64,000 bases of DNA from Leifsonia poae (GTDB lineage: Bacteria; Actinomycetota; Actinomycetes; Actinomycetales; Microbacteriaceae), in contig NZ_JAIHLP010000002.1 of NCBI RefSeq assembly GCF_020009625.1, positions 1,426,001 through 1,490,000 of the forward strand. The letters run 5' to 3'. The position numbers were made by a program, and so were the translations under genes. Shown in pieces: positions 1 through 64,000 of this stretch. The notes under the pieces are model-generated. The model was not told the DNA's origin. It was given only the letters and a program-made list of their open reading frames with translations, and made no database searches. Position 1 is the stretch's first letter, and each line of letters begins with the position of its first letter.

Positions 1-333
1 GGTGACCGGATCTCCCGTGCGGCGCACCCGATCCACCAGCTCGACGAGGTGGGGATGCACGAGGGCGCCGTTCCAGACGAGGCCGATCGCGTGCGCCCCG
101 GGCGAGGCCTTGATCACATTGTTCGACGGATCGATGACGACGCCGGCCGACTCCAGCGCATCCAGCACCTGATCGACACCGTCGGGCACGGTGGGGCTCA
201 CGACCTGCACGGCGTGATCGCCCCGGCGCGCGGCGATGTGCAGCAGCCAGACGAACCCGGCGCCGACCAAGAGGCCCAGTGCCAGCGACAGCAGCACCAA
301 CCAGGTGGAGTCCATGATTCCAAGAGTACGCAT
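1..333 (-). CDS. senX3: SenX3-type sensor histidine kinase, N-terminal part (cut by window edge)
   Basis: The reverse strand is open from an ATG at 333 to the window edge. The visible 111 residues have one membrane-spanning segment at about 8-28 (WLVLLSLALGLLVGAGFVWL), then a PAS-like start with the motif VVIDPSNNVIKASPG, characteristic of actinobacterial SenX3/PhoR phosphate-sensing kinases. The kinase core lies outside the window. It is divergent from phoU, the usual partner of this two-component system in mycobacteria. A second in-frame ATG at 315 is an alternative start; neither has a strong ribosome site. The regulator gene (regX3-like) is expected beyond the edge but cannot be seen. It should sense phosphate status through PhoU and the Pst transporter. 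Confidence 0.82.
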   Translation of the reverse strand, partial: MRTLGIMDSTWLVLLSLALGLLVGAGFVWLLHIAARRGDHAVQVVSPTVPDGVDQVLDALESAGVVIDPSNNVIKASPGAHAIGLVWNGALVHPHLVELVDRVRRTGDPVT

Positions 334-398
334 GGTGAACAGCCGGAATCGACGCGCGCTGCGCAGAGCCGCGCGGTTTCGCGGGTACTTTAGACAGT

Positions 399-431
399 GT
401 TCAGGCTGCGGGCACCAACCGTTAACCTGGC
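399..431. promoter_or_regulatory. Candidate PHO box between senX3 and phoU
   Basis: Three consecutive 11-nt units are visible: GTTCAGGCTGC, GGGCACCAACC and GTTAACCTGGC. The first seven bases of each resemble the GTTCACC heptamer that actinobacterial PhoP/RegX3 regulators bind as direct repeats. The same layout occurs before ppk (6839-6860) and pstS (15140-15161). It lies in the divergent senX3/phoU gap, so it could control either gene. Confidence 0.55.
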
Positions 432-506
432 GAAGGGAACATGCTGAGCGAGGCCAAGAGGCCTCGCATCCCGCGTGCGTGCGCACGCCAGGAAGGACCA
501 AACCCC

Positions 507-1166
507 ATGCGCGAAGTATTCCAGCAGGAGCTGCGTGAAGTTCAGGATCGACTCGTCGAGATCGCCGAACTCGTCGTCATCTCCATCCAGAATGCGACGC
601 AGGCGTTCACCAAATCCGATGTCAGCCTCGCCGAAGAGGTCATCGCCAACGACAACAAGATCGACGAGCTCACCGTGCTGCTCGACGAGTTGTCGATCCA
701 GATCCTCGCCCGCCAGCAGCCGGTCGCCCGCGACCTGCGCATCGTGGTGAGCGCGCTGCGCATCAGCGCCTCGCTCGAGCGGATGGGTGACATGGCCGAG
801 CACATCGCCCAGCTCGCCCGCTACCGCTTCCCCGACAAGGTCGTTCCGAAGAGCCTTCGCTCGACCTTCGCCGAGATGGGGCGCCTCGACGTGCTGATCG
901 CCACCAAGCTGGCCGAGCTGTTGCGCACGGAGGACCTCAACCTCGCCGAAGAGATCCGCAACGAAGACGACGAAATCGACAAGCTGCACGTGAGCGTCTT
1001 CGACAAAGTGCTCGGCGAGACCTGGAAGGGCGAGGCCGTCGACACCGTCGACGCGACCCTCGCCTCGCGCTACCACGAGCGTTTCGCCGACCACGCCGTC
1101 TCCATCGCCAAAAAGGTCCAGTACCTCGGCACCGGAGACTGGGCCCCCGAACCCCTAGCTTCCTAA
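507..1166 (+). CDS. phoU: Phosphate signalling complex protein PhoU
   Basis: A 219-residue protein of two homologous three-helix PhoU domains (about 5-105 and 115-210). Each carries the metal-binding signature: ERMGDMAEH at 91-99 and ERFADHA at about 191-197. PhoU links the Pst transporter to the sensor kinase and represses the Pho response when phosphate is plentiful. The ATG at 507 is chosen over an upstream ATG at 441 because GGAAGGA (491-497) is correctly spaced and homologues begin at MREVFQQEL; the upstream 22 residues look non-coding. It is divergent from senX3 and has a candidate PHO box upstream. A perfect hairpin terminator follows at 1186. Confidence 0.96.
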   Translation: MREVFQQELREVQDRLVEIAELVVISIQNATQAFTKSDVSLAEEVIANDNKIDELTVLLDELSIQILARQQPVARDLRIVVSALRISASLERMGDMAEHIAQLARYRFPDKVVPKSLRSTFAEMGRLDVLIATKLAELLRTEDLNLAEEIRNEDDEIDKLHVSVFDKVLGETWKGEAVDTVDATLASRYHERFADHAVSIAKKVQYLGTGDWAPEPLAS

Positions 1167-1185
1167 CCCCCTCCTCCCCCTCCAC

Positions 1186-1228
1186 AAAACAGTCGAGTCC
1201 ACGGATTATCCGTGGACTCGACTGTTTT
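1186..1228. terminator. Perfect hairpin terminator shared by convergent phoU and gpmA
   Basis: A 21-bp perfect palindrome: AAAACAGTCGAGTCCACGGA on the left is mirrored on the right and ends in TTTT, with the reverse strand ending the same way. It can work as a bidirectional terminator. The core GAGTCCACG...CGTGGACTC and the flanking TTCGTGCGCACTCG recur in the terminator at 19376. Confidence 0.9.
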
Positions 1229-1256
1229 GAGCGGACTTCGTGCGCACTCGGCGGGG

Positions 1257-1312
1257 GTCGGGTGAGGGGTGAGGGGTGGGGGCTCGGTGGGGTGGGGTGG
1301 GGGCGGGGGCTA
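1257..1312 (+). other. G-run tract with quadruplex potential
   Basis: The plus strand has at least eight runs of three to five G within about 55 nt (for example GGGGTGGGGTGGGGGCGGGGG near 1289-1309), ending at the gpmA stop codon. A similar tract follows the matching terminator at 19440. Such runs can form G-quadruplexes; here this is inferred from sequence only. Confidence 0.5.
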
Positions 1313-2059
1313 TTTCTTGCCCTGGGCGGCGACGGCGGCGGCGCCGGCGGCTGCGGCCTCCGGGTCGAGGTAGGCCGCCGGGTCGAGCGGCTTGAAGTTC
1401 TCGTCAAGTCGGTAGACCAGCGGGATACCGGTGGGGATGTTCAGTTCGGCGATGTCGTCATCCGAGATGCCGTCGAGGTGCTTGACCAGAGCGCGCAGCG
1501 AGTTGCCGTGCGCGGTGACCAGCACGGTCTTGCCGGCCGCGAGGTCACCGGTGATGTCGGACTCCCAGAAGGGCAGCATCCGGTCGATCACGTCTTTGAG
1601 GCACTCCGTGCGCGGCAGGTCGGCGCCGAGGCCGGCGTAGCGCGGGTCGTGCGCCTGCGACCACTCGCTGTCGTCGTCGAGCACCGGCGGCGGAACGTCG
1701 AACGAGCGACGCCACAGCTGGAACTGCTCCGGGCCGTACTTCTCCAGCGTCTCGGCCTTGTCGAGCCCCTGCAGCGCGCCGTAGTGCCGCTCATTGAGCC
1801 GCCACGAACGCTTGACGTCGATCCAGAGCCGGTCGGCCACTTCGAGGGCGAGGTTCGCAGTCTGGATGGCACGGGTGAGCACCGAGGTGTACAGCACATC
1901 GGGGTGCAGGCCGGAGTCGGCGAGCAGTTCACCCGCCCGTTTCGCTTCGGCGACGCCCTGCTCGCTGAGTCGGACATCGACCCAGCCGGTGAACAGGTTC
2001 TGCTGGTTCCACACACTGTTGCCGTGGCGGAGGAGGATCAGAGTGTAAGGCGCGGACAT
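1310..2059 (-). CDS. gpmA: 2,3-bisphosphoglycerate-dependent phosphoglycerate mutase
   Basis: A 249-residue histidine-phosphatase superfamily enzyme that interconverts 3- and 2-phosphoglycerate in glycolysis. The phosphorylated histidine is in LLRHGNS (H12). FTGWVD follows at about 23-28, the catalytic glutamate is in LNERHYG (about 88-94) and the second histidine is in TAHGNSLR (about 183). Length and motifs fit the dPGM family. The C-terminus has an Ala-rich tail ending in GKK. It is convergent with phoU and divergent from the methyltransferase at 2113. Confidence 0.97.
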
Positions 2060-2112
2060 GCTCCTAATCTATCGGGGCTCGGGCCGGGCAGGGAATTTGG
2101 CAGAATTGCCGA

Positions 2113-2946
2113 ATGGCTTCGCGAGGCATCATCGGCTCCGTCACCCGGGGGACGACGAACACCAATCGGCTGCGCCGCGTCGACCGCTGGATCGCGACCC
2201 TGCCGGAGCTGCGCCGAACCGACGATCCGCTCGTCGTCGACCTGGGGTACGGCGCCAGCGGCGTCACCGCGTTCGAGCTGCACCGCCGCTTGGCGAAGGC
2301 ACGACCGGATGCGGAGGTGCTCGGCCTCGAGATCGAGCCAGGCCGGGTGCGCACCGCGCTCGACCAGCTCGCATCCGTGCGCGCCGGCGGCACCGCGTTC
2401 GCCGCCGACGCCCGCATCGGCTTCGCGCTCGGCGGGTTCGAGGTGCCGTTGCCGAGCGGGCGCCTCGCCGCGGTCATCCGGGCGCTCAATGTGCTGCGGC
2501 AGTACGACGAGGCGCAGGTCGTTCCGTCGTGGCGGCGTCTGGTCGCCCGTCTGCAGCCCGGGGGTGTGCTGGTGGAGGGCACGTGCGACGAGATCGGCCG
2601 CGTCTCCAGCTGGGTCGATGTGGTGGCCGACGGCCCTCGCAGCCTCACGGTCTCACTGCGCCTCAGCGAGCTCGAATCCCCCTCGATCGTGGCCGAGCGG
2701 CTGCCGAAGGTTCTCATCCACCGCAATGTGCCGGGCGAGCCCGTGCACGAGCTGATGCTGGAGCTCGATCGGTTGTGGCGCATCCACGCCCCTCTTGCCG
2801 CCTACGGCCCTTCACAGCGGTGGATCGCTGTGGCTCAGGGCCTCCGCGACGCCGGCTGGCCGGTGCGCGGCGGGCGCTCGCGCTGGCGGCTCGGCGAGCT
2901 CTCCGTCGCCTGGCCGGCCGTCGCCCCCACCGACTTCAGCTGGTAG
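2113..2946 (+). CDS. Class I SAM-dependent methyltransferase-like protein
   Basis: A 277-residue protein with a degenerate Rossmann methyltransferase core. The glycine-rich SAM loop is VVDLGYGASG at about 41-50, a following acidic residue (LGLEIEPGR) fits ribose contact, and a post-III region LQPGGVLVEGT follows. The substrate is unknown. It starts 53 nt from gpmA in divergent orientation and meets ygfZ tail to tail (12-nt gap). No strong Shine-Dalgarno precedes the ATG. Confidence 0.75.
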   Translation: MASRGIIGSVTRGTTNTNRLRRVDRWIATLPELRRTDDPLVVDLGYGASGVTAFELHRRLAKARPDAEVLGLEIEPGRVRTALDQLASVRAGGTAFAADARIGFALGGFEVPLPSGRLAAVIRALNVLRQYDEAQVVPSWRRLVARLQPGGVLVEGTCDEIGRVSSWVDVVADGPRSLTVSLRLSELESPSIVAERLPKVLIHRNVPGEPVHELMLELDRLWRIHAPLAAYGPSQRWIAVAQGLRDAGWPVRGGRSRWRLGELSVAWPAVAPTDFSW

Positions 2947-2958
2947 CCCCGCGAGGTC

Positions 2959-4083
2959 TCAGCGGCGCACGGCGCCGAGGCGCGGCAGGCGCGGCACATT
3001 GGCCTCGGCGCCGGCCTCCGGTGGAACGACGATCTCCTGAGCGGCCGACACCGCAGTGCCGTCGGCGTCGACGGAGAGGATCGCCGCCGGGTCGGTGGAG
3101 CGCTTCACGACCGCGAGCGCGATCGGACCGAGTTCGTAGTGCAATGCGCTCGAGGTGACGAGGCCGACCTCGCGGCCCTCGAGCGAGACGACGGCGCCAC
3201 GCACGGGATGCGCGCCCTCCGACCCGTCCAGGTGGAGCATCACGAGGCGGCGCGGCGGATGCCCCAGGTTGTGCACCTTCGCCACGGTCTCCTGCCCGCG
3301 ATAGCACCCTTTGCTGAGGTGCACGGCGGTGCGGAGCCAGTCGAGCTCGTGCGGGATCGTCTTCTCGTCCACCTCGGTGGCGAATCGGGGCCGCCAGGCC
3401 GCGATGCGGAGCGCTTCGACGGCGAGCACTCCCGCAACGGGGAACTCGCCTGCGGTGACGCGGCCGACGAGCGAAGGCAGCGCTTCCCTCGGCACGAGTC
3501 GTTCACTCCACGACCACTCCGCGCCCGGATGCTCCCCCTGCGCATATTGGTGGCCGCCCGGGGAGACCGCGTGCCAAGGGTCGTGCCAGATGAGGGGCAC
3601 GCCGGCGGGCGCGGCGATCGGCAGCGCCGGGTCGCCGAGCGTTCCGATGGTGGCGAGGTCGGCGGTGCGGTCGGCGAGTTCGACCCGCAGCATGAAGCGC
3701 ATCCGTTCGAGCCAGGCGAGCAGGCCGGGCGCTTCGTCCCGTTCGAGCAGGAGCCAGACCGTCTCGCCGTCGTCCACAACGCGGGCCGCGTACTCGAGAC
3801 GACCGGTCACGTCGAGCAGCAGGGTCTCGGTGGACTCCCCCGGCCGCAGCCCGGTCAGACTCTGGCTGGTGAGGGAGTTGAGCCAGCTGAGCCTGTCCGG
3901 CCCGGTGACGCTGAGCACCGACCGGTCGGAGAGGTCGACGATCGCCCGCCCTTCGGCGAGCGCGCGCTGTTCCCCCAGCGGATTGCCGTAATGGGCCGGA
4001 ACGTCATGGTCAGCGGATGCGAGAGCGCCGGCGAGCGCCTCGGCGCCGACGGCACCGGGCAGGGTCAGGAACGGGGAGGTCAT
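2959..4083 (-). CDS. ygfZ: YgfZ/GcvT-domain folate-binding protein (Fe-S cluster repair)
   Basis: A 374-residue member of the YgfZ family, related to GcvT, which uses tetrahydrofolate to help assemble or repair [4Fe-4S] proteins. The diagnostic motif KGCYRGQE is present at 258-265, with the conserved cysteine at 260, followed by the C-terminal barrel. The ATG at 4083 overlaps the stop of the upstream nitrobindin gene by one base (TGATG), which indicates translational coupling. An in-frame TTG lies one codon upstream. Confidence 0.9.
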   Translation of the reverse strand: MTSPFLTLPGAVGAEALAGALASADHDVPAHYGNPLGEQRALAEGRAIVDLSDRSVLSVTGPDRLSWLNSLTSQSLTGLRPGESTETLLLDVTGRLEYAARVVDDGETVWLLLERDEAPGLLAWLERMRFMLRVELADRTADLATIGTLGDPALPIAAPAGVPLIWHDPWHAVSPGGHQYAQGEHPGAEWSWSERLVPREALPSLVGRVTAGEFPVAGVLAVEALRIAAWRPRFATEVDEKTIPHELDWLRTAVHLSKGCYRGQETVAKVHNLGHPPRRLVMLHLDGSEGAHPVRGAVVSLEGREVGLVTSSALHYELGPIALAVVKRSTDPAAILSVDADGTAVSAAQEIVVPPEAGAEANVPRLPRLGAVRR

Positions 4084-4679
4084 CAATCGGCTTTCGCGAG
4101 GCGGGCGGAGGCGTGCGTGCGAAGCTCCTGGCCGAGAGCCGCGATGTCCCAGGCCCAGAGCAGGTGGTTCTCAACGAGGCCGTACAGGCGGGTGGCGGCG
4201 GTGTACTCTTTTGCTCCCGCGGTGCGGACCACCGCATCCGTCGCCAGATCGATGCGCGGGCCCGCCACCTGCCCGAGGTAGAGCTCGCTCACGCCGTCGG
4301 GGTGCACGATCGAGACGTCGAGGTCGAACGCACCGTGCGAGTTGCGCAGGGCCTCGACCGATTGGGCCGTCGTGAACGGCTGGGCGCCTGCGCCCGGCAG
4401 CATCCCAGGGCCGGTGTCGCCCTCGATCAGTTTGCGACTGAGCCGCCAGTAGCCGGTCTCGGCGGCGAGCGGCGTCTGCTTCTCGTCGAGCAGCCAGGTG
4501 AACGAGGTGTAGTTGAGGTAGGGCAGTCCGTCGTGGCTGAAGCTCACGCGCTGCCCGAACTCCTGCTGGGTGTGGTCGTCACCGACGGCGTAGTCGATCA
4601 CGCCTGTGCCCTCCCAGACCCCGAGGAGCCAGGAGAGCGGCACGAGTTCGGCCGGAAGGTCGGTGGGGATCTCGATCAC
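4083..4679 (-). CDS. Nitrobindin / FABP-like heme beta-barrel protein
   Basis: A 198-residue protein of the actinobacterial FABP-like (DUF1794, nitrobindin) family. The entry motif LLGVWEGTG is at 18-26, and a late strand contains GLVENHLLWAWDIAA. Family members form a 10-stranded beta-barrel that binds ferric heme and handles nitric oxide or peroxynitrite. It forms a two-gene unit with ygfZ through the TGATG overlap. Confidence 0.85.
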   Translation of the reverse strand: MIEIPTDLPAELVPLSWLLGVWEGTGVIDYAVGDDHTQQEFGQRVSFSHDGLPYLNYTSFTWLLDEKQTPLAAETGYWRLSRKLIEGDTGPGMLPGAGAQPFTTAQSVEALRNSHGAFDLDVSIVHPDGVSELYLGQVAGPRIDLATDAVVRTAGAKEYTAATRLYGLVENHLLWAWDIAALGQELRTHASARLAKAD

Positions 4680-4726
4680 GGCGCTTCCGTTCTCTTGAGG
4701 AGTGCCCGCGCGAACGGCACTCGCGC

Positions 4727-4837
4727 TTAGCGCTGCCCTCGGAAGAGGTTGTAGACGACGACCACGGAGACCCCGGCGATGGCGAGGGAGGCCAGACCGA
4801 GGAGTCCGACGAAGAAGAGTTCGAGGGCAACCAGCAT
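4727..4837 (-). CDS. Small single-span membrane protein (36 aa)
   Basis: A short reading frame beginning MLVALELFFVGLLG and ending VVVYNLFRGQR. It has one strongly hydrophobic helix over residues 2-29 and a basic C-terminus, as in bacterial small membrane proteins. There is no Shine-Dalgarno within 12 nt. A TTAGACT -10-like element lies about 8 nt upstream, so a leaderless transcript is plausible. It sits 47 nt upstream of the nitrobindin gene on the same strand. Function unknown. Confidence 0.55.
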   Translation of the reverse strand: MLVALELFFVGLLGLASLAIAGVSVVVVYNLFRGQR

Positions 4838-4864
4838 GAGTCGAGTCTAACTACTCCGTAGGCC

Positions 4865-5175
4865 TCAGCGCGCTGCCGCGACGAGGGCGAGGATGCCGGC
4901 GGTGACCCCCAGGATCACGAACGCACCCGAGACGCTCGCCGCCAGCCGGTTGACGAAGCCCTCTTTGCGCTGGGTGGCCAGTTGTGCGATCAGCCCGACG
5001 ATGACGCAAGCGGCGAGGGCCAGCGAAATCCATGAGGCGTCTTGCGCCCGCTCCGACACTGCCGCGATCACGATCGCGAGCACCAGCGCGAGCACCCAAA
5101 TGGCAGCGACACTGCCGTAGCGGGCCGCGCGGGAGAGCCCGGGACGTCGTCCGGGGCGGGTGTCGTGTCGCTCAC
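4865..5175 (-). CDS. Small multi-span membrane protein, start uncertain, possible frameshift
   Basis: The reverse strand encodes three hydrophobic segments (starting SVAAIWVLALVLAIVIAAV, SWISLALAACVIVGLIAQL and GAFVILGVTAGILALVAAA) ending at 4865. No ATG, GTG or TTG occurs in this frame close upstream of the first helix. A natural-looking start, GTG at 5175 followed by SDTTPAPDDVPG, is in another frame that stops after about 42 codons. Either a one-base frameshift lies near 5125-5140 or an unusual start is used. Function unknown. It is divergent from glnR. Confidence 0.5.
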
Positions 5176-5249
5176 CCCTCCATTGTGCCTCGACCGACCG
5201 GGGAATGGCGACGAATGCATTTCCGGTAGCATTGCCGAACAGCACGTTC

Positions 5250-5255
5250 AGGAGG
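5250..5255 (+). promoter_or_regulatory. Ribosome binding site fixing the glnR GTG start
   Basis: AGGAGG lies five bases before the GTG at 5261 and is the strongest ribosome site in the region, fixing GTG as the initiation codon. Confidence 0.85.
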
Positions 5256-5260
5256 CTTGA

Positions 5261-5953
5261 GTGGCGCAGTTGTTGATTCTCACCTCTGCGCCAGACGCGG
5301 AGGTGCTGCCGGCCCTGGCCTTGCTCAGCCATCGAACGCGTCAGATCCCCGCCGAGCCGGCCGCGCTCGTCAACGCGCCGAGCTGCGATCTGATCTTCGT
5401 GGATGCGCGTCGCGACCTGGCCAGCGCCAAATCGCTGTGCAAGATCCTCACCACCACCGGTGTCACCGTTCCTCTTCTGCTCGTCCTCACCGAGGGCGGG
5501 CTCACGGCGGTCAGCGCCGATTGGGGCGTGAACGATGTCCTGCTCGAAACGGCCGGCCCTGCCGAGGTGGATGCCCGTATCCGGCTCGCCATCGGCCGGC
5601 AGGCGCAGGAGCACTCGCAGACGAAGATCCAGGCGTCGGGGGTGACCATCGACGAGGCGAGCTACTCGGCGAAGGCCCACGGGCGACAGCTCGACCTCAC
5701 GTTCAAGGAGTTCGAACTGCTGCGCTTCTTCGCCACGCATCCGTCCCGGGTGTTCACCCGCGAGCAACTGCTCAGCGAGGTCTGGGGCTACGACTACTTC
5801 GGCGGCACGCGCACCGTCGACGTGCACGTTCGCCGTCTGCGGGCCAAATTGGGCGACCTGGAGTCGCTGATCGGCACCGTCCGCAACGTCGGCTACCGCT
5901 TCAACGTGTACGAAGAGGACAATGAGCGACTCCCTGCGCCTCTCCGTCCCTGA
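5261..5953 (+). CDS. glnR: GlnR-like OmpR-family transcriptional regulator
   Basis: A 230-residue orphan response regulator. The N-terminal receiver fold (1-115) contains [17 protein letters not shown], matching the mycobacterial GlnR signature around its conserved aspartate. The C-terminal winged helix (about 135-222) contains [32 protein letters not shown] and TVRNVGYRF. GlnR controls nitrogen assimilation genes. As in mycobacteria, mshD follows directly, here with a 32-nt overlap, and phoU lies nearby. No cognate kinase gene is adjacent, consistent with an orphan regulator. Confidence 0.85.
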
Positions 5954-6854
5954 TTTCGACGATCCGTGGCAGCGTGAGGCGTTCTTCGATGTCGCCGCCG
6001 CTGCGATCGACGTGGACGGGCACGACCCTTTCAACGAACAGGCCCGTCTCGATGTGGAGTCCGGTCGTCGCTCGCCGATCATCGTCACACTCTGGCCCGG
6101 TGAATCGGCGGCGGCGCTCGTGCGCCCGGTCGGCGCGGCCATCCTGGGGCGCGGCGAACTGGACTTCGTGATCGACCCCCTGTTCCGGGGCAAAGGCTAT
6201 GGCGAGCTCGCCGCCCGCGGTCTGCTCGCCACCGCCCGGGGCACCCTGACCGCGTGGTCGAACGGCGACCATCCGGCGGCGAAACTGCTCGCCGAGCGGC
6301 ACGGGTTCACCCCCGTGCGCGCCCTCATCCACCTGGCGGCGACACTCGACGAGGGCATGACCCGCCCCGGCACGGATACCCTCCCCGACGGTTTCTCCCT
6401 CGGGCCGATGCGGCCCGGCGACGAGCAGGAGTGGGTCGACCTCAATGCCCGCATCTTCGACACGCATCCGGAGCAGGGTCGTCTCACCGTCGACGATCTG
6501 CACGCCCGGCAGGCCGAACCGTGGTTCGACGCCGGGGATGCGCTGCTGCTTCGCGACGCATCCGGTCGCCTCGTCGGGTACGGCTGGGTGAAGATCGAGC
6601 CGGGGGCGACCGAGGGCGCGCTCTACGTGCTCGGCGTCGACGCCGCCCTCACCGACCGTGGGCTGGGCCGGCAACTGCTGCGGGCGGCTCTCGCACGATT
6701 GGTGGAGCGAGGCTGCACCGTCGCCGGACTGTCGGTGGAAGCCGACAATGAGCCGGCCGTGCACCTGTTCCGAGCACTCGGCTTCCAGGAACAGACGATC
6801 GATGTGCAGTACCGGCGCGCGAGCGATCCGGGCGATCCGTTTATCCACAGTTAA
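5922..6854 (+). CDS. mshD: Mycothiol synthase MshD
   Basis: A 310-residue protein with two tandem GNAT acetyltransferase domains (about 1-140 and 155-305). It acetylates Cys-GlcN-Ins with acetyl-CoA, the last step of mycothiol synthesis. The CoA-binding loops are visible as [14 protein letters not shown] and [13 protein letters not shown]. Motifs such as [13 protein letters not shown] and [18 protein letters not shown] are typical of MshD. The ATG lies inside the end of glnR. The stop codon (6852-6854) sits within a candidate PHO box for ppk. Confidence 0.95.
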
Positions 6855-6860
6855 CCCGCG
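6839..6860 (+). promoter_or_regulatory. Candidate PHO box upstream of ppk
   Basis: Two 11-nt units, GTTTATCCACA and GTTAACCCGCG, lie 40-61 nt before the ppk start and overlap the mshD stop. The heptamers GTTTATC and GTTAACC match the spacing and content of the pstS and phoU boxes. Control of ppk1 by the SenX3-RegX3 system is known in mycobacteria. Confidence 0.55.
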
Positions 6861-6899
6861 GCGGTACAGAGCCCGGGTCGCGGGTGCGATGATGTTGGG

Positions 6900-9098
6900 A
6901 TGGACGGCGAGAACATCCTTTTGGACAACGGGCTGGGCGGCAGCTTCGGCGGCGACTTCGACGACGACTTCGCGCCGTTCGTCTACGAGCCCGACCCGAC
7001 CCTGCCGGACGATCGGTACCTCGACCGCGAGCTCAGCTGGCTGGCGTTCAACCAGCGGGTGCTCGAACTCGCCGAAGACCCCGATCTTCCGGTGCTGGAG
7101 CGAGCCAACTTCCTCGCGATCTTCGCCACCAACCTCGACGAGTTCTTCATGGTGCGGGTCGCCGGTCTCAAACGCCGCATCCTGACCGGCCTCGCGGTGC
7201 CCACCAACGTGGGCCGGGCGCCGGTGGATGTGCTCGCCGACATCTCGGCGAAGGCCCTCGAACTGCAGACCCGCCACGCCGCCGTCTACCGCGACCAGGT
7301 GCTCCCCGCGCTCGAGGCCGCCGGAATCACGGTGGCGAGCTGGAACGAGCTCGACGAGGCCGACCGGGCGCAGATGCGCGAAGTCTTCTCGCTGCAGATC
7401 TTCCCCGTGCTCATGCCGCTCGCCGTCGACCCGGCGCATCCGTTCCCCTACATCTCGGGCCTGTCGCTCAACCTGTCGGTGCGGGTGCGCAACTCGCGCA
7501 CCGGCAAAGAGCAGTTCGCCCGCCTCAAAGTGCCGCAGATGCTGCCGCGTTTCGTGCGGGTCGATCAGCGCGAGACGGTCGACCAGATGCGGTTCATTCC
7601 GTTGGAAGACCTCATCGCGAACCACCTCGGTGATCTCTTCCCCGGCATGGAGATCCTCGACCACCACGTGTTCCGAGTGACGCGCAATGAAGACGTCGAG
7701 GTCGACGAAGACGAGACAGAGAACCTCATCCAGGCCCTCGAACGAGAGCTGCTGCGGCGCCGGTTCGGCCCGCCCATCCGGCTCGAGGTCACCGACGACA
7801 TGGACGATGTGACCCTCGGGCTGCTGGTGCGCGAGCTGGATGTGACCCAACAGGAGGTCTACCGGCTTCCCTCGCCGCTCGACCTCGGTGGGCTGTTCGA
7901 CATCGCCAAGATCGACCGACCCGATCTGCACTACCCCAACCACGTGCCGACCACGGCGGCGCAGCTCATGCCGAGCGAACCGAACGCGAAGCCCGACATC
8001 TTCGCCGCCGTCGCTCGGCAGGACATCCTGCTGCACCACCCGTACGAGTCCTTCGCGACGAGTGTGCAGGCGTTCCTGGAGCAGGCCGCAGCCGACCCGC
8101 ATGTGCTCGCCATCAAGCAGACCCTCTACCGCACCTCCGGCGACAGTCCGATCGTCGAAGCCCTGATCGACGCCGCCGAGTCGGGCAAACAGGTGCTCGC
8201 CCTGGTCGAGATCAAGGCCCGCTTCGACGAGCAGAACAATATCTCCTGGGCCCGCAAGCTCGAGAAGGCGGGCGTGCACGTCGTCTACGGGCTCGTCGGG
8301 CTCAAGACCCACTGCAAGCTCGCGCTCGTGGTGCGTCAGGAGAAGGGCGTGCTCAAGCATTACAGCCACATCGGCACAGGCAACTACAACCCCAAGACAT
8401 CGCGCATCTACGAAGATCTCGGGCTGCTCACCGCCGACGACCAGGTCGGCAAAGACCTGACCCGCCTGTTCAACGAGCTCTCCGGCTACGCCATCGAGAA
8501 GAAGTTCAAGCGACTGCTCGTCGCCCCGTTGCACCTGCGCAAAGGGCTGCTCAAACGCATCCAGACCGAGACCGCTAACGCCGCGGCCGGCAAGCCGTCC
8601 GGCATCCGGATCAAACTGAACTCGATCGTCGACGAGGCGATCATCGACGCGCTCTACCGTGCCAGCGAGGCCGGCGTGCCCGTCGACCTCTGGGTGCGCG
8701 GCATCTGCGGGCTGCGGCCAGGGGAGCCGGGCCTGTCATCGAACATCCGGGTGCGGTCCATCCTCGGCCGGTACCTCGAGCACTCGCGAGTGTTCTCGTT
8801 CGTGAACGACGGCGACCCGCAGGTCTACATCGGCAGCGCTGACATGATGCACCGCAACCTCGACCGCCGCGTCGAGGCGCTGGTGCGGCTGACCGACCCC
8901 GACCACCTCACCGAGCTCGATGCGCTCTTCGATCGCGCCTTCGACGACGGCACGTCGGCCTGGATCCTCGACGAGACCGGCGAGTGGCGGCGCCACCACC
9001 TCGACGAGAACGGTCACCCCCTCGACGACCTGCAGAATAGGCTCATGCAGCAGATCAGCCACCGGCCGCGCTCGACCCGCACGGGTTCGAGGCGGTGA
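6900..9098 (+). CDS. ppk1: Polyphosphate kinase 1
   Basis: A 732-residue PPK1 that reversibly polymerises the gamma-phosphate of ATP into polyphosphate. The N-terminal domain begins at [19 protein letters not shown], followed by the head domain and two phospholipase-D-like catalytic domains. The autophosphorylated histidine is in [12 protein letters not shown] (about residue 490). The second active-site histidine is in [15 protein letters not shown] (about 650). The first 35 residues are acidic and variable. It overlaps the next gene by GTGA. The upstream PHO box suggests induction on phosphate starvation. Confidence 0.97.
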
Positions 9099-10030
9099 AC
9101 TCAGCCATTTACGCCGCAGGTGCCGTCTGCTGGCGCGTCGTGGACGAGAAGATCGTCATCCTTGTGGTGCACCGCGCCAAGTACGGCGATGTCACCATTC
9201 CCAAAGGCAAGGTCGATCCGGGCGAGACGCTGCCGCAGACCGCGGTGCGCGAGATCCAGGAGGAGACCGGGCTCAGCGTCGCACTGGGGGTTCCGCTCGG
9301 TGTCTCCACCTACCCGCTCGCGAGCGGGCGCGACAAAATAGTCCACTATTGGTCCGCCGAGGTGAGCGACCGCGCGATCGCCCAATCCACATTCGTGCCG
9401 AACGGCGAGATCGCCGCCATCGAATGGGTGACGGTGAAGAAGGCCCGCGGATACCTCACCTACGAACGCGACGTCGAGATCCTGGAGACGTTCGCGAAGC
9501 TCGTCGACGAGGGTGTCACCTCCACGTTCGCCCTCATCGCCCTGCGCCACGGCAAGGCCGCGCCCCGCGGCGACTGGAACGGCAACGACGCGAGCCGCCC
9601 GCTCACCGACCGCGGCGTGAGACAGGCGACGACGGATGCGCCCACGATCGAGGCATGGAGCCCCCGCCGCATCGTCACCAGCGACGCGGTGCGCTGCGTT
9701 GCCACCGTCGCCCCGCTGGCCGCGGCGACCGGCATCAAGCCCAAACGGGAGCCCGGCATCAGCCAAGACGCCTACGAGGAGGGCCGCGCACTGGTGCGTG
9801 ACATCGTCGGCAAACGGGTGCGTTCGCGCAAGACGGCCGTGCTCTGCAGCCACGGGCCGGTGCTCCCCGAGATCCTGCGCGAGATCGCGCTGGCCACCGG
9901 TACGATGCCCGGAGCCTACTTGAGCGACGCCGCCGATCTCGACACCGGCGGTTTCTCGGTCGTGCACCTCTCGACGAGCAACCCGAGTTCGGGCATCATC
10001 GCCATCGAAACGTACGAACCCGTCGCCTGA
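9095..10030 (+). CDS. NUDIX hydrolase fused to a histidine phosphatase domain (MutT1-like)
   Basis: A 311-residue two-domain protein. Residues 1-135 are a NUDIX fold with box [20 protein letters not shown] (38-57). Residues 145-310 are a histidine-phosphatase domain with LRHGKA (about 148) and a late CSHGPVLPE. This architecture is that of mycobacterial MutT1, which degrades 8-oxo-dGTP and diadenosine polyphosphates. The GTG start overlaps the ppk1 stop by four bases, so the two are co-translated, linking polyphosphate and nucleotide cleanup. Confidence 0.92.
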
Positions 10031-10073
10031 GCCCGGCGACCTCGCCGAACGGCTGCAGCCGGTCGGCGCGACC

Positions 10074-12854
10074 TCAGCCGTCGGCGCGGAGCACCGTGCG
10101 CAGTTCCCGGCGCGAGGTGAGACCCAGTTTGGCGAGCACGTTGCGGATGTGGAAGTTCACGGTCGGCACAGAGAGGTAGAGGGTCCGGGCGATCTCGGCG
10201 TTCGTCATGCCGCTCTCGGCGAGTCGAGCGACCTCGCGTTCACGGGCGCTCAACGATTCGAGACGTTCGAAGTGTGCCGACGACGAGTCCTGGCCGTCGA
10301 GCAGTGCGATCGTGCGACGCAGCGCCGGACCGGCCCCGAGCCGGCGGTATGCGGCCGCGGCCGATCGCAGCATCCGCTCGGCCGTCCGCCGGTCGCCGGT
10401 GGCCAGCAGCAGCCGACCGGCGTCGAACTCGGCCTGCGCCCGGGGCGCGGGAAGAGTCGATGATGCGGCAGCGGCACGGTATGAACGCAGGGCACGCTCG
10501 GTGAGACCGTACGCTTCGGCGACGCGGCCTTCGAGCCAGTCGAGGGAACCGTAGATGGGCGTCCATCCGGCACCGGCGAGCCCCCGGAGCCGGGTGAGCT
10601 CGCGATCGGCTTCCTCTGCGCGCCCCAATGCCGCGAGCGCATCCACCCGGAAGCTGAAGATGCTCGCCCCGGCCAGCCAGCGCCCGCCGATCCGTTCGTC
10701 CGAGAGCGCGTCAAGCACTCCCTCCGGCCGGTCGGCGGCCCGGGCGTTCTCGACGGCGGCGAGCAGTTCGAGTTCGACCCCGAAAGTGTCGTAGTCGGTC
10801 ACCGTTACCTCGACGGCTGTGCGGAGGTCGGCTGCGTGCGTCTGCTCGTCTCCGGCCACCGCGGCGAGCACGGCGCGAAGCAGGTAGATCAGCGGACGCG
10901 ACGAGACGTCGATGCTGTCGAGAGCGACGAGGGTCGCTGTCTCGAGCAGGGAAGCAGCGTCGATCGGGCACCCGAGAATCCAGTAGCAGTAGGCAAGCAG
11001 CACCCGGGCGTGGCCGAGACTCCAGCCCGCGACACCGGAGGCGGCGATGGCCAGCCCGCGCTCCAGGTCGGCGGCTGCGGCCTCCACGACGCCGACGCCG
11101 GCGAGCACCCCGGCTCGGCAGGTGAGGGCGTCGACGAGCGCCGGGGAGTCGGCGGCGGTCGAGATCGCCGCCGACAGAGCGCCGATCTCGGCCCCGACCC
11201 GCTCGGCGTCACCGAGTCGGGCCGCGGCGACGATCGTGAGCCCGATGCAGCGCAGCTCGACGTCTTCGGGCGTCAGCAATGGTGCCAGCCGCGGGTCGCT
11301 CACCGTGCGGGGACCCTCGGCCAGCTCGACCGCGAAGGAGCGCGTGCGATCGAGCATCCCGAGGAGCGGACGGTAGTCGTCGGTGGTCAACTGGACCATC
11401 ACGGCCATCATCGAGGCGTGGGTCTGCAGCAGGAGAGCGTCCGGATGCTCGATCGGCGCCGAGAGCAGTTCGGCGGCGAAGCCGGCCGCCCACGCGGTGT
11501 CACCGGTGATCTGCCGTGTCTGCAGCAACGCCAGGTCACGCACCGGGTCGCTCGGCATCCGCTCGAGGTCGGGGATGAGGTCGATGACCGTCGGACTCAC
11601 CAGGGTCGCCGCGGCGAGCAGGCAGGATTCGACGACGAGCTCTGCGCGCAACCCGACGTCGGCGAGCTCAGCGGCCTTCCGGAGGTAGCCGATCGCCCGA
11701 TCGGGGTGACCGCCCGCCGCTGCATCGCCGATCAGGCGCCGGAGTTCGGTGAGAAGGGTGGTATCGATCGTGCGGGCCGCGTTCAGTCGGCAGAGGAAGG
11801 CCCGATGCGAGTTCGGGAGCACATCCGCGGCCGCGCCCAGGATGACACGACGCCGCTCCTCCGGCAGACGTGCGAGCACGTCTGCACAGTAGAGATCGTG
11901 GAACGGCGCGACAGCACCTGCGCCGGCCGGGATCAGCAGGCCCGCGGCCAGGGCGTCGTCGATCCCGGCCTCCTCGCCGAGCGCAGACGCCACCGCCACG
12001 AGCTCGGAGCGGGCGACCGCATCCCGAAGCACGGCCGCGATCTCGACCGCGACGACCACGTTCGCCGGCTGTCCGGCATCCACACGCTGGAACGGGTTCT
12101 GCGGCGGGGCGGCAAGGGTGACGTCTTCGTCCCAGTGCGCTCGCGCCGCATCCGCCGGTCGTTCCATGGAGGAGACGACGACATCGATGAGCACGGGCAG
12201 ACCGCCCGAGCGTTCACGGATGCGCTGGGCAAGTCGCAGCGATACCTCGATGTCGTGCACTCTCGACACGTAGTCGCGCACATGCGCGGCATCGAGCGGT
12301 TCGAGACGCACCGCCCGAACGGTGCTCCAGGCTGCTTCGTCGGCCGAAACGATCTGGGCGCCGATCTCCGCCGTGCGCGGGTCGTGGCCGCTGAGCACCA
12401 GGCAGACACCGCCGTGCGCCACGCGACTGAGCACGAAACGGAGCACCGCGAGGGAAGCGTCGTCGATCCACTGCGCATTGTCGATGACCACGATCAGCCG
12501 ACGGGCGGGCGAAGTGTCGCGGGCGAGCGCGGGCAGGAGCACCCGGGCGACCGCGAGTGGGTCGGGCGACCCTGATTCGCCGAGGATGCCGAGCCGCAGG
12601 CCCGCTGCGTGAGCGAGCTTGTCGACGAGCCCGAACGGAAAATCCTTCTCGAAGGCGTCTGCCCCGACTGCGACGACGCGGTGTCGCGAGGCGGCCGCCG
12701 CGAACTGTCGGGTCCAGGTGCTCTTCCCCACACCGGTCAGCCCGGTGACGCTGACGAGCGTTCCGCCCGAGCGGCGGGCCTCATCGAAGACCGCCGCCGG
12801 GCGGTCGGCTTCGGCCAGGGCGGGGTGCGGCACAGCCGCGGGGGACACAGGCAT
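10074..12854 (-). CDS. Large LuxR-family regulator with AAA/STAND ATPase domain
   Basis: A 926-residue LAL-type regulator. Walker A is GLTGVGKST (38-46) and Walker B is IVVIDNAQW (about 121-129, Asp125). A long helical TPR-like middle region follows. The C-terminal LuxR helix-turn-helix covers about 862-926, with LSAREREVARLAESGMTNAE and SVPTVNFHIRNVLAKLGL. Such proteins bind a small ligand and ATP, oligomerise and activate nearby operons; the inducer is unknown. AAGGAAGG precedes the ATG with good spacing. It is divergent from the surface-protein gene at 13043, a possible target. Confidence 0.93.
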   Translation of the reverse strand: MPVSPAAVPHPALAEADRPAAVFDEARRSGGTLVSVTGLTGVGKSTWTRQFAAAASRHRVVAVGADAFEKDFPFGLVDKLAHAAGLRLGILGESGSPDPLAVARVLLPALARDTSPARRLIVVIDNAQWIDDASLAVLRFVLSRVAHGGVCLVLSGHDPRTAEIGAQIVSADEAAWSTVRAVRLEPLDAAHVRDYVSRVHDIEVSLRLAQRIRERSGGLPVLIDVVVSSMERPADAARAHWDEDVTLAAPPQNPFQRVDAGQPANVVVAVEIAAVLRDAVARSELVAVASALGEEAGIDDALAAGLLIPAGAGAVAPFHDLYCADVLARLPEERRRVILGAAADVLPNSHRAFLCRLNAARTIDTTLLTELRRLIGDAAAGGHPDRAIGYLRKAAELADVGLRAELVVESCLLAAATLVSPTVIDLIPDLERMPSDPVRDLALLQTRQITGDTAWAAGFAAELLSAPIEHPDALLLQTHASMMAVMVQLTTDDYRPLLGMLDRTRSFAVELAEGPRTVSDPRLAPLLTPEDVELRCIGLTIVAAARLGDAERVGAEIGALSAAISTAADSPALVDALTCRAGVLAGVGVVEAAAADLERGLAIAASGVAGWSLGHARVLLAYCYWILGCPIDAASLLETATLVALDSIDVSSRPLIYLLRAVLAAVAGDEQTHAADLRTAVEVTVTDYDTFGVELELLAAVENARAADRPEGVLDALSDERIGGRWLAGASIFSFRVDALAALGRAEEADRELTRLRGLAGAGWTPIYGSLDWLEGRVAEAYGLTERALRSYRAAAASSTLPAPRAQAEFDAGRLLLATGDRRTAERMLRSAAAAYRRLGAGPALRRTIALLDGQDSSSAHFERLESLSAREREVARLAESGMTNAEIARTLYLSVPTVNFHIRNVLAKLGLTSRRELRTVLRADG

Positions 12855-12936
12855 CGGTGCACCCTTCCTTCGGTGAGCGCGGTGGCGAGCGAATCGGACT
12901 CGGCGGCGCAGCTGGGGACATCGTAACCGTTCGCGG

Positions 12937-12958
12937 GATCACCACCTGTTCACAGTGA
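12937..12958. promoter_or_regulatory. Possible two-unit PHO-like repeat or palindrome
   Basis: GATCACC-ACCT-GTTCACA-GTGA shows two heptamers at 11-nt pitch, like the PHO boxes elsewhere in the window, in the divergent gap between the LuxR gene and the surface protein. It also contains the palindrome TTCACAGTGAA, so another regulator is equally possible. Confidence 0.3.
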
Positions 12959-13042
12959 ATAGGTATCGGCATCGCGGCGTCAAATATCGGATTCCCGGTC
13001 CTACGGTTGGCCCGTCTCGCCGATCGAAGGATGTTCAGAATC

Positions 13043-15034
13043 ATGGTCTCGCCCTCCTCGCGCGCCCGGCGCGCGTTCCCCCTCCTGTCTGGCGCCGCGG
13101 CCGCGGCACTCCTGCTGAGCGCGGTGGCTGCCGCCGCGCCGGCGACCGCGGCCACCGTGGTCGCCCCGGCGTACGTCGGCAGCACCAGCGGTGTGCCGTG
13201 GATGGTGCCGGCCGGTGTGCACACGATCCAGGTCGAGGTCGCCGGGAGCGCGGGCGGCGGCGGCGGACCGGTGAACTTCCCCGGCACGAGCTGGGCCCTG
13301 ACCACCGACGGGAACGGCGGAGCGGGCGGCCTGCTCATCGAGACGATCCCCGTCACGCCCGGTCAGACCCTGGTGTTCTACACGAGCACCCACGGCGGAC
13401 CGGTGGGATCGGCCCACGACGAGGGCGGCGGCGGCGCGGGATGGCTGCCGGGCGGCTCCGGCAACACCGGCTCCCTCCAGGGGCACTCCGGGGGCGGAGG
13501 CGGCGGCGCGAGCGCGGTTCTGCTGCGAACCGACACCGGCGACCAGCCTGTGGTCGTCGCCGCCGGCGGTGGCGGAGGTGGAGGTGCCGGTGGCGCGTTC
13601 GTCGGCTACGAGGGCGGCACCGGGGGCGCCGCCGGGGAGCCCGGAGGCGACGGCACGGGGGCGGGTCACGGCAACGGCCACGGTTTCGCCGGGAACGGCG
13701 GCGGCGGAACAAGCGGCGGAAACGCCGGAAGCAGCAGCAGCGCCGGCGGGGGCGGCGGAGGCGGCGGCGGCATTAATGCCGGATTCGGGGGCGGCGGAGG
13801 CGGCGGGGGCGGCGGAGGCGGCGCCGGCGGGTCGGGCGGGCAGAACTGGATCGCGCCGGATGCAGGCATCACCCAGTCCGCATCCACGTATTGGAACGGC
13901 GACGGTTACATCAGGCTGAGCTACACCGTCGCGCAGGCGACCTCCATCACGGTCGCGTCGACGACGAACCCCTCGGTCTTCGGCGCCCCGGCGGATCTGA
14001 CGGCGACCGTCACGAACGGCGACGGCGCGACGATCCCCACGGGAACCGTCAGCGCGGTCGAGGCCGGCCAGGTGCTCGCCACCGCTCCGCTCGACGAGAC
14101 CGGCGTCGCGCGGTTCCCTGGCCTGGTCACGACGGTCGGCGACCATCCCCTGACCTTCGGCTACGACCCGGGCACAGACCCGTTCGCGGCCGCGACGACC
14201 ACGGCCGACCAGGTGGTCGACCCCGCGCCGACGCACTTCGCATCCCTCGGCACGAGCGGTGGGGGCATCGTCGGCGAGGCCGTGACCATCACGGGAACCA
14301 TCGCGGTCGGAGCGGCGCCCGGAGCATCCGGCCCCGACACCTCCGGCCCCGTAGCGCCTGCGGCCGCCACGGCTGCGGCGCCGGTCGCCGCACCGACCAC
14401 AGTGCTCCCCACCGGTTCGGTCGTCATCTCGAAGGCCGGTGGCGTGCTCGCAACCGTGCCGCTGAACCCCGACGGAACGTTCACGTTCAGCCCGGCCTGG
14501 GCGGTCGGAACCCTCGCGCTCACCTTCGACTACTCCGGAGACGCCAACTACCTGGCAGCCTCACCCGACTCGCTGGATGTGGCGATGGCACCGGGGGCGA
14601 CTCGCACCGCCCTCTCGCTCGGCGTCGGCGCGCTGCAGCCCGGACAGTCGACGACGGCCACGATCACGATGGCGCCCCAGAAACCCGCGGCGATCGCGCC
14701 GACCGGAACACTGCAGCTGCTCGTCGATGGGCTCCCGTTCGGCATCCCGAGCACGGTGGATGCGACAGGGACGGTCACTGTTCCGCTCGCCGGTCTGTCC
14801 GCCGGCAAGCACACGGTGCGCGCGGCCTACCTCGGTGACCCGGCCTTCACCGCCTCGCAGAGCGACCCCATCGTCCTCACCGTGAGCAACCCCGGGATGC
14901 TGCTCGCCCAAACCGGCTCCGACCTGAACCCGGTCGCCGCCGTGCTCTATGCGGTGCTGCTGGCCACGGCCGGAGGAGCCCTGTGGCTCTCCGGAACGCG
15001 GCGATCGCGACGGAACGACACCGTCGGCCGCTGA
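13043..15034 (+). CDS. Secreted Gly-rich, Ig-like repeat surface protein with LAQTG sorting signal
   Basis: A 663-residue exported protein. Residues 1-36 are a signal peptide (RARR, then an Ala-rich core to PATAA). A glycine-rich domain follows (about 70-290) with homoglycine runs near 235-275. Three bacterial Ig-like repeats (about 303-615) share the pattern ...PTGTV...G.VLAT.PL...G...F. The C-terminus is a cell-wall sorting signal: LAQTG at 621-625, a hydrophobic helix and TRRSRR. LAxTG signals suit class E sortases of actinobacteria; no sortase gene is in the window. The ATG at 13043 is chosen because GAAGGA lies 11 nt upstream and the signal peptide then starts properly. Role in adhesion is inferred. 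Confidence 0.85.
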   Translation: MVSPSSRARRAFPLLSGAAAAALLLSAVAAAAPATAATVVAPAYVGSTSGVPWMVPAGVHTIQVEVAGSAGGGGGPVNFPGTSWALTTDGNGGAGGLLIETIPVTPGQTLVFYTSTHGGPVGSAHDEGGGGAGWLPGGSGNTGSLQGHSGGGGGGASAVLLRTDTGDQPVVVAAGGGGGGGAGGAFVGYEGGTGGAAGEPGGDGTGAGHGNGHGFAGNGGGGTSGGNAGSSSSAGGGGGGGGGINAGFGGGGGGGGGGGGAGGSGGQNWIAPDAGITQSASTYWNGDGYIRLSYTVAQATSITVASTTNPSVFGAPADLTATVTNGDGATIPTGTVSAVEAGQVLATAPLDETGVARFPGLVTTVGDHPLTFGYDPGTDPFAAATTTADQVVDPAPTHFASLGTSGGGIVGEAVTITGTIAVGAAPGASGPDTSGPVAPAAATAAAPVAAPTTVLPTGSVVISKAGGVLATVPLNPDGTFTFSPAWAVGTLALTFDYSGDANYLAASPDSLDVAMAPGATRTALSLGVGALQPGQSTTATITMAPQKPAAIAPTGTLQLLVDGLPFGIPSTVDATGTVTVPLAGLSAGKHTVRAAYLGDPAFTASQSDPIVLTVSNPGMLLAQTGSDLNPVAAVLYAVLLATAGGALWLSGTRRSRRNDTVGR

Positions 15035-15055
15035 CAGACGCACCACGAGCCGACC

Positions 15056-15095
15056 GAGGGGGTCGTCGAAGCCGAACGGCTCCGACGGCCCCCTC
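15056..15095 (+). terminator. Hairpin terminator after the surface-protein gene
   Basis: GAGGGGGTCGTCGAAGCCG pairs with CGGCTCCGACGGCCCCCTC through a short AA loop, with only G-U or single mismatches, 22 nt after the stop codon. It insulates the pst operon from upstream transcription. It lacks a long U-tract, as is common in actinobacteria. Confidence 0.75.
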
Positions 15096-15139
15096 CCTCG
15101 TTGTGGGGCGGTGCCCCCATCCCCAAGAACACACCCCTC

Positions 15140-15161
15140 GTTAACCTTCCGTTTACCGCTG
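15140..15161 (+). promoter_or_regulatory. Candidate PHO box upstream of pstS
   Basis: GTTAACCTTCC and GTTTACCGCTG are adjacent 11-nt units, giving GTTAACC-N4-GTTTACC, about 90 nt before the pstS start. A third, poorer unit (ACACACC) precedes them in phase. This is the expected layout for a PhoP/RegX3-type activator at the main phosphate-uptake operon. Confidence 0.65.
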
Positions 15162-15251
15162 CGGGGGACTCTGGTCAGACACCGGGAATAGCGTCACACG
15201 CGGGTCGCACCGACCCCGTCCTGTTGTTACTGATCCCCGGAAGGGACAACT

Positions 15252-16346
15252 GTGAAACTCAAGCGTTATGGCGCTCCTCTGGCCATCCTGGCCGCCGCCG
15301 CCATCTCCCTCACGGCCTGTGCGTCGAACGAGGGCAGCACCCCGTCGACCACCACCGCCGCGCCGTCGAGTCTGTCCGGCACGCTGAACGGCATCGGTTC
15401 GTCGGCACAGGGAACCGCGCAGACCACCTGGATCGCCGGATTCCAGCAGGCGAACCCGAAGGTCACCGTCAACTACGACCCGCAGGGCTCCGGCGCCGGA
15501 CGCACCTCGTTCATCTCGGGTGCCGCCGACTTCGCCGGCTCCGACGCCGCGCTGAAAGACACCGAGCTCTCCGGCACGTTCGCCGCGTGCGCCGCCGGCA
15601 CCAAGGGCATCGACCTGCCCGTCTACATCTCCCCGATCGCGATCGCGTACAACGTCGACGGCCTGAAAGACCTGAAGCTCGACGCTGCGACCATCGCCGG
15701 CATCTTCAGCGGCGCCATCAAGACCTGGAACGACCCGAAGATCGCCGCCCTGAACTCGGGTGCGACCCTCCCGTCTGCGGCCATCACGGTTGTGCACCGC
15801 TCCGACGACTCGGGCACCACCCAGAACTTCACCGACTACCTGGCGGCGAACGCTCCGGATGTGTGGACCAAGCCGGCCGCGCAGACCTTCCCGTACACCG
15901 TCGGTGACGCCGCCAAGGGCACCTCGGGTGTCGCGGACGCCACGAAGAACGCCAAGAACTCGATCACCTACATCGACGAGTCGGGCTCCGCGGGCCTCAG
16001 CATCGCGCAGCTCAAGGTCGGCGACAACTTCGAGAAGATCAGCGCCGAGGGTGCCGCCGCCGTCGTGGCCGCCTCCCCGATCGCCTCGGGTCGCGAGACC
16101 AACGACCTGGCCATCGCCATCAACCGCAAGGACACCACCAAGGGCGCCTGGCCGCTCGTCCTCGTCAGCTACGTGATCGCCTGCCAGGAGTACAAGGACT
16201 CCGCCAAGGCCGACCTCGTGAAGGGCTACGCCAACTACATCGTCAGCGACGCCGCCCAGAAGGCCGCCGCCGAGCAGGCCGGTTCGGCCCCGCTGTCGAG
16301 CGACCTCGCGTCGAAGGTCACCAAGGCCATCGCCAGCATCAAGTAA
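15252..16346 (+). CDS. pstS: Phosphate ABC transporter substrate-binding lipoprotein PstS
   Basis: A 364-residue lipoprotein with signal peptide and lipobox LTAC (cysteine at about 23). The mature protein is a type II periplasmic-binding fold with phosphate contacts in GIGSSAQG (about 47), DPQGSGAGRTSFISGAADFA (about 76-95) and HRSDDSGTTQNFTDYL (about 183-198). GTG at 15252 is preceded by GGAAGGGA. It captures inorganic phosphate for PstCAB. A stable hairpin separates it from pstC, which should raise PstS levels relative to the membrane subunits. Confidence 0.97.
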   Translation: MKLKRYGAPLAILAAAAISLTACASNEGSTPSTTTAAPSSLSGTLNGIGSSAQGTAQTTWIAGFQQANPKVTVNYDPQGSGAGRTSFISGAADFAGSDAALKDTELSGTFAACAAGTKGIDLPVYISPIAIAYNVDGLKDLKLDAATIAGIFSGAIKTWNDPKIAALNSGATLPSAAITVVHRSDDSGTTQNFTDYLAANAPDVWTKPAAQTFPYTVGDAAKGTSGVADATKNAKNSITYIDESGSAGLSIAQLKVGDNFEKISAEGAAAVVAASPIASGRETNDLAIAINRKDTTKGAWPLVLVSYVIACQEYKDSAKADLVKGYANYIVSDAAQKAAAEQAGSAPLSSDLASKVTKAIASIK

Positions 16347-16353
16347 CACCCAC

Positions 16354-16390
16354 CGCTCGGCCTGGGTCGCGCAAGCGCCCAGGCCGAGCG
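16354..16390 (+). terminator. pstS-pstC intergenic hairpin (attenuator)
   Basis: CGCTCGGCCTGGG and CCCAGGCCGAGCG form a perfect 13-bp stem with an 11-nt loop right after the pstS stop. There is no U-tract, so partial termination or 3'-end protection of pstS mRNA is more likely than full termination. Confidence 0.75.
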
Positions 16391-16453
16391 GCGAACCCGC
16401 CCCGCGGGATCGAAACGCAAGACCCCCTCATACCCGATGAGAGATAGGCAGGA

Positions 16454-17401
16454 ATGACCGCCGGAACCGCAGGTGCCATCAGACCGAAGGCGAAGATCCG
16501 CCTCGGCGACCGCGTCTTCTCGACCAGCACCATCGTCGCTGGATCCCTCATCCTCGCCGTGCTCGCCGCGGTCGCGATCTTCCTCGTCGTGCAGAGCCTT
16601 CCGGCCATCTTCGCCAAATCGGGAACTCTCCCGGGCGGCGCCACAAACTTCTGGACCTATGTCTGGCCGCTCGTGTTCGGAACGGTCTGGGCGGCATTCC
16701 TCGCACTCCTCATCGCGACCCCGCTCTCGATCGGCATCGCGCTCTTCATCTCGCACTACGCGCCGCGCCGCGTCGCACAGACCCTCGGCTACGTCATCGA
16801 CCTGCTGGCCGCCGTGCCGTCGGTCGTCTTCGGCCTCTGGGGCATCGCGACGCTCGCCACGTTCGTTCAGCCGTTCTATGTCTGGCTCGGCGCCAACGTC
16901 GGCTGGTTCCCGCTCTTCGCCCCGCCGATCTCCGGCACCGGGCGCACCATCCTCACCGCGGCAATCGTGCTCGCCGTGATGGTGATCCCGATCATGACCG
17001 CCATCTGCCGGGAGATCTTCCTGCAGACCCCGCGGCTCCACGAGGAGGCCGCGCTGGCGCTCGGCGCCACCCGGTGGGAGATGGTGCGCATGGCCGTGCT
17101 GCCGTTCGCCCGCTCCGGCATCATCTCGGCGATCATGCTCGGCCTCGGCCGCGCCCTCGGCGAGACGCTCGCCATCGCTATGGTGCTCTCCCCCGCGCTC
17201 GTCGTGAAGTTCGCCGTGCTGCAGGCGCAAAGCCCCAACACCATCGCCGCGAACATCGCCCTGCAGTTCCCCGAGGCGACGGGCGTCTCGACGAACGCGC
17301 TCATCGCATCCGGTCTCGTGCTGTTCGTCGTGACGCTGCTCATCAACATGCTCGCCCGCTACATCGTCAACCGCCGCAAGGCCTTCTCGGGAGCCAACTG
17401 A
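16454..17401 (+). CDS. pstC: Phosphate ABC transporter permease PstC
   Basis: A 315-residue inner-membrane permease with six main transmembrane helices. The cytoplasmic EAA-type loop that contacts PstB is seen at HEEAALALGATRWEMVRMAV (about 197-216), followed by GLGRALGETLAIAMV. AGGA is just before the ATG. The stop codon shares one base with the pstA start (TGATG), so PstC and PstA are translationally coupled. Confidence 0.95.
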   Translation: MTAGTAGAIRPKAKIRLGDRVFSTSTIVAGSLILAVLAAVAIFLVVQSLPAIFAKSGTLPGGATNFWTYVWPLVFGTVWAAFLALLIATPLSIGIALFISHYAPRRVAQTLGYVIDLLAAVPSVVFGLWGIATLATFVQPFYVWLGANVGWFPLFAPPISGTGRTILTAAIVLAVMVIPIMTAICREIFLQTPRLHEEAALALGATRWEMVRMAVLPFARSGIISAIMLGLGRALGETLAIAMVLSPALVVKFAVLQAQSPNTIAANIALQFPEATGVSTNALIASGLVLFVVTLLINMLARYIVNRRKAFSGAN

Positions 17402-18486
17402 TGACCACCGCGACGCTGAACCGGCCGATGGCCAACTCGCTCACCGCCGGCAAACTCCCCCGCGGTTCGGCCTGGATGATGCTCGTCGGCTCCTGGGTGG
17501 TCTTCGGCGCCGTCTTCGGCATCCTCGCGGCCAGCGGTGCCACCAAAGACTTCAACATCGTCGGTGCGGTCTTCTTCGGAACCGTGCTGTTCGACATCGT
17601 CATCTTCTGCACCTCACTGCTGGTCGAAGGCTCCCGCAAGGCGAAGGACCGCCTGGTCACCTCGCTGGTGGCCACGGCGTTCATCATCGCGCTGCTGCCG
17701 CTGATCTCGCTGATGTGGACCGTCATCACCAGCGGCCTCGCCCGGTTCGACCTCACCTTCTTCACCGAGTCGATGCGCAACGTGATCGGCGACGGCGGCG
17801 GCGCGCTGCACGCGATCGTCGGCACCCTGCTGATCACCCTGGCCGCGGCGGTCATCTCGGTGCCGATCGGCCTACTCACCTCGATCTACCTCGTGGAGTA
17901 CGGGCGCGGCGTTCTCGCCCGCGGCATCACATTCTTCGTCGACGTGATGACGGGCATCCCGTCGATCGTCGCCGGCCTGTTCGCCTACGCTCTGTTCGCG
18001 CTGTTCTTCGGCCCGGGCATCCGCAGCGGGTTCATGGGCGCAGTCGCCCTCTCGGTGCTGATGATTCCGGTCGTCGTGCGCTCCAGCGAGGAGATCCTCC
18101 GGCTGGTGCCGAACGAGCTGCGGGAGGCCTCGTACGCCCTCGGTGTGCCCAAATGGCTCACCGTGCTGAAGATCGTGCTCCCGACTTCGCTCGCCGGCCT
18201 CACCACCGGCATCATGCTCTCGATCGCCCGCGTCATCGGCGAGACGGCGCCGTTGCTGATCGTGGCCGGCTTCACCACCAGCATGAACTACGACCTCTTC
18301 TCAGACCGGATGATGACCCTGCCGGTCTTCGTGTACACCCAGTACACGCAGGCGGCGGGCCTGCACGCCCAGGCCTCCATCGACCGTGCCTGGACCGGCG
18401 CGCTCGCCCTCATCATCATCGTGATGCTGCTCAACCTCGTGGCCCGCATCATCGCCAAGATCTTCGCCCCCAAGTACGGCCGCTGA
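17401..18486 (+). CDS. pstA: Phosphate ABC transporter permease PstA
   Basis: A 361-residue permease. It has extra N-terminal hydrophobic segments (about 25-75) before the six-helix core. The coupling loop is LREASYALGVPKWLTVLKIV (about 240-259), followed by ARVIGETAPLL. The ATG at 17401 overlaps the pstC stop by one base. It forms the PstCA channel for phosphate, driven by PstB. Confidence 0.95.
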   Translation: MTTATLNRPMANSLTAGKLPRGSAWMMLVGSWVVFGAVFGILAASGATKDFNIVGAVFFGTVLFDIVIFCTSLLVEGSRKAKDRLVTSLVATAFIIALLPLISLMWTVITSGLARFDLTFFTESMRNVIGDGGGALHAIVGTLLITLAAAVISVPIGLLTSIYLVEYGRGVLARGITFFVDVMTGIPSIVAGLFAYALFALFFGPGIRSGFMGAVALSVLMIPVVVRSSEEILRLVPNELREASYALGVPKWLTVLKIVLPTSLAGLTTGIMLSIARVIGETAPLLIVAGFTTSMNYDLFSDRMMTLPVFVYTQYTQAAGLHAQASIDRAWTGALALIIIVMLLNLVARIIAKIFAPKYGR

Positions 18487-18519
18487 ACCGCCCCCGTTCT
18501 GACAACCCAAGGAACCCAC

Positions 18520-19299
18520 GTGTCCAAGCGCATCGAAGTAACCGACCTCAACGTCTACTACAGCAGCTTCCTGGCGGTCGAGGGTGTCTCGCTCACCATC
18601 GAGCCCCGCACCGTCACCGCCTTCATCGGGCCGTCCGGATGCGGCAAGTCGACGTTCCTACGCACCCTGAACCGCATGCACGAGGTGATCCCGGGCGCCC
18701 GCGTCGAGGGCGACGTCTCCATCGACGGCAACAACCTCTACGGTCCCGGCGTCGACCCGGTGCTCGTGCGTCGCCAGGTCGGCATGGTGTTCCAGCGCCC
18801 CAACCCGTTCCCGACCATGTCGATCCGCGACAATGTGCTCGCGGGGGTGAAGCTCAACAATCGCCGCATGAGCAAATCCGAGGCCGACGAGCTCGTCGAG
18901 ACTTCGCTGAAGGGCGCCAACCTCTGGAACGAGGTGAAGGACAGGCTCGCCCTCCCCGGCTCCGGGCTCTCCGGCGGCCAGCAGCAGCGCCTCTGCATCG
19001 CCCGCGCCATCGCCGTCTCCCCCGATGTGCTCCTGATGGACGAGCCGTGCTCGGCCCTCGACCCGATCTCGACGCTCGCGATCGAGGACCTCATCGAGGA
19101 ACTCAAGAACGACTACACGATCGTCATCGTCACCCACAACATGCAGCAGGCGTCGCGCGTCTCCGACCGCACCGCGTTCTTCAACATCGCCGGAACCGGC
19201 AAGCCGGGCAAGCTCATCGAGTACAACGACACCAACCTGATCTTCTCCAATCCCTCGGTGCAGGCCACCGAAGACTACGTCTCCGGCCGCTTCGGCTGA
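18520..19299 (+). CDS. pstB: Phosphate ABC transporter ATP-binding protein PstB
   Basis: A 259-residue ABC ATPase. Walker A is GPSGCGKST (38-46), the Q-loop is VFQRPNPFP (about 91-99), the signature is LSGGQQQR (about 150-157), Walker B is [11 protein letters not shown] and the switch histidine is in [12 protein letters not shown] start at 18520 with AAGGAA upstream. It is last in pstSCAB. Unlike in many bacteria, phoU is not in this operon but 18 kb upstream beside senX3. Confidence 0.97.
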
Positions 19300-19375
19300 T
19301 CCGCCGGCCGCCGGCTGCCGCTCGCCGATCCGCCGCCCGCCGGCTGCCGCCCCAGCCCCGCGAACCCGCACAAAG

Positions 19376-19419
19376 AAGCGCCCGAGTCCACGAATTGTTC
19401 GTGGACTCGGGCGCTTTTT
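19376..19419. terminator. Perfect hairpin terminator between convergent pstB and rskA
   Basis: A 19-bp perfect stem: AAGCGCCCGAGTCCACGAA, loop TTG, mirrored arm, then TTTTT. The core GAGTCCACG and the downstream TTCGTGCGTACTCG followed by G-runs repeat the module at 1186-1260, so this is a second copy of a bidirectional terminator cassette. Confidence 0.92.
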
Positions 19420-19464
19420 CACGATTTCGTGCGTACTCGCGGGGCGGGGGCGGGGCGGGCGGGG

Positions 19465-20346
19465 CTAGGACGGGATGGCGACGATGGGGGCGGTGGTCGG
19501 CTGGGTGGAGCCGCCGTGCGGCTCCACGGTGACGCCGACCGTGTCGCCGGGGGCCATGGTGCCGGTGAGAACGCGCCAGGTGGTCGTCTCGCCGGTGGGG
19601 CTCATGGTCCCGGCCGCGGTGGCTTTGCCGTCGCGGATGTACCAGAGCTCGTAGGTCTTGTCGTTCGGCAGGCTGGGCAGACCGTTGGCGATGAGCGCCG
19701 AAGTGCCGAGTTCACCCGACCAGACGAGCGTCGCACTCCCACCGCCGGTGACATCGGCGGTCGCGCGCTGGGCGTCGGGCGCCGAGTTGATGGCGGCGAG
19801 CGCGCTGGCCTGCTGCTGCTCGAACGAGTTGCCGCCGGCGAGGGCGCTGCCGAGGAAAGTCCCCCCGACGAAGAGCACGATCGCGGCGGCGGCCGCAGAG
19901 ACGATGGCGACCGGGCGCGAGAACCAGCGTGCACGAGCCTTGGTCTCGGCCGGGGATGCGGTGGGCGCGAACTCGGTGGCCCCCGCGGACGTGGTGGCGT
20001 GCGCGGGCACGGTGGCCTGCGCGAACTCGGTGGGCGCGAACTCGGTGGGCGCGAACTCGGTGGGCGCGAACTCGGTGGCCCCCGCGGACGTGGTGGCCTG
20101 CGCGGGCACGGTGGCCGGCTCGGCCACGGTGGCCGGCTCGGCCACCACATCCGGGGCCGCCGAGAGCTGCGGCGTGCTCGCCAGCTTCGCGAACAGCTGC
20201 GACTTCAGCGCGGGCGACGGGGTCACCGGTTCGGCCGCCAAACCCAGTTCGGCGGCTACGTCTTCGAAGGAGCGCGCCTCATCGGCGGTGTCGGCGCCGA
20301 GCTCATAGCCCAGGCGCGCCGGGGTGCGCGGATCCGCATCCGTCAT
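19465..20346 (-). CDS. rskA: Anti-sigma-K factor RskA-like membrane protein
   Basis: A 293-residue protein: a cytoplasmic N-terminal part (1-140), one transmembrane helix (about 146-168, VAIVSAAAAAIVLFVGG) and an extracytoplasmic RskA C-terminal domain (about 180-290, with YELWYIRDGKATAAGTM). It should sequester SigK until regulated proteolysis. The N-terminal region lacks a clear zinc-binding HxxxCxxC motif. A linker at about 68-130 is built from repeats (TEFAP four times, 91-109). It overlaps sigK by ATGA, as expected for a sigma/anti-sigma pair. Confidence 0.85.
   Translation of the reverse strand: MTDADPRTPARLGYELGADTADEARSFEDVAAELGLAAEPVTPSPALKSQLFAKLASTPQLSAAPDVVAEPATVAEPATVPAQATTSAGATEFAPTEFAPTEFAPTEFAQATVPAHATTSAGATEFAPTASPAETKARARWFSRPVAIVSAAAAAIVLFVGGTFLGSALAGGNSFEQQQASALAAINSAPDAQRATADVTGGGSATLVWSGELGTSALIANGLPSLPNDKTYELWYIRDGKATAAGTMSPTGETTTWRVLTGTMAPGDTVGVTVEPHGGSTQPTTAPIVAIPS
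19967..20116. repeat. Nested tandem repeats inside rskA
   Basis: A 51-nt segment at 19967-20017 is repeated almost exactly at 20066-20116. Between them four 15-nt units GCGAACTCGGTGGGC run at 20021-20080. On the coding strand these give TEFAP repeats and two copies of an ATVPAxATTSAGATEFAP block in the cytoplasmic linker of RskA. Unit counts are likely to vary between strains. Confidence 0.85.
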
Positions 20347-20927
20347 GGTGTCACCCCCAGCTCCTGTCTTAGCCGTATCATCGCATCGCGCAACCGAGTT
20401 TTCGCTGTGCCCAAAGGGATGCCGAGACGCTCGGCCACCTCACTCTGGCTGAGGCCGCCGTAGTACGCGAGCGAGACGGCCTGGCGTTGGGCTTCCGACA
20501 GTTTGGCCATCGCCACCTCCACCCTTTCGTGCTCGACTCGCACCTCGACCGTTTCGGCGACCTGGTCGTATTCGGTCGGGAGGTCGCGGATCCCGATGCT
20601 GGTGTCCCTGTCCCGCGAGGCCTGGGCCGAGCGGATTCGGTCGATCGCGCGTCGGTGGGCCATGGTCATGATCCACGTCATCGCTCGACCCTTATTCGGA
20701 TCGAACCGCGAAGCGGATTGCCAAACCTCCAGGAAGACCTCCTGCGTCACTTCCTCGGACTGCGCGTGGTCGACGAGCACGCGACGCACAAGACCGAGAA
20801 CACGGGATGCGGTGGAGTCGTACAGCACCGAGAACGCGCCCTGGTCGCCGGTGGCGGTCTGCGCGAGGAGGTCGTCGAGGGAGACGACGGCCGCGTCATC
20901 CACATGGTCTCCGCTCTCGCTCGGCAT
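20343..20927 (-). CDS. sigK: ECF sigma factor SigK
   Basis: A 194-residue ECF sigma factor. Region 2 (about 25-95) contains EEVTQEVFLEVWQ and GRAMTWIMTMAHRRAIDRIR. Region 4 (about 135-188) contains LSEAQRQAVSLAYYGGLSQS and LGIPLGTAKTRLRDA. These motifs match mycobacterial SigK (ECF19-type). It overlaps the anti-sigma gene by four bases. A candidate SigK regulon, dipZ and an MPT83-like gene, lies 6 kb away with matching promoters. The leader (20928-21165) contains a large inverted repeat. No obvious SigK-type promoter is seen before sigK itself. Confidence 0.88.
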   Translation of the reverse strand: MPSESGDHVDDAAVVSLDDLLAQTATGDQGAFSVLYDSTASRVLGLVRRVLVDHAQSEEVTQEVFLEVWQSASRFDPNKGRAMTWIMTMAHRRAIDRIRSAQASRDRDTSIGIRDLPTEYDQVAETVEVRVEHERVEVAMAKLSEAQRQAVSLAYYGGLSQSEVAERLGIPLGTAKTRLRDAMIRLRQELGVTP

Positions 20928-20982
20928 GACTCCAGCATTGCAGATCCGGGGGTTTCCGTCTCGAACACACCCGAGACGATGA

Positions 20983-21066
20983 GAGGCCGGGCCGCAGAAC
21001 GCCTCTCGGCGCGAGGCCGCTCGGAGCGGCTAATTTTGGAGCCCGGGGTTACTGCGGCCCGGCCTC
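20983..21066 (-). other. Large structured element in the sigK leader
   Basis: GAGGCCGGGCCGCAG (20983-20997) and CTGCGGCCCGGCCTC (21052-21066) form a perfect 15-bp stem. The 54 enclosed bases contain two smaller hairpins: GCCTC...GAGGC (21001-21017) and GCCGCTC-G-GAGCGGC (21016-21030). The fold resembles a three-way junction. It lies between the stop of the hypothetical gene and the sigK start on the reverse strand. It could be a terminator for the upstream gene or a regulatory leader. Confidence 0.6.
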
Positions 21067-21165
21067 CACCAAGTTTACCCGAGCCGCTCCCCCGTCCCGC
21101 GCGGGTGCGGCGAAATGCGTCCCATCCGCTTCGTTTGGGACACACTTCCCAGCTTTCGCGGCAGG

Positions 21166-21795
21166 TCAGTCGAGTGAGTCGGTGCGCCAGAGGCGCGCGC
21201 AGGAGGTCAGTTCTTCGGCGGTGCGCGAGAACCGGAGGGCACGCGTGGTCAGTTCGCTCGCCCGCTCGGGCGCGCTTGCATCCTGGTCGTCAGCGACCGA
21301 AGTGCATCCCGCCGCCGTCACCCGGCAGAACGCCGCGGCCCGGTCGAGCGCGACAGCGAAGTCACCCTCGAACAGCCCGCGCAGGATGCGGTCGGCGAGT
21401 TCCGTGATCTCGGCCGGCCCGGTAGGGGTCGATGCACCGGCCACCACGGGGTCGATCGTGGCAACCACCTCGCTGCCGCGCTGGAACAGCAGGGCGGTCC
21501 CCGCCGCATCCTGACGGATCAGCAACCGCAGAAGGTAGATGCGCCACAGAGCACCCGGCAGGCTCTTCGCATTCGAGCGCGACCACAACTCGGCGATCGC
21601 GTCGATTCCGTGCGAATCGGTGAACGCGACAAGGCGGTCCACGACATCCGTGTCCGGCTCGGCGCGGACCCGCGCCAACAGCGCATGCGCCGTCTCATGC
21701 GCGACACGGCTGATCTGGGCCGGATCTTCCCCACCCAGGAACGCCTCGAACATCCCGCTCGGAAACGTCGTCGGCTTGTGGAAACGGTCGGTCAT
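21166..21795 (-). CDS. Conserved actinobacterial hypothetical protein
   Basis: A 209-residue, mostly alpha-helical soluble protein starting MTDRFHKPTTFPSGMFEAFL, with LPGALWRIYLLRLLIRQD in the middle and AAFCRVTAAGC near the C-terminus. I recall similar short proteins in Microbacteriaceae being labelled RNA polymerase subunit beta, but nothing here resembles RpoB. No catalytic motif is visible. ATG at 21795 is favoured; in-frame ATGs at 21804 and 21837 are alternatives. Function unknown. Confidence 0.65.
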   Translation of the reverse strand: MTDRFHKPTTFPSGMFEAFLGGEDPAQISRVAHETAHALLARVRAEPDTDVVDRLVAFTDSHGIDAIAELWSRSNAKSLPGALWRIYLLRLLIRQDAAGTALLFQRGSEVVATIDPVVAGASTPTGPAEITELADRILRGLFEGDFAVALDRAAAFCRVTAAGCTSVADDQDASAPERASELTTRALRFSRTAEELTSCARLWRTDSLD

Positions 21796-21855
21796 GGCCT
21801 CCATTCTGCGCCCGTGACGAAGCACCCCGAAATCCACGATAGATTAGACACGTAT

Positions 21856-21928
21856 GGGCCTGTAGCTCAGTTGGCAGAGCATCGGACTTTTAATCCGCGG
21901 GTCGTGGGTTCGAGCCCCACCGGGCCCA
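21856..21928 (+). tRNA. tRNA-Lys (anticodon TTT)
   Basis: A 73-nt cloverleaf. The acceptor GGGCCTG pairs with CGGGCCC (one G-U), followed by discriminator A. D arm GCTCAGTTGGCAGAGC. Anticodon stem CGGAC/GTCCG-like with loop CTTTTAA (anticodon TTT). T arm GTGGG-TTCGAGC-CCCAC. CCA is not encoded. A -10-like TAGATT lies just upstream (about 21840). Mobile DNA remnants follow the 3' end. Confidence 0.96.
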
Positions 21929-22073
21929 CCCTTACTATCACTGGGGTCCCAGCCCATCGCTGGCTTTCAAGGCCGTGTGTTATGTCGCCGCGCGTCGGTA
22001 AGGAACCTGCCTCAATAGATCGGTGACACTTCGGGCTTTCTTGGTGGTGATACTTCTCCTCGATGTTTGAGGG

Positions 22074-22190
22074 ATGAGTCGTGTTGAGCCTGTTGATCCT
22101 CGTGTCCGTCTCGCGATCGCCCAGTGGCCGCCGGATGCGCCGCGGGGAGCGGTGACGACGTTCTGTCTGGAGCACGGGATCGCAGCCTGA
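22074..22190 (+). pseudogene. Truncated transposase N-terminus (IS481-like)
   Basis: A 38-codon frame, MSRVEPVDPRVRLAIAQWPP followed by a short Cys- and His-containing stretch, then TGA. It resembles the N-terminal helix-turn-helix start of IS481-like transposases common in actinobacteria (family recognised from memory). The catalytic DDE part is absent; the frame ends in unrelated sequence before the antitoxin. With the adjacent tRNA-Lys this marks an old integration site. Confidence 0.5.
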
Positions 22191-22220
22191 GTGCCCTGAC
22201 GCCCCTCGCAAGCTGGAGAA

Positions 22221-22242
22221 GTGGTACGATATCTTGTACCAC
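22221..22242. promoter_or_regulatory. Toxin-antitoxin operator palindrome
   Basis: GTGGTAC-N8-GTACCAC is a perfect inverted repeat ending two bases before the AGGAGG ribosome site of the antitoxin gene. Its TTGTACC half resembles the TGTACA cores bound by YefM in enterobacteria. It would let the YefM-YoeB complex repress its own promoter. Confidence 0.75.
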
Positions 22243-22253
22243 TAGGAGGACTC

Positions 22254-22502
22254 ATGGCCATCACAGCAAGCGAGGCTCGCAGCGATCTGTTCGGCCTCAT
22301 CGAACGTGTCAATCTCGACCAGACCGAAGTCGAAATCACGTCCAAGCGGGGTTCGGCCGTGCTCATGTCGAAGGACGAGTATGACTCGCTGCTGGAGACG
22401 ACCTATCTACTTCGCTCCCCCAAGAACGCACGACGCCTCATGGACGCCATTGAGAGCGCCCGGGCGCGAGACTTCACCGAGCACGACCTGGCCAGTGAGT
22501 GA
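22254..22502 (+). CDS. yefM: YefM/Phd-family antitoxin
   Basis: An 82-residue type II antitoxin. The N-terminal DNA-binding half is MAITASEARSDLFGLIERVN, followed by ITSKRGSAVLMSKDEYDSL, a Phd/YefM hallmark. The C-terminal tail (about 55-82) should wrap and neutralise the toxin. AGGAGG lies four bases before the ATG; the longer in-frame start at 22221 would run through the operator and is rejected. It overlaps the toxin gene by eight bases. Confidence 0.95.
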   Translation: MAITASEARSDLFGLIERVNLDQTEVEITSKRGSAVLMSKDEYDSLLETTYLLRSPKNARRLMDAIESARARDFTEHDLASE

Positions 22503-22761
22503 CCGCAAGCTCGCCTGGACAGTGGGCGGCTGGGAGGACTACATCCACTGGCAGGGCCAGGACCGGCGAACGCTCAAGCGAATCAACCTCCTGATCGAAG
22601 ACATCCTGCGTGACGACCCGTTCGAGGGCGTCGGCAAACCGGAACCGTTGAAACACGCACTGGCTGGCGCGTGGTCCCGACGCATCGATGAGGCCAACCG
22701 TCTCGTGTACCTGGTGGATGACGCCTACGTGGTTATTCTTCAGACTCGTTATCACTACTGA
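22495..22761 (+). CDS. yoeB: YoeB/Txe-family mRNA interferase toxin
   Basis: An 88-residue RelE-fold endoribonuclease that cleaves mRNA in the ribosomal A site. It is closely YoeB-like: LAWTVGGWEDYIHWQ at the start, then PFEGVGKPEPLKH, the active-site region AGAWSRRIDEANRLVY and the C-terminal RYHY. The catalytic set (a Glu, an Arg and the penultimate His) is present, so it looks intact. The start is GTG at 22495, inside the antitoxin gene. Confidence 0.95.
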   Translation: MSDRKLAWTVGGWEDYIHWQGQDRRTLKRINLLIEDILRDDPFEGVGKPEPLKHALAGAWSRRIDEANRLVYLVDDAYVVILQTRYHY

Positions 22762-23246
22762 CCTGAAGACGCCCCCAGGGCGTTCGAGATCGGTGGCTGC
22801 CCGAGCGGGTTCACTGTCGCAGACGAGGCTGCGCCGGTGACACTCTGCAACGGCGGCACGGTGTTCGCCAGCGAATTCCGCACATCACCCGCTCTCGCCC
22901 CCGGCACGGGAGGTCGCTACGACGGCGCCGAATGCGTCTCCGCCGCGTCGGCGCCTGTCGGCGGCGCATCCGTCGGCGGCGCGTCCATCGGCGGCGGTTT
23001 CCAGGCGGGCGGCGGGTCGGAGGGATGGGGCCGACTGCGGTTCGATCGGCCGCGCAGAGGGCACAGTCTGCTGAACCGCTCCCGCCCTGCATGAGATTGC
23101 GGGCGCGGTTGGCGCGCAACTGACAGTGATTCGTCCCGGGTTCTGTCCGTGGGGTTTCATCGGCCTGTGCCGGAGCCCACAGAACTGCGCCCGGAGGCCG
23201 TCGCGGGCGCTCTCCCGTGTCTCCGGTGCCCGCTAGCCTCGGAGGG
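22762..23246. other. Intergenic stretch without a supported gene
   Basis: About 485 nt between yoeB and the pentapeptide gene. Open frames here have no recognisable protein and no ribosome site. A degenerate 15-nt repeat based on GTCGGCGGCGCATCC lies at about 22963-23005. The far end holds the promoter region of the next gene. This may be decayed mobile DNA. Confidence 0.5.
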
Positions 23247-23906
23247 ATGACTTCGTCTATGACCCTCCCGCCCCGCTTCAAGAAGACCGACCGCCGCGCG
23301 CTGAGCGACGTCTCCGGCGCCGAACTGCGGGAGGAGGACACCCGCACCGCTGAACGGTTCGACGGGGACGATCTCACCGGCCGCGACCTGAGCGATGCTA
23401 CCTTCGACCGCTGCGAGCTCATCGGGGTGGGCCTGCACGAGGCCGACCTGAGCGGGGCGAGCATCCTGGACACCCGGCTCGTGCGGGTGAACGCGCCGAT
23501 CCTACGGGCCTCACGTTCTGTGTGGCACGACAGCATCGTCGAAGATTCGCGTATCGGCTCTGCCGAGCTGTACGACAGCACGTGGCGCGGCATCCGGTTC
23601 GAGAACTGCAAGCTCGGCTACCTGAACCTGCGCGGTTCGCAACTGCGGGACGTGCGGTTCGCGAACTGCCTGATCGACGAGCTGGACCTCGGTGATGCCA
23701 CCGCGACGCGGGTCGCCTTCGTCGACACCACGATCCGCAAACTGGACCTGACCCACGCAACACTGAGCAGCGTGGACTTCCGTCAGGCCGACCTGCGGCA
23801 GATCGCCTCGGTGGAGAGCCTGCGCGGCGCGACCCTCAACGGCATCCAACTGGCCGACCTCGCCCCGGCGTTCGCGGCCAGGTTCGGCATTGTGGTCGAA
23901 GACTGA
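23247..23906 (+). CDS. Pentapeptide-repeat protein
   Basis: A 219-residue protein with tandem A(D/N)LxX repeats, for example DDLTGRDLSDATF, ADLSGASILDTRL, LGYLNLRGSQLRDVRF and LDLTHATLSSVDFRQADL, covering about 40-205. These fold into a right-handed quadrilateral helix; some relatives mimic DNA and protect gyrase, but no function is proved here. GGAGGG abuts the ATG at 23247, so the ATG at 23259 is an alternative start. The last codons (VVED, stop) are part of a 15-nt tandem repeat that continues past the gene. Confidence 0.88.
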   Translation: MTSSMTLPPRFKKTDRRALSDVSGAELREEDTRTAERFDGDDLTGRDLSDATFDRCELIGVGLHEADLSGASILDTRLVRVNAPILRASRSVWHDSIVEDSRIGSAELYDSTWRGIRFENCKLGYLNLRGSQLRDVRFANCLIDELDLGDATATRVAFVDTTIRKLDLTHATLSSVDFRQADLRQIASVESLRGATLNGIQLADLAPAFAARFGIVVED

Positions 23907-23966
23907 GTGGTAGAAGACCGAGTGGTCGAAGACTGAGCGGTAGAAGACCGAGTGGTCGAAGACTGA
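23892..23966. repeat. 15-nt tandem repeat spanning a stop codon
   Basis: Five units of G(T/C)GGT(C/A)GAAGAC(T/C)GA. The first unit is the end of the pentapeptide gene (GTG GTC GAA GAC TGA). Units alternate TGA and CGA at the stop position. The array ends 11 nt before the clcA stop. Confidence 0.92.
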
Positions 23967-23976
23967 GCTGCCGGGC

Positions 23977-25242
23977 TCAGTCCACGCCGGTGACCCGGGC
24001 GCGCTCCAGGACGTAGCCGACCGCCACGGCTCCGGCCACACAGAGCATCACCGGTGCGAGCATTGCGGCGCCCTGGTTGGTGAACTCCATCACCAGCAGC
24101 AGGGCCGTCAGGGGCGCCCGCATGGTGACGGCCAGGAACGCGGCGGCGCCGATGAGTGCGAAGACGCCGACGGGGGCGCCCGGCCAGACGAGGTTCCAGA
24201 GGGCACCGACGGCGAGACCGAATGCGGCGCCGATCGCGAGCGACGGCGTGAGCGTTCCGCCGGCCGCACCCACGCCGATGGTGCCGACCGTTGCCACGAC
24301 TTTGAACACCAGCAGGGCCACGATGAGGAGCACCGGCAGGCTCGCGGTGAACGCGATCTGGCCGAGCGAGCGGCCGTTGCCGAGGATGGCGGGGAACCAG
24401 ATCGAGAGCACGCCGACACCCGCGAACACCAGCGGCATGGCGACGAGGATGCCCCACGATCGCGGCCGATGGTTCTGCGCGACCTTCACCAGACGCACGA
24501 AGCCGACCGCCGCGAAACCGACGATCGGCCCGGCCAGGATCGACCAGACCACCACCGACGGCGACAGCGGGAACTGCGGGATGGGGTAGAGCGGCGTCGA
24601 CGGCACGACGAGCCGGGCGACGAGGGCGGCGATCGCCGAGGTCACCAGGGCCGGAATGAGGGTGGCGAAGCTCATCTCGGCGAGCAGGATCTCCACCGCG
24701 AAGACCGCGCCGCCGAGTGGCACGTTATAGACGGCCGCGAGTCCGGCACCGGCTCCGCAGGCGACGAGGACGCGCCGTTCCCGCGCACTCACGCCGGCCT
24801 TGTCGCTCAACCAGGAGGCGACGAGCGCGCCGACCTCGCGCGGTGCGACCTCACGCCCGATGGAGGCGCCCAGGCCGACGATGATCACCTGCAGGGCCGC
24901 GTTGGCCAGGGTGGTGAACCACGGCATCCGTTTGCCTTCGACGGCTGCCTCGACCGAGACGACGGCCACCTCCGGCCGGCGCCGACCCCAACGCCGCAGA
25001 GCCCACCAGCCGACGGCGCCGAGCACGCCCGCGATGGTGAGCGACACGACACGGTTGACCGGGGAGGACAGTAGCAGGCCGTCGATGAAGCTGCCCTCGG
25101 TGTAGCCGAATGCGAGGTGCTGGATGCCGTGCAGTGCCAGGTAGACGAGCGCGCCGCCGATGCCGGAGCCCACCCCGACGAGTGCGGTCACGACGACCAG
25201 GCGGAGCAGCCATTTCGGCGTGCTGGGGAGAGCGGGGCGCAC
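23977..25242 (-). CDS. clcA: ClC-family chloride channel/transporter
   Basis: A 421-residue membrane protein with 10 or more helices and ClC signatures: GVGSGIGGA (about 22), GREVAPREVGA (about 128-138, with the gating glutamate in the GREx position), a selectivity-region segment AAVYNVPLGGAVFAVEIL, and a late GTIGVGAAGGTLTPSLAIGA. No CBS domains follow. The canonical GREGP is GREVAP here, as in some actinobacterial ClCs. It moves chloride, probably coupled to protons. It is convergent with the pentapeptide gene across the repeat array. Confidence 0.92.
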   Translation of the reverse strand: MRPALPSTPKWLLRLVVVTALVGVGSGIGGALVYLALHGIQHLAFGYTEGSFIDGLLLSSPVNRVVSLTIAGVLGAVGWWALRRWGRRRPEVAVVSVEAAVEGKRMPWFTTLANAALQVIIVGLGASIGREVAPREVGALVASWLSDKAGVSARERRVLVACGAGAGLAAVYNVPLGGAVFAVEILLAEMSFATLIPALVTSAIAALVARLVVPSTPLYPIPQFPLSPSVVVWSILAGPIVGFAAVGFVRLVKVAQNHRPRSWGILVAMPLVFAGVGVLSIWFPAILGNGRSLGQIAFTASLPVLLIVALLVFKVVATVGTIGVGAAGGTLTPSLAIGAAFGLAVGALWNLVWPGAPVGVFALIGAAAFLAVTMRAPLTALLLVMEFTNQGAAMLAPVMLCVAGAVAVGYVLERARVTGVD

Positions 25243-25296
25243 TCGCTCAAGACTAGTCGGGGCGAGGGAAAAGTTCGCGTGTCGGCGGCAGACCCT

Positions 25297-25479
25297 TCAG
25301 GCGGCGTTCGCGTGCGAGCCGCTGTCGCGGATGCTCTCGATCAGCGCCCGGTATCGCCCCGGTTCGAGCCCGAAAGTGCGGCGGATCGCCTCCTCTTTGG
25401 CGGCGAGGGCATCGGCCGTGGCCGGGTCAGGGTGCTCGGCTTCGAAGAGCAGCAGGAGTCTCTCTCGGGGCGTCGGCAT
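25297..25479 (-). CDS. DUF3263-like small protein
   Basis: A 60-residue soluble protein. The central block AAKEEAIRRTFGLEPGRYRAL matches the helix-turn-helix-like core of DUF3263 (KEQAI...F.MS..RYYQ.L), a short actinobacterial family of unknown function. GGGGAGGA lies about 8 nt before the ATG. It is upstream of clcA on the same strand (54-nt gap) and may be co-transcribed. Confidence 0.65.
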   Translation of the reverse strand: MPTPRERLLLLFEAEHPDPATADALAAKEEAIRRTFGLEPGRYRALIESIRDSGSHANAA

Positions 25480-25551
25480 GCCGCCATCCTCCCCGCAGCC
25501 TCCGACATTCGAGGCGGCGCTGTTCAGATGTCGGCGTTTCAGGGCGATATG

Positions 25552-25587
25552 CCGCGGAGAGTTCCGTGGCGACGGAACTCTCCGCGG
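25552..25587 (-). terminator. Perfect 16-bp hairpin downstream of the DUF4232 gene
   Basis: CCGCGGAGAGTTCCGT, loop GGCG, then ACGGAACTCTCCGCGG. It lies between the lipoprotein gene (ends 25673) and the DUF3263 gene (starts 25479), both on the reverse strand. There is no U-tract, so it is a candidate intrinsic terminator of the tail-less actinobacterial kind. Confidence 0.75.
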
Positions 25588-25672
25588 ATGTGGGCGAAAA
25601 CTCCTGCGACCGCGAGCGCCCGCGAGCGCGAGCGCGAGAGAGCGCTGCAGGCGGGGCGACGGGGGTGGGCGG

Positions 25673-26272
25673 TCAGGATGCGGCGAGCGCTCCCACGGTC
25701 AGCAATGAGATCGAGGTCGAGGTGCACGCGGTCACATCCGCATCCTTCACGAACAGCGACTCCGTCGACCCGGGCGGGTACACGCGGAAACCGTCGGCCT
25801 GCTGAGGCTTGCAGTCGTCGGTCGAATAGTTGAGCGCCTGGGTGATGCGCAGCGGCGCCTGCACCGAACCGCCGGGGCTGAGCGTCACCGTCGCGTGCGG
25901 AGTCGAGCGGTCGAACTCGGCGGCCTTGCCCAGCTGTGTGCCGTTCCCGTCGCCGACGAAGGAGACGCCCGGCCAGCCCTGCAGGGAGCATTGAGCGCTG
26001 CCGTTGTTGGTCAGCACGATGGTCACCTCCACGCTGCCGGCGGCCCCTCCGCCGCCTTTGCCGATCGTTCCGGTGAGGTCGGCGGTCGCGCACTGCCCGT
26101 CGATCGGGATCGGCGAACTGGATCCGGTCGGGCGCGGCGACGTCGTCTCCGTCGGAGATGACGAAGACGACGGCGATCCGGACGGAGTGCCGGAGGTGGT
26201 CGCGCATCCGGTGAGGACGACCGCGACGGCGGCGATGAGCAGGGACATCCTGACGGTGTGGGAGGTTGCCAT
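25673..26272 (-). CDS. DUF4232 lipoprotein
   Basis: A 199-residue lipoprotein with lipobox LTGC (cysteine at about 23), a Ser/Thr/Pro-rich linker (about 25-55) and a DUF4232-type beta-sandwich (about 60-195) with LTNNGSAQCSLQGWPGVSF, a segment typical of that family. It starts 15 nt after the dipZ stop on the same strand, so it is probably transcribed with dipZ and falls under the same promoter. Function unknown; envelope location is clear. Confidence 0.8.
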   Translation of the reverse strand: MATSHTVRMSLLIAAVAVVLTGCATTSGTPSGSPSSSSSPTETTSPRPTGSSSPIPIDGQCATADLTGTIGKGGGGAAGSVEVTIVLTNNGSAQCSLQGWPGVSFVGDGNGTQLGKAAEFDRSTPHATVTLSPGGSVQAPLRITQALNYSTDDCKPQQADGFRVYPPGSTESLFVKDADVTACTSTSISLLTVGALAAS

Positions 26273-26287
26273 GTACCCATCAGACCA

Positions 26288-28003
26288 CTATCCGAAGGTG
26301 AACGAGTAGGCCTGGATCGAATTCGGCACCGAAACCGTGATCGTCCCCGACCTCGAATCGGCCGTTTTCACGAGTTCGTACGAGTTCGGTGTGCCGCTCA
26401 CGGTGAGACTCTTCTTGACACCGTCGACCGTGTAGTCGACCGTGCCGCTGCCCGCAAGGACCATGCGCACTTCGTTGCCGGTGTACGAGAGGCGGATGCG
26501 CGCATCCGGCCCCGTGGGCTGCACGTACTGCGTCTCGAGGCTCCACGATCCGTCGAGTGCGAAATGGTTGGCCGCGAGTTCGGCGGGGAAGGCGAACTGT
26601 TTCGTGAGCGCGGAGTACTTCTCGCTTCCGCCGAAGTTGACCTGTTTCGTCGTGCCCAGATAGCTCTCGGGGGTGGTGCTGCCCGACTTCGGCGTGGTGT
26701 CGGCGACCTCGGTGGCGGCCGGCAGTCGAACGCCCGGGTTCGCGGCGGTGAGGAGCTGTCGGATCAGCTGCTCGGTCTGGGCGTAGTTGCCCTCCCCGAA
26801 CTGCACATTGCGCACGACGCCCTTCGCGTCGATGAGGTAGTGGGCGGGCCAGTACCGGTTGCGGTAGTTGGTCCACGTGCTCAGATCGTTGTCGATGGCC
26901 ACCGGGTAGGTGATACCGAAGCCTTTGGCTCCGGCCTCGACGTTGGCCGGCACCTTCTCGAACGCGTACTCGGGCGAGTGGATGCCGATCACATCGAGTC
27001 CGGCCGCCTTGTACGCCTTGTTCCAGGCGACGACATGCGGGATGGAGCGCTGGCAGTTGATGCAGGAGTACGCCCAGAAGTCGACGAGCACGACTTTGCC
27101 TTTCAGCTGCGAAAGAGCGATCGGCTTGTTTCCCGGGGTGTTGAACCACTGCTGGATGCCGGTGATGTCGGGCGCGGTGCCGCAACTCTCCAGGCTGCTC
27201 GCATCGTTCGTGCACTTGGAGAGGTCTTTGTTCTGGGCGTTGACGATGCCGCCGAGGTTGAGGGCCTTGCTCACCTGGTCGGAGTTCGAGAATTGGTCTT
27301 GCAGGGCGCTCGTGTAGTCGGGAACGAGCCGCTGCAATGCCTGCGGCAGGTTGAACACGAGACCGACCGCGAGGGCGATCATCAGCGCGCCGCCGGTGAT
27401 GCGGATGCCCTTCTGGTGCTTGCGGAACGTCTTCACCCGTTCGGCGACCCGGCGACCCGCGAGAGCGAAGATGAGCAACGGAATGGCCGCGCCGAGCGCG
27501 AACGTCACTGTGAGCACGATGGTCTCCGGCCCGATCCGACCGGTGGATCCCGCGACGGTGATGGCCGCGAGCACCGGTCCGGCGCAGGGCACGTAGACGG
27601 CGCCGAGCGCGATTCCGAGCACGAACCCGCCGCGCTCGGTTCCCACATTCTTCTGCGGGATCCACGAGAACGGCTTCTCGAGGTACTCCTCGATCTTGGG
27701 GACGATCAGGCCGACACCGATCAGGACGAGCACGACGATGCCGGCGTAGCGGAGCACATCCTGAGGCAGATGGAGCAGGGCGAGGAGCAGTGAGCCGATG
27801 AGGGTGAACACGCTGAAGCTGACCACCAGGCCGAGGATCACCAGGTAGGGGCGCCAGCGCGAGACGGGCGGCATCTCCGTCGAACCACGGGCGCCCTGCA
27901 CACCGCCCGAGAAGAAGATGACCGGCAGAACCGGCAGGATGCACGGCGAGATGCCGGTGATCAGGCCGCCGAGAAAGCCGATGAGGGCGAGGGTGAGATA
28001 CAC
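26288..28003 (-). CDS. dipZ: DipZ: CcdA-type electron transporter fused to a thioredoxin domain
   Basis: A 571-residue membrane protein. Residues 1-215 are a CcdA-like six-helix domain with redox cysteines in SPCILPVLP (C21) and YVPCAGPV (C140). Residues about 285-420 form a TlpA-like thioredoxin domain with active site SCINCQ (C314, C317). Residues about 450-571 form a beta-sandwich C-terminal domain. It carries reducing power across the membrane to envelope proteins, as in mycobacterial DipZ. It is divergent from an MPT83-like gene, the same partner as in M. tuberculosis, and has a SigK-type promoter 30 nt upstream. Confidence 0.93.
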
Positions 28004-28032
28004 GGGCAGGCCTTCCGATAGGGATGCCAGGG

Positions 28033-28060
28033 GTTCGGAACGACACCGGATGCCGGATTG
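28033..28060 (-). promoter_or_regulatory. SigK-type promoter of dipZ
   Basis: On the reverse strand CAATCC (28060-28055), 16 bases, then CCGAAC (28038-28033). This is close to the CCATCC/CCGAAT elements described for mycobacterial SigK. The -10 lies 30 nt from the dipZ ATG, giving a short leader. It is the mirror partner of the promoter at 28075. Confidence 0.65.
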
Positions 28061-28074
28061 ATTTCGTTTCTCTC

Positions 28075-28102
28075 CAATCCGTTCCCGCCGCAGCCTCCGA
28101 AT
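28075..28102 (+). promoter_or_regulatory. SigK-type promoter of the MPT83-like gene
   Basis: CAATCC (28075-28080), 16 bases, CCGAAT (28097-28102). The -10 matches the mycobacterial SigK element exactly, and the -35 differs by one base in its known form. It would start transcription near 28109, about 50 nt before the ATG. Confidence 0.7.
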
Positions 28103-28158
28103 GCCCCGATGTAGGCCGCCCCCAGCAGCGGTCGATCACACACAAAGGAGTAGTTCCC

Positions 28159-28821
28159 ATGCGAGTTCAGAAGCGTCACATCATCGCCGTTCTGGCACTC
28201 GCCGCAGCGGCCACCCTCGGTCTCTCGGCGTGTTCGTCCGGCAGCAGCGGCTCGGGCTCGTCGAGCAGCTCATCCAAGGAAGCGAGTTCCTCCCCGAGCG
28301 CCTCCGCGATGGATCCGGCTGCCGATCTCGTCGGCAGTGGTTGCGCAGCCTACGCCAAGGCCGTTCCGACCGGCGCGGGCTCGGTCACCGGCATGGCACA
28401 GGACCCGGTGGCGGTCGCCGCCTCCAACAACCCCCTGCTCACCACCCTCGTCGCGGCCGTGTCGGGCAAGCTCAACCCCGATGTCAACCTCGTCAACACC
28501 CTGAACGGCAGCGAGTTCACCGTCTTCGCTCCGGTCGACACGGCCTTCGCGAAGATCGCCCCGGCCACCATCGACACTCTGAAGACTGCGGCCGGCGCGG
28601 ACACGCTGAAGAGCATCCTCACCTACCACGTCGTCGCCGGGCAGATCGCTCCCGACCAGATCGACGGCACCCACAAGACCGTCGAGGGCGGCACCGTGAC
28701 GGTCACCGGCAGCGGCGACAACATCATGGTGAACGACGCCAAGGTCATCTGCGGCGGCGTGCACACCGCGAATGCCACGGTGTACCTCATCGACACCGTG
28801 CTGATGCCGCCGGCCAACTGA
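28159..28821 (+). CDS. MPT83/MPT70-like fasciclin lipoprotein
   Basis: A 220-residue lipoprotein: signal peptide, lipobox LSAC (C25), a Ser-rich linker (about 26-50) and one fasciclin domain (about 75-218). Hallmarks are [34 protein letters not shown] and the terminal [11 protein letters not shown]. In mycobacteria the homologues MPT83/MPT70 are SigK-controlled and adjacent to dipZ, as here. AAAGGAG lies 8 nt before the ATG at 28159, so upstream in-frame ATGs are rejected. A role in surface or heme-linked interactions is not shown. Confidence 0.9.
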
Positions 28822-28851
28822 TCCCCTCCGTCTGGCCACGGCATCGACGTT

Positions 28852-28877
28852 CGGCCCGTCCCTTCGGGGGCGGGCCG
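28852..28877 (+). terminator. Hairpin terminator after the MPT83-like gene
   Basis: CGGCCCGTCCC, loop TTCG, GGGGCGGGCCG, followed by TTCGTTGT. One base pair in the stem is mismatched. It starts 30 nt after the stop. Confidence 0.85.
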
Positions 28878-28936
28878 TTCGTTGTGCGGGCGCGGAACGT
28901 CCGTGCAGACTCGCCCACGGATGGGATGATAGGCGG

Positions 28937-30031
28937 ATGAACTCCATCGTCACCTGGGCCACCCGCTTCTGGCCGATCGTCGTGCCGATCGTCGGTGTGG
29001 TGTTGCTGGTGGCGGTGTGGACCGTTTCGCTCGGTCCGGTGCTCGTGGTGATCGTCGCCATCGTGCTCGCGGGCACCGTGCTCGCGGCCGTGCAGCACGC
29101 GGAGGTGGTGGCCCACAAGGTGGGCGAACCGTTCGGCTCCCTGGTTCTGGCGGTGGCGGTCACCGTGATCGAGGTCGCGCTCATCGTGACCTTGATGTCG
29201 AGCGGCAAAGACTCGTCCACCCTGGCGCGCGACACGGTCTTCTCGGCCGTCATGATCACCATGAACGGTATCGTCGGCCTGTCGCTGCTGATCGGGGCGC
29301 CCCGGCGCGGCACGACGCATTTCAATCCTGAAGGCACGGGTGCGGCCCTGGCGACGGTGACCGCGCTCGCCGCACTGACAATGGTGCTTCCGACGTTCAC
29401 CGAGACGCCCGGGCCGCAGTTCTCGACCAGTCAGCTCGTGTTCGCGGCTGTCGCATCCGTTGCGCTGTACGCGATGTTCGTGATCACGCAGACGGTGGCC
29501 CACCGCGGCTTCTTCCTTCCCACCAAGGCCAACGGCAAACCGCTCGACGATGACGAGCATGCTGCGGTGCCGTCGACCCGCACCGCGCTGACCAGCCTCG
29601 GCCTCCTCATCGTGGCGTTGGTCGCGGTGGTGGGTCTGGCGAAGCTGGAGTCGCCCTCGATCGAGAGCGCCGTCGCGGCGGTGGGCTTCCCGCAGTCGTT
29701 CGTCGGCGTCGTGATCGCCCTGCTGGTGCTGCTCCCGGAGGGCATCGCCGCCGCGAAGGCGGCCTCGCGCAACCGGATGCAGACGAGCATGAATCTGGCA
29801 CTGGGGTCGGCGATGGCGAGCATCGGCCTCACCATCCCGTCGATCGCGATCGCGTCGATCTGGCTGACCGGGCCGCTGCTGCTGGGGCTCGGCGCCAGTC
29901 AGATCGTGCTGCTCACCCTCACCGTCGTGGTGAGCGCGCTCACCGTCGTGCCGGGGCGGGCGACCCGCCTGCAGGGCGGTGTGCACCTGGTGCTGTTCGC
30001 GGCGTTCCTGTTCCTGTCGATCGTCCCCTGA
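28937..30031 (+). CDS. ChaA-like cation (Ca2+ or Na+)/H+ antiporter
   Basis: A 364-residue integral membrane protein with about 11 helices and the two CaCA-family alpha-repeats. The first is VAVTVIEVALIVTLM (about 70-85), with FGSLVLA before it. The second is ALLVLLPEGIAAAKAASRNR (about 260-280). The acidic residues E79 and E268 (approximate) would bind the cation. The central loop at about 195-212 is hydrophilic. It stands alone between the fasciclin gene and a convergent TetR gene. Substrate (Ca2+, Na+ or K+) cannot be assigned from sequence. Confidence 0.9.
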   Translation: MNSIVTWATRFWPIVVPIVGVVLLVAVWTVSLGPVLVVIVAIVLAGTVLAAVQHAEVVAHKVGEPFGSLVLAVAVTVIEVALIVTLMSSGKDSSTLARDTVFSAVMITMNGIVGLSLLIGAPRRGTTHFNPEGTGAALATVTALAALTMVLPTFTETPGPQFSTSQLVFAAVASVALYAMFVITQTVAHRGFFLPTKANGKPLDDDEHAAVPSTRTALTSLGLLIVALVAVVGLAKLESPSIESAVAAVGFPQSFVGVVIALLVLLPEGIAAAKAASRNRMQTSMNLALGSAMASIGLTIPSIAIASIWLTGPLLLGLGASQIVLLTLTVVVSALTVVPGRATRLQGGVHLVLFAAFLFLSIVP

Positions 30032-30068
30032 CGGGCTGACCGGGCGGGCCGCCAGCGTCGACCGGCCG

Positions 30069-30659
30069 TTACGGCCTCGGTGAACCCTGTCGCACGGCCG
30101 CGTCGAACAGCGTCTCGGCGGCAAGCTTCGCCGCGAGCGGGGTTCCCCCGCAGAGTGCTGCGCTGGCCGAGGCCCCGTCGAACAGCAGCGTCAGCTGCAC
30201 GCCGAGCACGTGCGGCGCGGCCGCACCGGCGGCCAACGCCTGCCGTTCGAAGAAGTCGGTGAGCTGCAGTTTGAAGCCCTGGGCGACGACGGCCGCGGGA
30301 TGGTCGCGGTCGCGCAGCTCGGTGGCCACGTTCACGAAGGGGCAGCCGTAGAAGTCGCTCGCCTCGGCTGCGGCGTGCAACGCATCGTAGACGTGAAGCA
30401 CGCGCTCCCGTGGGCTGAGAGTGTCGTCGGTGTCGAAGTAGGAGGCGACCACTCGTGGGCCGTACTCGCTGAGCATCTCGGCGACGATCGCATCTTTGCC
30501 GTCGAAGTGCTGGTAGATCGAGCGTTTGGAGACCTCGGCTTCGATCGCGAGCTTGTCGACGCCGACCGCGTGGATGCCGTCGCGCAGGAAGAGTCGTGCC
30601 GCCGCGGCCAGCACGCGCTCGCGCGGCCGGGGTCTTGTCGTCGGCTCGATCACGGTCAT
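30069..30659 (-). CDS. TetR-family repressor
   Basis: A 196-residue regulator. The N-terminal helix-turn-helix (about 12-58) contains RERVLAAAARLFLRDGIHAV and VSKRSIYQHFDGKDAIVAEM. The ligand domain is of the TetR_C type, with FYGCPFVNVATELRDRDHPA. The ATG at 30659 is chosen because an upstream in-frame ATG at 30842 would place the operator and part of the SDR gene inside the protein. It is divergent from the SDR gene at 30745, sharing a perfect palindrome, and should repress both genes. Confidence 0.9.
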   Translation of the reverse strand: MTVIEPTTRPRPRERVLAAAARLFLRDGIHAVGVDKLAIEAEVSKRSIYQHFDGKDAIVAEMLSEYGPRVVASYFDTDDTLSPRERVLHVYDALHAAAEASDFYGCPFVNVATELRDRDHPAAVVAQGFKLQLTDFFERQALAAGAAAPHVLGVQLTLLFDGASASAALCGGTPLAAKLAAETLFDAAVRQGSPRP

Positions 30660-30690
30660 GCGTTCGATTCTACGGACGCGGTTGCCAAAA

Positions 30691-30727
30691 GTAAACCGAT
30701 CTGTGTACAGTACACAGATCGGTTTAC
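30691..30727. promoter_or_regulatory. Perfect 37-bp operator palindrome of the TetR/SDR pair
   Basis: GTAAACCGATCTGTGTAC, one central A, then the exact mirror GTACACAGATCGGTTTAC. It lies 32 nt from the TetR start and 18 nt from the SDR start. It is the obvious TetR binding site and overlaps both promoters. Confidence 0.93.
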
Positions 30728-30744
30728 ATCTCGAAAGGACCCTC

Positions 30745-31452
30745 ATGACCCGCATCACCGGACAGATCGCGCTCGTCACCGGCGCCAACCGAGGGCTCGG
30801 CGCGGCCTTCGTCGCCGAACTCCTCGAACGCGGTGTCGCCAAGGTCTACGCAGCCGCCCGCGCCCCCGAGAGTGTGGCTGTCACCGATCCGCGCATCGTC
30901 CCGATCGCGCTCGATGTGACCGACGAGGCGAGCATCGCCGCCGCGGCCGTCGCCACCGCCGACGTGACGCTCCTGATCAACAACGCCGGCATCGCCGTCA
31001 ACCAATCGCTCGTCTCCGGCGACCTCACCGAGATCCGCCGTGAATTCGACACCAACTTCTGGGGTCCGGTGCTCGTGACACGCGAGTTCGCGCCGATCAT
31101 CGCCGGCAATGGCGGCGGGGCCATCGTGAACATGCACTCCGCGCTCAGCTGGCTGGCGGTCGGCTCGTACAGCGCCACAAAGGCCGCGCTCTGGTCGGCC
31201 AGCAACTCCGCGCGGGTCGAGCTCGCGCCGCACGACATCCAGGTCGTCGGCGTGCACGTCGGCTGGGTCGACACCGAGATGGCCGCGAACGCCGACGGCG
31301 TCAAGGTTCCCCCGGCGCAGGTCGTGACGGAGGCGCTCGACACCGTCGAGGCCGGCGGAGCGGAAGCGATCGTCGGTGACGTCGCCCGCCACGTCAAATC
31401 GAAGCTCCACGAAGATGTGCGGGTGCTGTACCCGCAGCTCACCGCGAGCTGA
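30745..31452 (+). CDS. Short-chain dehydrogenase/reductase
   Basis: A 235-residue classical SDR: cofactor loop TGANRGLG (about 12-19), NNAG (about 84-87), catalytic Ser in NMHSALSW and YSATK (about 145-149). R18 and the following residues allow NADP(H), but this is not certain. It is a clean SDR without extra domains; substrate unknown. GAAAGGA precedes the ATG. Induction by the signal of the adjacent TetR is inferred from the shared palindrome. Confidence 0.92.
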   Translation: MTRITGQIALVTGANRGLGAAFVAELLERGVAKVYAAARAPESVAVTDPRIVPIALDVTDEASIAAAAVATADVTLLINNAGIAVNQSLVSGDLTEIRREFDTNFWGPVLVTREFAPIIAGNGGGAIVNMHSALSWLAVGSYSATKAALWSASNSARVELAPHDIQVVGVHVGWVDTEMAANADGVKVPPAQVVTEALDTVEAGGAEAIVGDVARHVKSKLHEDVRVLYPQLTAS

Positions 31453-31492
31453 GCCTCCCGCTACCCTCTGCCGCCCTCGGCATCGGTCGGAG

Positions 31493-32413
31493 TCAGCCGG
31501 TGAATCCTTCGGCACGGATCCCCCACGAGACCGTCCAGGTCTCACCGGGGGCGAGCCAGCGTACGCCACGACCGGTGTTGAACGCGTTGGCCGGCGCCGT
31601 CATCGGCTCGATCGCGATGGCGACGTCGGAGGCGGTGTCCGTTGCGAAGGTGCGCGAGGTGTACACCTGCACGTAGCGGAACGCCTCGTCTCCCCACACG
31701 ACGACCCGGCGGCCGTCCGGGGCGGCGAGGATGTGCGATGCGCGGCCGGCGGTGACCGCCACATCCGCGAAGCCGTCGTCGAGCCGGAGGCCGCCGACCG
31801 CGCGACCGGAACGCAGGTCGAACTCCGTGCCGTCGACGGCGGACTCCCCCACGACATTGAGACGCTCGTCCACCTCGAAGTGCGTCGCGGCGGCGACGGT
31901 CACGGTCAGCTCGCCGGTGGGCACATCCCCGATCTTCGGGTACGGATGCGCGCCGAGCGCGACCGGCGCCGGCGCCTCCCCCGCATTCGTCACCGTGTGC
32001 GTGACAGCGAGGCCGTTCGCCTCGAGCTCGTGTCGCACCGTCGTGTCGAGCAGGAACGGATAGCCGGGCTCGGGAACGATCACGGCGGCCTGCGTCACTG
32101 ACGACGCGGTGCGTTCCACGAGCTCGTAGGGCCGATAGCGCAGCAGACCGTGGATCGCGTTCCCCTTCGCCGGCTCGGTGAGCGCGAGCTGCCGCAGCAC
32201 GCCGTCGTGCGTCCACGCGCCGTCTTTCACCCGATTGGGCCAGGGCGCCAGCACGATCCCGCAGCCCGACGGCGGCGTCGCCGACTCGGGAAACGGCTCG
32301 GTCAGGTCGACGTCACCCAGGCGCAGGCGGCGGAGACCGGCGCCCACCTGCGTGACGGTCGCGCTGAGGGTGCCGAAGGTGAGCTCGTGCTGGTTTCCGG
32401 TGGGGGCTCGCAT
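31493..32413 (-). CDS. Aldose 1-epimerase family protein
   Basis: A 306-residue galactose-mutarotase-fold protein: APWPNRVKDGAW (about 56-67), AIHGLLRY (about 88, catalytic-type His), LGAHPYPKIGD (about 152-162, second His) and IAIEPMTAPANAFNTG (catalytic-type Glu). These features match the GalM/YihR group. It lies beside a DeoR regulator and galT-galK, so interconversion of sugar anomers feeding galactokinase is likely. Confidence 0.88.
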   Translation of the reverse strand: MRAPTGNQHELTFGTLSATVTQVGAGLRRLRLGDVDLTEPFPESATPPSGCGIVLAPWPNRVKDGAWTHDGVLRQLALTEPAKGNAIHGLLRYRPYELVERTASSVTQAAVIVPEPGYPFLLDTTVRHELEANGLAVTHTVTNAGEAPAPVALGAHPYPKIGDVPTGELTVTVAAATHFEVDERLNVVGESAVDGTEFDLRSGRAVGGLRLDDGFADVAVTAGRASHILAAPDGRRVVVWGDEAFRYVQVYTSRTFATDTASDVAIAIEPMTAPANAFNTGRGVRWLAPGETWTVSWGIRAEGFTG

Positions 32414-32462
32414 GGATCAAGCGTAGGCCGCGGAGAACCCGCCCGAACGATTCCGGTCGGCC

Positions 32463-33251
32463 TCAGCCGGCGACGGTCACGGCGAGCCCGGCCGCGCGCA
32501 GCTCCGACACGGCGTTCGGTGCCGCCGACGATCCGGTGATCAGCTCGTCCACCTCGTCGAGCGTGGCGATCCGCCCCAGATGGGTGCGCCCCAGCTTCGA
32601 CCCGTCGGCCACGACGACGGCACGGGTGGCCGCGCCGACCATCACCCGCTTGAGGTCGGCTTCGGGAAGGTTCACATTGGTGATGCCGCCGCGGGGATGC
32701 ACGCCGGTGCAGCCGACGAAGGCCAGGTCGGCGTGCATCCGGTCGAGCAGCACGGAGGCGAGCGGCTCGACGAGGGAGTGCTGCAGGGGTCGGAGGGTGC
32801 CGCCGGTGACGACCACCTGGAAACGTGGGATCGCATGTTCCAGCTCGAGCGCGATCGTGAGCCCATTGGTGATCACGGTCACTCCGTCGAGGTCGGCGCG
32901 TTCGACGAGGGCGCGGGCGATGGCGGTGGTCGTGGTCCCCACATCGAGGATGAGGCTGGTGCCCGATTCGACGACAGCGGCTGCGGCCTGGGCGATGCGG
33001 CGCTTCTCGTCGGCGGAGGATTCGAGGGATTCCTCGAAGCTCGGCTCCCGGATTCCCACACCGCGCAACACCGCGCCGCCGTGCACCCGGCGGATCGACT
33101 GCTGCTGGTCGAGTTGGTCGAGGTCGCTGCGAACGGTGACGTCCGAGACCTGGAACGCCTCGCTGAGGTCACCCACGCGCACGAAGCCGTGTCGGCCGAT
33201 CAGGTCGAGCATCCGCTCGCGGCGGAGCGCGGCGGGCAACGTTTCGGTCAT
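32463..33251 (-). CDS. DeoR/GlpR-family regulator of the galactose genes
   Basis: A 262-residue DeoR regulator: winged helix (about 5-58; LIGRHGFVRVGDLSEAFQVS and VTVRSDLDQLDQQ) and a DeoRC sugar-phosphate sensor (about 75-235; ILDVGTTTTAIARAL and VVADGSKLGRTHLG). It is divergent from galT. The 83-nt gap contains CGAAAG repeats that could be its operator. It is probably a repressor of galTK released by a sugar phosphate (inference). Confidence 0.9.
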   Translation of the reverse strand: MTETLPAALRRERMLDLIGRHGFVRVGDLSEAFQVSDVTVRSDLDQLDQQQSIRRVHGGAVLRGVGIREPSFEESLESSADEKRRIAQAAAAVVESGTSLILDVGTTTTAIARALVERADLDGVTVITNGLTIALELEHAIPRFQVVVTGGTLRPLQHSLVEPLASVLLDRMHADLAFVGCTGVHPRGGITNVNLPEADLKRVMVGAATRAVVVADGSKLGRTHLGRIATLDEVDELITGSSAAPNAVSELRAAGLAVTVAG

Positions 33252-33288
33252 ATGGCAATGCTCGGCCGCTTCCGTATACTTGTCAATA

Positions 33289-33326
33289 CGAAAGCCATTG
33301 ACGACAAATACTTTCGAAACCGAAAG
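33289..33326. promoter_or_regulatory. Candidate DeoR operator before galT
   Basis: CGAAAG at 33289-33294, its reverse complement CTTTCG at 33311-33316 and CGAAAG again at 33321-33326 lie in the deoR/galT gap; CTTTCGAAAC contains the palindrome TTTCGAAA. Repeats of this kind are typical DeoR-family targets. The last copy is close to the galT ribosome site. Confidence 0.45.
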
Positions 33327-33334
33327 GGGTGGAG

Positions 33335-34575
33335 ATGCCTCCCATCACGAAGCGTGAGCACCGGCTGTCCGACGGCCGCGACCTCATCTACTACGACGAC
33401 GCCGACACCTCCCTCGCACCCGAACGCGCCGACGACCTGCGCGAACCGTCCGCCCGCCCCGCTACGGCCACCATGCGCCAAGATCCGCTCACCGGCGAAT
33501 GGGTGTCGATCGCGGCGGCCCGCCAGAACCGGGTCTTCCTCCCCCCGGCGGAGTTCGACCCGCTCGCCCCGGCCACACCCGCCAACCCCTCGGAGGTGCC
33601 CAGCCGGTACGACGTCGCGGTGTTCGAGAACAAGTCGCCATCGTTCGGGCCGCTGCTCCTCGACGAGAACGCCCCGACAGGGCTCGACGATCTCGCGACG
33701 ATCGGGCTCGGCCGCACCCGCACTTCGGTCGGACGCTGCGAGGTCGTCTGTTTCAGCCCCGAGACCAGCGGATCCTTCGGCAGCCTCACCCCGTCGCGCG
33801 CGCGCACCGTGATCGAAGCCTGGGCCGACCGCACGGCCACGCTCTCAGCCATGCCCGGCGTGCGCCAGGTCTTCCCCTTCGAGAACCGCGGCGAAGCGAT
33901 CGGCGTCACCCTGCACCACCCGCATGGGCAGATCTACGCCTACCCGTACGTGACGCCGCGAACGGCCGCGCTCATCCGTTCTCTCGACAACTACGGGCCC
34001 ACCCTGTTCGCCGACATCCTCGAACGCGAGCGCAGCTCCGAGCGCGTCGTGCTCACCGGCGAGCACTGGACAGCCTTCGTACCGTTCGCCGCGCGCTGGC
34101 CGATCGAGGTGCACATCCTCCCCCACCGGCACGTGGCCGACTTCACCGAGACGAACGCGGCGGAACGTGACGAACTCGCCACGCTCTATCTACGGGTTCT
34201 TCGTGGCGTCGACGCTCTCTACGACAGCCCCACCCCCTACATCGCGGCCTGGCATCAAGCGCCCGTCGGTGTGCGCCGCGACGAGATCCGCCTCATGCTG
34301 CAGCTCACCTCGCCCCGGCGCGCCGCCGACAAGCTCAAATTCCTGGCCGGCTCGGAGGCCGCCATGGGCGCTTGGATCGGCGATGTGCCCCCCGAGAAGG
34401 CCGCGGACCAGCTGCGTGAGGCCATCGCCCGCGCCGATCGGGACAACCCGGTCGGAACGCTCCCGGCACCCGTGACAGGATTGATCACCGCCGGCGGAGC
34501 ACCGGGAATGCCCACCCCCGCAGGCCACGTTCCTCTCGACGAGCCCACCACCGCATCCCCCCGAAAGGCCCCCCG

Positions 34576-34579
<4 letters not shown>
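33335..34579 (+). CDS. galT: Galactose-1-phosphate uridylyltransferase
   Basis: A 414-residue GalT of the Leloir pathway that exchanges galactose-1-phosphate and UDP-glucose. The nucleophilic histidine is in HHPHGQIYAYPY (H195-P-H197), with TGEHWTAFVPFAARWPIEVH and HRHVADF later. ATG 33335 is chosen with AAAGGGG upstream; GTG at 33329 is too close to the ribosome site. It overlaps galK by ATGA. galE is not in the window. Confidence 0.94.
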
Positions 34580-35736
<1,157 letters not shown>

Positions 35737-35740
35737 CGGT

Positions 35741-36535
35741 ATGACCGCTGCCGAAGTCACCTGGTTGAACGACGACACCGTACAGCTCCGCCAACCGAAG
35801 ACCTCGCATTGGGAGGCGCCGTTCCTGTTCCTGCTGTTCGGACGCAACCGGGCAATCCTCCTCGACTCCGGCGCCACCGCCGACGAGGCGGTCTTCCCGC
35901 TGCGGAGCACGGTCGAGAAGCTGATCCAAACCTGGCTGCGACGGAATCCCGCCCGGTTCATCCGGCCGTATCCTCTCGTGGTCGCGCACACGCACGCCCA
36001 CGGCGACCACATCGCGGGCGATCCGCTGCTCGCCGACCGGCCCGGCACCACCCTCGTCGGTGTGACCCCCGCCGAAGTCATCTCGTTCTTCGGCTTCCCC
36101 ACCTGGCCGGATGCGGTGGTCGAGTTCGACCTCGGCGACCGTGTGCTCGATGTGATCGGCGCCCCCGGCCACGAGTCGTCGGCCGTCGTCTTCTTCGACC
36201 GCGCCACCGGCATCCTGTTCACCGGTGACACCGTCTGCCCCGGCAACCTGTACGTGCGCGACCGGTCCCCGTTCGTGGCCACGATCGACCGACTCATCCG
36301 GTTTCGGGATGCGCCTCCCGCCCCCGTGCGCACTGTTCTCGGCGCACACATCGAGATGTCCACCGAACCGGGCGTCGATTACCCATCTGGAACGGTCGAC
36401 CAACCGAACGAGGCACCACTGGCCCTCCCGCCGAGCATCCTCGACGACATCCGCAAAGCGCTCCGTAAGCCGGGCAAGCGCGTCGTGCGCGACCGATTCA
36501 TCGTGGTGGACGAGGCCCGGGCCGAAGCGTCATGA
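35741..36535 (+). CDS. Metallo-beta-lactamase-fold hydrolase
   Basis: A 264-residue MBL-fold protein. The metal motif HTHAHGDHIAGD is at about 84-95, the third histidine is in GAPGHESSAV (about 145), the bridging aspartate in FTGDTVCPG (about 163) and the last histidine in LGAHIEMS. All ligands are present, so it should be an active two-metal hydrolase. Substrate unknown. It begins five bases after galK and may be part of that operon. Its end overlaps the convergent ydcF-like gene by six bases. Confidence 0.85.
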   Translation: MTAAEVTWLNDDTVQLRQPKTSHWEAPFLFLLFGRNRAILLDSGATADEAVFPLRSTVEKLIQTWLRRNPARFIRPYPLVVAHTHAHGDHIAGDPLLADRPGTTLVGVTPAEVISFFGFPTWPDAVVEFDLGDRVLDVIGAPGHESSAVVFFDRATGILFTGDTVCPGNLYVRDRSPFVATIDRLIRFRDAPPAPVRTVLGAHIEMSTEPGVDYPSGTVDQPNEAPLALPPSILDDIRKALRKPGKRVVRDRFIVVDEARAEAS

Positions 36536-37165
36536 TCGCGCCCGCGTGATCGCGCGAACCCACTCGTAACCGAGGAGCAGCGGTTTCACCGGCCAATTCT
36601 CCCCCGCACGATAGTCGTCGGCTCTGCTCAGCCGGGCCGCGAGCTCGGGGGACTGTTCCATCAGGTATCGCCGCGCCCGCAAAGCGTGGAACGTATTCGA
36701 CGCGATCGTGATCGACGGCGCCGACTCCAGAAGCGGGATCGAGAAGAGAATGTTCTCCCAGGTCGAACGCGCCCGCTCCTCCAACACGATTCGCTCCCTC
36801 GGAACGCCGAGCTCGACGGCGTACTGTGCCATCACCGCGGCCTCGGACCGGCCGCCGCGGGTCGCCGCGCCGCTGAAAACGAATCGGGCGGTTTCAGGGT
36901 CTGCCGACCGCACCGCGATACGGGTGCGCCATCGCTGCATCGCGTTCGAGCGACCGGTCGCCGCAGAACGGTACCCGAGCACGAGCACCACCTCACCGGG
37001 CTCCCGGCGGCCGGGGTCGAGGCGTCCGACCGGCAACGCCCGACTCGACGCACGCCAGGTGCACACCTCTGCACCCGCGACGATGGTGAATGCGACTGCC
37101 ACACCGACCATCACGAGAACGCGCCCGATCGACCGTCCGGTGCCCTTGTCCGCTCGCCTCGCCAT
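36530..37165 (-). CDS. YdcF/SanA-like (DUF218) membrane-anchored protein
   Basis: A 211-residue protein with one N-terminal transmembrane helix (about 15-33, VLVMVGVAVAFTIVAG) and a DUF218 domain: VVLVLGYRS (about 60), FSGAATRGGRSEAAVMAQYA and ERARSTWENILFS (about 133). The SanA/YdcF group acts in envelope integrity in enterobacteria; the enzymatic role is unresolved. ATG 37165 is chosen over 37228 because the membrane anchor then starts normally after a basic RR-K segment. Confidence 0.8.
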   Translation of the reverse strand: MARRADKGTGRSIGRVLVMVGVAVAFTIVAGAEVCTWRASSRALPVGRLDPGRREPGEVVLVLGYRSAATGRSNAMQRWRTRIAVRSADPETARFVFSGAATRGGRSEAAVMAQYAVELGVPRERIVLEERARSTWENILFSIPLLESAPSITIASNTFHALRARRYLMEQSPELAARLSRADDYRAGENWPVKPLLLGYEWVRAITRARS

Positions 37166-37303
37166 CCCCCATTCCAACACGCTCCGCCCCTTCCCCACGC
37201 AATCCCGACGGACGACCCGCTCACCCACGCCGGAAGGTCGGTCGCTACGGATTCCTCAGCGGCGTGTCGCAGGGAACGTCCTGCGGGTGCCTAGGCTGGC
37301 GGG

Positions 37304-37813
37304 ATGAGCATCCTGAGCCTCGCCGACGGCAGCACCCCCAGCCTCTCCGAAACCGCCTGGGTCGCCCCAGGCGCCATCCTGGTCGGCCGCGTGCGGCTGC
37401 TCGACCACGCGAGCGTCTGGTACAACGCTGTGCTGCGCGCCGAGGCGGAGGAGATCGTGATCGGCGAGCGCAGCAACATCCAAGACAATGTCTCCTGTCA
37501 TGTCGACAGCGGGTTCCCGCTCACCCTCGGCGCTGATGTCTCTGTCGGCCACAACGCGGTGTTGCACGGCTGCACCATCGAAGACGGAGTGCTCGTCGGC
37601 ATGAACGCCACCGTGCTGAACGGCGCGGTCATCGGCGCCGGCTCGCTGCTCGCCGCCGGCACCGTCGTTCTGGAGGGCGCGATCGTGCCGCCGGGCTCCC
37701 TCGTCGCCGGCGTGCCCGGCAAGGTGCGCCGCGAGCTCACCGAGGAGGAGCGCGCCGGAATCATCGCCAATGCCGCCGCCTACCTGACCCACACCGCCGA
37801 GCACCGCGCCTGA
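37304..37813 (+). CDS. Gamma-carbonic anhydrase family protein
   Basis: A 169-residue left-handed beta-helix protein. Hexapeptide repeats cover about 15-140. Zinc-type histidines are in SCHVDSGFP (about 65) and SVGHNAVLHGC (about 84 and 89). The family includes CamH/YrdA-like proteins, many without proven CO2 hydration activity. It stands alone and ends just before a large repeat region. Confidence 0.88.
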   Translation: MSILSLADGSTPSLSETAWVAPGAILVGRVRLLDHASVWYNAVLRAEAEEIVIGERSNIQDNVSCHVDSGFPLTLGADVSVGHNAVLHGCTIEDGVLVGMNATVLNGAVIGAGSLLAAGTVVLEGAIVPPGSLVAGVPGKVRRELTEEERAGIIANAAAYLTHTAEHRA

Positions 37814-37830
37814 TCGGCGAGCCCGTCAGC

Positions 37831-37899
37831 GGCCACCTCGGCCACCTCGGCCACCTCGGCCACCTCGGCCACCTCGGCCACCTCGGCCACCTCGGCCAC
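37831..37899. repeat. 9-nt tandem repeat GGCCACCTC
   Basis: Seven exact copies plus a partial eighth run directly into the first 12-nt motif of the 40-nt-pitch array at 37900. It lies between convergent genes and codes for nothing supported. Confidence 0.95.
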
Positions 37900-38191
37900 C
37901 CTGTTCTCAGGTGTTCGCCGCCGGCAGCTGCCGCAGCCACCTGAATACAGGACGGGTCGGCCGGTCGGAGTCGCGAACGCCTGAAAACAGGACGGGTCGG
38001 CCGGTCGGAGTCGCGAACGCCTGAAAACAGGACGGACCGGCCGGTCGGAGACGCGAACGCCTGAAAACAGGACGGACCGGCCGGTCGGAGACGCGAACGC
38101 CTGAAAACAGGACGGGCCGGCCGGTCGGAGACGCGAACGCCTGAAAACAGGACGGGCCGGCCGGTCGGAGACGCGAACGCCTGAAAACAGG
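37900..38191. repeat. Array 1 of the CCTG-N4-CAGG element: eight motifs at 40-nt pitch
   Basis: The 12-nt motif begins at 37900, 37940, 37980, 38020, 38060, 38100, 38140 and 38180. Copies are CCTGTTCTCAGG, CCTGAATACAGG and six CCTGAAAACAGG. Spacers are always 28 nt. The first spacer is unique; the later six are near-copies of one sequence with one to three base changes, showing local expansion. It lies between the convergent carbonic anhydrase and folD genes. Confidence 0.95.
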
Positions 38192-38216
38192 ACCGCGCAG
38201 GCCGATGTGGGGAACG

Positions 38217-39101
38217 CTAGTCGGCCAAGGCCCGTTCTGCGGACTCGACCACGTTCTGCAGCAGAAGCGCCCTGGTCATCGGTCCGACACCGCCGGGGTT
38301 CGGCGAGATCCAGGATGCGACCTCGGCCACATCCTCGGCCACATCGCCCGCGACCCGGCTCTTGCCGGTGACGGGGTCTTCGATGCGGCTCACGCCGACG
38401 TCGAGCACGACCGCGCCTGGTTTCACGTTCGCCGCCGTCACCAGACCGGCAACGCCGGCGGCGGCCACGATCACATCGGCGCGGCGCAGGTGCGCATCCA
38501 GGTCGACGGTTCCCGTGTGGGTGAGCGTGACCGTCGCGTTGATCTCGCGGCGGGTCAGCAGCGAGCCGATCGCCCTGCCCACGGTGACCCCGCGACCGAT
38601 CACGACCACGTCCTTGCCCGACAGCTCGATGCCGTGCCGCAGCATCAGGTCGATCACGCCACGCGGGGTGCACGGCAGCGGGGTGGTGATCGGACGGTTG
38701 ACGTTCAGCACCAGCCGGCCGAGGTTCGTCGGATGCAGGCCGTCCGCATCCTTGCCCGGGTCGACGAGCTCCAGGATGGCGTCGGTGTCGATGTGGGGCG
38801 GCAGCGGCAGCTGCACGATGAAGCCGGTGCAGTCAGGGTCGCCGTTCAGCTCTTCGACGACAGCTTCCAGTTCTGCCTGCGAGGTGTCTGACGGCAGGTC
38901 GCGCCGGATGGAGGAGATCCCCACCTCGGCGCAGTCGCGGTGCTTGCCGGCGACATACCATTGCGATCCAGGGTCGTCCCCGACCAGGATCGTTCCCAGT
39001 CCCGGGACCACGCCACGCTCCCGCAGCGCACTCACGCGCTCCGTGAGCTCGGCCTTGATCTCGGCCGCGGTCTTCTTCCCATCCAGAATCTGTGCGTTCA
39101 T
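38217..39101 (-). CDS. folD: Bifunctional methylene-THF dehydrogenase/cyclohydrolase FolD
   Basis: A 294-residue FolD for one-carbon metabolism. It converts 5,10-methylene-THF to 10-formyl-THF with NADP. Motifs: YVAGKHRDC (about 49-57, catalytic Lys in the family position), [10 protein letters not shown] (about 95), PCTPRGV (about 142-148) and the NADP loop [11 protein letters not shown]. The ATG at 39101 follows GGAG with six-base spacing; the 39113 ATG is unlikely. It is downstream of glyA on the same strand, and purU is elsewhere in the window. Confidence 0.96.
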
Positions 39102-39123
39102 CACACTCTCCAAAGGTCAAGCG

Positions 39124-39184
39124 ATCGAGTCCAGGGTTCCGCGCGGAAAACCGTCGCGGATCCGCGCGAAACTCTGGACTCGAT
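39124..39184 (-). terminator. Long hairpin between glyA and folD
   Basis: ATCGAGTCCAGGGTTCCGCGCGGA (39124-39147) pairs with the inverted copy at 39161-39184 in 22 of 24 positions across a 13-nt loop. The arms carry the GAGTCCA/TGGACTC core also seen in terminators at 1186 and 19376. It probably limits read-through from glyA into folD. Confidence 0.75.
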
Positions 39185-39195
39185 GACGGATCGGA

Positions 39196-40521
39196 TCAGA
39201 TCGAGGAGGGCAGCTCGACCGGGAAGGCGTCCTGACCGGACGGGGTCAGGCCAGGGTAGAGCGGGAAGGCGGCCGTCAGCGCACCGACTCGGGCTCGCAG
39301 CGCCGGCAGATCGGCGCCCGGCTTCAGCGCCGCCGCGATGACCTCGGCGACCTCGGTGAACTCCACGTCGCCGAAGCCACGGGTGGCCAGCGCCGGCGTT
39401 CCGATGCGCAGACCGGAGGTGACCATCGGCGGACGCGGGTCGAACGGCACGGCGTTGCGATTGACGGTGATACCGACCTCGTGCAGCGCATCCTCGGCCT
39501 GCTGGCCGTCGAGCGGCGAGTTGCGCAGGTCGGCGAGCACCAGGTGCACATCGGTGCCCCCGGTGAGCACATCGACGCCGCCGGCCTTCGAGTCTTCGGC
39601 GGTGAGGCGGGCCGCCAGGATCTGCGCACCGCGGATGGTTCGCTCCTGCCGGTCACGGAACTCATCGGTCGCGGCCAGTTTGAACGCCGTCGCCTTCGCG
39701 GCGATCACGTGCATCAGCGGGCCGCCCTGCTGGCCCGGGAACACGTTCGAGTTGAGCTTCTTCGCCAGCTCCATGTCGCGCGCGACGATGAACCCCGAGC
39801 GGGGCCCGCCGATCGTCTTGTGCACGGTCGAGCTCACGACATCGGCGAAGGGGACGGGAGAGGGATGCAGTCCCGCCGCCACGAGACCGGCGAAGTGCGC
39901 CATGTCCACCCAGAGCTTCGCGCCGACCTCGTCGGCGATGGCGCGGAACGCGGCGAAGTCGAGGTGCCGCGGGTAGGCCGACCAGCCCGCGATGATGACC
40001 TGCGGCTTGTGTTCGAGGGCTTTGTCGCGCACCACGTTCATGTCGACGAGGAAGGTCTCCGGGTCGACACCATACGAAACAGCGTTGTAGAGCTTGCCCG
40101 AAAAGTTCAGCTTCATGCCGTGGGTGAGGTGGCCGCCGTGAGCGAGTTCCAGTCCCAGGATGGTGTCGCCCGGCGTCGCGATCGCCGACAGAACGGCAGC
40201 GTTCGCGCTGGCGCCCGAGTGCGGCTGCACATTGGCGTACTCGGCGCCGAACAGGCTCTTCGCCCGGTCGATCGCGAGCTGCTCGGCGATGTCGACATAC
40301 TCGCAGCCGCCGTAGTACCGACGGCCGGGGTAGCCCTCGGCGTACTTGTTGGTGAGCACCGAGCCCACGGATTCGAGCACCGCGCGCGGCACGAAGTTCT
40401 CGGAGGCGATCATCTCGAGGTAGTCGCGCTGGCGGCCGAGTTCGAGTTGGAGGACCTCGGCGATCTCCGGGTCGACCTCGGAGAGGGGCGCGGTGAAGCT
40501 GGAGGGAAGTGCGTCAGTCAA
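39196..40521 (-). CDS. glyA: Serine hydroxymethyltransferase
   Basis: A 441-residue PLP enzyme that converts serine and THF to glycine and methylene-THF. Motifs: [13 protein letters not shown] (about 36-48), [15 protein letters not shown], the PLP lysine in [14 protein letters not shown] (about 230-243) and [13 protein letters not shown]. The start is TTG at 40521, supported by AAGGAG six bases upstream; no nearby ATG fits. The leader back to a TATGCT -10-like element is about 140 nt. folD follows, forming a one-carbon pair. Confidence 0.96.
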
Positions 40522-40792
40522 AACTGGCTCCTTAGGACAGGGAGGGGGACAGAAATCCGTATCGACCCAGGCGCGCGGCCGATTCCGCCCCCGCTGATCA
40601 AAGGCATGTGTCGCTTCCCAATGGTGACCATTTGAGCGCCAGTCGCGACGCCGCCAAGCATAGCAAAACCCGCTCGGAGGTCGAGACCTTGCCGATTCGT
40701 TAGGACCCCTGCAATACTCGCTGGTGGCCGTCCCGCGGGCGGGCAGCGTCGGCCGCCACCCCCAAAGCTCTTACCCAGCAGAAGGAGAACGC
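40522..40792. other. Divergent control region of glyA and the hexosaminidase gene
   Basis: On the glyA side TCGACC-N16-TATGCT (near 40660-40690) is a plausible promoter, leaving a long leader. A 13-nt palindrome AATGGTGACCATT is at 40620-40632. I searched by eye for glycine and THF riboswitch cores and saw none I could support. The plus-strand end carries AAGGAG (40782-40787) for the GH20 gene. Confidence 0.5.
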
Positions 40793-42325
40793 GTGTCCGC
40801 GAACCAGCGAGTGTCCGTGATTCCGCAGCCGGTGTCGGCCGAAACGCGTGACGGCGCCCCGTTCACACTGGCGCCGACCGCCCGCATCAGCGTCGCCGGT
40901 CCGGGCGCCGCCGAGGTCGCCGGCCTGCTCATGGCCGAGCTCGCCTCGGACTGCCGCCGCGACCTCACGGTCGTGCACGAGCCGCCGGTCTACGGCGACA
41001 TCGCGATCGTCATCGCCGAAGACGAGGTCGCCGAGGAGCACCGTGCCGAGGGGTACAGTCTCACCGTCACGGCCGAGGGTGTCCGCATCGGCGCCGCCAC
41101 CGCGGCCGGGGCGTTCTGGGGCGTGCAGACCCTGCGGCAGCTCGTGCCGGTGGAGTGCGCGACGGATCCGCTGACGATCGCGCCGCTGAGCATCCGCGAC
41201 CACCCCCGTTTCGGCTACCGCGGGGCGATGCTCGATGTCGCCCGCCACTTCTTCGGCCCGGATGCGGTCAAACGGTTCATCGACGCCATCGTGCTGGTCA
41301 AGGTCAATCACCTGCACCTGCACCTCACAGACGACCAGGGCTGGCGTATCGAGATCGAGAGCTGGCCGAACCTGACCGCGCACGGCGGGTCGACCGGCAG
41401 CGACGGCAGTCCCGGCGGGTTCTTCACCCAGAGCGAGTTCCGCGACCTGGTCGCGTATGCCGCCGAGCGGCATGTGACGATCGTTCCCGAGCTCGATATG
41501 CCGGGCCACACCAATGCCGCGCTCGCCTCCTACCCGGAATTGAATCCGTCGGGTGTCGCTCCGGAGCTGTACACGGGTTCGAAGGTCGGCTTCAGCACTC
41601 TGCAGACCGGTGACCCGACCACCGACCGTTTCCTCGCCGATGTGATCGGTGAGGTGGCAGCCCTCACTCCCGGTCCCTACCTGCACATCGGCGGCGACGA
41701 ATGCCTGAGCACCTCCTCCGAGGATTTCCTCGGCTTCATCGCCCACGCTTCCGCCCTGGTGGCCTCTCAGGGCAAGACGGCCGTCGGGTGGCATGAAATG
41801 GGTAAGAGTGAGAACCTGCCGAGCGGTACCGTCGGCCAGTACTGGGACTTCCTGACCCCGCGCGGCTCGTCCGGCGATGAGACGCTCTCCTTCGTGAGGC
41901 AGGGCGGCGCCGTGATCATGTCCCCGGCCGATGTGTCGTATCTCGACATCGTCTACGAAGACGGGGACCGTCTCGGCCAGGATTGGGCTGACGGCCCGAC
42001 CGAGCTCCGTTCGGCCTTCGTATGGGATCCGGCGCGCATCGTTGCCGGTCTGGGCGACTCCCACCTCCTCGGTGTCGAGGCGCCGCTGTGGACCGAGACG
42101 ATGGCGACGGTCGAGGATGTCGAAGAGATGGTCTTCCCCCGTCTCGCCGCGGTCGCCGAGGTCGCGTGGTCAGTGGCGCCGGCCGACACCGAGGCGGTCG
42201 AATCCGCCCGTGATTTCGCCGATTTCGCCGACCGTCTCGCTGCGCTCGGCGAGCATTGGGCCGCCGCGGGCATCGCGTTCCGCCGGGTGCCCGGGGTGCC
42301 GTGGCGAGACACGGTCTCGGCCTGA
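40793..42325 (+). CDS. GH20 beta-N-acetylhexosaminidase
   Basis: A 510-residue family 20 glycosidase. An N-terminal GH20b domain (about 5-125) is followed by the barrel (about 130-480). The catalytic Asp-Glu pair is in LHIGGDECLS (about 298-307), with HLHLTDDQGWRIEIESWPNL and ELDMPGHTNAALASYPEL earlier. It removes terminal GlcNAc or GalNAc. No signal peptide is seen, so it probably acts on imported oligosaccharides. GTG at 40793 follows GAAGGAG. It fits with the amino-sugar cluster downstream. Confidence 0.93.
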   Translation: MSANQRVSVIPQPVSAETRDGAPFTLAPTARISVAGPGAAEVAGLLMAELASDCRRDLTVVHEPPVYGDIAIVIAEDEVAEEHRAEGYSLTVTAEGVRIGAATAAGAFWGVQTLRQLVPVECATDPLTIAPLSIRDHPRFGYRGAMLDVARHFFGPDAVKRFIDAIVLVKVNHLHLHLTDDQGWRIEIESWPNLTAHGGSTGSDGSPGGFFTQSEFRDLVAYAAERHVTIVPELDMPGHTNAALASYPELNPSGVAPELYTGSKVGFSTLQTGDPTTDRFLADVIGEVAALTPGPYLHIGGDECLSTSSEDFLGFIAHASALVASQGKTAVGWHEMGKSENLPSGTVGQYWDFLTPRGSSGDETLSFVRQGGAVIMSPADVSYLDIVYEDGDRLGQDWADGPTELRSAFVWDPARIVAGLGDSHLLGVEAPLWTETMATVEDVEEMVFPRLAAVAEVAWSVAPADTEAVESARDFADFADRLAALGEHWAAAGIAFRRVPGVPWRDTVSA

Positions 42326-42344
42326 CGGGCCCGCTCCCGCAGGC

Positions 42345-43607
42345 TCAGGGGTAGCCGAGGTACCAGAGCAGCACCAATGCCACCGGCTGCAGGGCGATGC
42401 CGACGATGAGCACGATCATCCGCGCACGCCGATTGTGGGTGAGCGCGGGGGCGCCGGCGAGCGGCGCCAGAGGCATCAGCAGTCGGAAGAGGCTCTGCTG
42501 CGGGAGGAACACGGCGAACAGGTAGAGGCCGTAGCTCGCCGAGAAGGCCACCACTTCGAGCCCGAGCACCCGGACCGATGGGCGGCTGAGCAACCAGCTG
42601 AAACCGAAGATGGCGGCGACGACCAGCAGCACACCGAGCACGTTCGCGTACTTCCAGGTGAAGAGGAACCACGGCGTCAACGGGATGAAGGACACCCGGC
42701 CGATGAAGCCCGTCCACCACGAGAGCTCCGTCTGCAGATACGCGTCGGGGAAGCCGGTGACGGCGGAGGCGATCAGCGGCCAGACCAGTCCGGCCGCAGC
42801 GGTCACCGCCCCGGTCACGACGATCGCGACCTTCTGGCGCAGCGGGAACGGTTCGACCGCTGCCACGGCATCCGGCCCCGCCTGCGCCGCGCGCCGCTGC
42901 TGCACGATCCGCACGAGGAAGATGACACCCAGTGCCAGCGGCAGCGCGAGCTCCCCCGGTTTGGTGAATGCGGCAGCGACCCCGAGTGGCAGCGCCCACC
43001 AGTAGCTGCGCGCCATGATGGCCCAGAGTGCGGCGAACATCAGGAAGAAGAACAGACTCTCGGCATATGCGATCTGCAACACGAATGAGAGAGGGCCGAA
43101 GCTGAAGAGCACGGCCGCCCACAGTCCGCTCGTGGCGCCGACCCGCGAGGCGACGAGCCGGTAGAGCACGAGCGTGGCAGCGGCGCCGAACAGGGTCGCC
43201 ACGATGACCCCGGCCGGGTAGAACCCGAGCCCGCTGACAGCCATCACTCCGCGCGCGATCCACGGGAAAAGTGGGAGGAACGCCCAGGCGTTCTGCACGA
43301 CGTTGCCGGCGTCGTCGGTGGGGATGGTGGTCGGGTACCCCTGCTCGGCGATCCGCCGGTAGTACGACGCATCCCACGATCCGGAGAACGTGAAGAAGGT
43401 GGGGTCGGCGCGTGAACTCGCGAACGGCCAGTGCTCGGCGGTCGCGACGAGGAACAGGGTGAGCATCAGCGCGGTGGTCAGCACCCGCGACGACGCATAG
43501 ACGACGAGGACGACGACCCACCATCGGGCGTCCCGTCCGGCCACCCGGATGCGCAACGGCGACGACGCCCCGCCGGCAAGTTCGCCGAGTCGTTCCCTCA
43601 CACTCAT
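42345..43607 (-). CDS. PIG-V-like membrane mannosyltransferase
   Basis: A 420-residue multi-span protein (about 10 helices) with FSGSWDASYYRRIAEQGYPT (about 81-100). This resembles the WDxxWYxxIAxxGY motif of the PIG-V/GT76 family, whose aspartate is catalytic. A second motif QIAYAESLFFFLMFAALW (about 180) also fits. Actinobacterial members are lipid-linked sugar transferases. ATG 43607 with GAGG upstream is chosen over 43751. Donor and acceptor are unknown. Confidence 0.82.
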   Translation of the reverse strand: MSVRERLGELAGGASSPLRIRVAGRDARWWVVVLVVYASSRVLTTALMLTLFLVATAEHWPFASSRADPTFFTFSGSWDASYYRRIAEQGYPTTIPTDDAGNVVQNAWAFLPLFPWIARGVMAVSGLGFYPAGVIVATLFGAAATLVLYRLVASRVGATSGLWAAVLFSFGPLSFVLQIAYAESLFFFLMFAALWAIMARSYWWALPLGVAAAFTKPGELALPLALGVIFLVRIVQQRRAAQAGPDAVAAVEPFPLRQKVAIVVTGAVTAAAGLVWPLIASAVTGFPDAYLQTELSWWTGFIGRVSFIPLTPWFLFTWKYANVLGVLLVVAAIFGFSWLLSRPSVRVLGLEVVAFSASYGLYLFAVFLPQQSLFRLLMPLAPLAGAPALTHNRRARMIVLIVGIALQPVALVLLWYLGYP

Positions 43608-43728
43608 GATCCTCAGTCTGCCCACTCCGGTCTGCGTGTACGTCGGAAGCCCGGAACCGATGGTACGCCGAGTCGGCAGCCGTCGCGCACGAGCCACGGC
43701 ACCGCGGAGACCTGGGCTCGCTACGGCT

Positions 43729-43768
43729 CGCAGGCGACCGCATCGCGCCACACGCGCGGTCGCCTGCG
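43729..43768 (-). terminator. Terminator hairpin of the amino-sugar ABC operon
   Basis: CGCAGGCGACCGC and GCGGTCGCCTGCG form a perfect 13-bp stem with a 14-nt loop, nine bases after the last permease stop on the reverse strand. Confidence 0.85.
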
Positions 43769-43776
43769 AACCGGTC

Positions 43777-44673
43777 CTATTTGACGCTGCCCTGCGTGAG
43801 ACCGCCCACGAGACGCTTCTCGATGAGCATGAACAGCACCACGACGGGGATGATCGCCACGATCGACACCGCGAACACGTACTGCCAGGCCGCGTCGTAT
43901 TGCCCCACGAACTTCGTGAGGGCCACCGAGAGCGGCTGGTTCGCGTCCGTCGACAGGATCACCAGGCTCGCCGCGAACTCGTTCCACGACGCCACGAAGG
44001 TGTAGATGATCGCGGTGACGATTCCCGGCCACACCAGGGGCAGCTGCACGCGGAACAGCACCGACCATTTGCCTGCACCGTCGAGCTGGGCTGCCTCGTC
44101 GACCTCCTTCGGCACGCCGGCGAAGAAGTTGTGCATGATCCAGATCGCGAACGCGAGGTTGAACGCCGCATTGATGAGGATCATCGCCAGCCAGGTGTCA
44201 TTCAGGCCGAGCGCCACCATCTCTTTGAAGAGGCCCGTGGCGAGCACGGTCGGCTGCAGCATCTGCGTGACGATCACGAGGAAGAGGAACACCCCGCGCC
44301 CCGGAAACCGGAACCGGGCCGTGTAGTAGGCGGCCGGAACGCAGACGACGAGCACAAGGGCCGTCGCGAACACCGAGATCACGATCGTGGAGATGAGGTT
44401 CTCAGGCAGCGGCGTCTCCGGCGTCGACCACATCGTGATGTAGTTCTCCGGATGCCAACTGGTCGGCAGATAGGTGGGCGGCACGGCGAGGATGTTGTTG
44501 CGGCTCTTCAGCGAGCCGACCAGCATGATCAGGTACGGCGCCACGAAGATGAGCGCGATCACCAGACCGGCGACCATCCGCCCGACGATTCGACCCGAGA
44601 AGCGGTTGCCGGCCGATCTGCGGGGGCGCGGCGGCCGCACGGGTGCGGCGAGGGTGGTGGCCGGCGCGGTCAC
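43777..44673 (-). CDS. Sugar ABC transporter permease (MalG type)
   Basis: A 298-residue carbohydrate permease (CUT1) with six helices. The coupling loop is EVDEAAQLDGAGKWSVLFRV (about 188-207). It overlaps the MalF-type partner by four bases. The C-terminal tail is VGGLTQGSVK. It forms a channel with the next gene product. Confidence 0.93.
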   Translation of the reverse strand: MTAPATTLAAPVRPPRPRRSAGNRFSGRIVGRMVAGLVIALIFVAPYLIMLVGSLKSRNNILAVPPTYLPTSWHPENYITMWSTPETPLPENLISTIVISVFATALVLVVCVPAAYYTARFRFPGRGVFLFLVIVTQMLQPTVLATGLFKEMVALGLNDTWLAMILINAAFNLAFAIWIMHNFFAGVPKEVDEAAQLDGAGKWSVLFRVQLPLVWPGIVTAIIYTFVASWNEFAASLVILSTDANQPLSVALTKFVGQYDAAWQYVFAVSIVAIIPVVVLFMLIEKRLVGGLTQGSVK

Positions 44674-45629
44674 GAGACCTCCTTCATCGGCTTGACGATC
44701 CAGAGGTAGAGCGCGACGACCACCAGCACGATCAGGAAGTTGATCACGCTGAGGGCGCTGGAGAGGTCGATGCGCTGCTCCCCCTGCAAGAGTTTGAACA
44801 CGTAGGTGGTGGTCGTGTCCGCCTTGTAGCCGGGGATCGAGCCGGTCATCAATTTGAGGATCGGCAACGAGTTGAACACATTGATGATGTTGATCAGGCT
44901 GGCCAGTGCGACCGCGTTCCGCAGGTTGGGGAGGGTGACACCGAAGTAGGTGCGCACCGATCCAGCCCCGTCCATCTTCGCCGCCTCGAGCATGTCACCC
45001 GGGATGCCGGCGAGCCCGGCGAGTAGCGTATAGGTGGTGAAAGGCAGCGACACGAACACGGCGATCGCGATCGAGGAGAGGAAGGCGGGGAGCGGCTCCT
45101 TGGTGAACCCGAACGGTTCCGCGAGGATGTGCACATCCACCAGGAACTTGTTGATGATGCCGTAGAACGGGTCGAGGCCGTAGACGAACACGGTCGTCGT
45201 CATCACCACACTGGCCGCCCACGGGATGAGGATCGCCATGCGCACCCACTGCCGGCCGGGGAAGTTCTTGTTGAGGAACTGTGCAAGCGCCAGCGAGATC
45301 ACGACCGTCAGAATCACGACCGCGACCACCCAGGCCAGCGTGTTCAGCAGGATGCCCGGCAGCTCCGGCCGGGAGAGCACGGTGATGTAGTTGTCCAGGC
45401 CGGCCGGCCCCTGGTCCACACCCACCTGCGAGATGTGCCGCGTGGAGTTGAAGATCATGTAGCCGGCGGGGAACAGCACGACGCCGAAGATCAGGATGAG
45501 GGCGGGCAGCGTCCACGGAACGGCACGCCAGAGGTCGCCGGCCCCCGAACTCGATCGCCGGGGTGGCGCCCCGCGACGGGGGCGGCCGCTGGCCGCCCCC
45601 GTCCGGGTGTTTTCGATGGTCTGACTCAT
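44670..45629 (-). CDS. Sugar ABC transporter permease (MalF type)
   Basis: A 319-residue permease with a basic, disordered N-terminus (about 1-30) and six or seven helices. The coupling loop is GDMLEAAKMDGAGSVRTYFG (about 211-230). It is followed by the MalG-type gene with a four-base overlap and preceded by the binding-protein gene (10-nt gap). No ATPase gene is in the cluster, so a shared MsiK-like ATPase elsewhere is expected, as for Streptomyces CUT1 systems. Confidence 0.93.
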   Translation of the reverse strand: MSQTIENTRTGAASGRPRRGAPPRRSSSGAGDLWRAVPWTLPALILIFGVVLFPAGYMIFNSTRHISQVGVDQGPAGLDNYITVLSRPELPGILLNTLAWVVAVVILTVVISLALAQFLNKNFPGRQWVRMAILIPWAASVVMTTTVFVYGLDPFYGIINKFLVDVHILAEPFGFTKEPLPAFLSSIAIAVFVSLPFTTYTLLAGLAGIPGDMLEAAKMDGAGSVRTYFGVTLPNLRNAVALASLINIINVFNSLPILKLMTGSIPGYKADTTTTYVFKLLQGEQRIDLSSALSVINFLIVLVVVALYLWIVKPMKEVS

Positions 45630-45639
45630 GCCGGCGCGG

Positions 45640-46881
45640 CTACTTGCCGTCGGCTTTCGCCTGGATCGCCTTCAGCAGGGCGGACGGGTCTGCGCCCTGG
45701 CCCAGCTGACCGATCTGGCTCTGGATGGCACCCTGCGCCGCCGCCCAGTTCGGGTTCGTCGACGGGTAGAACTTCGCGTTCGGCAGCAGGTCGAGGAACG
45801 GTTTGATCGTCGCATCCGTTCCCATCTCCTCAGCGCCCGACTTGGTAGTGGGCAGGAAGCCTTCGGCTCCGACCCACTTGGTGTAGACCGCGGGAGTGTA
45901 GAAGTAGTCGAGGAACTTCTTGATCGAGTCGGTCTTGTCGGTCTTGTTCTTGAACGCCATCAGGTGGTCGGCGACACCCAGGGTGAACGCCGAACCGTCT
46001 TTGGTGGGGATCGGCGCGATGCCGTAGTTGAGGTTCGGGTTGCTCTTCTTGATCTGGCCGACGATCGGCGGCAGGCCGATCTGCATGCCGACCTGCCCCT
46101 GGATGAAGACGTTCATCAGCGGAGTGCGGTTCGTCGAGCCCGGGTTCTGCTCCGTGACGCCCGCCTTGATCAGCTTCTGCATCTCGGTGGCGCCGGTCAC
46201 GTTCTCGGGGCTGTCGATGGTGAGGGTCTTCGCGTCGCCGTATCCCCCGCCGGCGCCGTAGAACCAGATCGCGGTCTCGGCCTGCGCCTCTTCGGCACCG
46301 AGCGGCATGCCGTAGCCGACGGTTCCGGAGTTCTTCAGCTTGGTAGCGTCGGCTTCCAGCTCGTCCCAGGTCTTGGGCGGTTCGCTGATTCCCGCCTTGG
46401 CGAAGAGGTCTTTGTTGTAGAACAGTGCACGGGCCGAGGCGATGAACGGCAGACCGTACTGGGTTCCGTCGATACTGGCGTTCTTGGCGAACGCAGGCTG
46501 GAAGTCGGCGAGGGTCTTCGCGTCGACGATGTCTTTGGCCGGGTAGAGCAGGTTGTCCGCCTCGAATCCGGCGAAGGCGTCGATGTTGAGGATGTCCGGC
46601 TGCTTGTTCGCCTGGATCTTCGTCTTGATGACGTTGTTGATGTCGGTCCACGCTTCGACATCGAGGTTCACCTTGATGTCGGTGTTCTTCGCCTCGAAGT
46701 CCTTGATGATCTGCTGCCACTCCGCCTTGGTGTTGTCGGAGTAGCTCGCCACCATCAGGTTGAGCGTCTTCGCGTCGCCGGACGAGCTGTTGGAGCCGCC
46801 CCCGAATCCACAGGACGCGAGTGTCATGGTGGCGGCCGACGCGATCGCGATCGCCGCCCCCCATCGCAGAGACTTCTTCAT
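45640..46881 (-). CDS. Sugar ABC transporter substrate-binding lipoprotein
   Basis: A 413-residue family 1 extracellular solute-binding protein: signal peptide, lipobox LASC (about 21-24), then a bilobed fold with LMVASYSDNTKAEWQQIIKD and PDILNIDAFAGFEADN. ATG 46881 with GAGGA six bases upstream is chosen; an in-frame ATG at 46980 is rejected. Its gene heads the operon divergent from amino-sugar catabolic genes, so the ligand is probably GlcNAc, GalNAc or an oligomer (inference from context). Confidence 0.92.
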   Translation of the reverse strand: MKKSLRWGAAIAIASAATMTLASCGFGGGSNSSSGDAKTLNLMVASYSDNTKAEWQQIIKDFEAKNTDIKVNLDVEAWTDINNVIKTKIQANKQPDILNIDAFAGFEADNLLYPAKDIVDAKTLADFQPAFAKNASIDGTQYGLPFIASARALFYNKDLFAKAGISEPPKTWDELEADATKLKNSGTVGYGMPLGAEEAQAETAIWFYGAGGGYGDAKTLTIDSPENVTGATEMQKLIKAGVTEQNPGSTNRTPLMNVFIQGQVGMQIGLPPIVGQIKKSNPNLNYGIAPIPTKDGSAFTLGVADHLMAFKNKTDKTDSIKKFLDYFYTPAVYTKWVGAEGFLPTTKSGAEEMGTDATIKPFLDLLPNAKFYPSTNPNWAAAQGAIQSQIGQLGQGADPSALLKAIQAKADGK

Positions 46882-47190
46882 TGACTTCCTCACTCTCGAT
46901 TGGAACGGACCGTCGCCGATAGAGGAGCATTCTGCGCGACAGTGCGTCTTGAATGATGCTTTGTGACTTATTAGTTGCAATAGCCGTCACTTGCATTCAT
47001 CTGATGCTCGAATCATTGCGCGATCCCTCGCCTCGGTCAAGCAGGGAGGCCAACATCGTTACATGGCGTTTACACAGGCCGCTCAGAGAACCCGGCAATC
47101 CGAATTGAGCGATTGAAGATGATCACTAGACAGCACTATCGCTCATAAGTGATCATTGAAGTACCACCCTTAGAAACAGGAGACGAATCA
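46882..47190. promoter_or_regulatory. Divergent control region of the amino-sugar transporter and catabolic operons
   Basis: About 309 nt, richer in A/T than its surroundings. It contains the inverted repeat ATGATCACT (47119-47127), 20 nt, AGTGATCAT (47148-47156). That repeat ends 35 nt before the GTG of the SIS gene. The regulator at 50930 (DeoR family) is the natural candidate to bind it. AGGAG at 47178-47182 is the ribosome site of the SIS gene. Confidence 0.6.
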
Positions 47191-48117
47191 GTGACGGAAC
47201 GATCCACGCTGGGCGCACACATGGAAGCCGAGCTGAGCTCGCAGCCCGAGACCTGGGCTCGCGCCGCCGAACTGCGCGACGAGCAGAAACTGCTCCCCTC
47301 CGCCGGCGAGCGCGTCGCCATCGTCGGCTGCGGAACCTCGTGGTTCATGGCGCAGTCCTACGCCGCGCTCCGCGAGAGCGCCGGACTCGGCGTCACCGAC
47401 GCGTTCGCCGCCTCGGAGGCGCCGACGGGATCGTCGATCTTCGCCGGGCGCGAGTACGACGCCGTCGTCGCCATCACCCGCTCGGGCACCACGACCGAGG
47501 TCCTCGAACTGCTCGACCTGGTGCGCGCATCCGGTGCCAAGACCCGCACGATCGGCATCGTCGGCGACCCGCAGACACCCCTCGTCGACCTCGTCGACGA
47601 GGTGGTGAAGCTGCCCTTCGCCGATGAGCAGTCGGTGGTTCAGACCCGTTTCGCCACCACCGCGCTCGCCTTCCTCCGCGCCTCCCTCGGCGAGAACCTC
47701 GATGCCGCCATCGCCGACGCAGCGGCCGCTGTCTCCGAGGAGCTCGACGACGCCCTACTCGGCGCCGACCAGTACACGTTCCTCGGCGCCAACTGGACTG
47801 TCGGACTGGCCCACGAGGCCGCGCTCAAGATGCGCGAGGCCTCCCAGTCGTGGACCGAGTCCTACCCGGCCAAGGAGTACCGCCACGGCCCCATCGCGAT
47901 CGCCGCCCCTGGGCGCGTGACCTGGATGTTCGGGCACGCTCCGCAGGGGCTGGCCGACGATGTCGCCGCGACCGGCGCTCACTTCGAGAACAGCCAGCTG
48001 GACGGACTCGCCGATCTCATCCGGGCGCAGCGGGTGTCGCTCGCACGGGCCCGCCGCTTCGAACTCGACCCGGACAGCCCCCGCAACCTCACGCGATCTG
48101 TCATTCTGGCCTCGTGA
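47191..48117 (+). CDS. SIS-domain sugar isomerase/deaminase (AgaS/NagB-II type)
   Basis: A 308-residue protein with two SIS domains. Motifs: VGCGTSWFMAQ (about 45-55), ITRSGTTTEVLELLD (about 92-106) and the second-domain AALKMREASQSWTESYPAKE followed by YRHGP. It resembles the isomerase half of GlmS without the glutaminase, as in AgaS and NagB-II. It should convert GlcN-6-P or GalN-6-P to the ketose phosphate and ammonia. The start is GTG at 47191 with AGGAG eight bases upstream. It overlaps the ROK gene by GTGA. Confidence 0.88.
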   Translation: MTERSTLGAHMEAELSSQPETWARAAELRDEQKLLPSAGERVAIVGCGTSWFMAQSYAALRESAGLGVTDAFAASEAPTGSSIFAGREYDAVVAITRSGTTTEVLELLDLVRASGAKTRTIGIVGDPQTPLVDLVDEVVKLPFADEQSVVQTRFATTALAFLRASLGENLDAAIADAAAAVSEELDDALLGADQYTFLGANWTVGLAHEAALKMREASQSWTESYPAKEYRHGPIAIAAPGRVTWMFGHAPQGLADDVAATGAHFENSQLDGLADLIRAQRVSLARARRFELDPDSPRNLTRSVILAS

Positions 48118-49091
48118 AACCTCTGTCGTCCTCTTCTGCCGGCGCCGATCTCGGCGCCGGCGGCGCTGTACTCGCCTTCGATGTGGGCGGCACCGATATG
48201 AAAGCCGCTCTGGTAGACGGCGCCGGTGCGATCCGTGCGCTCGAGCGTCGGCACACGCCGCACGACGGCGAACACACCGCCGAAGCCGTGGTGGCCGCGG
48301 TCGCCGAGCTGTCCGCCAGGTTCCGTGCCGAGCATCCTGAGATCGAACCGCGCGCGCTCGGTCTGCTCGTCCCTGGCCACGTGGACGACGTCGCCGGTGT
48401 CGGGATCTTCTCCGAGAATCTCGATTGGCACGACTTCCCTTTCCGCGATCGCGTGGAGGAGGCCGTCGGTCTGCCGGTCTCGTTCAGCCACGACGTGCGC
48501 GGCGCGGGCGAGGCCGAACACCGGCTCGGCGCGGCCGCACCGTACGACGACGTCGTGGTCATGGCCATCGGCACGGGAATCGCCGGCGCGATCTTCGTCG
48601 ACGGAAAGCTGTATGCCGGCGGCGGTATGGCCGGCGAGATGGGCCATTCGCGGGTGGCCGACGGCCCCGACTGCGCCTGCGGCGGCCGTGGCTGCCTCGA
48701 GGCGGTCGCCTCGGCCGCCGCCATCGCCCGCCGCTATACGGCCGCCTCTGGCCGGGCCGCCTCCGGCGCTAAAGAGGTGCTCGAACGAGCGCGAGCCGGC
48801 GACCAGGATGCGATCGAGGTCTGGGAGAGCGCACTCGACGCGCTCGCCCTCGGGCTCTCGCACACTGTCGCCCTGCTCGCCCCCCAGGCGATCGTGCTCG
48901 GCGGCGGCCTGGCGCAGGCCGGCCCCGCCCTGTTCGAGCCCCTGACCGCGCGACTCGACGCGCTCCTCACCTTCCACCGCCGTCCTCAGCTCCTCCCGGC
49001 CAGCATCGGCGAAGACGCGGGCGTGATCGGTGCCGCCTTGCGTGCGCGTGACCTTCTCGCCACCCGCACGCCCCTGGAGGCCGGCGCGTGA
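48114..49091 (+). CDS. ROK-family sugar kinase
   Basis: A 325-residue ROK kinase with phosphate loop AFDVGGTDMKAALVD (about 20-34), GTGIAGAIFVDGKLYAGGGM (about 150-170) and the zinc motif CACGGRGCLEA (about 184-194), with a conserved upstream GEMGH. No N-terminal DNA-binding domain, so it is an enzyme, not a repressor. In this cluster it should phosphorylate amino sugars imported unmodified by the ABC transporter. GTG start overlaps the SIS stop; it overlaps the PfkB gene by four bases. Confidence 0.9.
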   Translation: MKPLSSSSAGADLGAGGAVLAFDVGGTDMKAALVDGAGAIRALERRHTPHDGEHTAEAVVAAVAELSARFRAEHPEIEPRALGLLVPGHVDDVAGVGIFSENLDWHDFPFRDRVEEAVGLPVSFSHDVRGAGEAEHRLGAAAPYDDVVVMAIGTGIAGAIFVDGKLYAGGGMAGEMGHSRVADGPDCACGGRGCLEAVASAAAIARRYTAASGRAASGAKEVLERARAGDQDAIEVWESALDALALGLSHTVALLAPQAIVLGGGLAQAGPALFEPLTARLDALLTFHRRPQLLPASIGEDAGVIGAALRARDLLATRTPLEAGA

Positions 49092-50023
49092 TCCTCACCG
49101 TCACCCCCAACCCGGCGATCGACGTCACCTACCGGGTGTCCGCCCTCGACATCGGCGAATCCCACCGGGTCTCTCCGGCCACGCGCGCCGGGGGCAAGGG
49201 GATCAATGTCGCCCGCGTCATCGCCCAGACCGGCGGGCATGCGTTCGCGCTGACCACCGCCGGGGGCGCTGCGGGTCTCCGACTCGCCGACGACCTGCAG
49301 GCGAGCGGGCTTCCGCATGAGCTGATCCCGGTCGCGGCGCCGACCCGCAGCAGCGTCGCGATCGTCGACGGCGCGAGCGGGCTCACCACGATCTTCAACG
49401 AGACCGGCGACCCCCTGAGCGAGAAAGAGTGGACGGCGTTCGACGACGCCGTTGACAGGCTCGCCGTCGCCGCCACCTGTCTCGTCGGCTCGGGAAGCCT
49501 CCCGCCCGGTGCGCCCATCGACTTCTACGCGCGGCTCGTGCGCGTCGCCTCCACCTGCGGCATCCCGAGCATCGTGGATGCCACCGGCCCGGGTCTGCTG
49601 CTCGCGGCCGAAGCGGGCGCCGACGTTCTCAAGCCGAACCGCAGGGAGCTGGCCGAAAGCACCGGCGAAGACGACCCGATCGTCGGCGCGGCCCGCCTGC
49701 TCGAGCGGGGCGCCGGGCTCGTCCTCGTCTCCCTGGGCGAACAGGGGATGCTCGCTGTTCCAGCCTCGAACCCGTCTCGAGCTCTGCGCGCCGCGCTCCC
49801 CCAGCCGCTGCACGGCAACGCCACAGGCGCCGGAGACGCCGGTGTCGCCGCCGTCGCCGCTTGTCTGGCAGCCGGCATCACCGACCCCGCGACGCTTCTC
49901 AGCCGTGCCACCGCCTGGTCGGCGGCGGCCGTTCTCGCGCCACTCGCCGGCGAACTCGACCCGTCGTATGCCGACCTCGAAACCCGACTCGAACTCACCC
50001 CATACCCCCAGAAAGCCGACTGA
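49088..50023 (+). CDS. PfkB-family hexose-phosphate kinase (tagatose-6-P or fructose-1-P kinase type)
   Basis: A 311-residue PfkB kinase of the LacC/FruK group: ILTVTPNPAIDVTYRV start, RAGGKGINVARVIAQTG (about 34-50) and the C-terminal anion hole GNATGAGDAGVAAV with catalytic Asp in GAGD (about 250). In the context of SIS and a class II aldolase it likely phosphorylates tagatose-6-P or fructose-6-P/1-P. GTG start. One-base overlap with the aldolase gene (TGATG). Confidence 0.88.
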   Translation: MILTVTPNPAIDVTYRVSALDIGESHRVSPATRAGGKGINVARVIAQTGGHAFALTTAGGAAGLRLADDLQASGLPHELIPVAAPTRSSVAIVDGASGLTTIFNETGDPLSEKEWTAFDDAVDRLAVAATCLVGSGSLPPGAPIDFYARLVRVASTCGIPSIVDATGPGLLLAAEAGADVLKPNRRELAESTGEDDPIVGAARLLERGAGLVLVSLGEQGMLAVPASNPSRALRAALPQPLHGNATGAGDAGVAAVAACLAAGITDPATLLSRATAWSAAAVLAPLAGELDPSYADLETRLELTPYPQKAD

Positions 50024-50889
50024 TGCCGCTCGTCTCCACCGCCGACCTCCTGCACGCCGCCGCCGCCCGACGCACGGGGATCGGCGCGTTCAACGTCATC
50101 CACCTCGAAACGGCCGAAGCACTCGTGGCCGCAGCGGAGGATGCCAGGCTGCCGGTCATCCTGCAGATCTCGCAGAACTGCGTCTCGTACCACGGCGGCC
50201 TGGAGCCGATCGCCCGCGCCACGCTCGCCGTGGCGGCCGGATCGCAGGCGAACGTCGCGGTGCACCTCGACCACGCCGAAGACGAGCAGCTCACCCGACA
50301 GGCCATCGACCTCGGTTTCGGCTCGGTGATGTACGACGGCGCCAAGCTCGACTATGAGCGGAACGTGGAGGCGACCATCCGCGTGGTGGAGTACGCCCAC
50401 GCGAACGACGTCCTCGTGGAAGCCGAGCTCGGCGAGATCGGCGGAAAGGACGGCGCTCACGCCCCCGGCGTGCGCACCGACCCCGGCGAAGCACGCCGCT
50501 TCGTCGACGAGACCGGCGTCGACGCCCTCGCTGTCGCCGTCGGCAGCTCCCACGCGATGACGGAGCGCACCGCCACGCTCGACCTGGACCTCATCGAGCG
50601 TCTGCACGCGGCTGTTCCCGTTCCCCTCGTGTTGCACGGCTCATCCGGGGCCTCAGATGAGACGATCGTCTCGGCGATCCGTTCCGGCATCACCAAGGTC
50701 AACGTCTCCACCCACCTGAATGGCTTCTTCACCGACGCCGTCCGCCGCTTTCTGAGCGCGAACCCCGAGGTGGTCGACTCGCGCAAATATCTGCGCGAAG
50801 GGCGTTCCGCGGTGGCAGCCGAAGCGGCCCGTCTCCTCACGCTGTTCGCTGTGACGGAATCGGCCACACCCGGGAGGGCACACACGTGA
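50023..50889 (+). CDS. Class II fructose/tagatose-bisphosphate aldolase
   Basis: A 288-residue zinc aldolase. Motifs: GIGAFNVIHLETAEA (about 18-32), the proton donor/zinc region VHLDHAEDE (about 80-88), EAELGEIGGKDG (about 133-144) and the histidines in SSHAM and LVLHGSSG (about 205). The GatY/AgaY subgroup is plausible given neighbours. It splits the bisphosphate into two triose phosphates. A 40-nt gap separates it from the DeoR gene. Confidence 0.92.
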   Translation: MPLVSTADLLHAAAARRTGIGAFNVIHLETAEALVAAAEDARLPVILQISQNCVSYHGGLEPIARATLAVAAGSQANVAVHLDHAEDEQLTRQAIDLGFGSVMYDGAKLDYERNVEATIRVVEYAHANDVLVEAELGEIGGKDGAHAPGVRTDPGEARRFVDETGVDALAVAVGSSHAMTERTATLDLDLIERLHAAVPVPLVLHGSSGASDETIVSAIRSGITKVNVSTHLNGFFTDAVRRFLSANPEVVDSRKYLREGRSAVAAEAARLLTLFAVTESATPGRAHT

Positions 50890-50929
50890 TCGAAGCATCA
50901 GCGTTGACGACGCGGCTGCGAGCCCGTCG

Positions 50930-51715
50930 ATGAACAGGGCCGAGCGGTTGAACGCGGTGCTCGACCTCCTCGCCGAGTCGGGTCAGGTCGAGGTGGAGGA
51001 CATCGTCGTCAAGCTCGACGTCTCGGCCGCCACCGCCCGCCGCGACCTCGACGCCCTCGCCTCCCAGCAGCTGCTCACCCGCACTCGCGGCGGCGCGGTC
51101 GGCCAGTCGGTGGCCTACGACCTCCCCATCCGCTATAAGCGCGAGCAGCACGCCCCCGAGAAGCTGCGCATCGCCCAGGCGGCCAGCGCGCTCGTTCCGC
51201 GCGGCTCCGTCGTCGGCCTGTGCGGTGGCACCACGAGCACCGCCGTCGCGACGGTGCTCGGGTCGCGACCCGATCTGATGGAGCCGTCGCCGCATCCGAA
51301 TCTCACCGTCGTCACCAATGCGATCAACATCGCGGCCCAGCTGGTGATGCGACCGCAGATCAAGACGGTCGTCACCGGCGGAGTGGTCCACGCCCGCTCC
51401 TACGAGCTCGTCGGCCCCTACAGCGATGTCGTGCTGGAGAAGATCACGATGGATATCGCCTTCATCGGCGTCAACGGCATCGACGCCGTCGTCGGCGCCA
51501 CGGTGCACGACGAGGGCGAGGCGAGCGTCAACTCGCTCATGGCGCGGCGGGCCACCCGGGCGATCGTCGTCGCCGACTCCAGCAAGATCGGCCGCAAGGC
51601 CTTCGCCACCCTCGGCGGGCCCAAGATCCTCACCACCCTGATCACCGACAGCGGTATCACCGCCGAGCAGCGGGCCGAGTTCGCCGATCACGGCATCGAG
51701 GTGATCGTCGCATGA
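50930..51715 (+). CDS. DeoR-family regulator of the amino-sugar cluster
   Basis: A 261-residue AgaR-like DeoR protein: winged helix (about 3-55; VEVEDIVVKLDVSAATARRD) and DeoRC sensor (about 75-235; GLCGGTTSTAVATVL, VVADSSKIGRKAF). It overlaps nagA by four bases. Lying inside the operon, it probably controls it and the divergent transporter, possibly through the inverted repeat at 47119-47156. Confidence 0.9.
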   Translation: MNRAERLNAVLDLLAESGQVEVEDIVVKLDVSAATARRDLDALASQQLLTRTRGGAVGQSVAYDLPIRYKREQHAPEKLRIAQAASALVPRGSVVGLCGGTTSTAVATVLGSRPDLMEPSPHPNLTVVTNAINIAAQLVMRPQIKTVVTGGVVHARSYELVGPYSDVVLEKITMDIAFIGVNGIDAVVGATVHDEGEASVNSLMARRATRAIVVADSSKIGRKAFATLGGPKILTTLITDSGITAEQRAEFADHGIEVIVA

Positions 51716-52887
51716 CGGGCGCCACCATCGTGCACTCCGCCCGGTTGGTCGCCGACGGGCGCCTCCACCCCGATGGCTGGCTGCGGTTCCAGGCCGGCAC
51801 GACCACCGACGTCGGTTCCGGCGGCGGCTGGCGCTCCGCCATCGCCGACGACCCCTCCGTGTCGGTCGTCGACGCCAACGGCGCCTGGCTCACCCCCGGG
51901 TTCATCGACATCCACGTGCACGGCGGAGGCGGGGCGGCCTTCGATGACGGCGCCGACAGCATCCGGACGGCCCTCGACCTCCACCAGCAGCACGGCACGA
52001 CCCGGGTCGTCGTCTCGCTCGTCACCGCGCCGGTGGATGCGCTCGCCGAGCGTGTCTCGGCCGTCGCGTCGCTGACAGCGACAGACCCGCGCGTTCTGGG
52101 CTCGCACTTGGAGGGCCCCTTCCTCGACATCGCCCACAAGGGCGCCCACGACCCGGCCCTGCTCCACTCCGCCTCCACCGCCGACATCGAGCGTCTGCTC
52201 GAAGCCGCCCACGGCACTCTGCGCCAGATCACGCTCGCCCCCGAACTCCCCGGGGGGCTGGATGCGGTCCGCGCGTTCAGTTCCGCCGGCGTCGCGGTCG
52301 CGGTCGGGCACACCGGCGCGGACTACCGCCAGACGCGGGACGCCTTCGAGGCGGGCGCGAGCATCCTGACGCATGCCTTCAACGGTATGGACGGCATCCA
52401 CCACCGCGCGCCCGGCCCCGTGGCCGCCGCTACGCGCACGCCGGGGGTGACCATCGAGATCATCAACGACGGTGTCCACGTGCACCCCGAGGTGGTGCGG
52501 ATGACGTTCGCCTCCGCCCCGGGACGCGTCGCTCTGATCACCGACGCGATGGCCGCCGCCGGCGCCCGCGACGGCGACTACATCCTCGGCTCGCTCGCCG
52601 TCGCCGTGCGCGACGGTGTCGCACGCCTCGTCGAGGGCGGATCGATCGCCGGCTCGACGCTCACCCTCGACAGTGCCCTGCGACGCGCCGTGACCGAGGT
52701 GGGCATCCCTGTGGAGGATGCGGTGCGAGCCCTCAGCGAAACCCCTGCGCGGGCGATCGGGCGCGGGCACGACCTCGGGCGGCTCGCCCCCGGATACGCC
52801 GCCGATGTGCTCTTGCTCGACGACGACTTCCACGTCATCCGCTCCTGGACGGACGGCGTTCCCCTGCCCGCGCCCCTGCCCCGCTAG
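51712..52887 (+). CDS. nagA: N-acetylglucosamine/galactosamine-6-phosphate deacetylase (copy 1)
   Basis: A 391-residue amidohydrolase. Metal and catalytic positions are visible: FIDIHVHGGG (H68, H70), the metal Glu in SHLEGPF (about 140), GHTGAD (about 205), HAFNGMDGIHHR (about 226) and catalytic Asp in ITDAMAAAGA (about 283). The reaction removes acetate from the 6-phosphate. In this cluster, next to SIS, ROK, PfkB and aldolase genes, it may be AgaA-like (GalNAc-6-P). A second copy lies at 61551. Confidence 0.94.
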   Translation: MTGATIVHSARLVADGRLHPDGWLRFQAGTTTDVGSGGGWRSAIADDPSVSVVDANGAWLTPGFIDIHVHGGGGAAFDDGADSIRTALDLHQQHGTTRVVVSLVTAPVDALAERVSAVASLTATDPRVLGSHLEGPFLDIAHKGAHDPALLHSASTADIERLLEAAHGTLRQITLAPELPGGLDAVRAFSSAGVAVAVGHTGADYRQTRDAFEAGASILTHAFNGMDGIHHRAPGPVAAATRTPGVTIEIINDGVHVHPEVVRMTFASAPGRVALITDAMAAAGARDGDYILGSLAVAVRDGVARLVEGGSIAGSTLTLDSALRRAVTEVGIPVEDAVRALSETPARAIGRGHDLGRLAPGYAADVLLLDDDFHVIRSWTDGVPLPAPLPR

Positions 52888-52904
52888 CAGCCACCCGGAC
52901 CCCT

Positions 52905-52996
52905 CCTGTTTTCAGGATGCAGCGGCGAGCGACGACCGCTCAGCCCTGAATTCAGGCTTGCTTGGTCACCGTCGCGGCGATTCACCTGAAAACAGG
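52905..52996. repeat. Array 2 of the CCTG-N4-CAGG element: three motifs at 40-nt pitch
   Basis: CCTGTTTTCAGG at 52905, CCTGAATTCAGG at 52945 and CCTGAAAACAGG at 52985, with exact 28-nt spacers of different sequence. A 21-nt unit holding the last motif is duplicated (about 52987-53028), giving a degenerate extra copy GTTGAAAACAGG at 53006. It lies between convergent nagA and trpF, and its right part is inside trpF. Confidence 0.93.
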
Positions 52997-53637
52997 GGTG
53001 CCTCGGTTGAAAACAGGGGTGCCTCGGTTTCGCCCTGCTGCGCGGCGTGGACGAACTCCCTGACCAAGGTCACGGATTTCACCCCCGGCGAGCTCTCGAC
53101 CCCGCTCGACACGTCGACGCCCCAGGGCCGCAGGGTTCGGATGCGCTCGGCGACATTCCCCGGCGTCAGTCCGCCCGCCAGCACCCAGTCCCGGCTCGGC
53201 GGCCGCTCGACGAGCCCGCCGCCGTCGAAAAGCCGCCCCGCGCCCGGTTCGGGGGCGTCGAGCAGCAGGTGGTCCGCCGGGTGGGGAGCCACCTCGCGCT
53301 CCGGCGCATAGTCGCGAGCCGCCATCGCCCGGATGGTCGGCCACCCCCGCTCACGGAGCTCCCGATGATCGGCGGCCGGCTCGGCGCCGTGAAGCTGCAC
53401 CACGGCGACGCCGGACAGCTCGGCGAGCGCGACGACCTCCGCCAGCGGCTGGTTGCGGAAGACGCCGACCGTGAGCACGCCGCGCTCCCGGGCGTGCGCG
53501 ACGAGAGGCGCCGCGTCGACCGCGGGAACGGTGCGCACGCTGCCCGGCGCGAAGACGAAACCGACCGCATCCGCACCCGCGCCGACGGCGGCGTCGACCG
53601 TCTCCCGATCGCGCAGACCGCACACCTTCACCCACAT
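52966..53637 (-). CDS. trpF: Phosphoribosylanthranilate isomerase
   Basis: A 223-residue TIM-barrel enzyme of tryptophan synthesis. Motifs: VKVCGLRD (3-10, catalytic Cys7), AVGFVFAPGSVR (about 25-36), VQLHG (about 80-84), LLLDAPEPG (catalytic Asp about 128) and VLAGGLTPGNV with VDVSSGVESSPGVK. The last 15 or so residues (TEAPLFSTEAPLFSGE) are translated from a duplicated copy of the intergenic repeat element, so this tail is acquired, not part of the barrel. It stands apart from other trp genes. Confidence 0.95.
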   Translation of the reverse strand: MWVKVCGLRDRETVDAAVGAGADAVGFVFAPGSVRTVPAVDAAPLVAHARERGVLTVGVFRNQPLAEVVALAELSGVAVVQLHGAEPAADHRELRERGWPTIRAMAARDYAPEREVAPHPADHLLLDAPEPGAGRLFDGGGLVERPPSRDWVLAGGLTPGNVAERIRTLRPWGVDVSSGVESSPGVKSVTLVREFVHAAQQGETEAPLFSTEAPLFSGESPRR

Positions 53638-53673
53638 GTCTCCAGGCTAGTGGGGCCCCGCTACGCTGACCGC

Positions 53674-54861
53674 ATGGCATCCGTGGGCTTCGTTCGAGAC
53701 CTCATCCGACCCGACACCGGGCACGGGGCGCACCGGGTCACCTACGTCGAACTCTTCTTCGATCTCGTGTTCGTCTTCGCGATCACGCAGCTCTCGCACA
53801 TCCTGCTGCACCAGCAGACCGGCCTCGACCTCCTGCACACTGTCATGCTCGCCGCGGCCGTCTGGTGGGTGTGGGTGTTCACCACATGGGCGGCCAACTG
53901 GCTCAACCCCGAGACCGGGTGGGTGCGCGGGCTGCTCATCGTGCTGATGCTGCTCGGGATGTTGCTCTCCAGCGCCATCCCCGAAGCGTTCGGCGACAAG
54001 GCCGCGCTGTTCGCCTTCTCTCTGGTGCTCATGCAGCTGACCCGGAGCGTCTTCACCTTCCTCGCCTTCGCGCGCGACCACCCCGAGCACGCGGTCAATT
54101 TCATCCGCATCACCGTGTGGCACGTGCTGCCGGGTGTGTTCTGGATCGCCGGCGCCCTCGCACCGGAACAGGCCAGGCTCTGGCTCTGGCTGGTGGCGCT
54201 GCTGATCGACTATCTCGGTCCGCGCATCCGGTTCTGGACGCCCGGGCTCGGACCCTCGCCGCTGAGCACCTGGAACGTCTCAGGCGAGCACATGGCCGAG
54301 CGGGTCAGTCTCTTCCTCATCATCGTGCTCGGCGAATCCATCATCGTCACGGGCACGGCGTTCGCCGAACATCCCCTCGACGGGGAGCATGTGCTCGCCT
54401 TCCTCGCGGCGTTCGCCGGAACAGTGCTGCTCTGGCTGCTCTACTTCAACCACGGCGAGCGCGGCGGCAGCGAGTTCATCTCGAACGCGCCGGAGCGGGG
54501 GATGATCGCCCAGACGGCGTACACATACATCCCCTTGCTGATGATCCTCGGCGTCGTGCTGGCGGCGGTGGCCGACGGGCTGATCCTCGAGCATCCGTCG
54601 GGCGCGGCCGGTCTCTGGCTCGCCTGGCTCGCCTGCGCAGCTTCGGCCGTGTACCTGCTCGGCAATCTGCTGTTCCGGCGCGCGGTCGGCGGCCGCTGGC
54701 TGTACGGCAACCTGGCCGGCATCGTCGTTCTGGTCGGACTCGCAGTGGCGGGGCCGCTGCTGTCGGCGCTGGCCCTGAGCTGGCTCGTGAACGTCGTCCT
54801 GTTCGGTGTGGTCGTCGCCGAGGAAGTCGTGTGGCGCAGGGAGGCGGGCCGGGCTGCGTAG
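53674..54861 (+). CDS. LtrA-family low-temperature-requirement-like membrane protein
   Basis: A 395-residue membrane protein with about 11 helices, starting with the LtrA hallmark VTYVELFFDLVFVFAITQLSH split as VELFFDLVFVFA (about 25-36). A later motif MAERVSLFLIIVLGESIIVT (about 209-228) is also typical. Named after a Listeria cold-growth locus, but biochemical function unknown. The ATG at 53674 is 36 nt from the divergent trpF start. Confidence 0.88.
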   Translation: MASVGFVRDLIRPDTGHGAHRVTYVELFFDLVFVFAITQLSHILLHQQTGLDLLHTVMLAAAVWWVWVFTTWAANWLNPETGWVRGLLIVLMLLGMLLSSAIPEAFGDKAALFAFSLVLMQLTRSVFTFLAFARDHPEHAVNFIRITVWHVLPGVFWIAGALAPEQARLWLWLVALLIDYLGPRIRFWTPGLGPSPLSTWNVSGEHMAERVSLFLIIVLGESIIVTGTAFAEHPLDGEHVLAFLAAFAGTVLLWLLYFNHGERGGSEFISNAPERGMIAQTAYTYIPLLMILGVVLAAVADGLILEHPSGAAGLWLAWLACAASAVYLLGNLLFRRAVGGRWLYGNLAGIVVLVGLAVAGPLLSALALSWLVNVVLFGVVVAEEVVWRREAGRAA

Positions 54862-55160
54862 CCCGGCCCACCTGTCTCCGCTCCGTCCCCCGCGGATCCC
54901 CCACCGGAGCTGACCAGGGTTCGGGTCGATGATCAGCTCACCCCACGGACGGGCCGTCGCCCGGGGGTCGGAACCGGTTCGAAGAACACGGTCACATGGG
55001 AAGAGACGCAGGAATCACCGGATCATGACGCGACTTCTCGAAGTTTTTTCCACCGGGGATAACGTGCGAAATATCAGACGTTTTTCAGCAAATCTCGGGC
55101 AGAATGGGGCGGTGGTGCGGCCACTCCCGAAGGCTGCCGACTCGCGCTGAAAGGGCTCGT
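54862..55160. other. Leader region of the sigma-fusion gene with a probable ltrA terminator
   Basis: A short hairpin ACTTCTCGAAGT followed by TTTTTT at about 55031-55049 looks like an intrinsic terminator for ltrA. The remaining region is locally A/T-rich (GAAATATCAGACGTTTTTCAGC near 55066-55090) and should hold the promoter of the next gene. GAAAGGG at 55149-55155 is its ribosome site. Confidence 0.5.
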
Positions 55161-57293
55161 GTGAATCACAATTCCGGGCCCGCTGATCCCGAGCGGTCCG
55201 ACGCCGAACTCGTCGAGCTCACCCGCGCCGGCGACCGCGAGGCGTTCGCCGAACTCTGGCGACGGCACGCCCGCGCCGGGCTCACGGTCGCGCGTTCCTT
55301 CACGAGCACGTTCGACGCCGACGACCTCATCTCCGAGGCGTACGCCAAGATCTACCAGGCGATCGCCGCCGGCAAAGGACCGACGACCGCGTTCCGCGCC
55401 TACCTCTTCACCACGATCCGCAACATCGCCTCCTCCTGGGGCCGCGCCCGCCACGAGACCCCGATCGACGACGCGGAGACGATCGAGGATCCGGCGTTCA
55501 GCGAGGCGAGCACCATAGCCGCGCTCGACCGTTCCCTCACCGCGACCGCGTTCCGCAGCCTGCCGACCCGCTGGCAGGAGGTGCTCTGGTACTGCGAGGT
55601 CGAGGCGATGTCCCCCCAGGATGTCGCCCCGCTGCTCGGGATGAAGGCGAACGCCGTCGCCGCCCTCGCCTACCGGGCGCGCGAAGGACTGCGCCAGGCC
55701 TGGATCCAAGCCCACATCGCCGCCACCCCGGCCGACTCCGACTGCCGCTGGACCACCGAACGGTTGGGCGCCTACGCCCGCAAGAGTCTCGGCAAGCGCG
55801 ACACCGCCAAACTCGAAGACCATCTCGCCTCCTGCGCCAAATGCACGATCGTGGCCGCGGAAGCGCACGAAGTCGGTTCCCGCCTCGCCCTCGTGCTGCT
55901 GCCGCTCACAGTCGGCGTCGGCGGGGCTGCCGCCTACGCGGCCTGGACGCAGACGGGCGCGAACTCCGTGAGCTACGCGCTCGGCGCATCCGGGGCCGTC
56001 ATGCCGGCGAGTGCCACCGGTCACACGGTCGTCGCGACCGGCGCAGCGAGCACGGGCACGGGCACGACCGGAGTGGGATCGGCGACCTCGGCGTCTCACG
56101 GCGCGACCGGTTCGGGAAGCGGTTCCTCGACCGCCGGGCTGACCATCACGGGCCTTCTCGTCGCCGCCGCCATCGTCGGCGGCGTCGTCTTCGGCCCTCA
56201 GCTGTACCGGCAATTCTTCGAGCCGACCTCCGATGTCGCGACGGCCAGCGGCGACAACGTTCCGGCACCCGAGACACCGCAACAGCCGAAAGCGTCACCC
56301 GCCCCGACAGCGACCCCACCGTCGGCGCCACCGGTCCCGACCCTCCCCGTGGTCCCGGTCGTGGCCCCGACCGCGCCGCGAAGCGCACCCACGCCCGCGA
56401 CCATCCCACCGGTGGCCGCGCCACCCACGACCGCACCGCCCACCACGCCACCGATCGTGCCGCCGGTGACCCCTCCCGCGGCCCCCGCAGTCACATCCCC
56501 GGCCGCCGACGCGAACATCACAACGGCCGCCCATTCGCTCGACGCGTCCGGCACCGCCGTCCCAGACGCCACGATCACCGTCACCGCCGTCTCCGGTCGT
56601 ACCCGCTCCGCACCGATCACGGTCGGCATCACAAAGGCGGATGCGGCCGGGCGCTGGGGGCTCACCCTCGACCTTTCGGCGCTCACCGACGGGCCCTGGA
56701 CCGTGAGCTTCGTCCAGACGACGGCCGACGGCGCCTCCGCGGCGCAGACGCGCAACCTGACCATCGACCGCTCTGTCGGAGCCCCGGTCATCAGCGCCGT
56801 CGACACCGGCTCCGACGCCTCCGCCGACCTGCTGGCGCCGATCGTCAGCGGAACCGCCGCACCCGGCGCCACCGTGCGCATCCTCGACAATGGAACGCTG
56901 CAGACCACGGTGACGGCCGACGGCAGCGGGGCGTGGATCACGCCCGAACTGACCGGCGTCTCCCCCGACTACGCCCTCACGGCCGAGCAGACGGATGGGC
57001 TCGGCAACGTCTCGCCCGCCAGCGCCGCGACCACCGGCCACATCCAGACCGCAACACTGACCGCCGACGGCGCCACCGGAAAGATCGCGCTCACGGTGCA
57101 GGGCCAGCAGAACGCCACCGTGCGGATCTTCGCTGACGGGAACGCCTCCAGCTACACTCTGCCCCTCGGCGCCGATGGCATCGCCAGCAATGTGTACGAC
57201 TCCGTCATCACCGGCCCCCGGATGATCGGCGTCGCCTACATCGACGGCGCGCGCCGCGGCCTTCTCGTCCAGGTGCCGATCGTCGTAGCCTGA
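55161..57293 (+). CDS. ECF sigma factor fused to anti-sigma, membrane and Ig-like domains
   Basis: A 710-residue single-chain protein. Residues 10-185 are an ECF sigma factor (region 2: FDADDLISEAYAKIYQAI; region 4: LPTRWQEVLWYCEVEAMSPQ and NAVAALAYRAREGL). Residues about 195-235 form a zinc-finger anti-sigma module (HLASCAKC at 221-228). Hydrophobic segments follow at about 242-262 and 325-346, then a Pro/Thr-rich stretch (365-455) and Ig-like domains (about 460-710, GTAAPGATVRILDNG repeats). With two membrane spans the C-terminus would be cytoplasmic; if only one is inserted, the Ig-like part is outside. GTG 55161 is chosen with GAAAGGG upstream. The target genes are unknown. Confidence 0.85.
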   Translation: MNHNSGPADPERSDAELVELTRAGDREAFAELWRRHARAGLTVARSFTSTFDADDLISEAYAKIYQAIAAGKGPTTAFRAYLFTTIRNIASSWGRARHETPIDDAETIEDPAFSEASTIAALDRSLTATAFRSLPTRWQEVLWYCEVEAMSPQDVAPLLGMKANAVAALAYRAREGLRQAWIQAHIAATPADSDCRWTTERLGAYARKSLGKRDTAKLEDHLASCAKCTIVAAEAHEVGSRLALVLLPLTVGVGGAAAYAAWTQTGANSVSYALGASGAVMPASATGHTVVATGAASTGTGTTGVGSATSASHGATGSGSGSSTAGLTITGLLVAAAIVGGVVFGPQLYRQFFEPTSDVATASGDNVPAPETPQQPKASPAPTATPPSAPPVPTLPVVPVVAPTAPRSAPTPATIPPVAAPPTTAPPTTPPIVPPVTPPAAPAVTSPAADANITTAAHSLDASGTAVPDATITVTAVSGRTRSAPITVGITKADAAGRWGLTLDLSALTDGPWTVSFVQTTADGASAAQTRNLTIDRSVGAPVISAVDTGSDASADLLAPIVSGTAAPGATVRILDNGTLQTTVTADGSGAWITPELTGVSPDYALTAEQTDGLGNVSPASAATTGHIQTATLTADGATGKIALTVQGQQNATVRIFADGNASSYTLPLGADGIASNVYDSVITGPRMIGVAYIDGARRGLLVQVPIVVA

Positions 57294-57311
57294 GGCCCGC
57301 CTCTCCGGGCG

Positions 57312-58532
57312 CTACCCCTCGACGGACGCAGGGGACTTCGTCATCCGCCCGATGACGAGCACGAGTACGAGCGCCGCGACAAGCAGCGCGATGTAGAGCA
57401 TCGGCAGGGCCAGCAGCCCACCGGCCCCGAAGACGAGGGAGCCGACCAGGGCGCCACCGCCGATCCCGACGTTGAACGAGGTCGTGTAGAGCGCACTCGC
57501 CGTGTCGCGGAAGGCGGGGGATGCGGTGTGCAGCAGACGGGTCTGCAGCAGGGGCGGCAGGGCGCCGAAGGCGAGCCCCCAGACGATGAAGGCGCCGATC
57601 GCGAGTACCGGGATGGCCGCGAACACAGCGAGGGCGGCGACGGAGGCACCGGTGACCACGAGGGCGAGGATCAGCCCCAGCTGCGGCCTCAGACCGAATA
57701 CCGACCCGGCGATCACCAGCCCGACGGCGCCGGCCACCCCGTAGAGGAAGAGCAGCCCGCTCACATTCGCAGACGGGATACCCATCTCATCGGTGAGGAA
57801 CGGCACGACGAACGTGTAGAACGTGTAATGGCCGATCATGGTGACCGCGGCCACCAGGCACACCATCACCACGGCGACGACCGTCGCGTCTTTGGGGCGG
57901 GCCTCGCCGCGTCGGCGGCGGGGAAGCGCATCCGTCTCGCGTTCCACCGCGGGCAGCACCTTCCACACCACGACCGCGCCGATGAGCATCAGCACAGCGA
58001 GGATACCGAAGGCCGCACGCCACCCGAACACATGCCCGGCGAAAGTGCCGAGCGGCACCCCGAAGATGAAGGCGAGCGTTCCGCCGCCGACGGTGATCGA
58101 GACGGCACGGCCGATCTGCTCCTTCGGCACGAGGTGGCCAGCGTAGGCACCGACGATCGACCAGAACATGCCGTGCGCGATGCCGCCCAGCACGCGGGAG
58201 ACCACCACGAAACCGTAGCTGGGGGCGAGGGCCGTGAGCAGGGTGCTGACGGCCAGCACGACGAGGATGCCCACCAGCATCCCGTGCCGGGGCCAATGCT
58301 TCGTCCACGCGGTGAGCGGTGTGCTGGTGACCACGACGGTGAAGGCGAACACGGTGACCAGCAGACCGATCTGCGCTTCGCTCACCCCGAGCGACCGGCT
58401 CATATCGGGCAGCAGCCCGGTGGGCATCGTCTCGCCGGTGATCGACAGGAACACGGCGGCGGCGAGCGCGAGGAGTCCCGCCCACGGGAAGGGAGGGGTG
58501 GAGAGATTTGGCGACGTTGAAGTGGCAGACAT
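57312..58532 (-). CDS. MFS transporter (AraJ/DHA1-like efflux)
   Basis: A 406-residue, 12-helix major facilitator. It starts with an LALAAAVFLSITGETMPTGL helix, followed by VSEAQIGLLVTVFAFTVVVT, a DHA1 hallmark; motif A-like TAWTKHWPRHGMLV is at about 76-89. A central hydrophilic loop (about 185-205) is KR-rich. Such proteins export sugars or drugs; the substrate here is unknown. It is convergent with the sigma-fusion gene (18-nt gap). Confidence 0.9.
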   Translation of the reverse strand: MSATSTSPNLSTPPFPWAGLLALAAAVFLSITGETMPTGLLPDMSRSLGVSEAQIGLLVTVFAFTVVVTSTPLTAWTKHWPRHGMLVGILVVLAVSTLLTALAPSYGFVVVSRVLGGIAHGMFWSIVGAYAGHLVPKEQIGRAVSITVGGGTLAFIFGVPLGTFAGHVFGWRAAFGILAVLMLIGAVVVWKVLPAVERETDALPRRRRGEARPKDATVVAVVMVCLVAAVTMIGHYTFYTFVVPFLTDEMGIPSANVSGLLFLYGVAGAVGLVIAGSVFGLRPQLGLILALVVTGASVAALAVFAAIPVLAIGAFIVWGLAFGALPPLLQTRLLHTASPAFRDTASALYTTSFNVGIGGGALVGSLVFGAGGLLALPMLYIALLVAALVLVLVIGRMTKSPASVEG

Positions 58533-58687
58533 GGCGAACTGTCCAACGAACGGCGTTCCCCGGCTGGTCCGATCGTGACCGGAACGGCGGGTCGACTACG
58601 CGCCCATGTGCGCGCCCAGGGCCGTGCGGTCACCGCCGGCCGCCAACGAGTTTAGCGGAAGACACGGGCCGGATGCCCGACCGCTCG

Positions 58688-60163
58688 TCATCCGCGCTCC
58701 TCCTGCCGCCGGATGGACGCCCGCCCGAACAGCACTGTTCCCAGGTATCCGATGACGAGCGCGACGAGGACCCCGAGGTTGGCGTACGCCCAGTCGCCCG
58801 ACCTCCCGCCGAGACCGAACGGCGCGAGCAGGTAGCCCTGCCAGGCCAACCAGCCGGCCGAGGTATTGGTCACGAGACCCCAGCCCAGCGCGGTACCGAG
58901 CGCGATGAGGGAGATGGGCAGCCGACGCACGCTGCCGTACCGGCCGCGCCGGTCGTAGAGCTCCTTCTCGGCGTAGTCGCGCCTGCGCAGGCTGATGTCT
59001 GCGACGAAGATCCCGCACCAGGCGGCGATCGGAACCCCGAGAGTGATGAGGAACCCTTGGAACGGGCCGAGGAAGTCGCTCGCGAAGAACACGACGAAGA
59101 TGGCTCCGGCCGTCATGATGACCCCGTCGATCCCGGCCGCGACGTACCGCGGGGCGCGCAGCCCGGCGCTCAGCAGAGCGAGCCCGGAGGAGTAGATGTC
59201 GAGCACGGCGCCGCCGACCAGCCCGAGTACAGCGACGATCACGAACGGCACGAGGAACCAGGTGGGCAGCAGCGAGGCGAGCGCACCGATCGGATCGGCG
59301 GCGATCGCGGTGCTCAGCTTCGTCGATGAACCGGCCAGCAGCACGCCGAAGACGAAAAGGATGACCGGGGCCAGCGACGAGCCGAACGTGGTCCAGCCGA
59401 CGACGCCCCGGCTTCGTGTCGAGCGGGGGAGGTAGCGGGAGTAGTCGGCCGCCGCGTTCACCCAGCCGAGACCGAACCCAGTGAGCATGAACACGAATCC
59501 GCCGATCACGTGCGGAAGATCGCCAGCCGGAAGGGCGGCGACCGCACCGAGGTCGATGTGACCGAGCACAAGCACGATGTAGACCACGGTGAGCACGCCG
59601 GTGACGACGGTGATCACCTTCTGCATCCGCATGATCAGGGTGAAGCCGACGACCCCGCCCGCGATGATCAGCGCGGCCACCACGATGAGGGCGACGATCT
59701 TTGTGAGCACACCGCCCTCCCAGCCGAGCCGGGTGAACACGGTGGCGGTCGCCAGCACGGCCAGGGCCGTGAGCACCGTCTCCCAGCCCACCGTGAGCAG
59801 CCACGAGAGCACGGATGGAACCCGGTTGCCCTCGACGCCGAACACCGCGCGGCTGAGCACCATCGTCGGCGCCGACCCGCGTTTGCCCGCCAGAGCGATG
59901 AAGCCGCAGAGCAGGAACGAGATGACGATGCCGACGACGCCCACGATCGTCGCCTGCCAGAACGAGATGCCGAACCCGAGCAGGAACGAACCATAGCTCA
60001 GGCCGAACACCGACACATTCGCCCCGAACCACGGCCAGAAGAGGTCACGGGCACGCCCCGTCCGCTCGCTCTCGTGGATGGTGTTCAGACCGTTCAGCTC
60101 CACACCCAACCCGGCGGCCGGCGCGCTGGCACGGTCGGGGCTGTCTTCGTCGACGCTCGTCAT
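58688..60163 (-). CDS. NCS1-family purine/cytosine permease
   Basis: A 491-residue membrane protein with 12 helices. NCS1 signatures are FWPWFGANVSVFGLSYGSFL (about 42-61), NAAADYSRYLPRS (about 234-246) and GGAVLDIYSSGLALLSAGLR (about 312-331). It likely imports a nucleobase or related compound. The ATG at 60163 is chosen; 60181 is an in-frame alternative. It is divergent from purU (89-nt gap), hinting at a purine or one-carbon theme. Confidence 0.9.
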   Translation of the reverse strand: MTSVDEDSPDRASAPAAGLGVELNGLNTIHESERTGRARDLFWPWFGANVSVFGLSYGSFLLGFGISFWQATIVGVVGIVISFLLCGFIALAGKRGSAPTMVLSRAVFGVEGNRVPSVLSWLLTVGWETVLTALAVLATATVFTRLGWEGGVLTKIVALIVVAALIIAGGVVGFTLIMRMQKVITVVTGVLTVVYIVLVLGHIDLGAVAALPAGDLPHVIGGFVFMLTGFGLGWVNAAADYSRYLPRSTRSRGVVGWTTFGSSLAPVILFVFGVLLAGSSTKLSTAIAADPIGALASLLPTWFLVPFVIVAVLGLVGGAVLDIYSSGLALLSAGLRAPRYVAAGIDGVIMTAGAIFVVFFASDFLGPFQGFLITLGVPIAAWCGIFVADISLRRRDYAEKELYDRRGRYGSVRRLPISLIALGTALGWGLVTNTSAGWLAWQGYLLAPFGLGGRSGDWAYANLGVLVALVIGYLGTVLFGRASIRRQEERG

Positions 60164-60252
60164 GCACCGATCCAACTTCACTGCGCGTCGCGCGTCAATC
60201 GGGGCGACGCCGTTCGCCGGCCGCGGGGTGCAACTCCCGCTACCCTGAACGA

Positions 60253-61134
60253 GTGAACGTCTCCCCCAGCTCGCCCACCGAACCCCAGCCCAACCATTGG
60301 GTGCTCACCTTCAGCTGCGCCGACAAACCCGGCATCGTGCACGCCGTGAGCGGCGCGATCGTCTCCGCCCGCGGCAACATCACCGAGAGCCAGCAATTCG
60401 CCAGCACCGACACCGGCCGGTTCTTCATGCGGCTGCAGGTGGAGTCCGAGGCGACGCGCGACGAGTTCGAGAGCGCGCTCGCGCCCGTGGTCGAGCAGTT
60501 CGGCATGGTGCACAACGTCGACAATGTGGGGCGTCCCCTGCGCACGCTGGTGCTCGCATCCACCGCCGCGCACTGCTTGAACGACCTGCTGTTCCGTCAG
60601 CGCGCAGGCCAGCTTCCCATCGAGATTCCGCTGGTGCTCTCCAACCACGGCTCCCTCCGCGACCTCGCCGGGTTCTACGGGGTGCCATTCGAGGCGCTCC
60701 CGGTGTCGGATGCGGCCGGCAAGGCGGCATTCGAGGCCCGCGTCCTGGAGGCGGTCGAGCAGTACGACATCGAACTCGTGGTGCTCGCCCGGTACATGCA
60801 GATCATCTCCCCGGAGCTCTGCGAGCGCCTCGCCGGCCGGGCCATCAACATCCATCACTCGTTCTTGCCCGGTTTCAAGGGCGCCAACCCGTACCGCCAG
60901 GCCCATGCGCGCGGCGTGAAACTGATCGGCGCCACCGCCCACTTCGTCACGAGCGACCTCGACGAGGGCCCGATCATCGAGCAGAACGTGGTGCGGGTCG
61001 ACCACTCGCGCAGCGTCGCCGAGCTGGTGGCGATCGGTCAGGACGAGGAGAGCCGCACGCTGACGCAGGCGGTCAAATGGTTCGCGGAGGACAGGGTCCT
61101 GTTGGACGGGGCGCGAACGATCATCTTCCGGTGA
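60253..61134 (+). CDS. purU: Formyltetrahydrofolate deformylase
   Basis: A 293-residue PurU: N-terminal ACT domain (about 15-95; FSCADKPGIVHAVSGAI) and C-terminal formyl-transferase fold (about 100-290). Motifs: VLSNHGSL, ARYMQIISPELC, catalytic Asn-His in INIHHSFLPGFKGANPY (about 202-218) and the Asp in LDEGPIIEQ. It hydrolyses 10-formyl-THF to formate and THF, balancing folate pools with folD and glyA of this window. The start is GTG. Confidence 0.95.
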   Translation: MNVSPSSPTEPQPNHWVLTFSCADKPGIVHAVSGAIVSARGNITESQQFASTDTGRFFMRLQVESEATRDEFESALAPVVEQFGMVHNVDNVGRPLRTLVLASTAAHCLNDLLFRQRAGQLPIEIPLVLSNHGSLRDLAGFYGVPFEALPVSDAAGKAAFEARVLEAVEQYDIELVVLARYMQIISPELCERLAGRAINIHHSFLPGFKGANPYRQAHARGVKLIGATAHFVTSDLDEGPIIEQNVVRVDHSRSVAELVAIGQDEESRTLTQAVKWFAEDRVLLDGARTIIFR

Positions 61135-61174
61135 CGCCGGGCCTGCGTCGGCCGGTCGCCTTTAGACTGGTTTC

Positions 61175-61537
61175 GTGACCTCCACCCCGCAACCCCAGAG
61201 CGACATCACGATCGGCCCCAACGGCATCCTCCGGTTCCTGCTGGAGCTGTTCGCTATCGTCTCTCTCGGTTTTTGGGGGTTCGTCGCCTGGCCGCTGCCG
61301 TGGAACATCGTCATCGGCATCGGTGCCCCGGTGATCGCCATCGTGCTGTGGGGGCTGTTCCGCTCCCCCAAGGCCGTCTTCCGCATCGACCCGTTCGGCC
61401 GGGCGCTCGTCGAGGTCGTCGTGATGGCCGCCGCCGCCTTCGCTTGGTGGGATCTCGGCCAGCCGGTCGTCGCGATCGTCTTCGCCGCGGTCGCCACCGT
61501 GAGCGGTGTGATCAACGCCCGCTCGGAGTTCCGATGA
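61175..61537 (+). CDS. YrdB/DUF2568 small membrane protein
   Basis: A 120-residue protein with four helices. The family pattern is seen in LRFLLELFAIVSLGFWGF (about 19-36), then LWGLFRSPKAVFRI and RALVEVVVMAAAAFAWWDLG. DUF2568 members have no known function. GTG start; 13 nt before nagA copy 2 on the same strand. Confidence 0.82.
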   Translation: MTSTPQPQSDITIGPNGILRFLLELFAIVSLGFWGFVAWPLPWNIVIGIGAPVIAIVLWGLFRSPKAVFRIDPFGRALVEVVVMAAAAFAWWDLGQPVVAIVFAAVATVSGVINARSEFR

Positions 61538-61550
61538 GCCGGAGGGCAGC

Positions 61551-62705
61551 ATGACCGGTCTCGTCGTCCACAGCGCCCGCAAAGTGGATGCGGACGGGCT
61601 CGTCGATGACTTCTGGTTCGTCGCAGACGGCGGCGTCATCATCGCCACCGGGAGCGGAACCGGCTGGCATGCAGCGGCTCACGGGTCTGGCCGCGAGATC
61701 GTGGACGCGGGCGGACACTGGCTCACTCCCGGATTCATCGACCTGCACTGTCACGGCGGTGGCGGGCATCCATTCGACGACGGCCCCGAGCAGATGCTCG
61801 AGGGTCTCGCCACCCACCGCGCCCACGGAACGACGCGCTCGCTGGTGAGCCATGTCGCCAACCCGCTCGCCGCACTGCGCGAGAGCCTCTCGATCGTCGC
61901 CGACCTCGCCGAGACCGATCCGCTCGTGCTCGGTTCGCACCTCGAAGGCCCGTTCCTCGCCCCGGCCCGTCGCGGCGCCCACGATGAGGCCTTCCTGCGC
62001 GAGCCGGGCCCGGAGATGGTGGAGGAGCTGATCGGCGCCGCCCGAGGCTCGCTGCGCCTGGCCACGATCGCCCCCGAGCTGCCCAACGCCTTGGAGAGCA
62101 TCGGCGTGCTCATCGAGGCCGACGTCGTGGTCGGGATCGGCCACACCGAGGCCGACTTCGAACAGGCGACGCGCGCGTTCGAGGTGGGTGCCCGTGTGCT
62201 CACCCATGCGTTCAACGCGATGAACGGCATCCACCATCGGGCTCCCGGCCCTGTCGTGGCCGCGTTCGAGAACCCCGAGGTGACCCTCGAGCTGATCCTC
62301 GACGGCCTGCACGTGCATCCGATGGTCGCCAAGCTGGCGTTCACGGCCGCGCCGGGGCGGGTCGCCCTGGTGACGGATGCGATGGCCGCCGCGGGCGCCA
62401 GCGACGGCGATTACCGCCTCGGCTCCCTCAACGTGACCGTGCGCGATGGCCTCGCGGTGCTCTCGGGAACGTCCACGATCGCCGGTTCCACGCTCACGCA
62501 GGATGTGGCCCTGCGCAATGCGGTCACTCTCGTCGGGCTCGACCCGCAGCGCGCGGTCGAGGCGCTCACGCTGACGCCGGCCCGCGTGCTCGGCGAAGAC
62601 CATCGGCTGGGCCGGCTCCACGCCGGCTACGCGGCGGATGCGGTGCTGCTCGACCACGAGTGGACCGTGCAGCACGTCTTCGCCGACGGCGTCGCCCTGC
62701 GCTGA
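61551..62705 (+). CDS. nagA: N-acetylglucosamine-6-phosphate deacetylase (copy 2)
   Basis: A 384-residue NagA paralogue of the gene at 51712. All catalytic positions are present: FIDLHCHGGGGHPF, SHLEGPFLAPARRGAHD, GIGHTEADF, HAFNAMNGIHHR and catalytic Asp in VTDAMAAAGASDGDYRLG. A cysteine replaces the valine between the two histidines (HCH, against HVH in copy 1). It has no amino-sugar neighbours except the DUF2568 gene, so it may serve cell-wall GlcNAc recycling while copy 1 serves the imported sugar (inference). Confidence 0.94.
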   Translation: MTGLVVHSARKVDADGLVDDFWFVADGGVIIATGSGTGWHAAAHGSGREIVDAGGHWLTPGFIDLHCHGGGGHPFDDGPEQMLEGLATHRAHGTTRSLVSHVANPLAALRESLSIVADLAETDPLVLGSHLEGPFLAPARRGAHDEAFLREPGPEMVEELIGAARGSLRLATIAPELPNALESIGVLIEADVVVGIGHTEADFEQATRAFEVGARVLTHAFNAMNGIHHRAPGPVVAAFENPEVTLELILDGLHVHPMVAKLAFTAAPGRVALVTDAMAAAGASDGDYRLGSLNVTVRDGLAVLSGTSTIAGSTLTQDVALRNAVTLVGLDPQRAVEALTLTPARVLGEDHRLGRLHAGYAADAVLLDHEWTVQHVFADGVALR

Positions 62706-62741
62706 CCCGCCCGCAGCCCTCCGCCCCGGCTGCCGCCCCCG

Positions 62742-62801
62742 CCCGTCCGCCCACCGCCCGTCCGCCCACCGCCCGTCCGCTCACCACCCGTCCGCTCACC
62801 A
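62742..62801. repeat. 15-nt tandem repeat CCCGTCCGCCCACCG
   Basis: Four copies; the last two carry CTCACCA in place of CCCACCG. The array ends nine bases before array 3. Confidence 0.9.
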
Positions 62802-62810
62802 CCCCACCCT

Positions 62811-62902
62811 CCTGTTTTCAGGACATCCCCGCCTGCGACGACCGGTGGCACCTGAATTCAGGAGCCGGCAGCCCTCAGCCGCGCGCCTCTCCTGAGAACA
62901 GG
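62811..62902. repeat. Array 3 of the CCTG-N4-CAGG element: three motifs at 40-nt pitch
   Basis: CCTGTTTTCAGG at 62811, CCTGAATTCAGG at 62851 and CCTGAGAACAGG at 62891, with 28-nt spacers. Spacer 1 shares GCGACGACCG with spacer 1 of array 2 at the same position. The order of motifs is the same as in arrays 1 and 2. It lies between convergent nagA and tetR. Confidence 0.95.
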
Positions 62903-62910
62903 TCGGTGCC

Positions 62911-62960
62911 GGAGACTGACGGAGACCGACGGAGACCGACGGAGACCGACGGAGACCGAC
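62911..62960. repeat. 10-nt tandem repeat GGAGACCGAC
   Basis: Five copies (the first GGAGACTGAC) start eight bases after array 3 and run to near the TetR stop. Confidence 0.93.
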
Positions 62961-62992
62961 CGAGACCACCGGGCCGAGCCTGCGCGCGGGGA

Positions 62993-63568
62993 TCAACTTG
63001 CGTCGCCCGGCGCCAGCACGGTGACGAGCACGTCCACCAGCCGGCGCACATCCGCCTCCATGTCGATCGTCGGGTCGAGCAACCACTGCACCTGCAGCCC
63101 GTCGAGGGTGGCCGCCACGATCCTCGCCACCCAGGGAGCATCCGACTCGGTGAGACGCGGCTCGTCCGCGATGAGGGTCTCAGCGAGCCGCGCGTAGCGT
63201 TCGGCGAAGTATGCGTGGGCGGGATGCGCGGGATCGGAGGAGGCCGCAGCCAGGTCTGTGAACAGCTTGACCAGTCCCGGGGTCTCGGTGTTCTCGCGCA
63301 CGATGGCGGTGAGTCGTTCGACACCCGAACCGGTGTGACGTTCGTCGCTGCTGCGGTCGCGTTCGGCGAGCACTCCGACCAGCAGGGCGTCTTTCGAACC
63401 GAAGTGGTGCAGCAGTGCCGCCTCGGTGAGGCCGACCCGTCCGGCGATCTCGCGCAGGGTCACACCCGAGGCGCCCGCGCCCGCGTAGGCGTCGAGTGCG
63501 GCCTCGAGGATCTCCTGTTTGCGGCGCGCGGTCTTGGCGTAGGGTCCGCGGGGGGCTCGGGCGGTCAT
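62993..63568 (-). CDS. TetR-family regulator
   Basis: A 191-residue TetR: helix-turn-helix (about 15-62) with RKQEILEAALDAYAGAG, LREIAGRVGLTEAALLHHFG and SKDALLVGVL; C-terminal TetR domain with LQVQWLLDPTIDMEADVRRL near the end. It is divergent from a GH1 beta-glucosidase gene. This subgroup often controls glycosidases in actinobacteria, so a sugar-responsive role is likely. Confidence 0.9.
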   Translation of the reverse strand: MTARAPRGPYAKTARRKQEILEAALDAYAGAGASGVTLREIAGRVGLTEAALLHHFGSKDALLVGVLAERDRSSDERHTGSGVERLTAIVRENTETPGLVKLFTDLAAASSDPAHPAHAYFAERYARLAETLIADEPRLTESDAPWVARIVAATLDGLQVQWLLDPTIDMEADVRRLVDVLVTVLAPGDAS

Positions 63569-63576
63569 CGCACCAG

Positions 63577-63627
63577 CGTAGCGGCGTTCACGCTCAAACC
63601 TTTATCGAGTTCAGTTTTAACGCTACG
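63577..63627. promoter_or_regulatory. Divergent tetR/GH1 control region
   Basis: CGTAGCG (63577-63583) and CGCTACG (63621-63627) are exact inverted copies flanking an A/T-rich core with CAAACCTTTATCG and CAGTTTTAAC. This is where the TetR operator should lie, but I could not define a clean central palindrome. Confidence 0.35.
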
Positions 63628-63676
63628 GTGGCGACAGCCGGCGACGACCGGTCAGACCCGTGCGAAGGAGCATCCG

Positions 63677-64000
63677 ATGACCCAGCCCGCGTTCCACCTG
63701 CCCGACGGCTTCCTGTTCGGCGCCTCCACGGCGGCCCATCAGACCGAGGGCAACAACATCGCCAGCGATTGGTGGGGGTTCGAGCACAGCGGGCATCCGG
63801 TCATCCGGCAGCCGAGCGGTGACGCCGTCGACAGCCTGCACCGCTGGCCTGAAGACATGGATCTGCTCGCCGGGCTGGGTTTCAACGCCTACCGGTTCAG
63901 CATCGAGTGGGCCCGCATCGAACCCGAGCAGGGGGAGTTCTCCCGCGCAGCTGTCGACCACTACCGCCGCATGGTCGACGGCGCCATCGACCGCGGACTG
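63677..64000 (+). CDS. GH1 beta-glucosidase, N-terminal part (cut by window edge)
   Basis: The first 108 residues of a family 1 glycosidase. The family start LPDGFLFGASTAAHQTEGNN is at about 8-27, followed by DSLHRWPEDMDLLAGLGFNA and YRFSIEWARIEPEQGEF. These form the first barrel strands; the catalytic glutamates lie beyond the edge. GAAGGAG precedes the ATG at 63677. No signal peptide. It should hydrolyse imported beta-glucosides. Confidence 0.93.
   Translation, partial: MTQPAFHLPDGFLFGASTAAHQTEGNNIASDWWGFEHSGHPVIRQPSGDAVDSLHRWPEDMDLLAGLGFNAYRFSIEWARIEPEQGEFSRAAVDHYRRMVDGAIDRGL

Follow-up and report, generated by a model that had tools for sequence, protein, structure and literature searches.

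Terminator hairpins are usually viewed as elements in which structure alone is what is kept, and a plain terminator has no need for letters common to a whole genome. In the parts of the respective papers available, Streptomyces clavuligerus is reported to have stem-loop 3′ ends that lack U-tracts (PMC8269248), tandem and cluster hairpins are reported as terminators (PMC8355165), and DNA uptake signals are said to number generally 1,000 or more per genome (PMC1852404). The repeat surveys PMC1590033 and PMC2267715 deal with other genera, and Leifsonia has 0 occurrences in their main texts. A literature search to which most subscription papers were closed returned no description of the element discussed here, which lies in a 64,000-nucleotide stretch of the Leifsonia poae genome (the window). 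Each of its three arrays is best explained as a member, tandem-enlarged in the case of array 1, of a repeated family of long near-symmetric hairpins.

Arrays in the window and the family in Leifsonia poae

The window contains 14 exact CCTG-N4-CAGG motifs against 1.2 expected, and 0 of 100 shuffles of the window reach that number. All of them lie in three arrays at an exact 40-nt pitch, with the positions and pitch that a sequence-only reading of the window had given. Array 1 has motifs starting at 37900 and every 40 nt up to a last start at 38180, array 2 has starts at 52905, 52945 and 52985, and array 3 at 62811, 62851 and 62891. The eight motifs counted by that reading in array 1 are indeed present, but they are not equal members: one three-motif unit (37900, 37940 and 37980) is followed by five further tandem repeats of its 40-nt right arm, with near-identical spacers. 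The elements and their flanking genes are as follows.

37900..37991, no strand: array 1 three-motif unit (L 37900-37911, C 37940-37951, R 37980-37991; exact motifs)
37992..38191, no strand: array 1, five tandem 40-nt right-arm copies (spacer plus CCTGAAAACAGG; from sequence, near-identical spacers)
52905..52996, no strand: array 2 three-motif unit (TTTT, AATT, AAAA; exact motifs)
62811..62902, no strand: array 3 three-motif unit (TTTT, AATT, AGAA; exact motifs)
37304..37813, plus strand: array 1 flank, hexapeptide-repeat protein, gamma-carbonic-anhydrase-like by eye (open reading frame, Pfam Hexapep)
38217..39113, minus strand: array 1 flank, FolD, tetrahydrofolate dehydrogenase/cyclohydrolase (open reading frame, Pfam)
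51715..52857, plus strand: array 2 flank, matched part of an amidohydrolase, NagA-like paralog (match C2:1477715-1478857; Pfam Amidohydro_1)
52969..53637, minus strand: array 2 flank, TrpF, with the frame end within the element (Pfam PRAI)
61551..62690, plus strand: array 3 flank, matched part of a NagA-like amidohydrolase (protein match, Pfam)
62993..63568, minus strand: array 3 flank, TetR-family regulator (gene call, Pfam)

The placement of all three arrays between convergent genes, also noted from the sequence, holds after checking by Pfam and translation: the hexapeptide protein faces FolD, and the two NagA-like amidohydrolases face TrpF and the TetR regulator, respectively. At 52969-53031 the minus-strand trpF frame overlaps the array 2 right motif and carries a 21-nt tandem duplication that writes TEAPLFS twice, outside the PRAI domain, which spans residues 3-197 of 222. 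Short tandem repeats that are not related to the motif adjoin elements at 37836-37899, 62740-62800 and 62910-62960 of the window and at the loci L018, L024, L026 and L029, as if the spacers beside several elements were prone to slippage or duplication. Rfam at gathering threshold returned only tRNA and a ZTP riboswitch in the window, neither at the arrays; the ZMP/ZTP riboswitch (40558-40656, minus strand) lies upstream of glyA (by eye), with folD next. At seven further loci, searched up to E 0.1, the one sub-threshold match was to a microRNA family in the L117 hairpin and was taken as chance.

The whole genome (4.14 Mb, G000) contains 144 CCTG-N4-CAGG motifs against 31 for the reversed control, CCTGWNNWCAGG occurs 83 times against 2 for its control, and motif pairs with the 28-nt spacing number 29 against 0. 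A neighbor pitch of 40 nt was found 29 times and each other pitch at most 3 times, in a count that covered the window plus 23 other stretches of the same genome and went as far as 130 nt. The 40-nt pitch and the motif excess over controls indicate that the element is real and non-random, and the regular spacing proposed from the window applies genome-wide. Had the three window loci been the only ones, this would have spoken against the original proposal, but there are 25 in all. A profile built from 20 units of 18 loci (R1) added six further diverged loci for a total of 24 and gave one weak match in the other 27 genomes of the genus; the 25th locus, at C2:1.01 Mb, came from the profiles R2 and R3 described below. 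Tandem copies at these loci also occur at pitches of 17, 22, 24, 25, 59 and 62 nt, and positions give larger ones of 162 and 181 nt, while the distance from left to right motif stays at about 80 nt. At L022:2083-2325, five copies of CCTGTTCTCAGG at a pitch alternating between 59 and 62 nt precede a degenerate unit. All 25 loci lie within about 1.44 Mb of a ParB-site cluster at 2.386 Mb on contig C2, where half the chromosome is about 1.99 Mb if a circle is assumed (p 4e-4, post hoc, for 24 loci).

Elements mostly adjoin stop codons, most often in convergent spacers. After correction by hand, 14 of the 25 loci are convergent, 10 co-directional and 1 divergent, versus 12, 26 and 11 among the window's 49 spacers, which are uncorrected gene calls with the three arrays included (binomial p 7e-4 for the convergent excess and 0.014 for the divergent deficit). 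Raw calls at the 25 loci had given 15, 7 and 3; Pfam and translations corrected the orientation at 52905, L020, L026 and the first site of L138, and it is uncertain at L019 and L140, where one side has no clear gene for about 1 kb. The convergent siting seen in the window is thus a genome-wide preference but not a rule. At L138:2963-3054, the 3′ end of a DUF559/MTES_1575-like gene (frame 2082-3044) overlaps an element. An element without a recognizable left motif sits between co-directional dnaJ and grpE (by eye), an apparent operon, at L023:1963-2053.

Layout of the unit and its spelling in relatives

The unit is a 92-nt imperfect palindrome in which the outer motifs form the foot of a hairpin and the middle motif its tip. 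Twenty units from 18 loci align gap-free in one design that is symmetric around the middle motif. The left motif is CCTGTTTTCAGG, often with AGAA next, and the spacer behind it ends in ..ACCG plus 6 nt; the middle motif is followed by 6 nt plus CGG.., a spacer, and the right motif CCTGAAAACAGG, often with CT before it. In almost every one of the 20 units, CCG and CGG lie at constant distances from the middle motif. Left and right motifs are complementary in most units, which bears out the three-motif palindrome with pairing outer motifs described from the window. The order of motif centers described with it (T-rich, AATT-like, A-rich) survives as a tendency, with TTTT or TTCT on the left in 14 of 20 units and AAAA or AGAA on the right in 13 (one of these shifted by one base), but it is not strict.

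RNA folding of 26 units (24 loci) gave a mean z of −5.0 forward and −4.9 reverse, with z below −2 in 81% and 92%, respectively; most of the units form a single long hairpin whose tip is the middle motif. The array 1 unit reaches −51.8 and −48.7 kcal/mol on its two strands (z −5.1 and −4.8), and z is −5.5 and −5.3 for the array 2 unit and −3.1 and −3.7 for that of array 3. T-runs are rare: the 8 nt next to the foot contain at least three T in 2 of 23 units forward and 0 of 23 reverse. The inner helix covaries: its score of 0.197 is attained by 0 of 500 shuffles (0.132) and compares with 0.130 or less for slid positions, and 67.2% of its cells are paired versus 62.9%, while two of five measures are not above shuffles (double-change pairs, 209 of 500; further pair types, 184 of 500). 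The outer helix of left and right motifs gave no covariation (0.089 versus 0.089, reached by 243 of 500 shuffles; paired cells 74.1% versus 74.2%), and isolated compensated cases (L035 and L139) exist alongside uncompensated ones. Strict pairing of the outer motifs was accordingly rejected as the conserved feature, and pairing alone does not explain why their letters are kept.

The letters of the CCTG pair form are absent from all 27 congeners tested, but the element itself, whose absence from relatives had been put forward as a test, is present there: congeners carry hairpins of like layout but different letters. In two further genomes of the order there is a single match each, lacking the AT-rich center, which we took as chance. 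Exact scans found 0 AT-centered motif pairs in genome_contigs, where the genome's own record is perhaps not included, and 0 in viral contigs, which also gave 0 for the AACTCCGGAGAT hairpin. Leifsonia shinshuensis DP-L11 (G026) contains TCCGGANNTCCGGA six times (control 0), four of these paired, at distances of 39 and 41 nt, and two standing alone. When the four stretches concerned were read with degenerate half-motifs, they gave six units, whose motifs are 41 and 39 nt apart and which aligned gap-free, so the span from left to right motif is 80 nt there too. A rigid ruler of four helical turns at 40 nt, another proposal from the window, was rejected since the pitch differs between species and among tandem copies, with values such as 17 and 62 nt at the loci of the window's own genome.

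A profile of the six G026 units (R3) matches at least 19 of the 28 genus genomes, own included, at E ≤ 1e-3 and at least 26 of 28 at E ≤ 0.1, with E-values that are rough and match rows that count both strands. A profile of mixed training (R2) matches 28 of 28 at E ≤ 0.1, with part of the weak matches looking like coding DNA. Its E-values are unsafe, as all but L196 among the 12 matches L188-L199 look coding or promoter, some with E near 1e-4, and the genus-wide claim therefore rests on R3 and on loci read individually. Beyond the genus, stricter filters left 11 of 199 family genomes at E ≤ 1e-4, two of these within the genus. Among the family matches, L232, L234, L235, L239 and L240 are hairpins whose stems resemble AACTCAGGAGA or AATTCAGGAGA, near the spelling of L. 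poae; L237, L242 and L244 look like different hairpins.

Spelling is biased by genome. The ratio of CTCCGGAA to CTCCGGAG is 33:1 in G011 (10 stretches) and 6:37 in G019 (10 stretches; Fisher p 2e-14 between the two), 7:26 in G003 (8 stretches) and 15:12 in G010 (9 stretches), the stretches coming from R3 and R2 matches and the counts within an array not being independent. The main profile was trained on CTCCGGAG, so its bias runs against the result for G011, which the NagA-like protein places nearest to L. poae (91%). Some genomes have two spellings, for example G009 with AACTCCGGAG (L145) and AACGGAGGAGATC (after nagA). A box, CGACACGCC, is present in 8 of 10 stretches of G011, 6 of 10 of G019, 5 of 8 of G003 and 5 of 9 of G010, and in the family matches L233, L235 and L240. 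The window arrays lack it, and the window as a whole shows no excess of it (GCGACACGCC once, outside the arrays, versus 1.1 expected). L158:1500-1605 (G000 C2:1.01 Mb), the only L. poae copy between divergent genes, is also the only one whose intergenic DNA has a box close to CGACACGCC, namely CGACATGCC; it is more like the congeners' form than that of its own genome. G022 and G017 have a locus that seems to be orthologous (95% protein identity), where each arm of the stem differs between the two genomes and pairing is kept. A leuA flank is common to L117, L147 and L153, from three genomes. A layout that is kept while sister species respell the palindrome suggests a signal at gene ends with letters that drift between species.

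One convergent spacer could be followed across the genus. The spacer after the gene preceding array 3, which faces nagB (by eye), is readable in 25 congeners; two others yielded only a paralog of 54% identity, and in L. poae the facing gene is the TetR regulator, not nagB. In 17 of the 25 the spacer is about 79-293 nt long and has a perfect stem of 8-25 nt, with z below −2 in 14 and no better than −1.6 in the remaining three. The other eight have spacers of 0-55 nt with no stem above 6 and no hairpin. A hairpin thus recurs at the nagA spacer wherever room exists, with its letters changing. By reading, CTCCGG or CGGAGGA words occur in 10 of the 17 long spacers and other stems in seven. Leifsonia aquatica H1aii (G002) has a TCCGGA-type hairpin at this position, and L213 (L. 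shinshuensis) and L220 (G020, with a perfect 25-bp stem) have long near-perfect hairpins whose stems are unlike the common words.

Explanations for the gene-end hairpins

The elements are probably U-less two-way terminators or mRNA 3′-end hairpins, which is also the best supported of the roles suggested from sequence for the arrays. In a transcript arriving from either side, the 92-nt unit would fold back with the left and right motifs as foot, the inner helix (..ACCG..../....CGGT..) as shaft and the middle motif as tip, its AT-rich tetranucleotide forming the loop. Because the unit is palindromic, both strands would give nearly the same hairpin, and one element could serve the transcripts of both genes. 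It would either end both transcripts or protect both 3′ ends, as a U-less (I-shaped), two-way (X-shaped) terminator or stabilizer. Additional motifs arise by local tandem duplication of one arm. In favor of this reading are the folding on both strands, the covarying inner helix, the siting, the scarcity of T-runs and the hairpins that recur with altered letters in congeners. Counted against it are the outer helix without covariation, the 10 co-directional loci among 25, L023 in its apparent operon, the divergent L158, the eight congeners with no hairpin in the nagA spacer and the three long spacers there that fold weakly. A terminator or 3′-end role also leaves unexplained that letters are common within a genome and change between genomes, a pattern that could come from copying, gene conversion or a recognition factor.

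A recognition factor is central to one alternative, in which the elements serve as a binding platform for a protein (a nucleoid, replication or termination factor) that recognizes DNA or hairpins by sequence and reads CCTG-N4-CAGG dyads. Co-evolution of factor and motif would bring about a genome-wide motif change per species. The genome-biased spelling agrees with this idea, as do motif letters kept beside diverged spacers, outer motifs kept without covariation, the constant CCG and CGG offsets, the retention of the motif in most tandem copies and the position of the loci relative to the ParB-site cluster. We nevertheless judge it unlikely given a pitch that varies between species and among tandem copies, a total of only 25 loci, the gene-end bias and the covariation of the inner helix. 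A more specific version, a gene-end code of the Microbacteriaceae, is a long shot: a trans-acting factor in each genome would read its own hairpin word, and the elements would track its specificity. The words of such a conjectural and rather improbable code would be CCTGN4CAGG here and TCCGGANNTCCGGA, AACTCCGGAA or AACGGAGGAGATC elsewhere, often with the common box CGACACGCC. Were it true, termination, RNA protection or chromosome organization would involve a co-evolving system with an ~80-nt three-palindrome frame kept across species.

Copying is the basis of another alternative, in which a non-autonomous palindromic repeat (REP/ERIC/MITE-like) with little function of its own was copied into gene ends and tolerated there. 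Copy families spelled genome-specifically, local tandem amplification and elements that overlap the 3′ ends of coding frames (52969, L138) would all fit, and a nagA-nagB spacer that is either short or hairpin-bearing is the pattern expected from insertions. Yet PF01797 (Y1/RAYT transposase) was found in 0 of 28 genomes searched, with control genomes positive in 5 of 14, and target-site duplications of 4-mers or longer occur in 2 of 23 units (9%), not above the control (12%). REPIN/RAYT was rejected on the first count and a MITE, despite terminal inverted repeats, on the second, so the mobile repeat among the roles first proposed is not supported in its RAYT or MITE form. Array 1 had no match in the plasmids or phages searched, and inner-helix covariation and hairpins recurring at one site also speak against a passively copied repeat, which we regard as quite improbable. 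In Neisseria and Pasteurellaceae, pairs of DNA uptake words form terminators, and words of this kind would account for a short genome-specific motif that stands in inverted copies where genes end (compare the available text of PMC1852404). The 144 motifs (control 31) are too few beside the at least 1,000 per genome that are typical, and this candidate was rejected as extremely improbable.

Comparison with known systems

With a two-way gene-end hairpin as the preferred reading, the element is a new family of a known type, and the genome-wide motif change is its unusual part. Gene-end hairpins with a common word per genome, which changes among congeners as the frame is kept, offer a natural experiment in the concerted evolution of non-coding DNA. 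They point to a new copying process or a new recognition factor that acts where genes end in Gram-positive bacteria of high GC content.

The regular repeat-spacer pitch resembles a CRISPR array at first sight. The 12-nt repeat, the three-motif basic unit and the spacers of the long array, near-identical rather than distinct, do not, and CRISPR was rejected on this geometry, in agreement with the sequence-only reading. Like the I- and X-shaped U-less terminators of GC-rich bacteria, as described in the portions of PMC8269248 and PMC8355165 available, the element is a stable hairpin near stop codons that has no U-tract, is usable from both strands and can occur in clusters. Unlike them, it has dozens of loci, one palindromic word three times per unit and a word that differs between congeners. 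With the uptake-signal terminators of Neisseria and Pasteurellaceae, as far as the accessible text of PMC1852404 goes, it shares a genome-specific word in inverted copies at gene ends, whereas about 25 loci with three palindromes per unit stand against 1,000 or more copies. REP/BIME, REPIN, ERIC and other stem-loop repeats are likewise intergenic, palindromic, genome-specific and near gene 3′ ends in the available parts of PMC1590033 and PMC2267715. The Leifsonia element differs from them in having no RAYT and in an ~80-nt three-motif frame (between outer centers) that is kept across species while the letters change.
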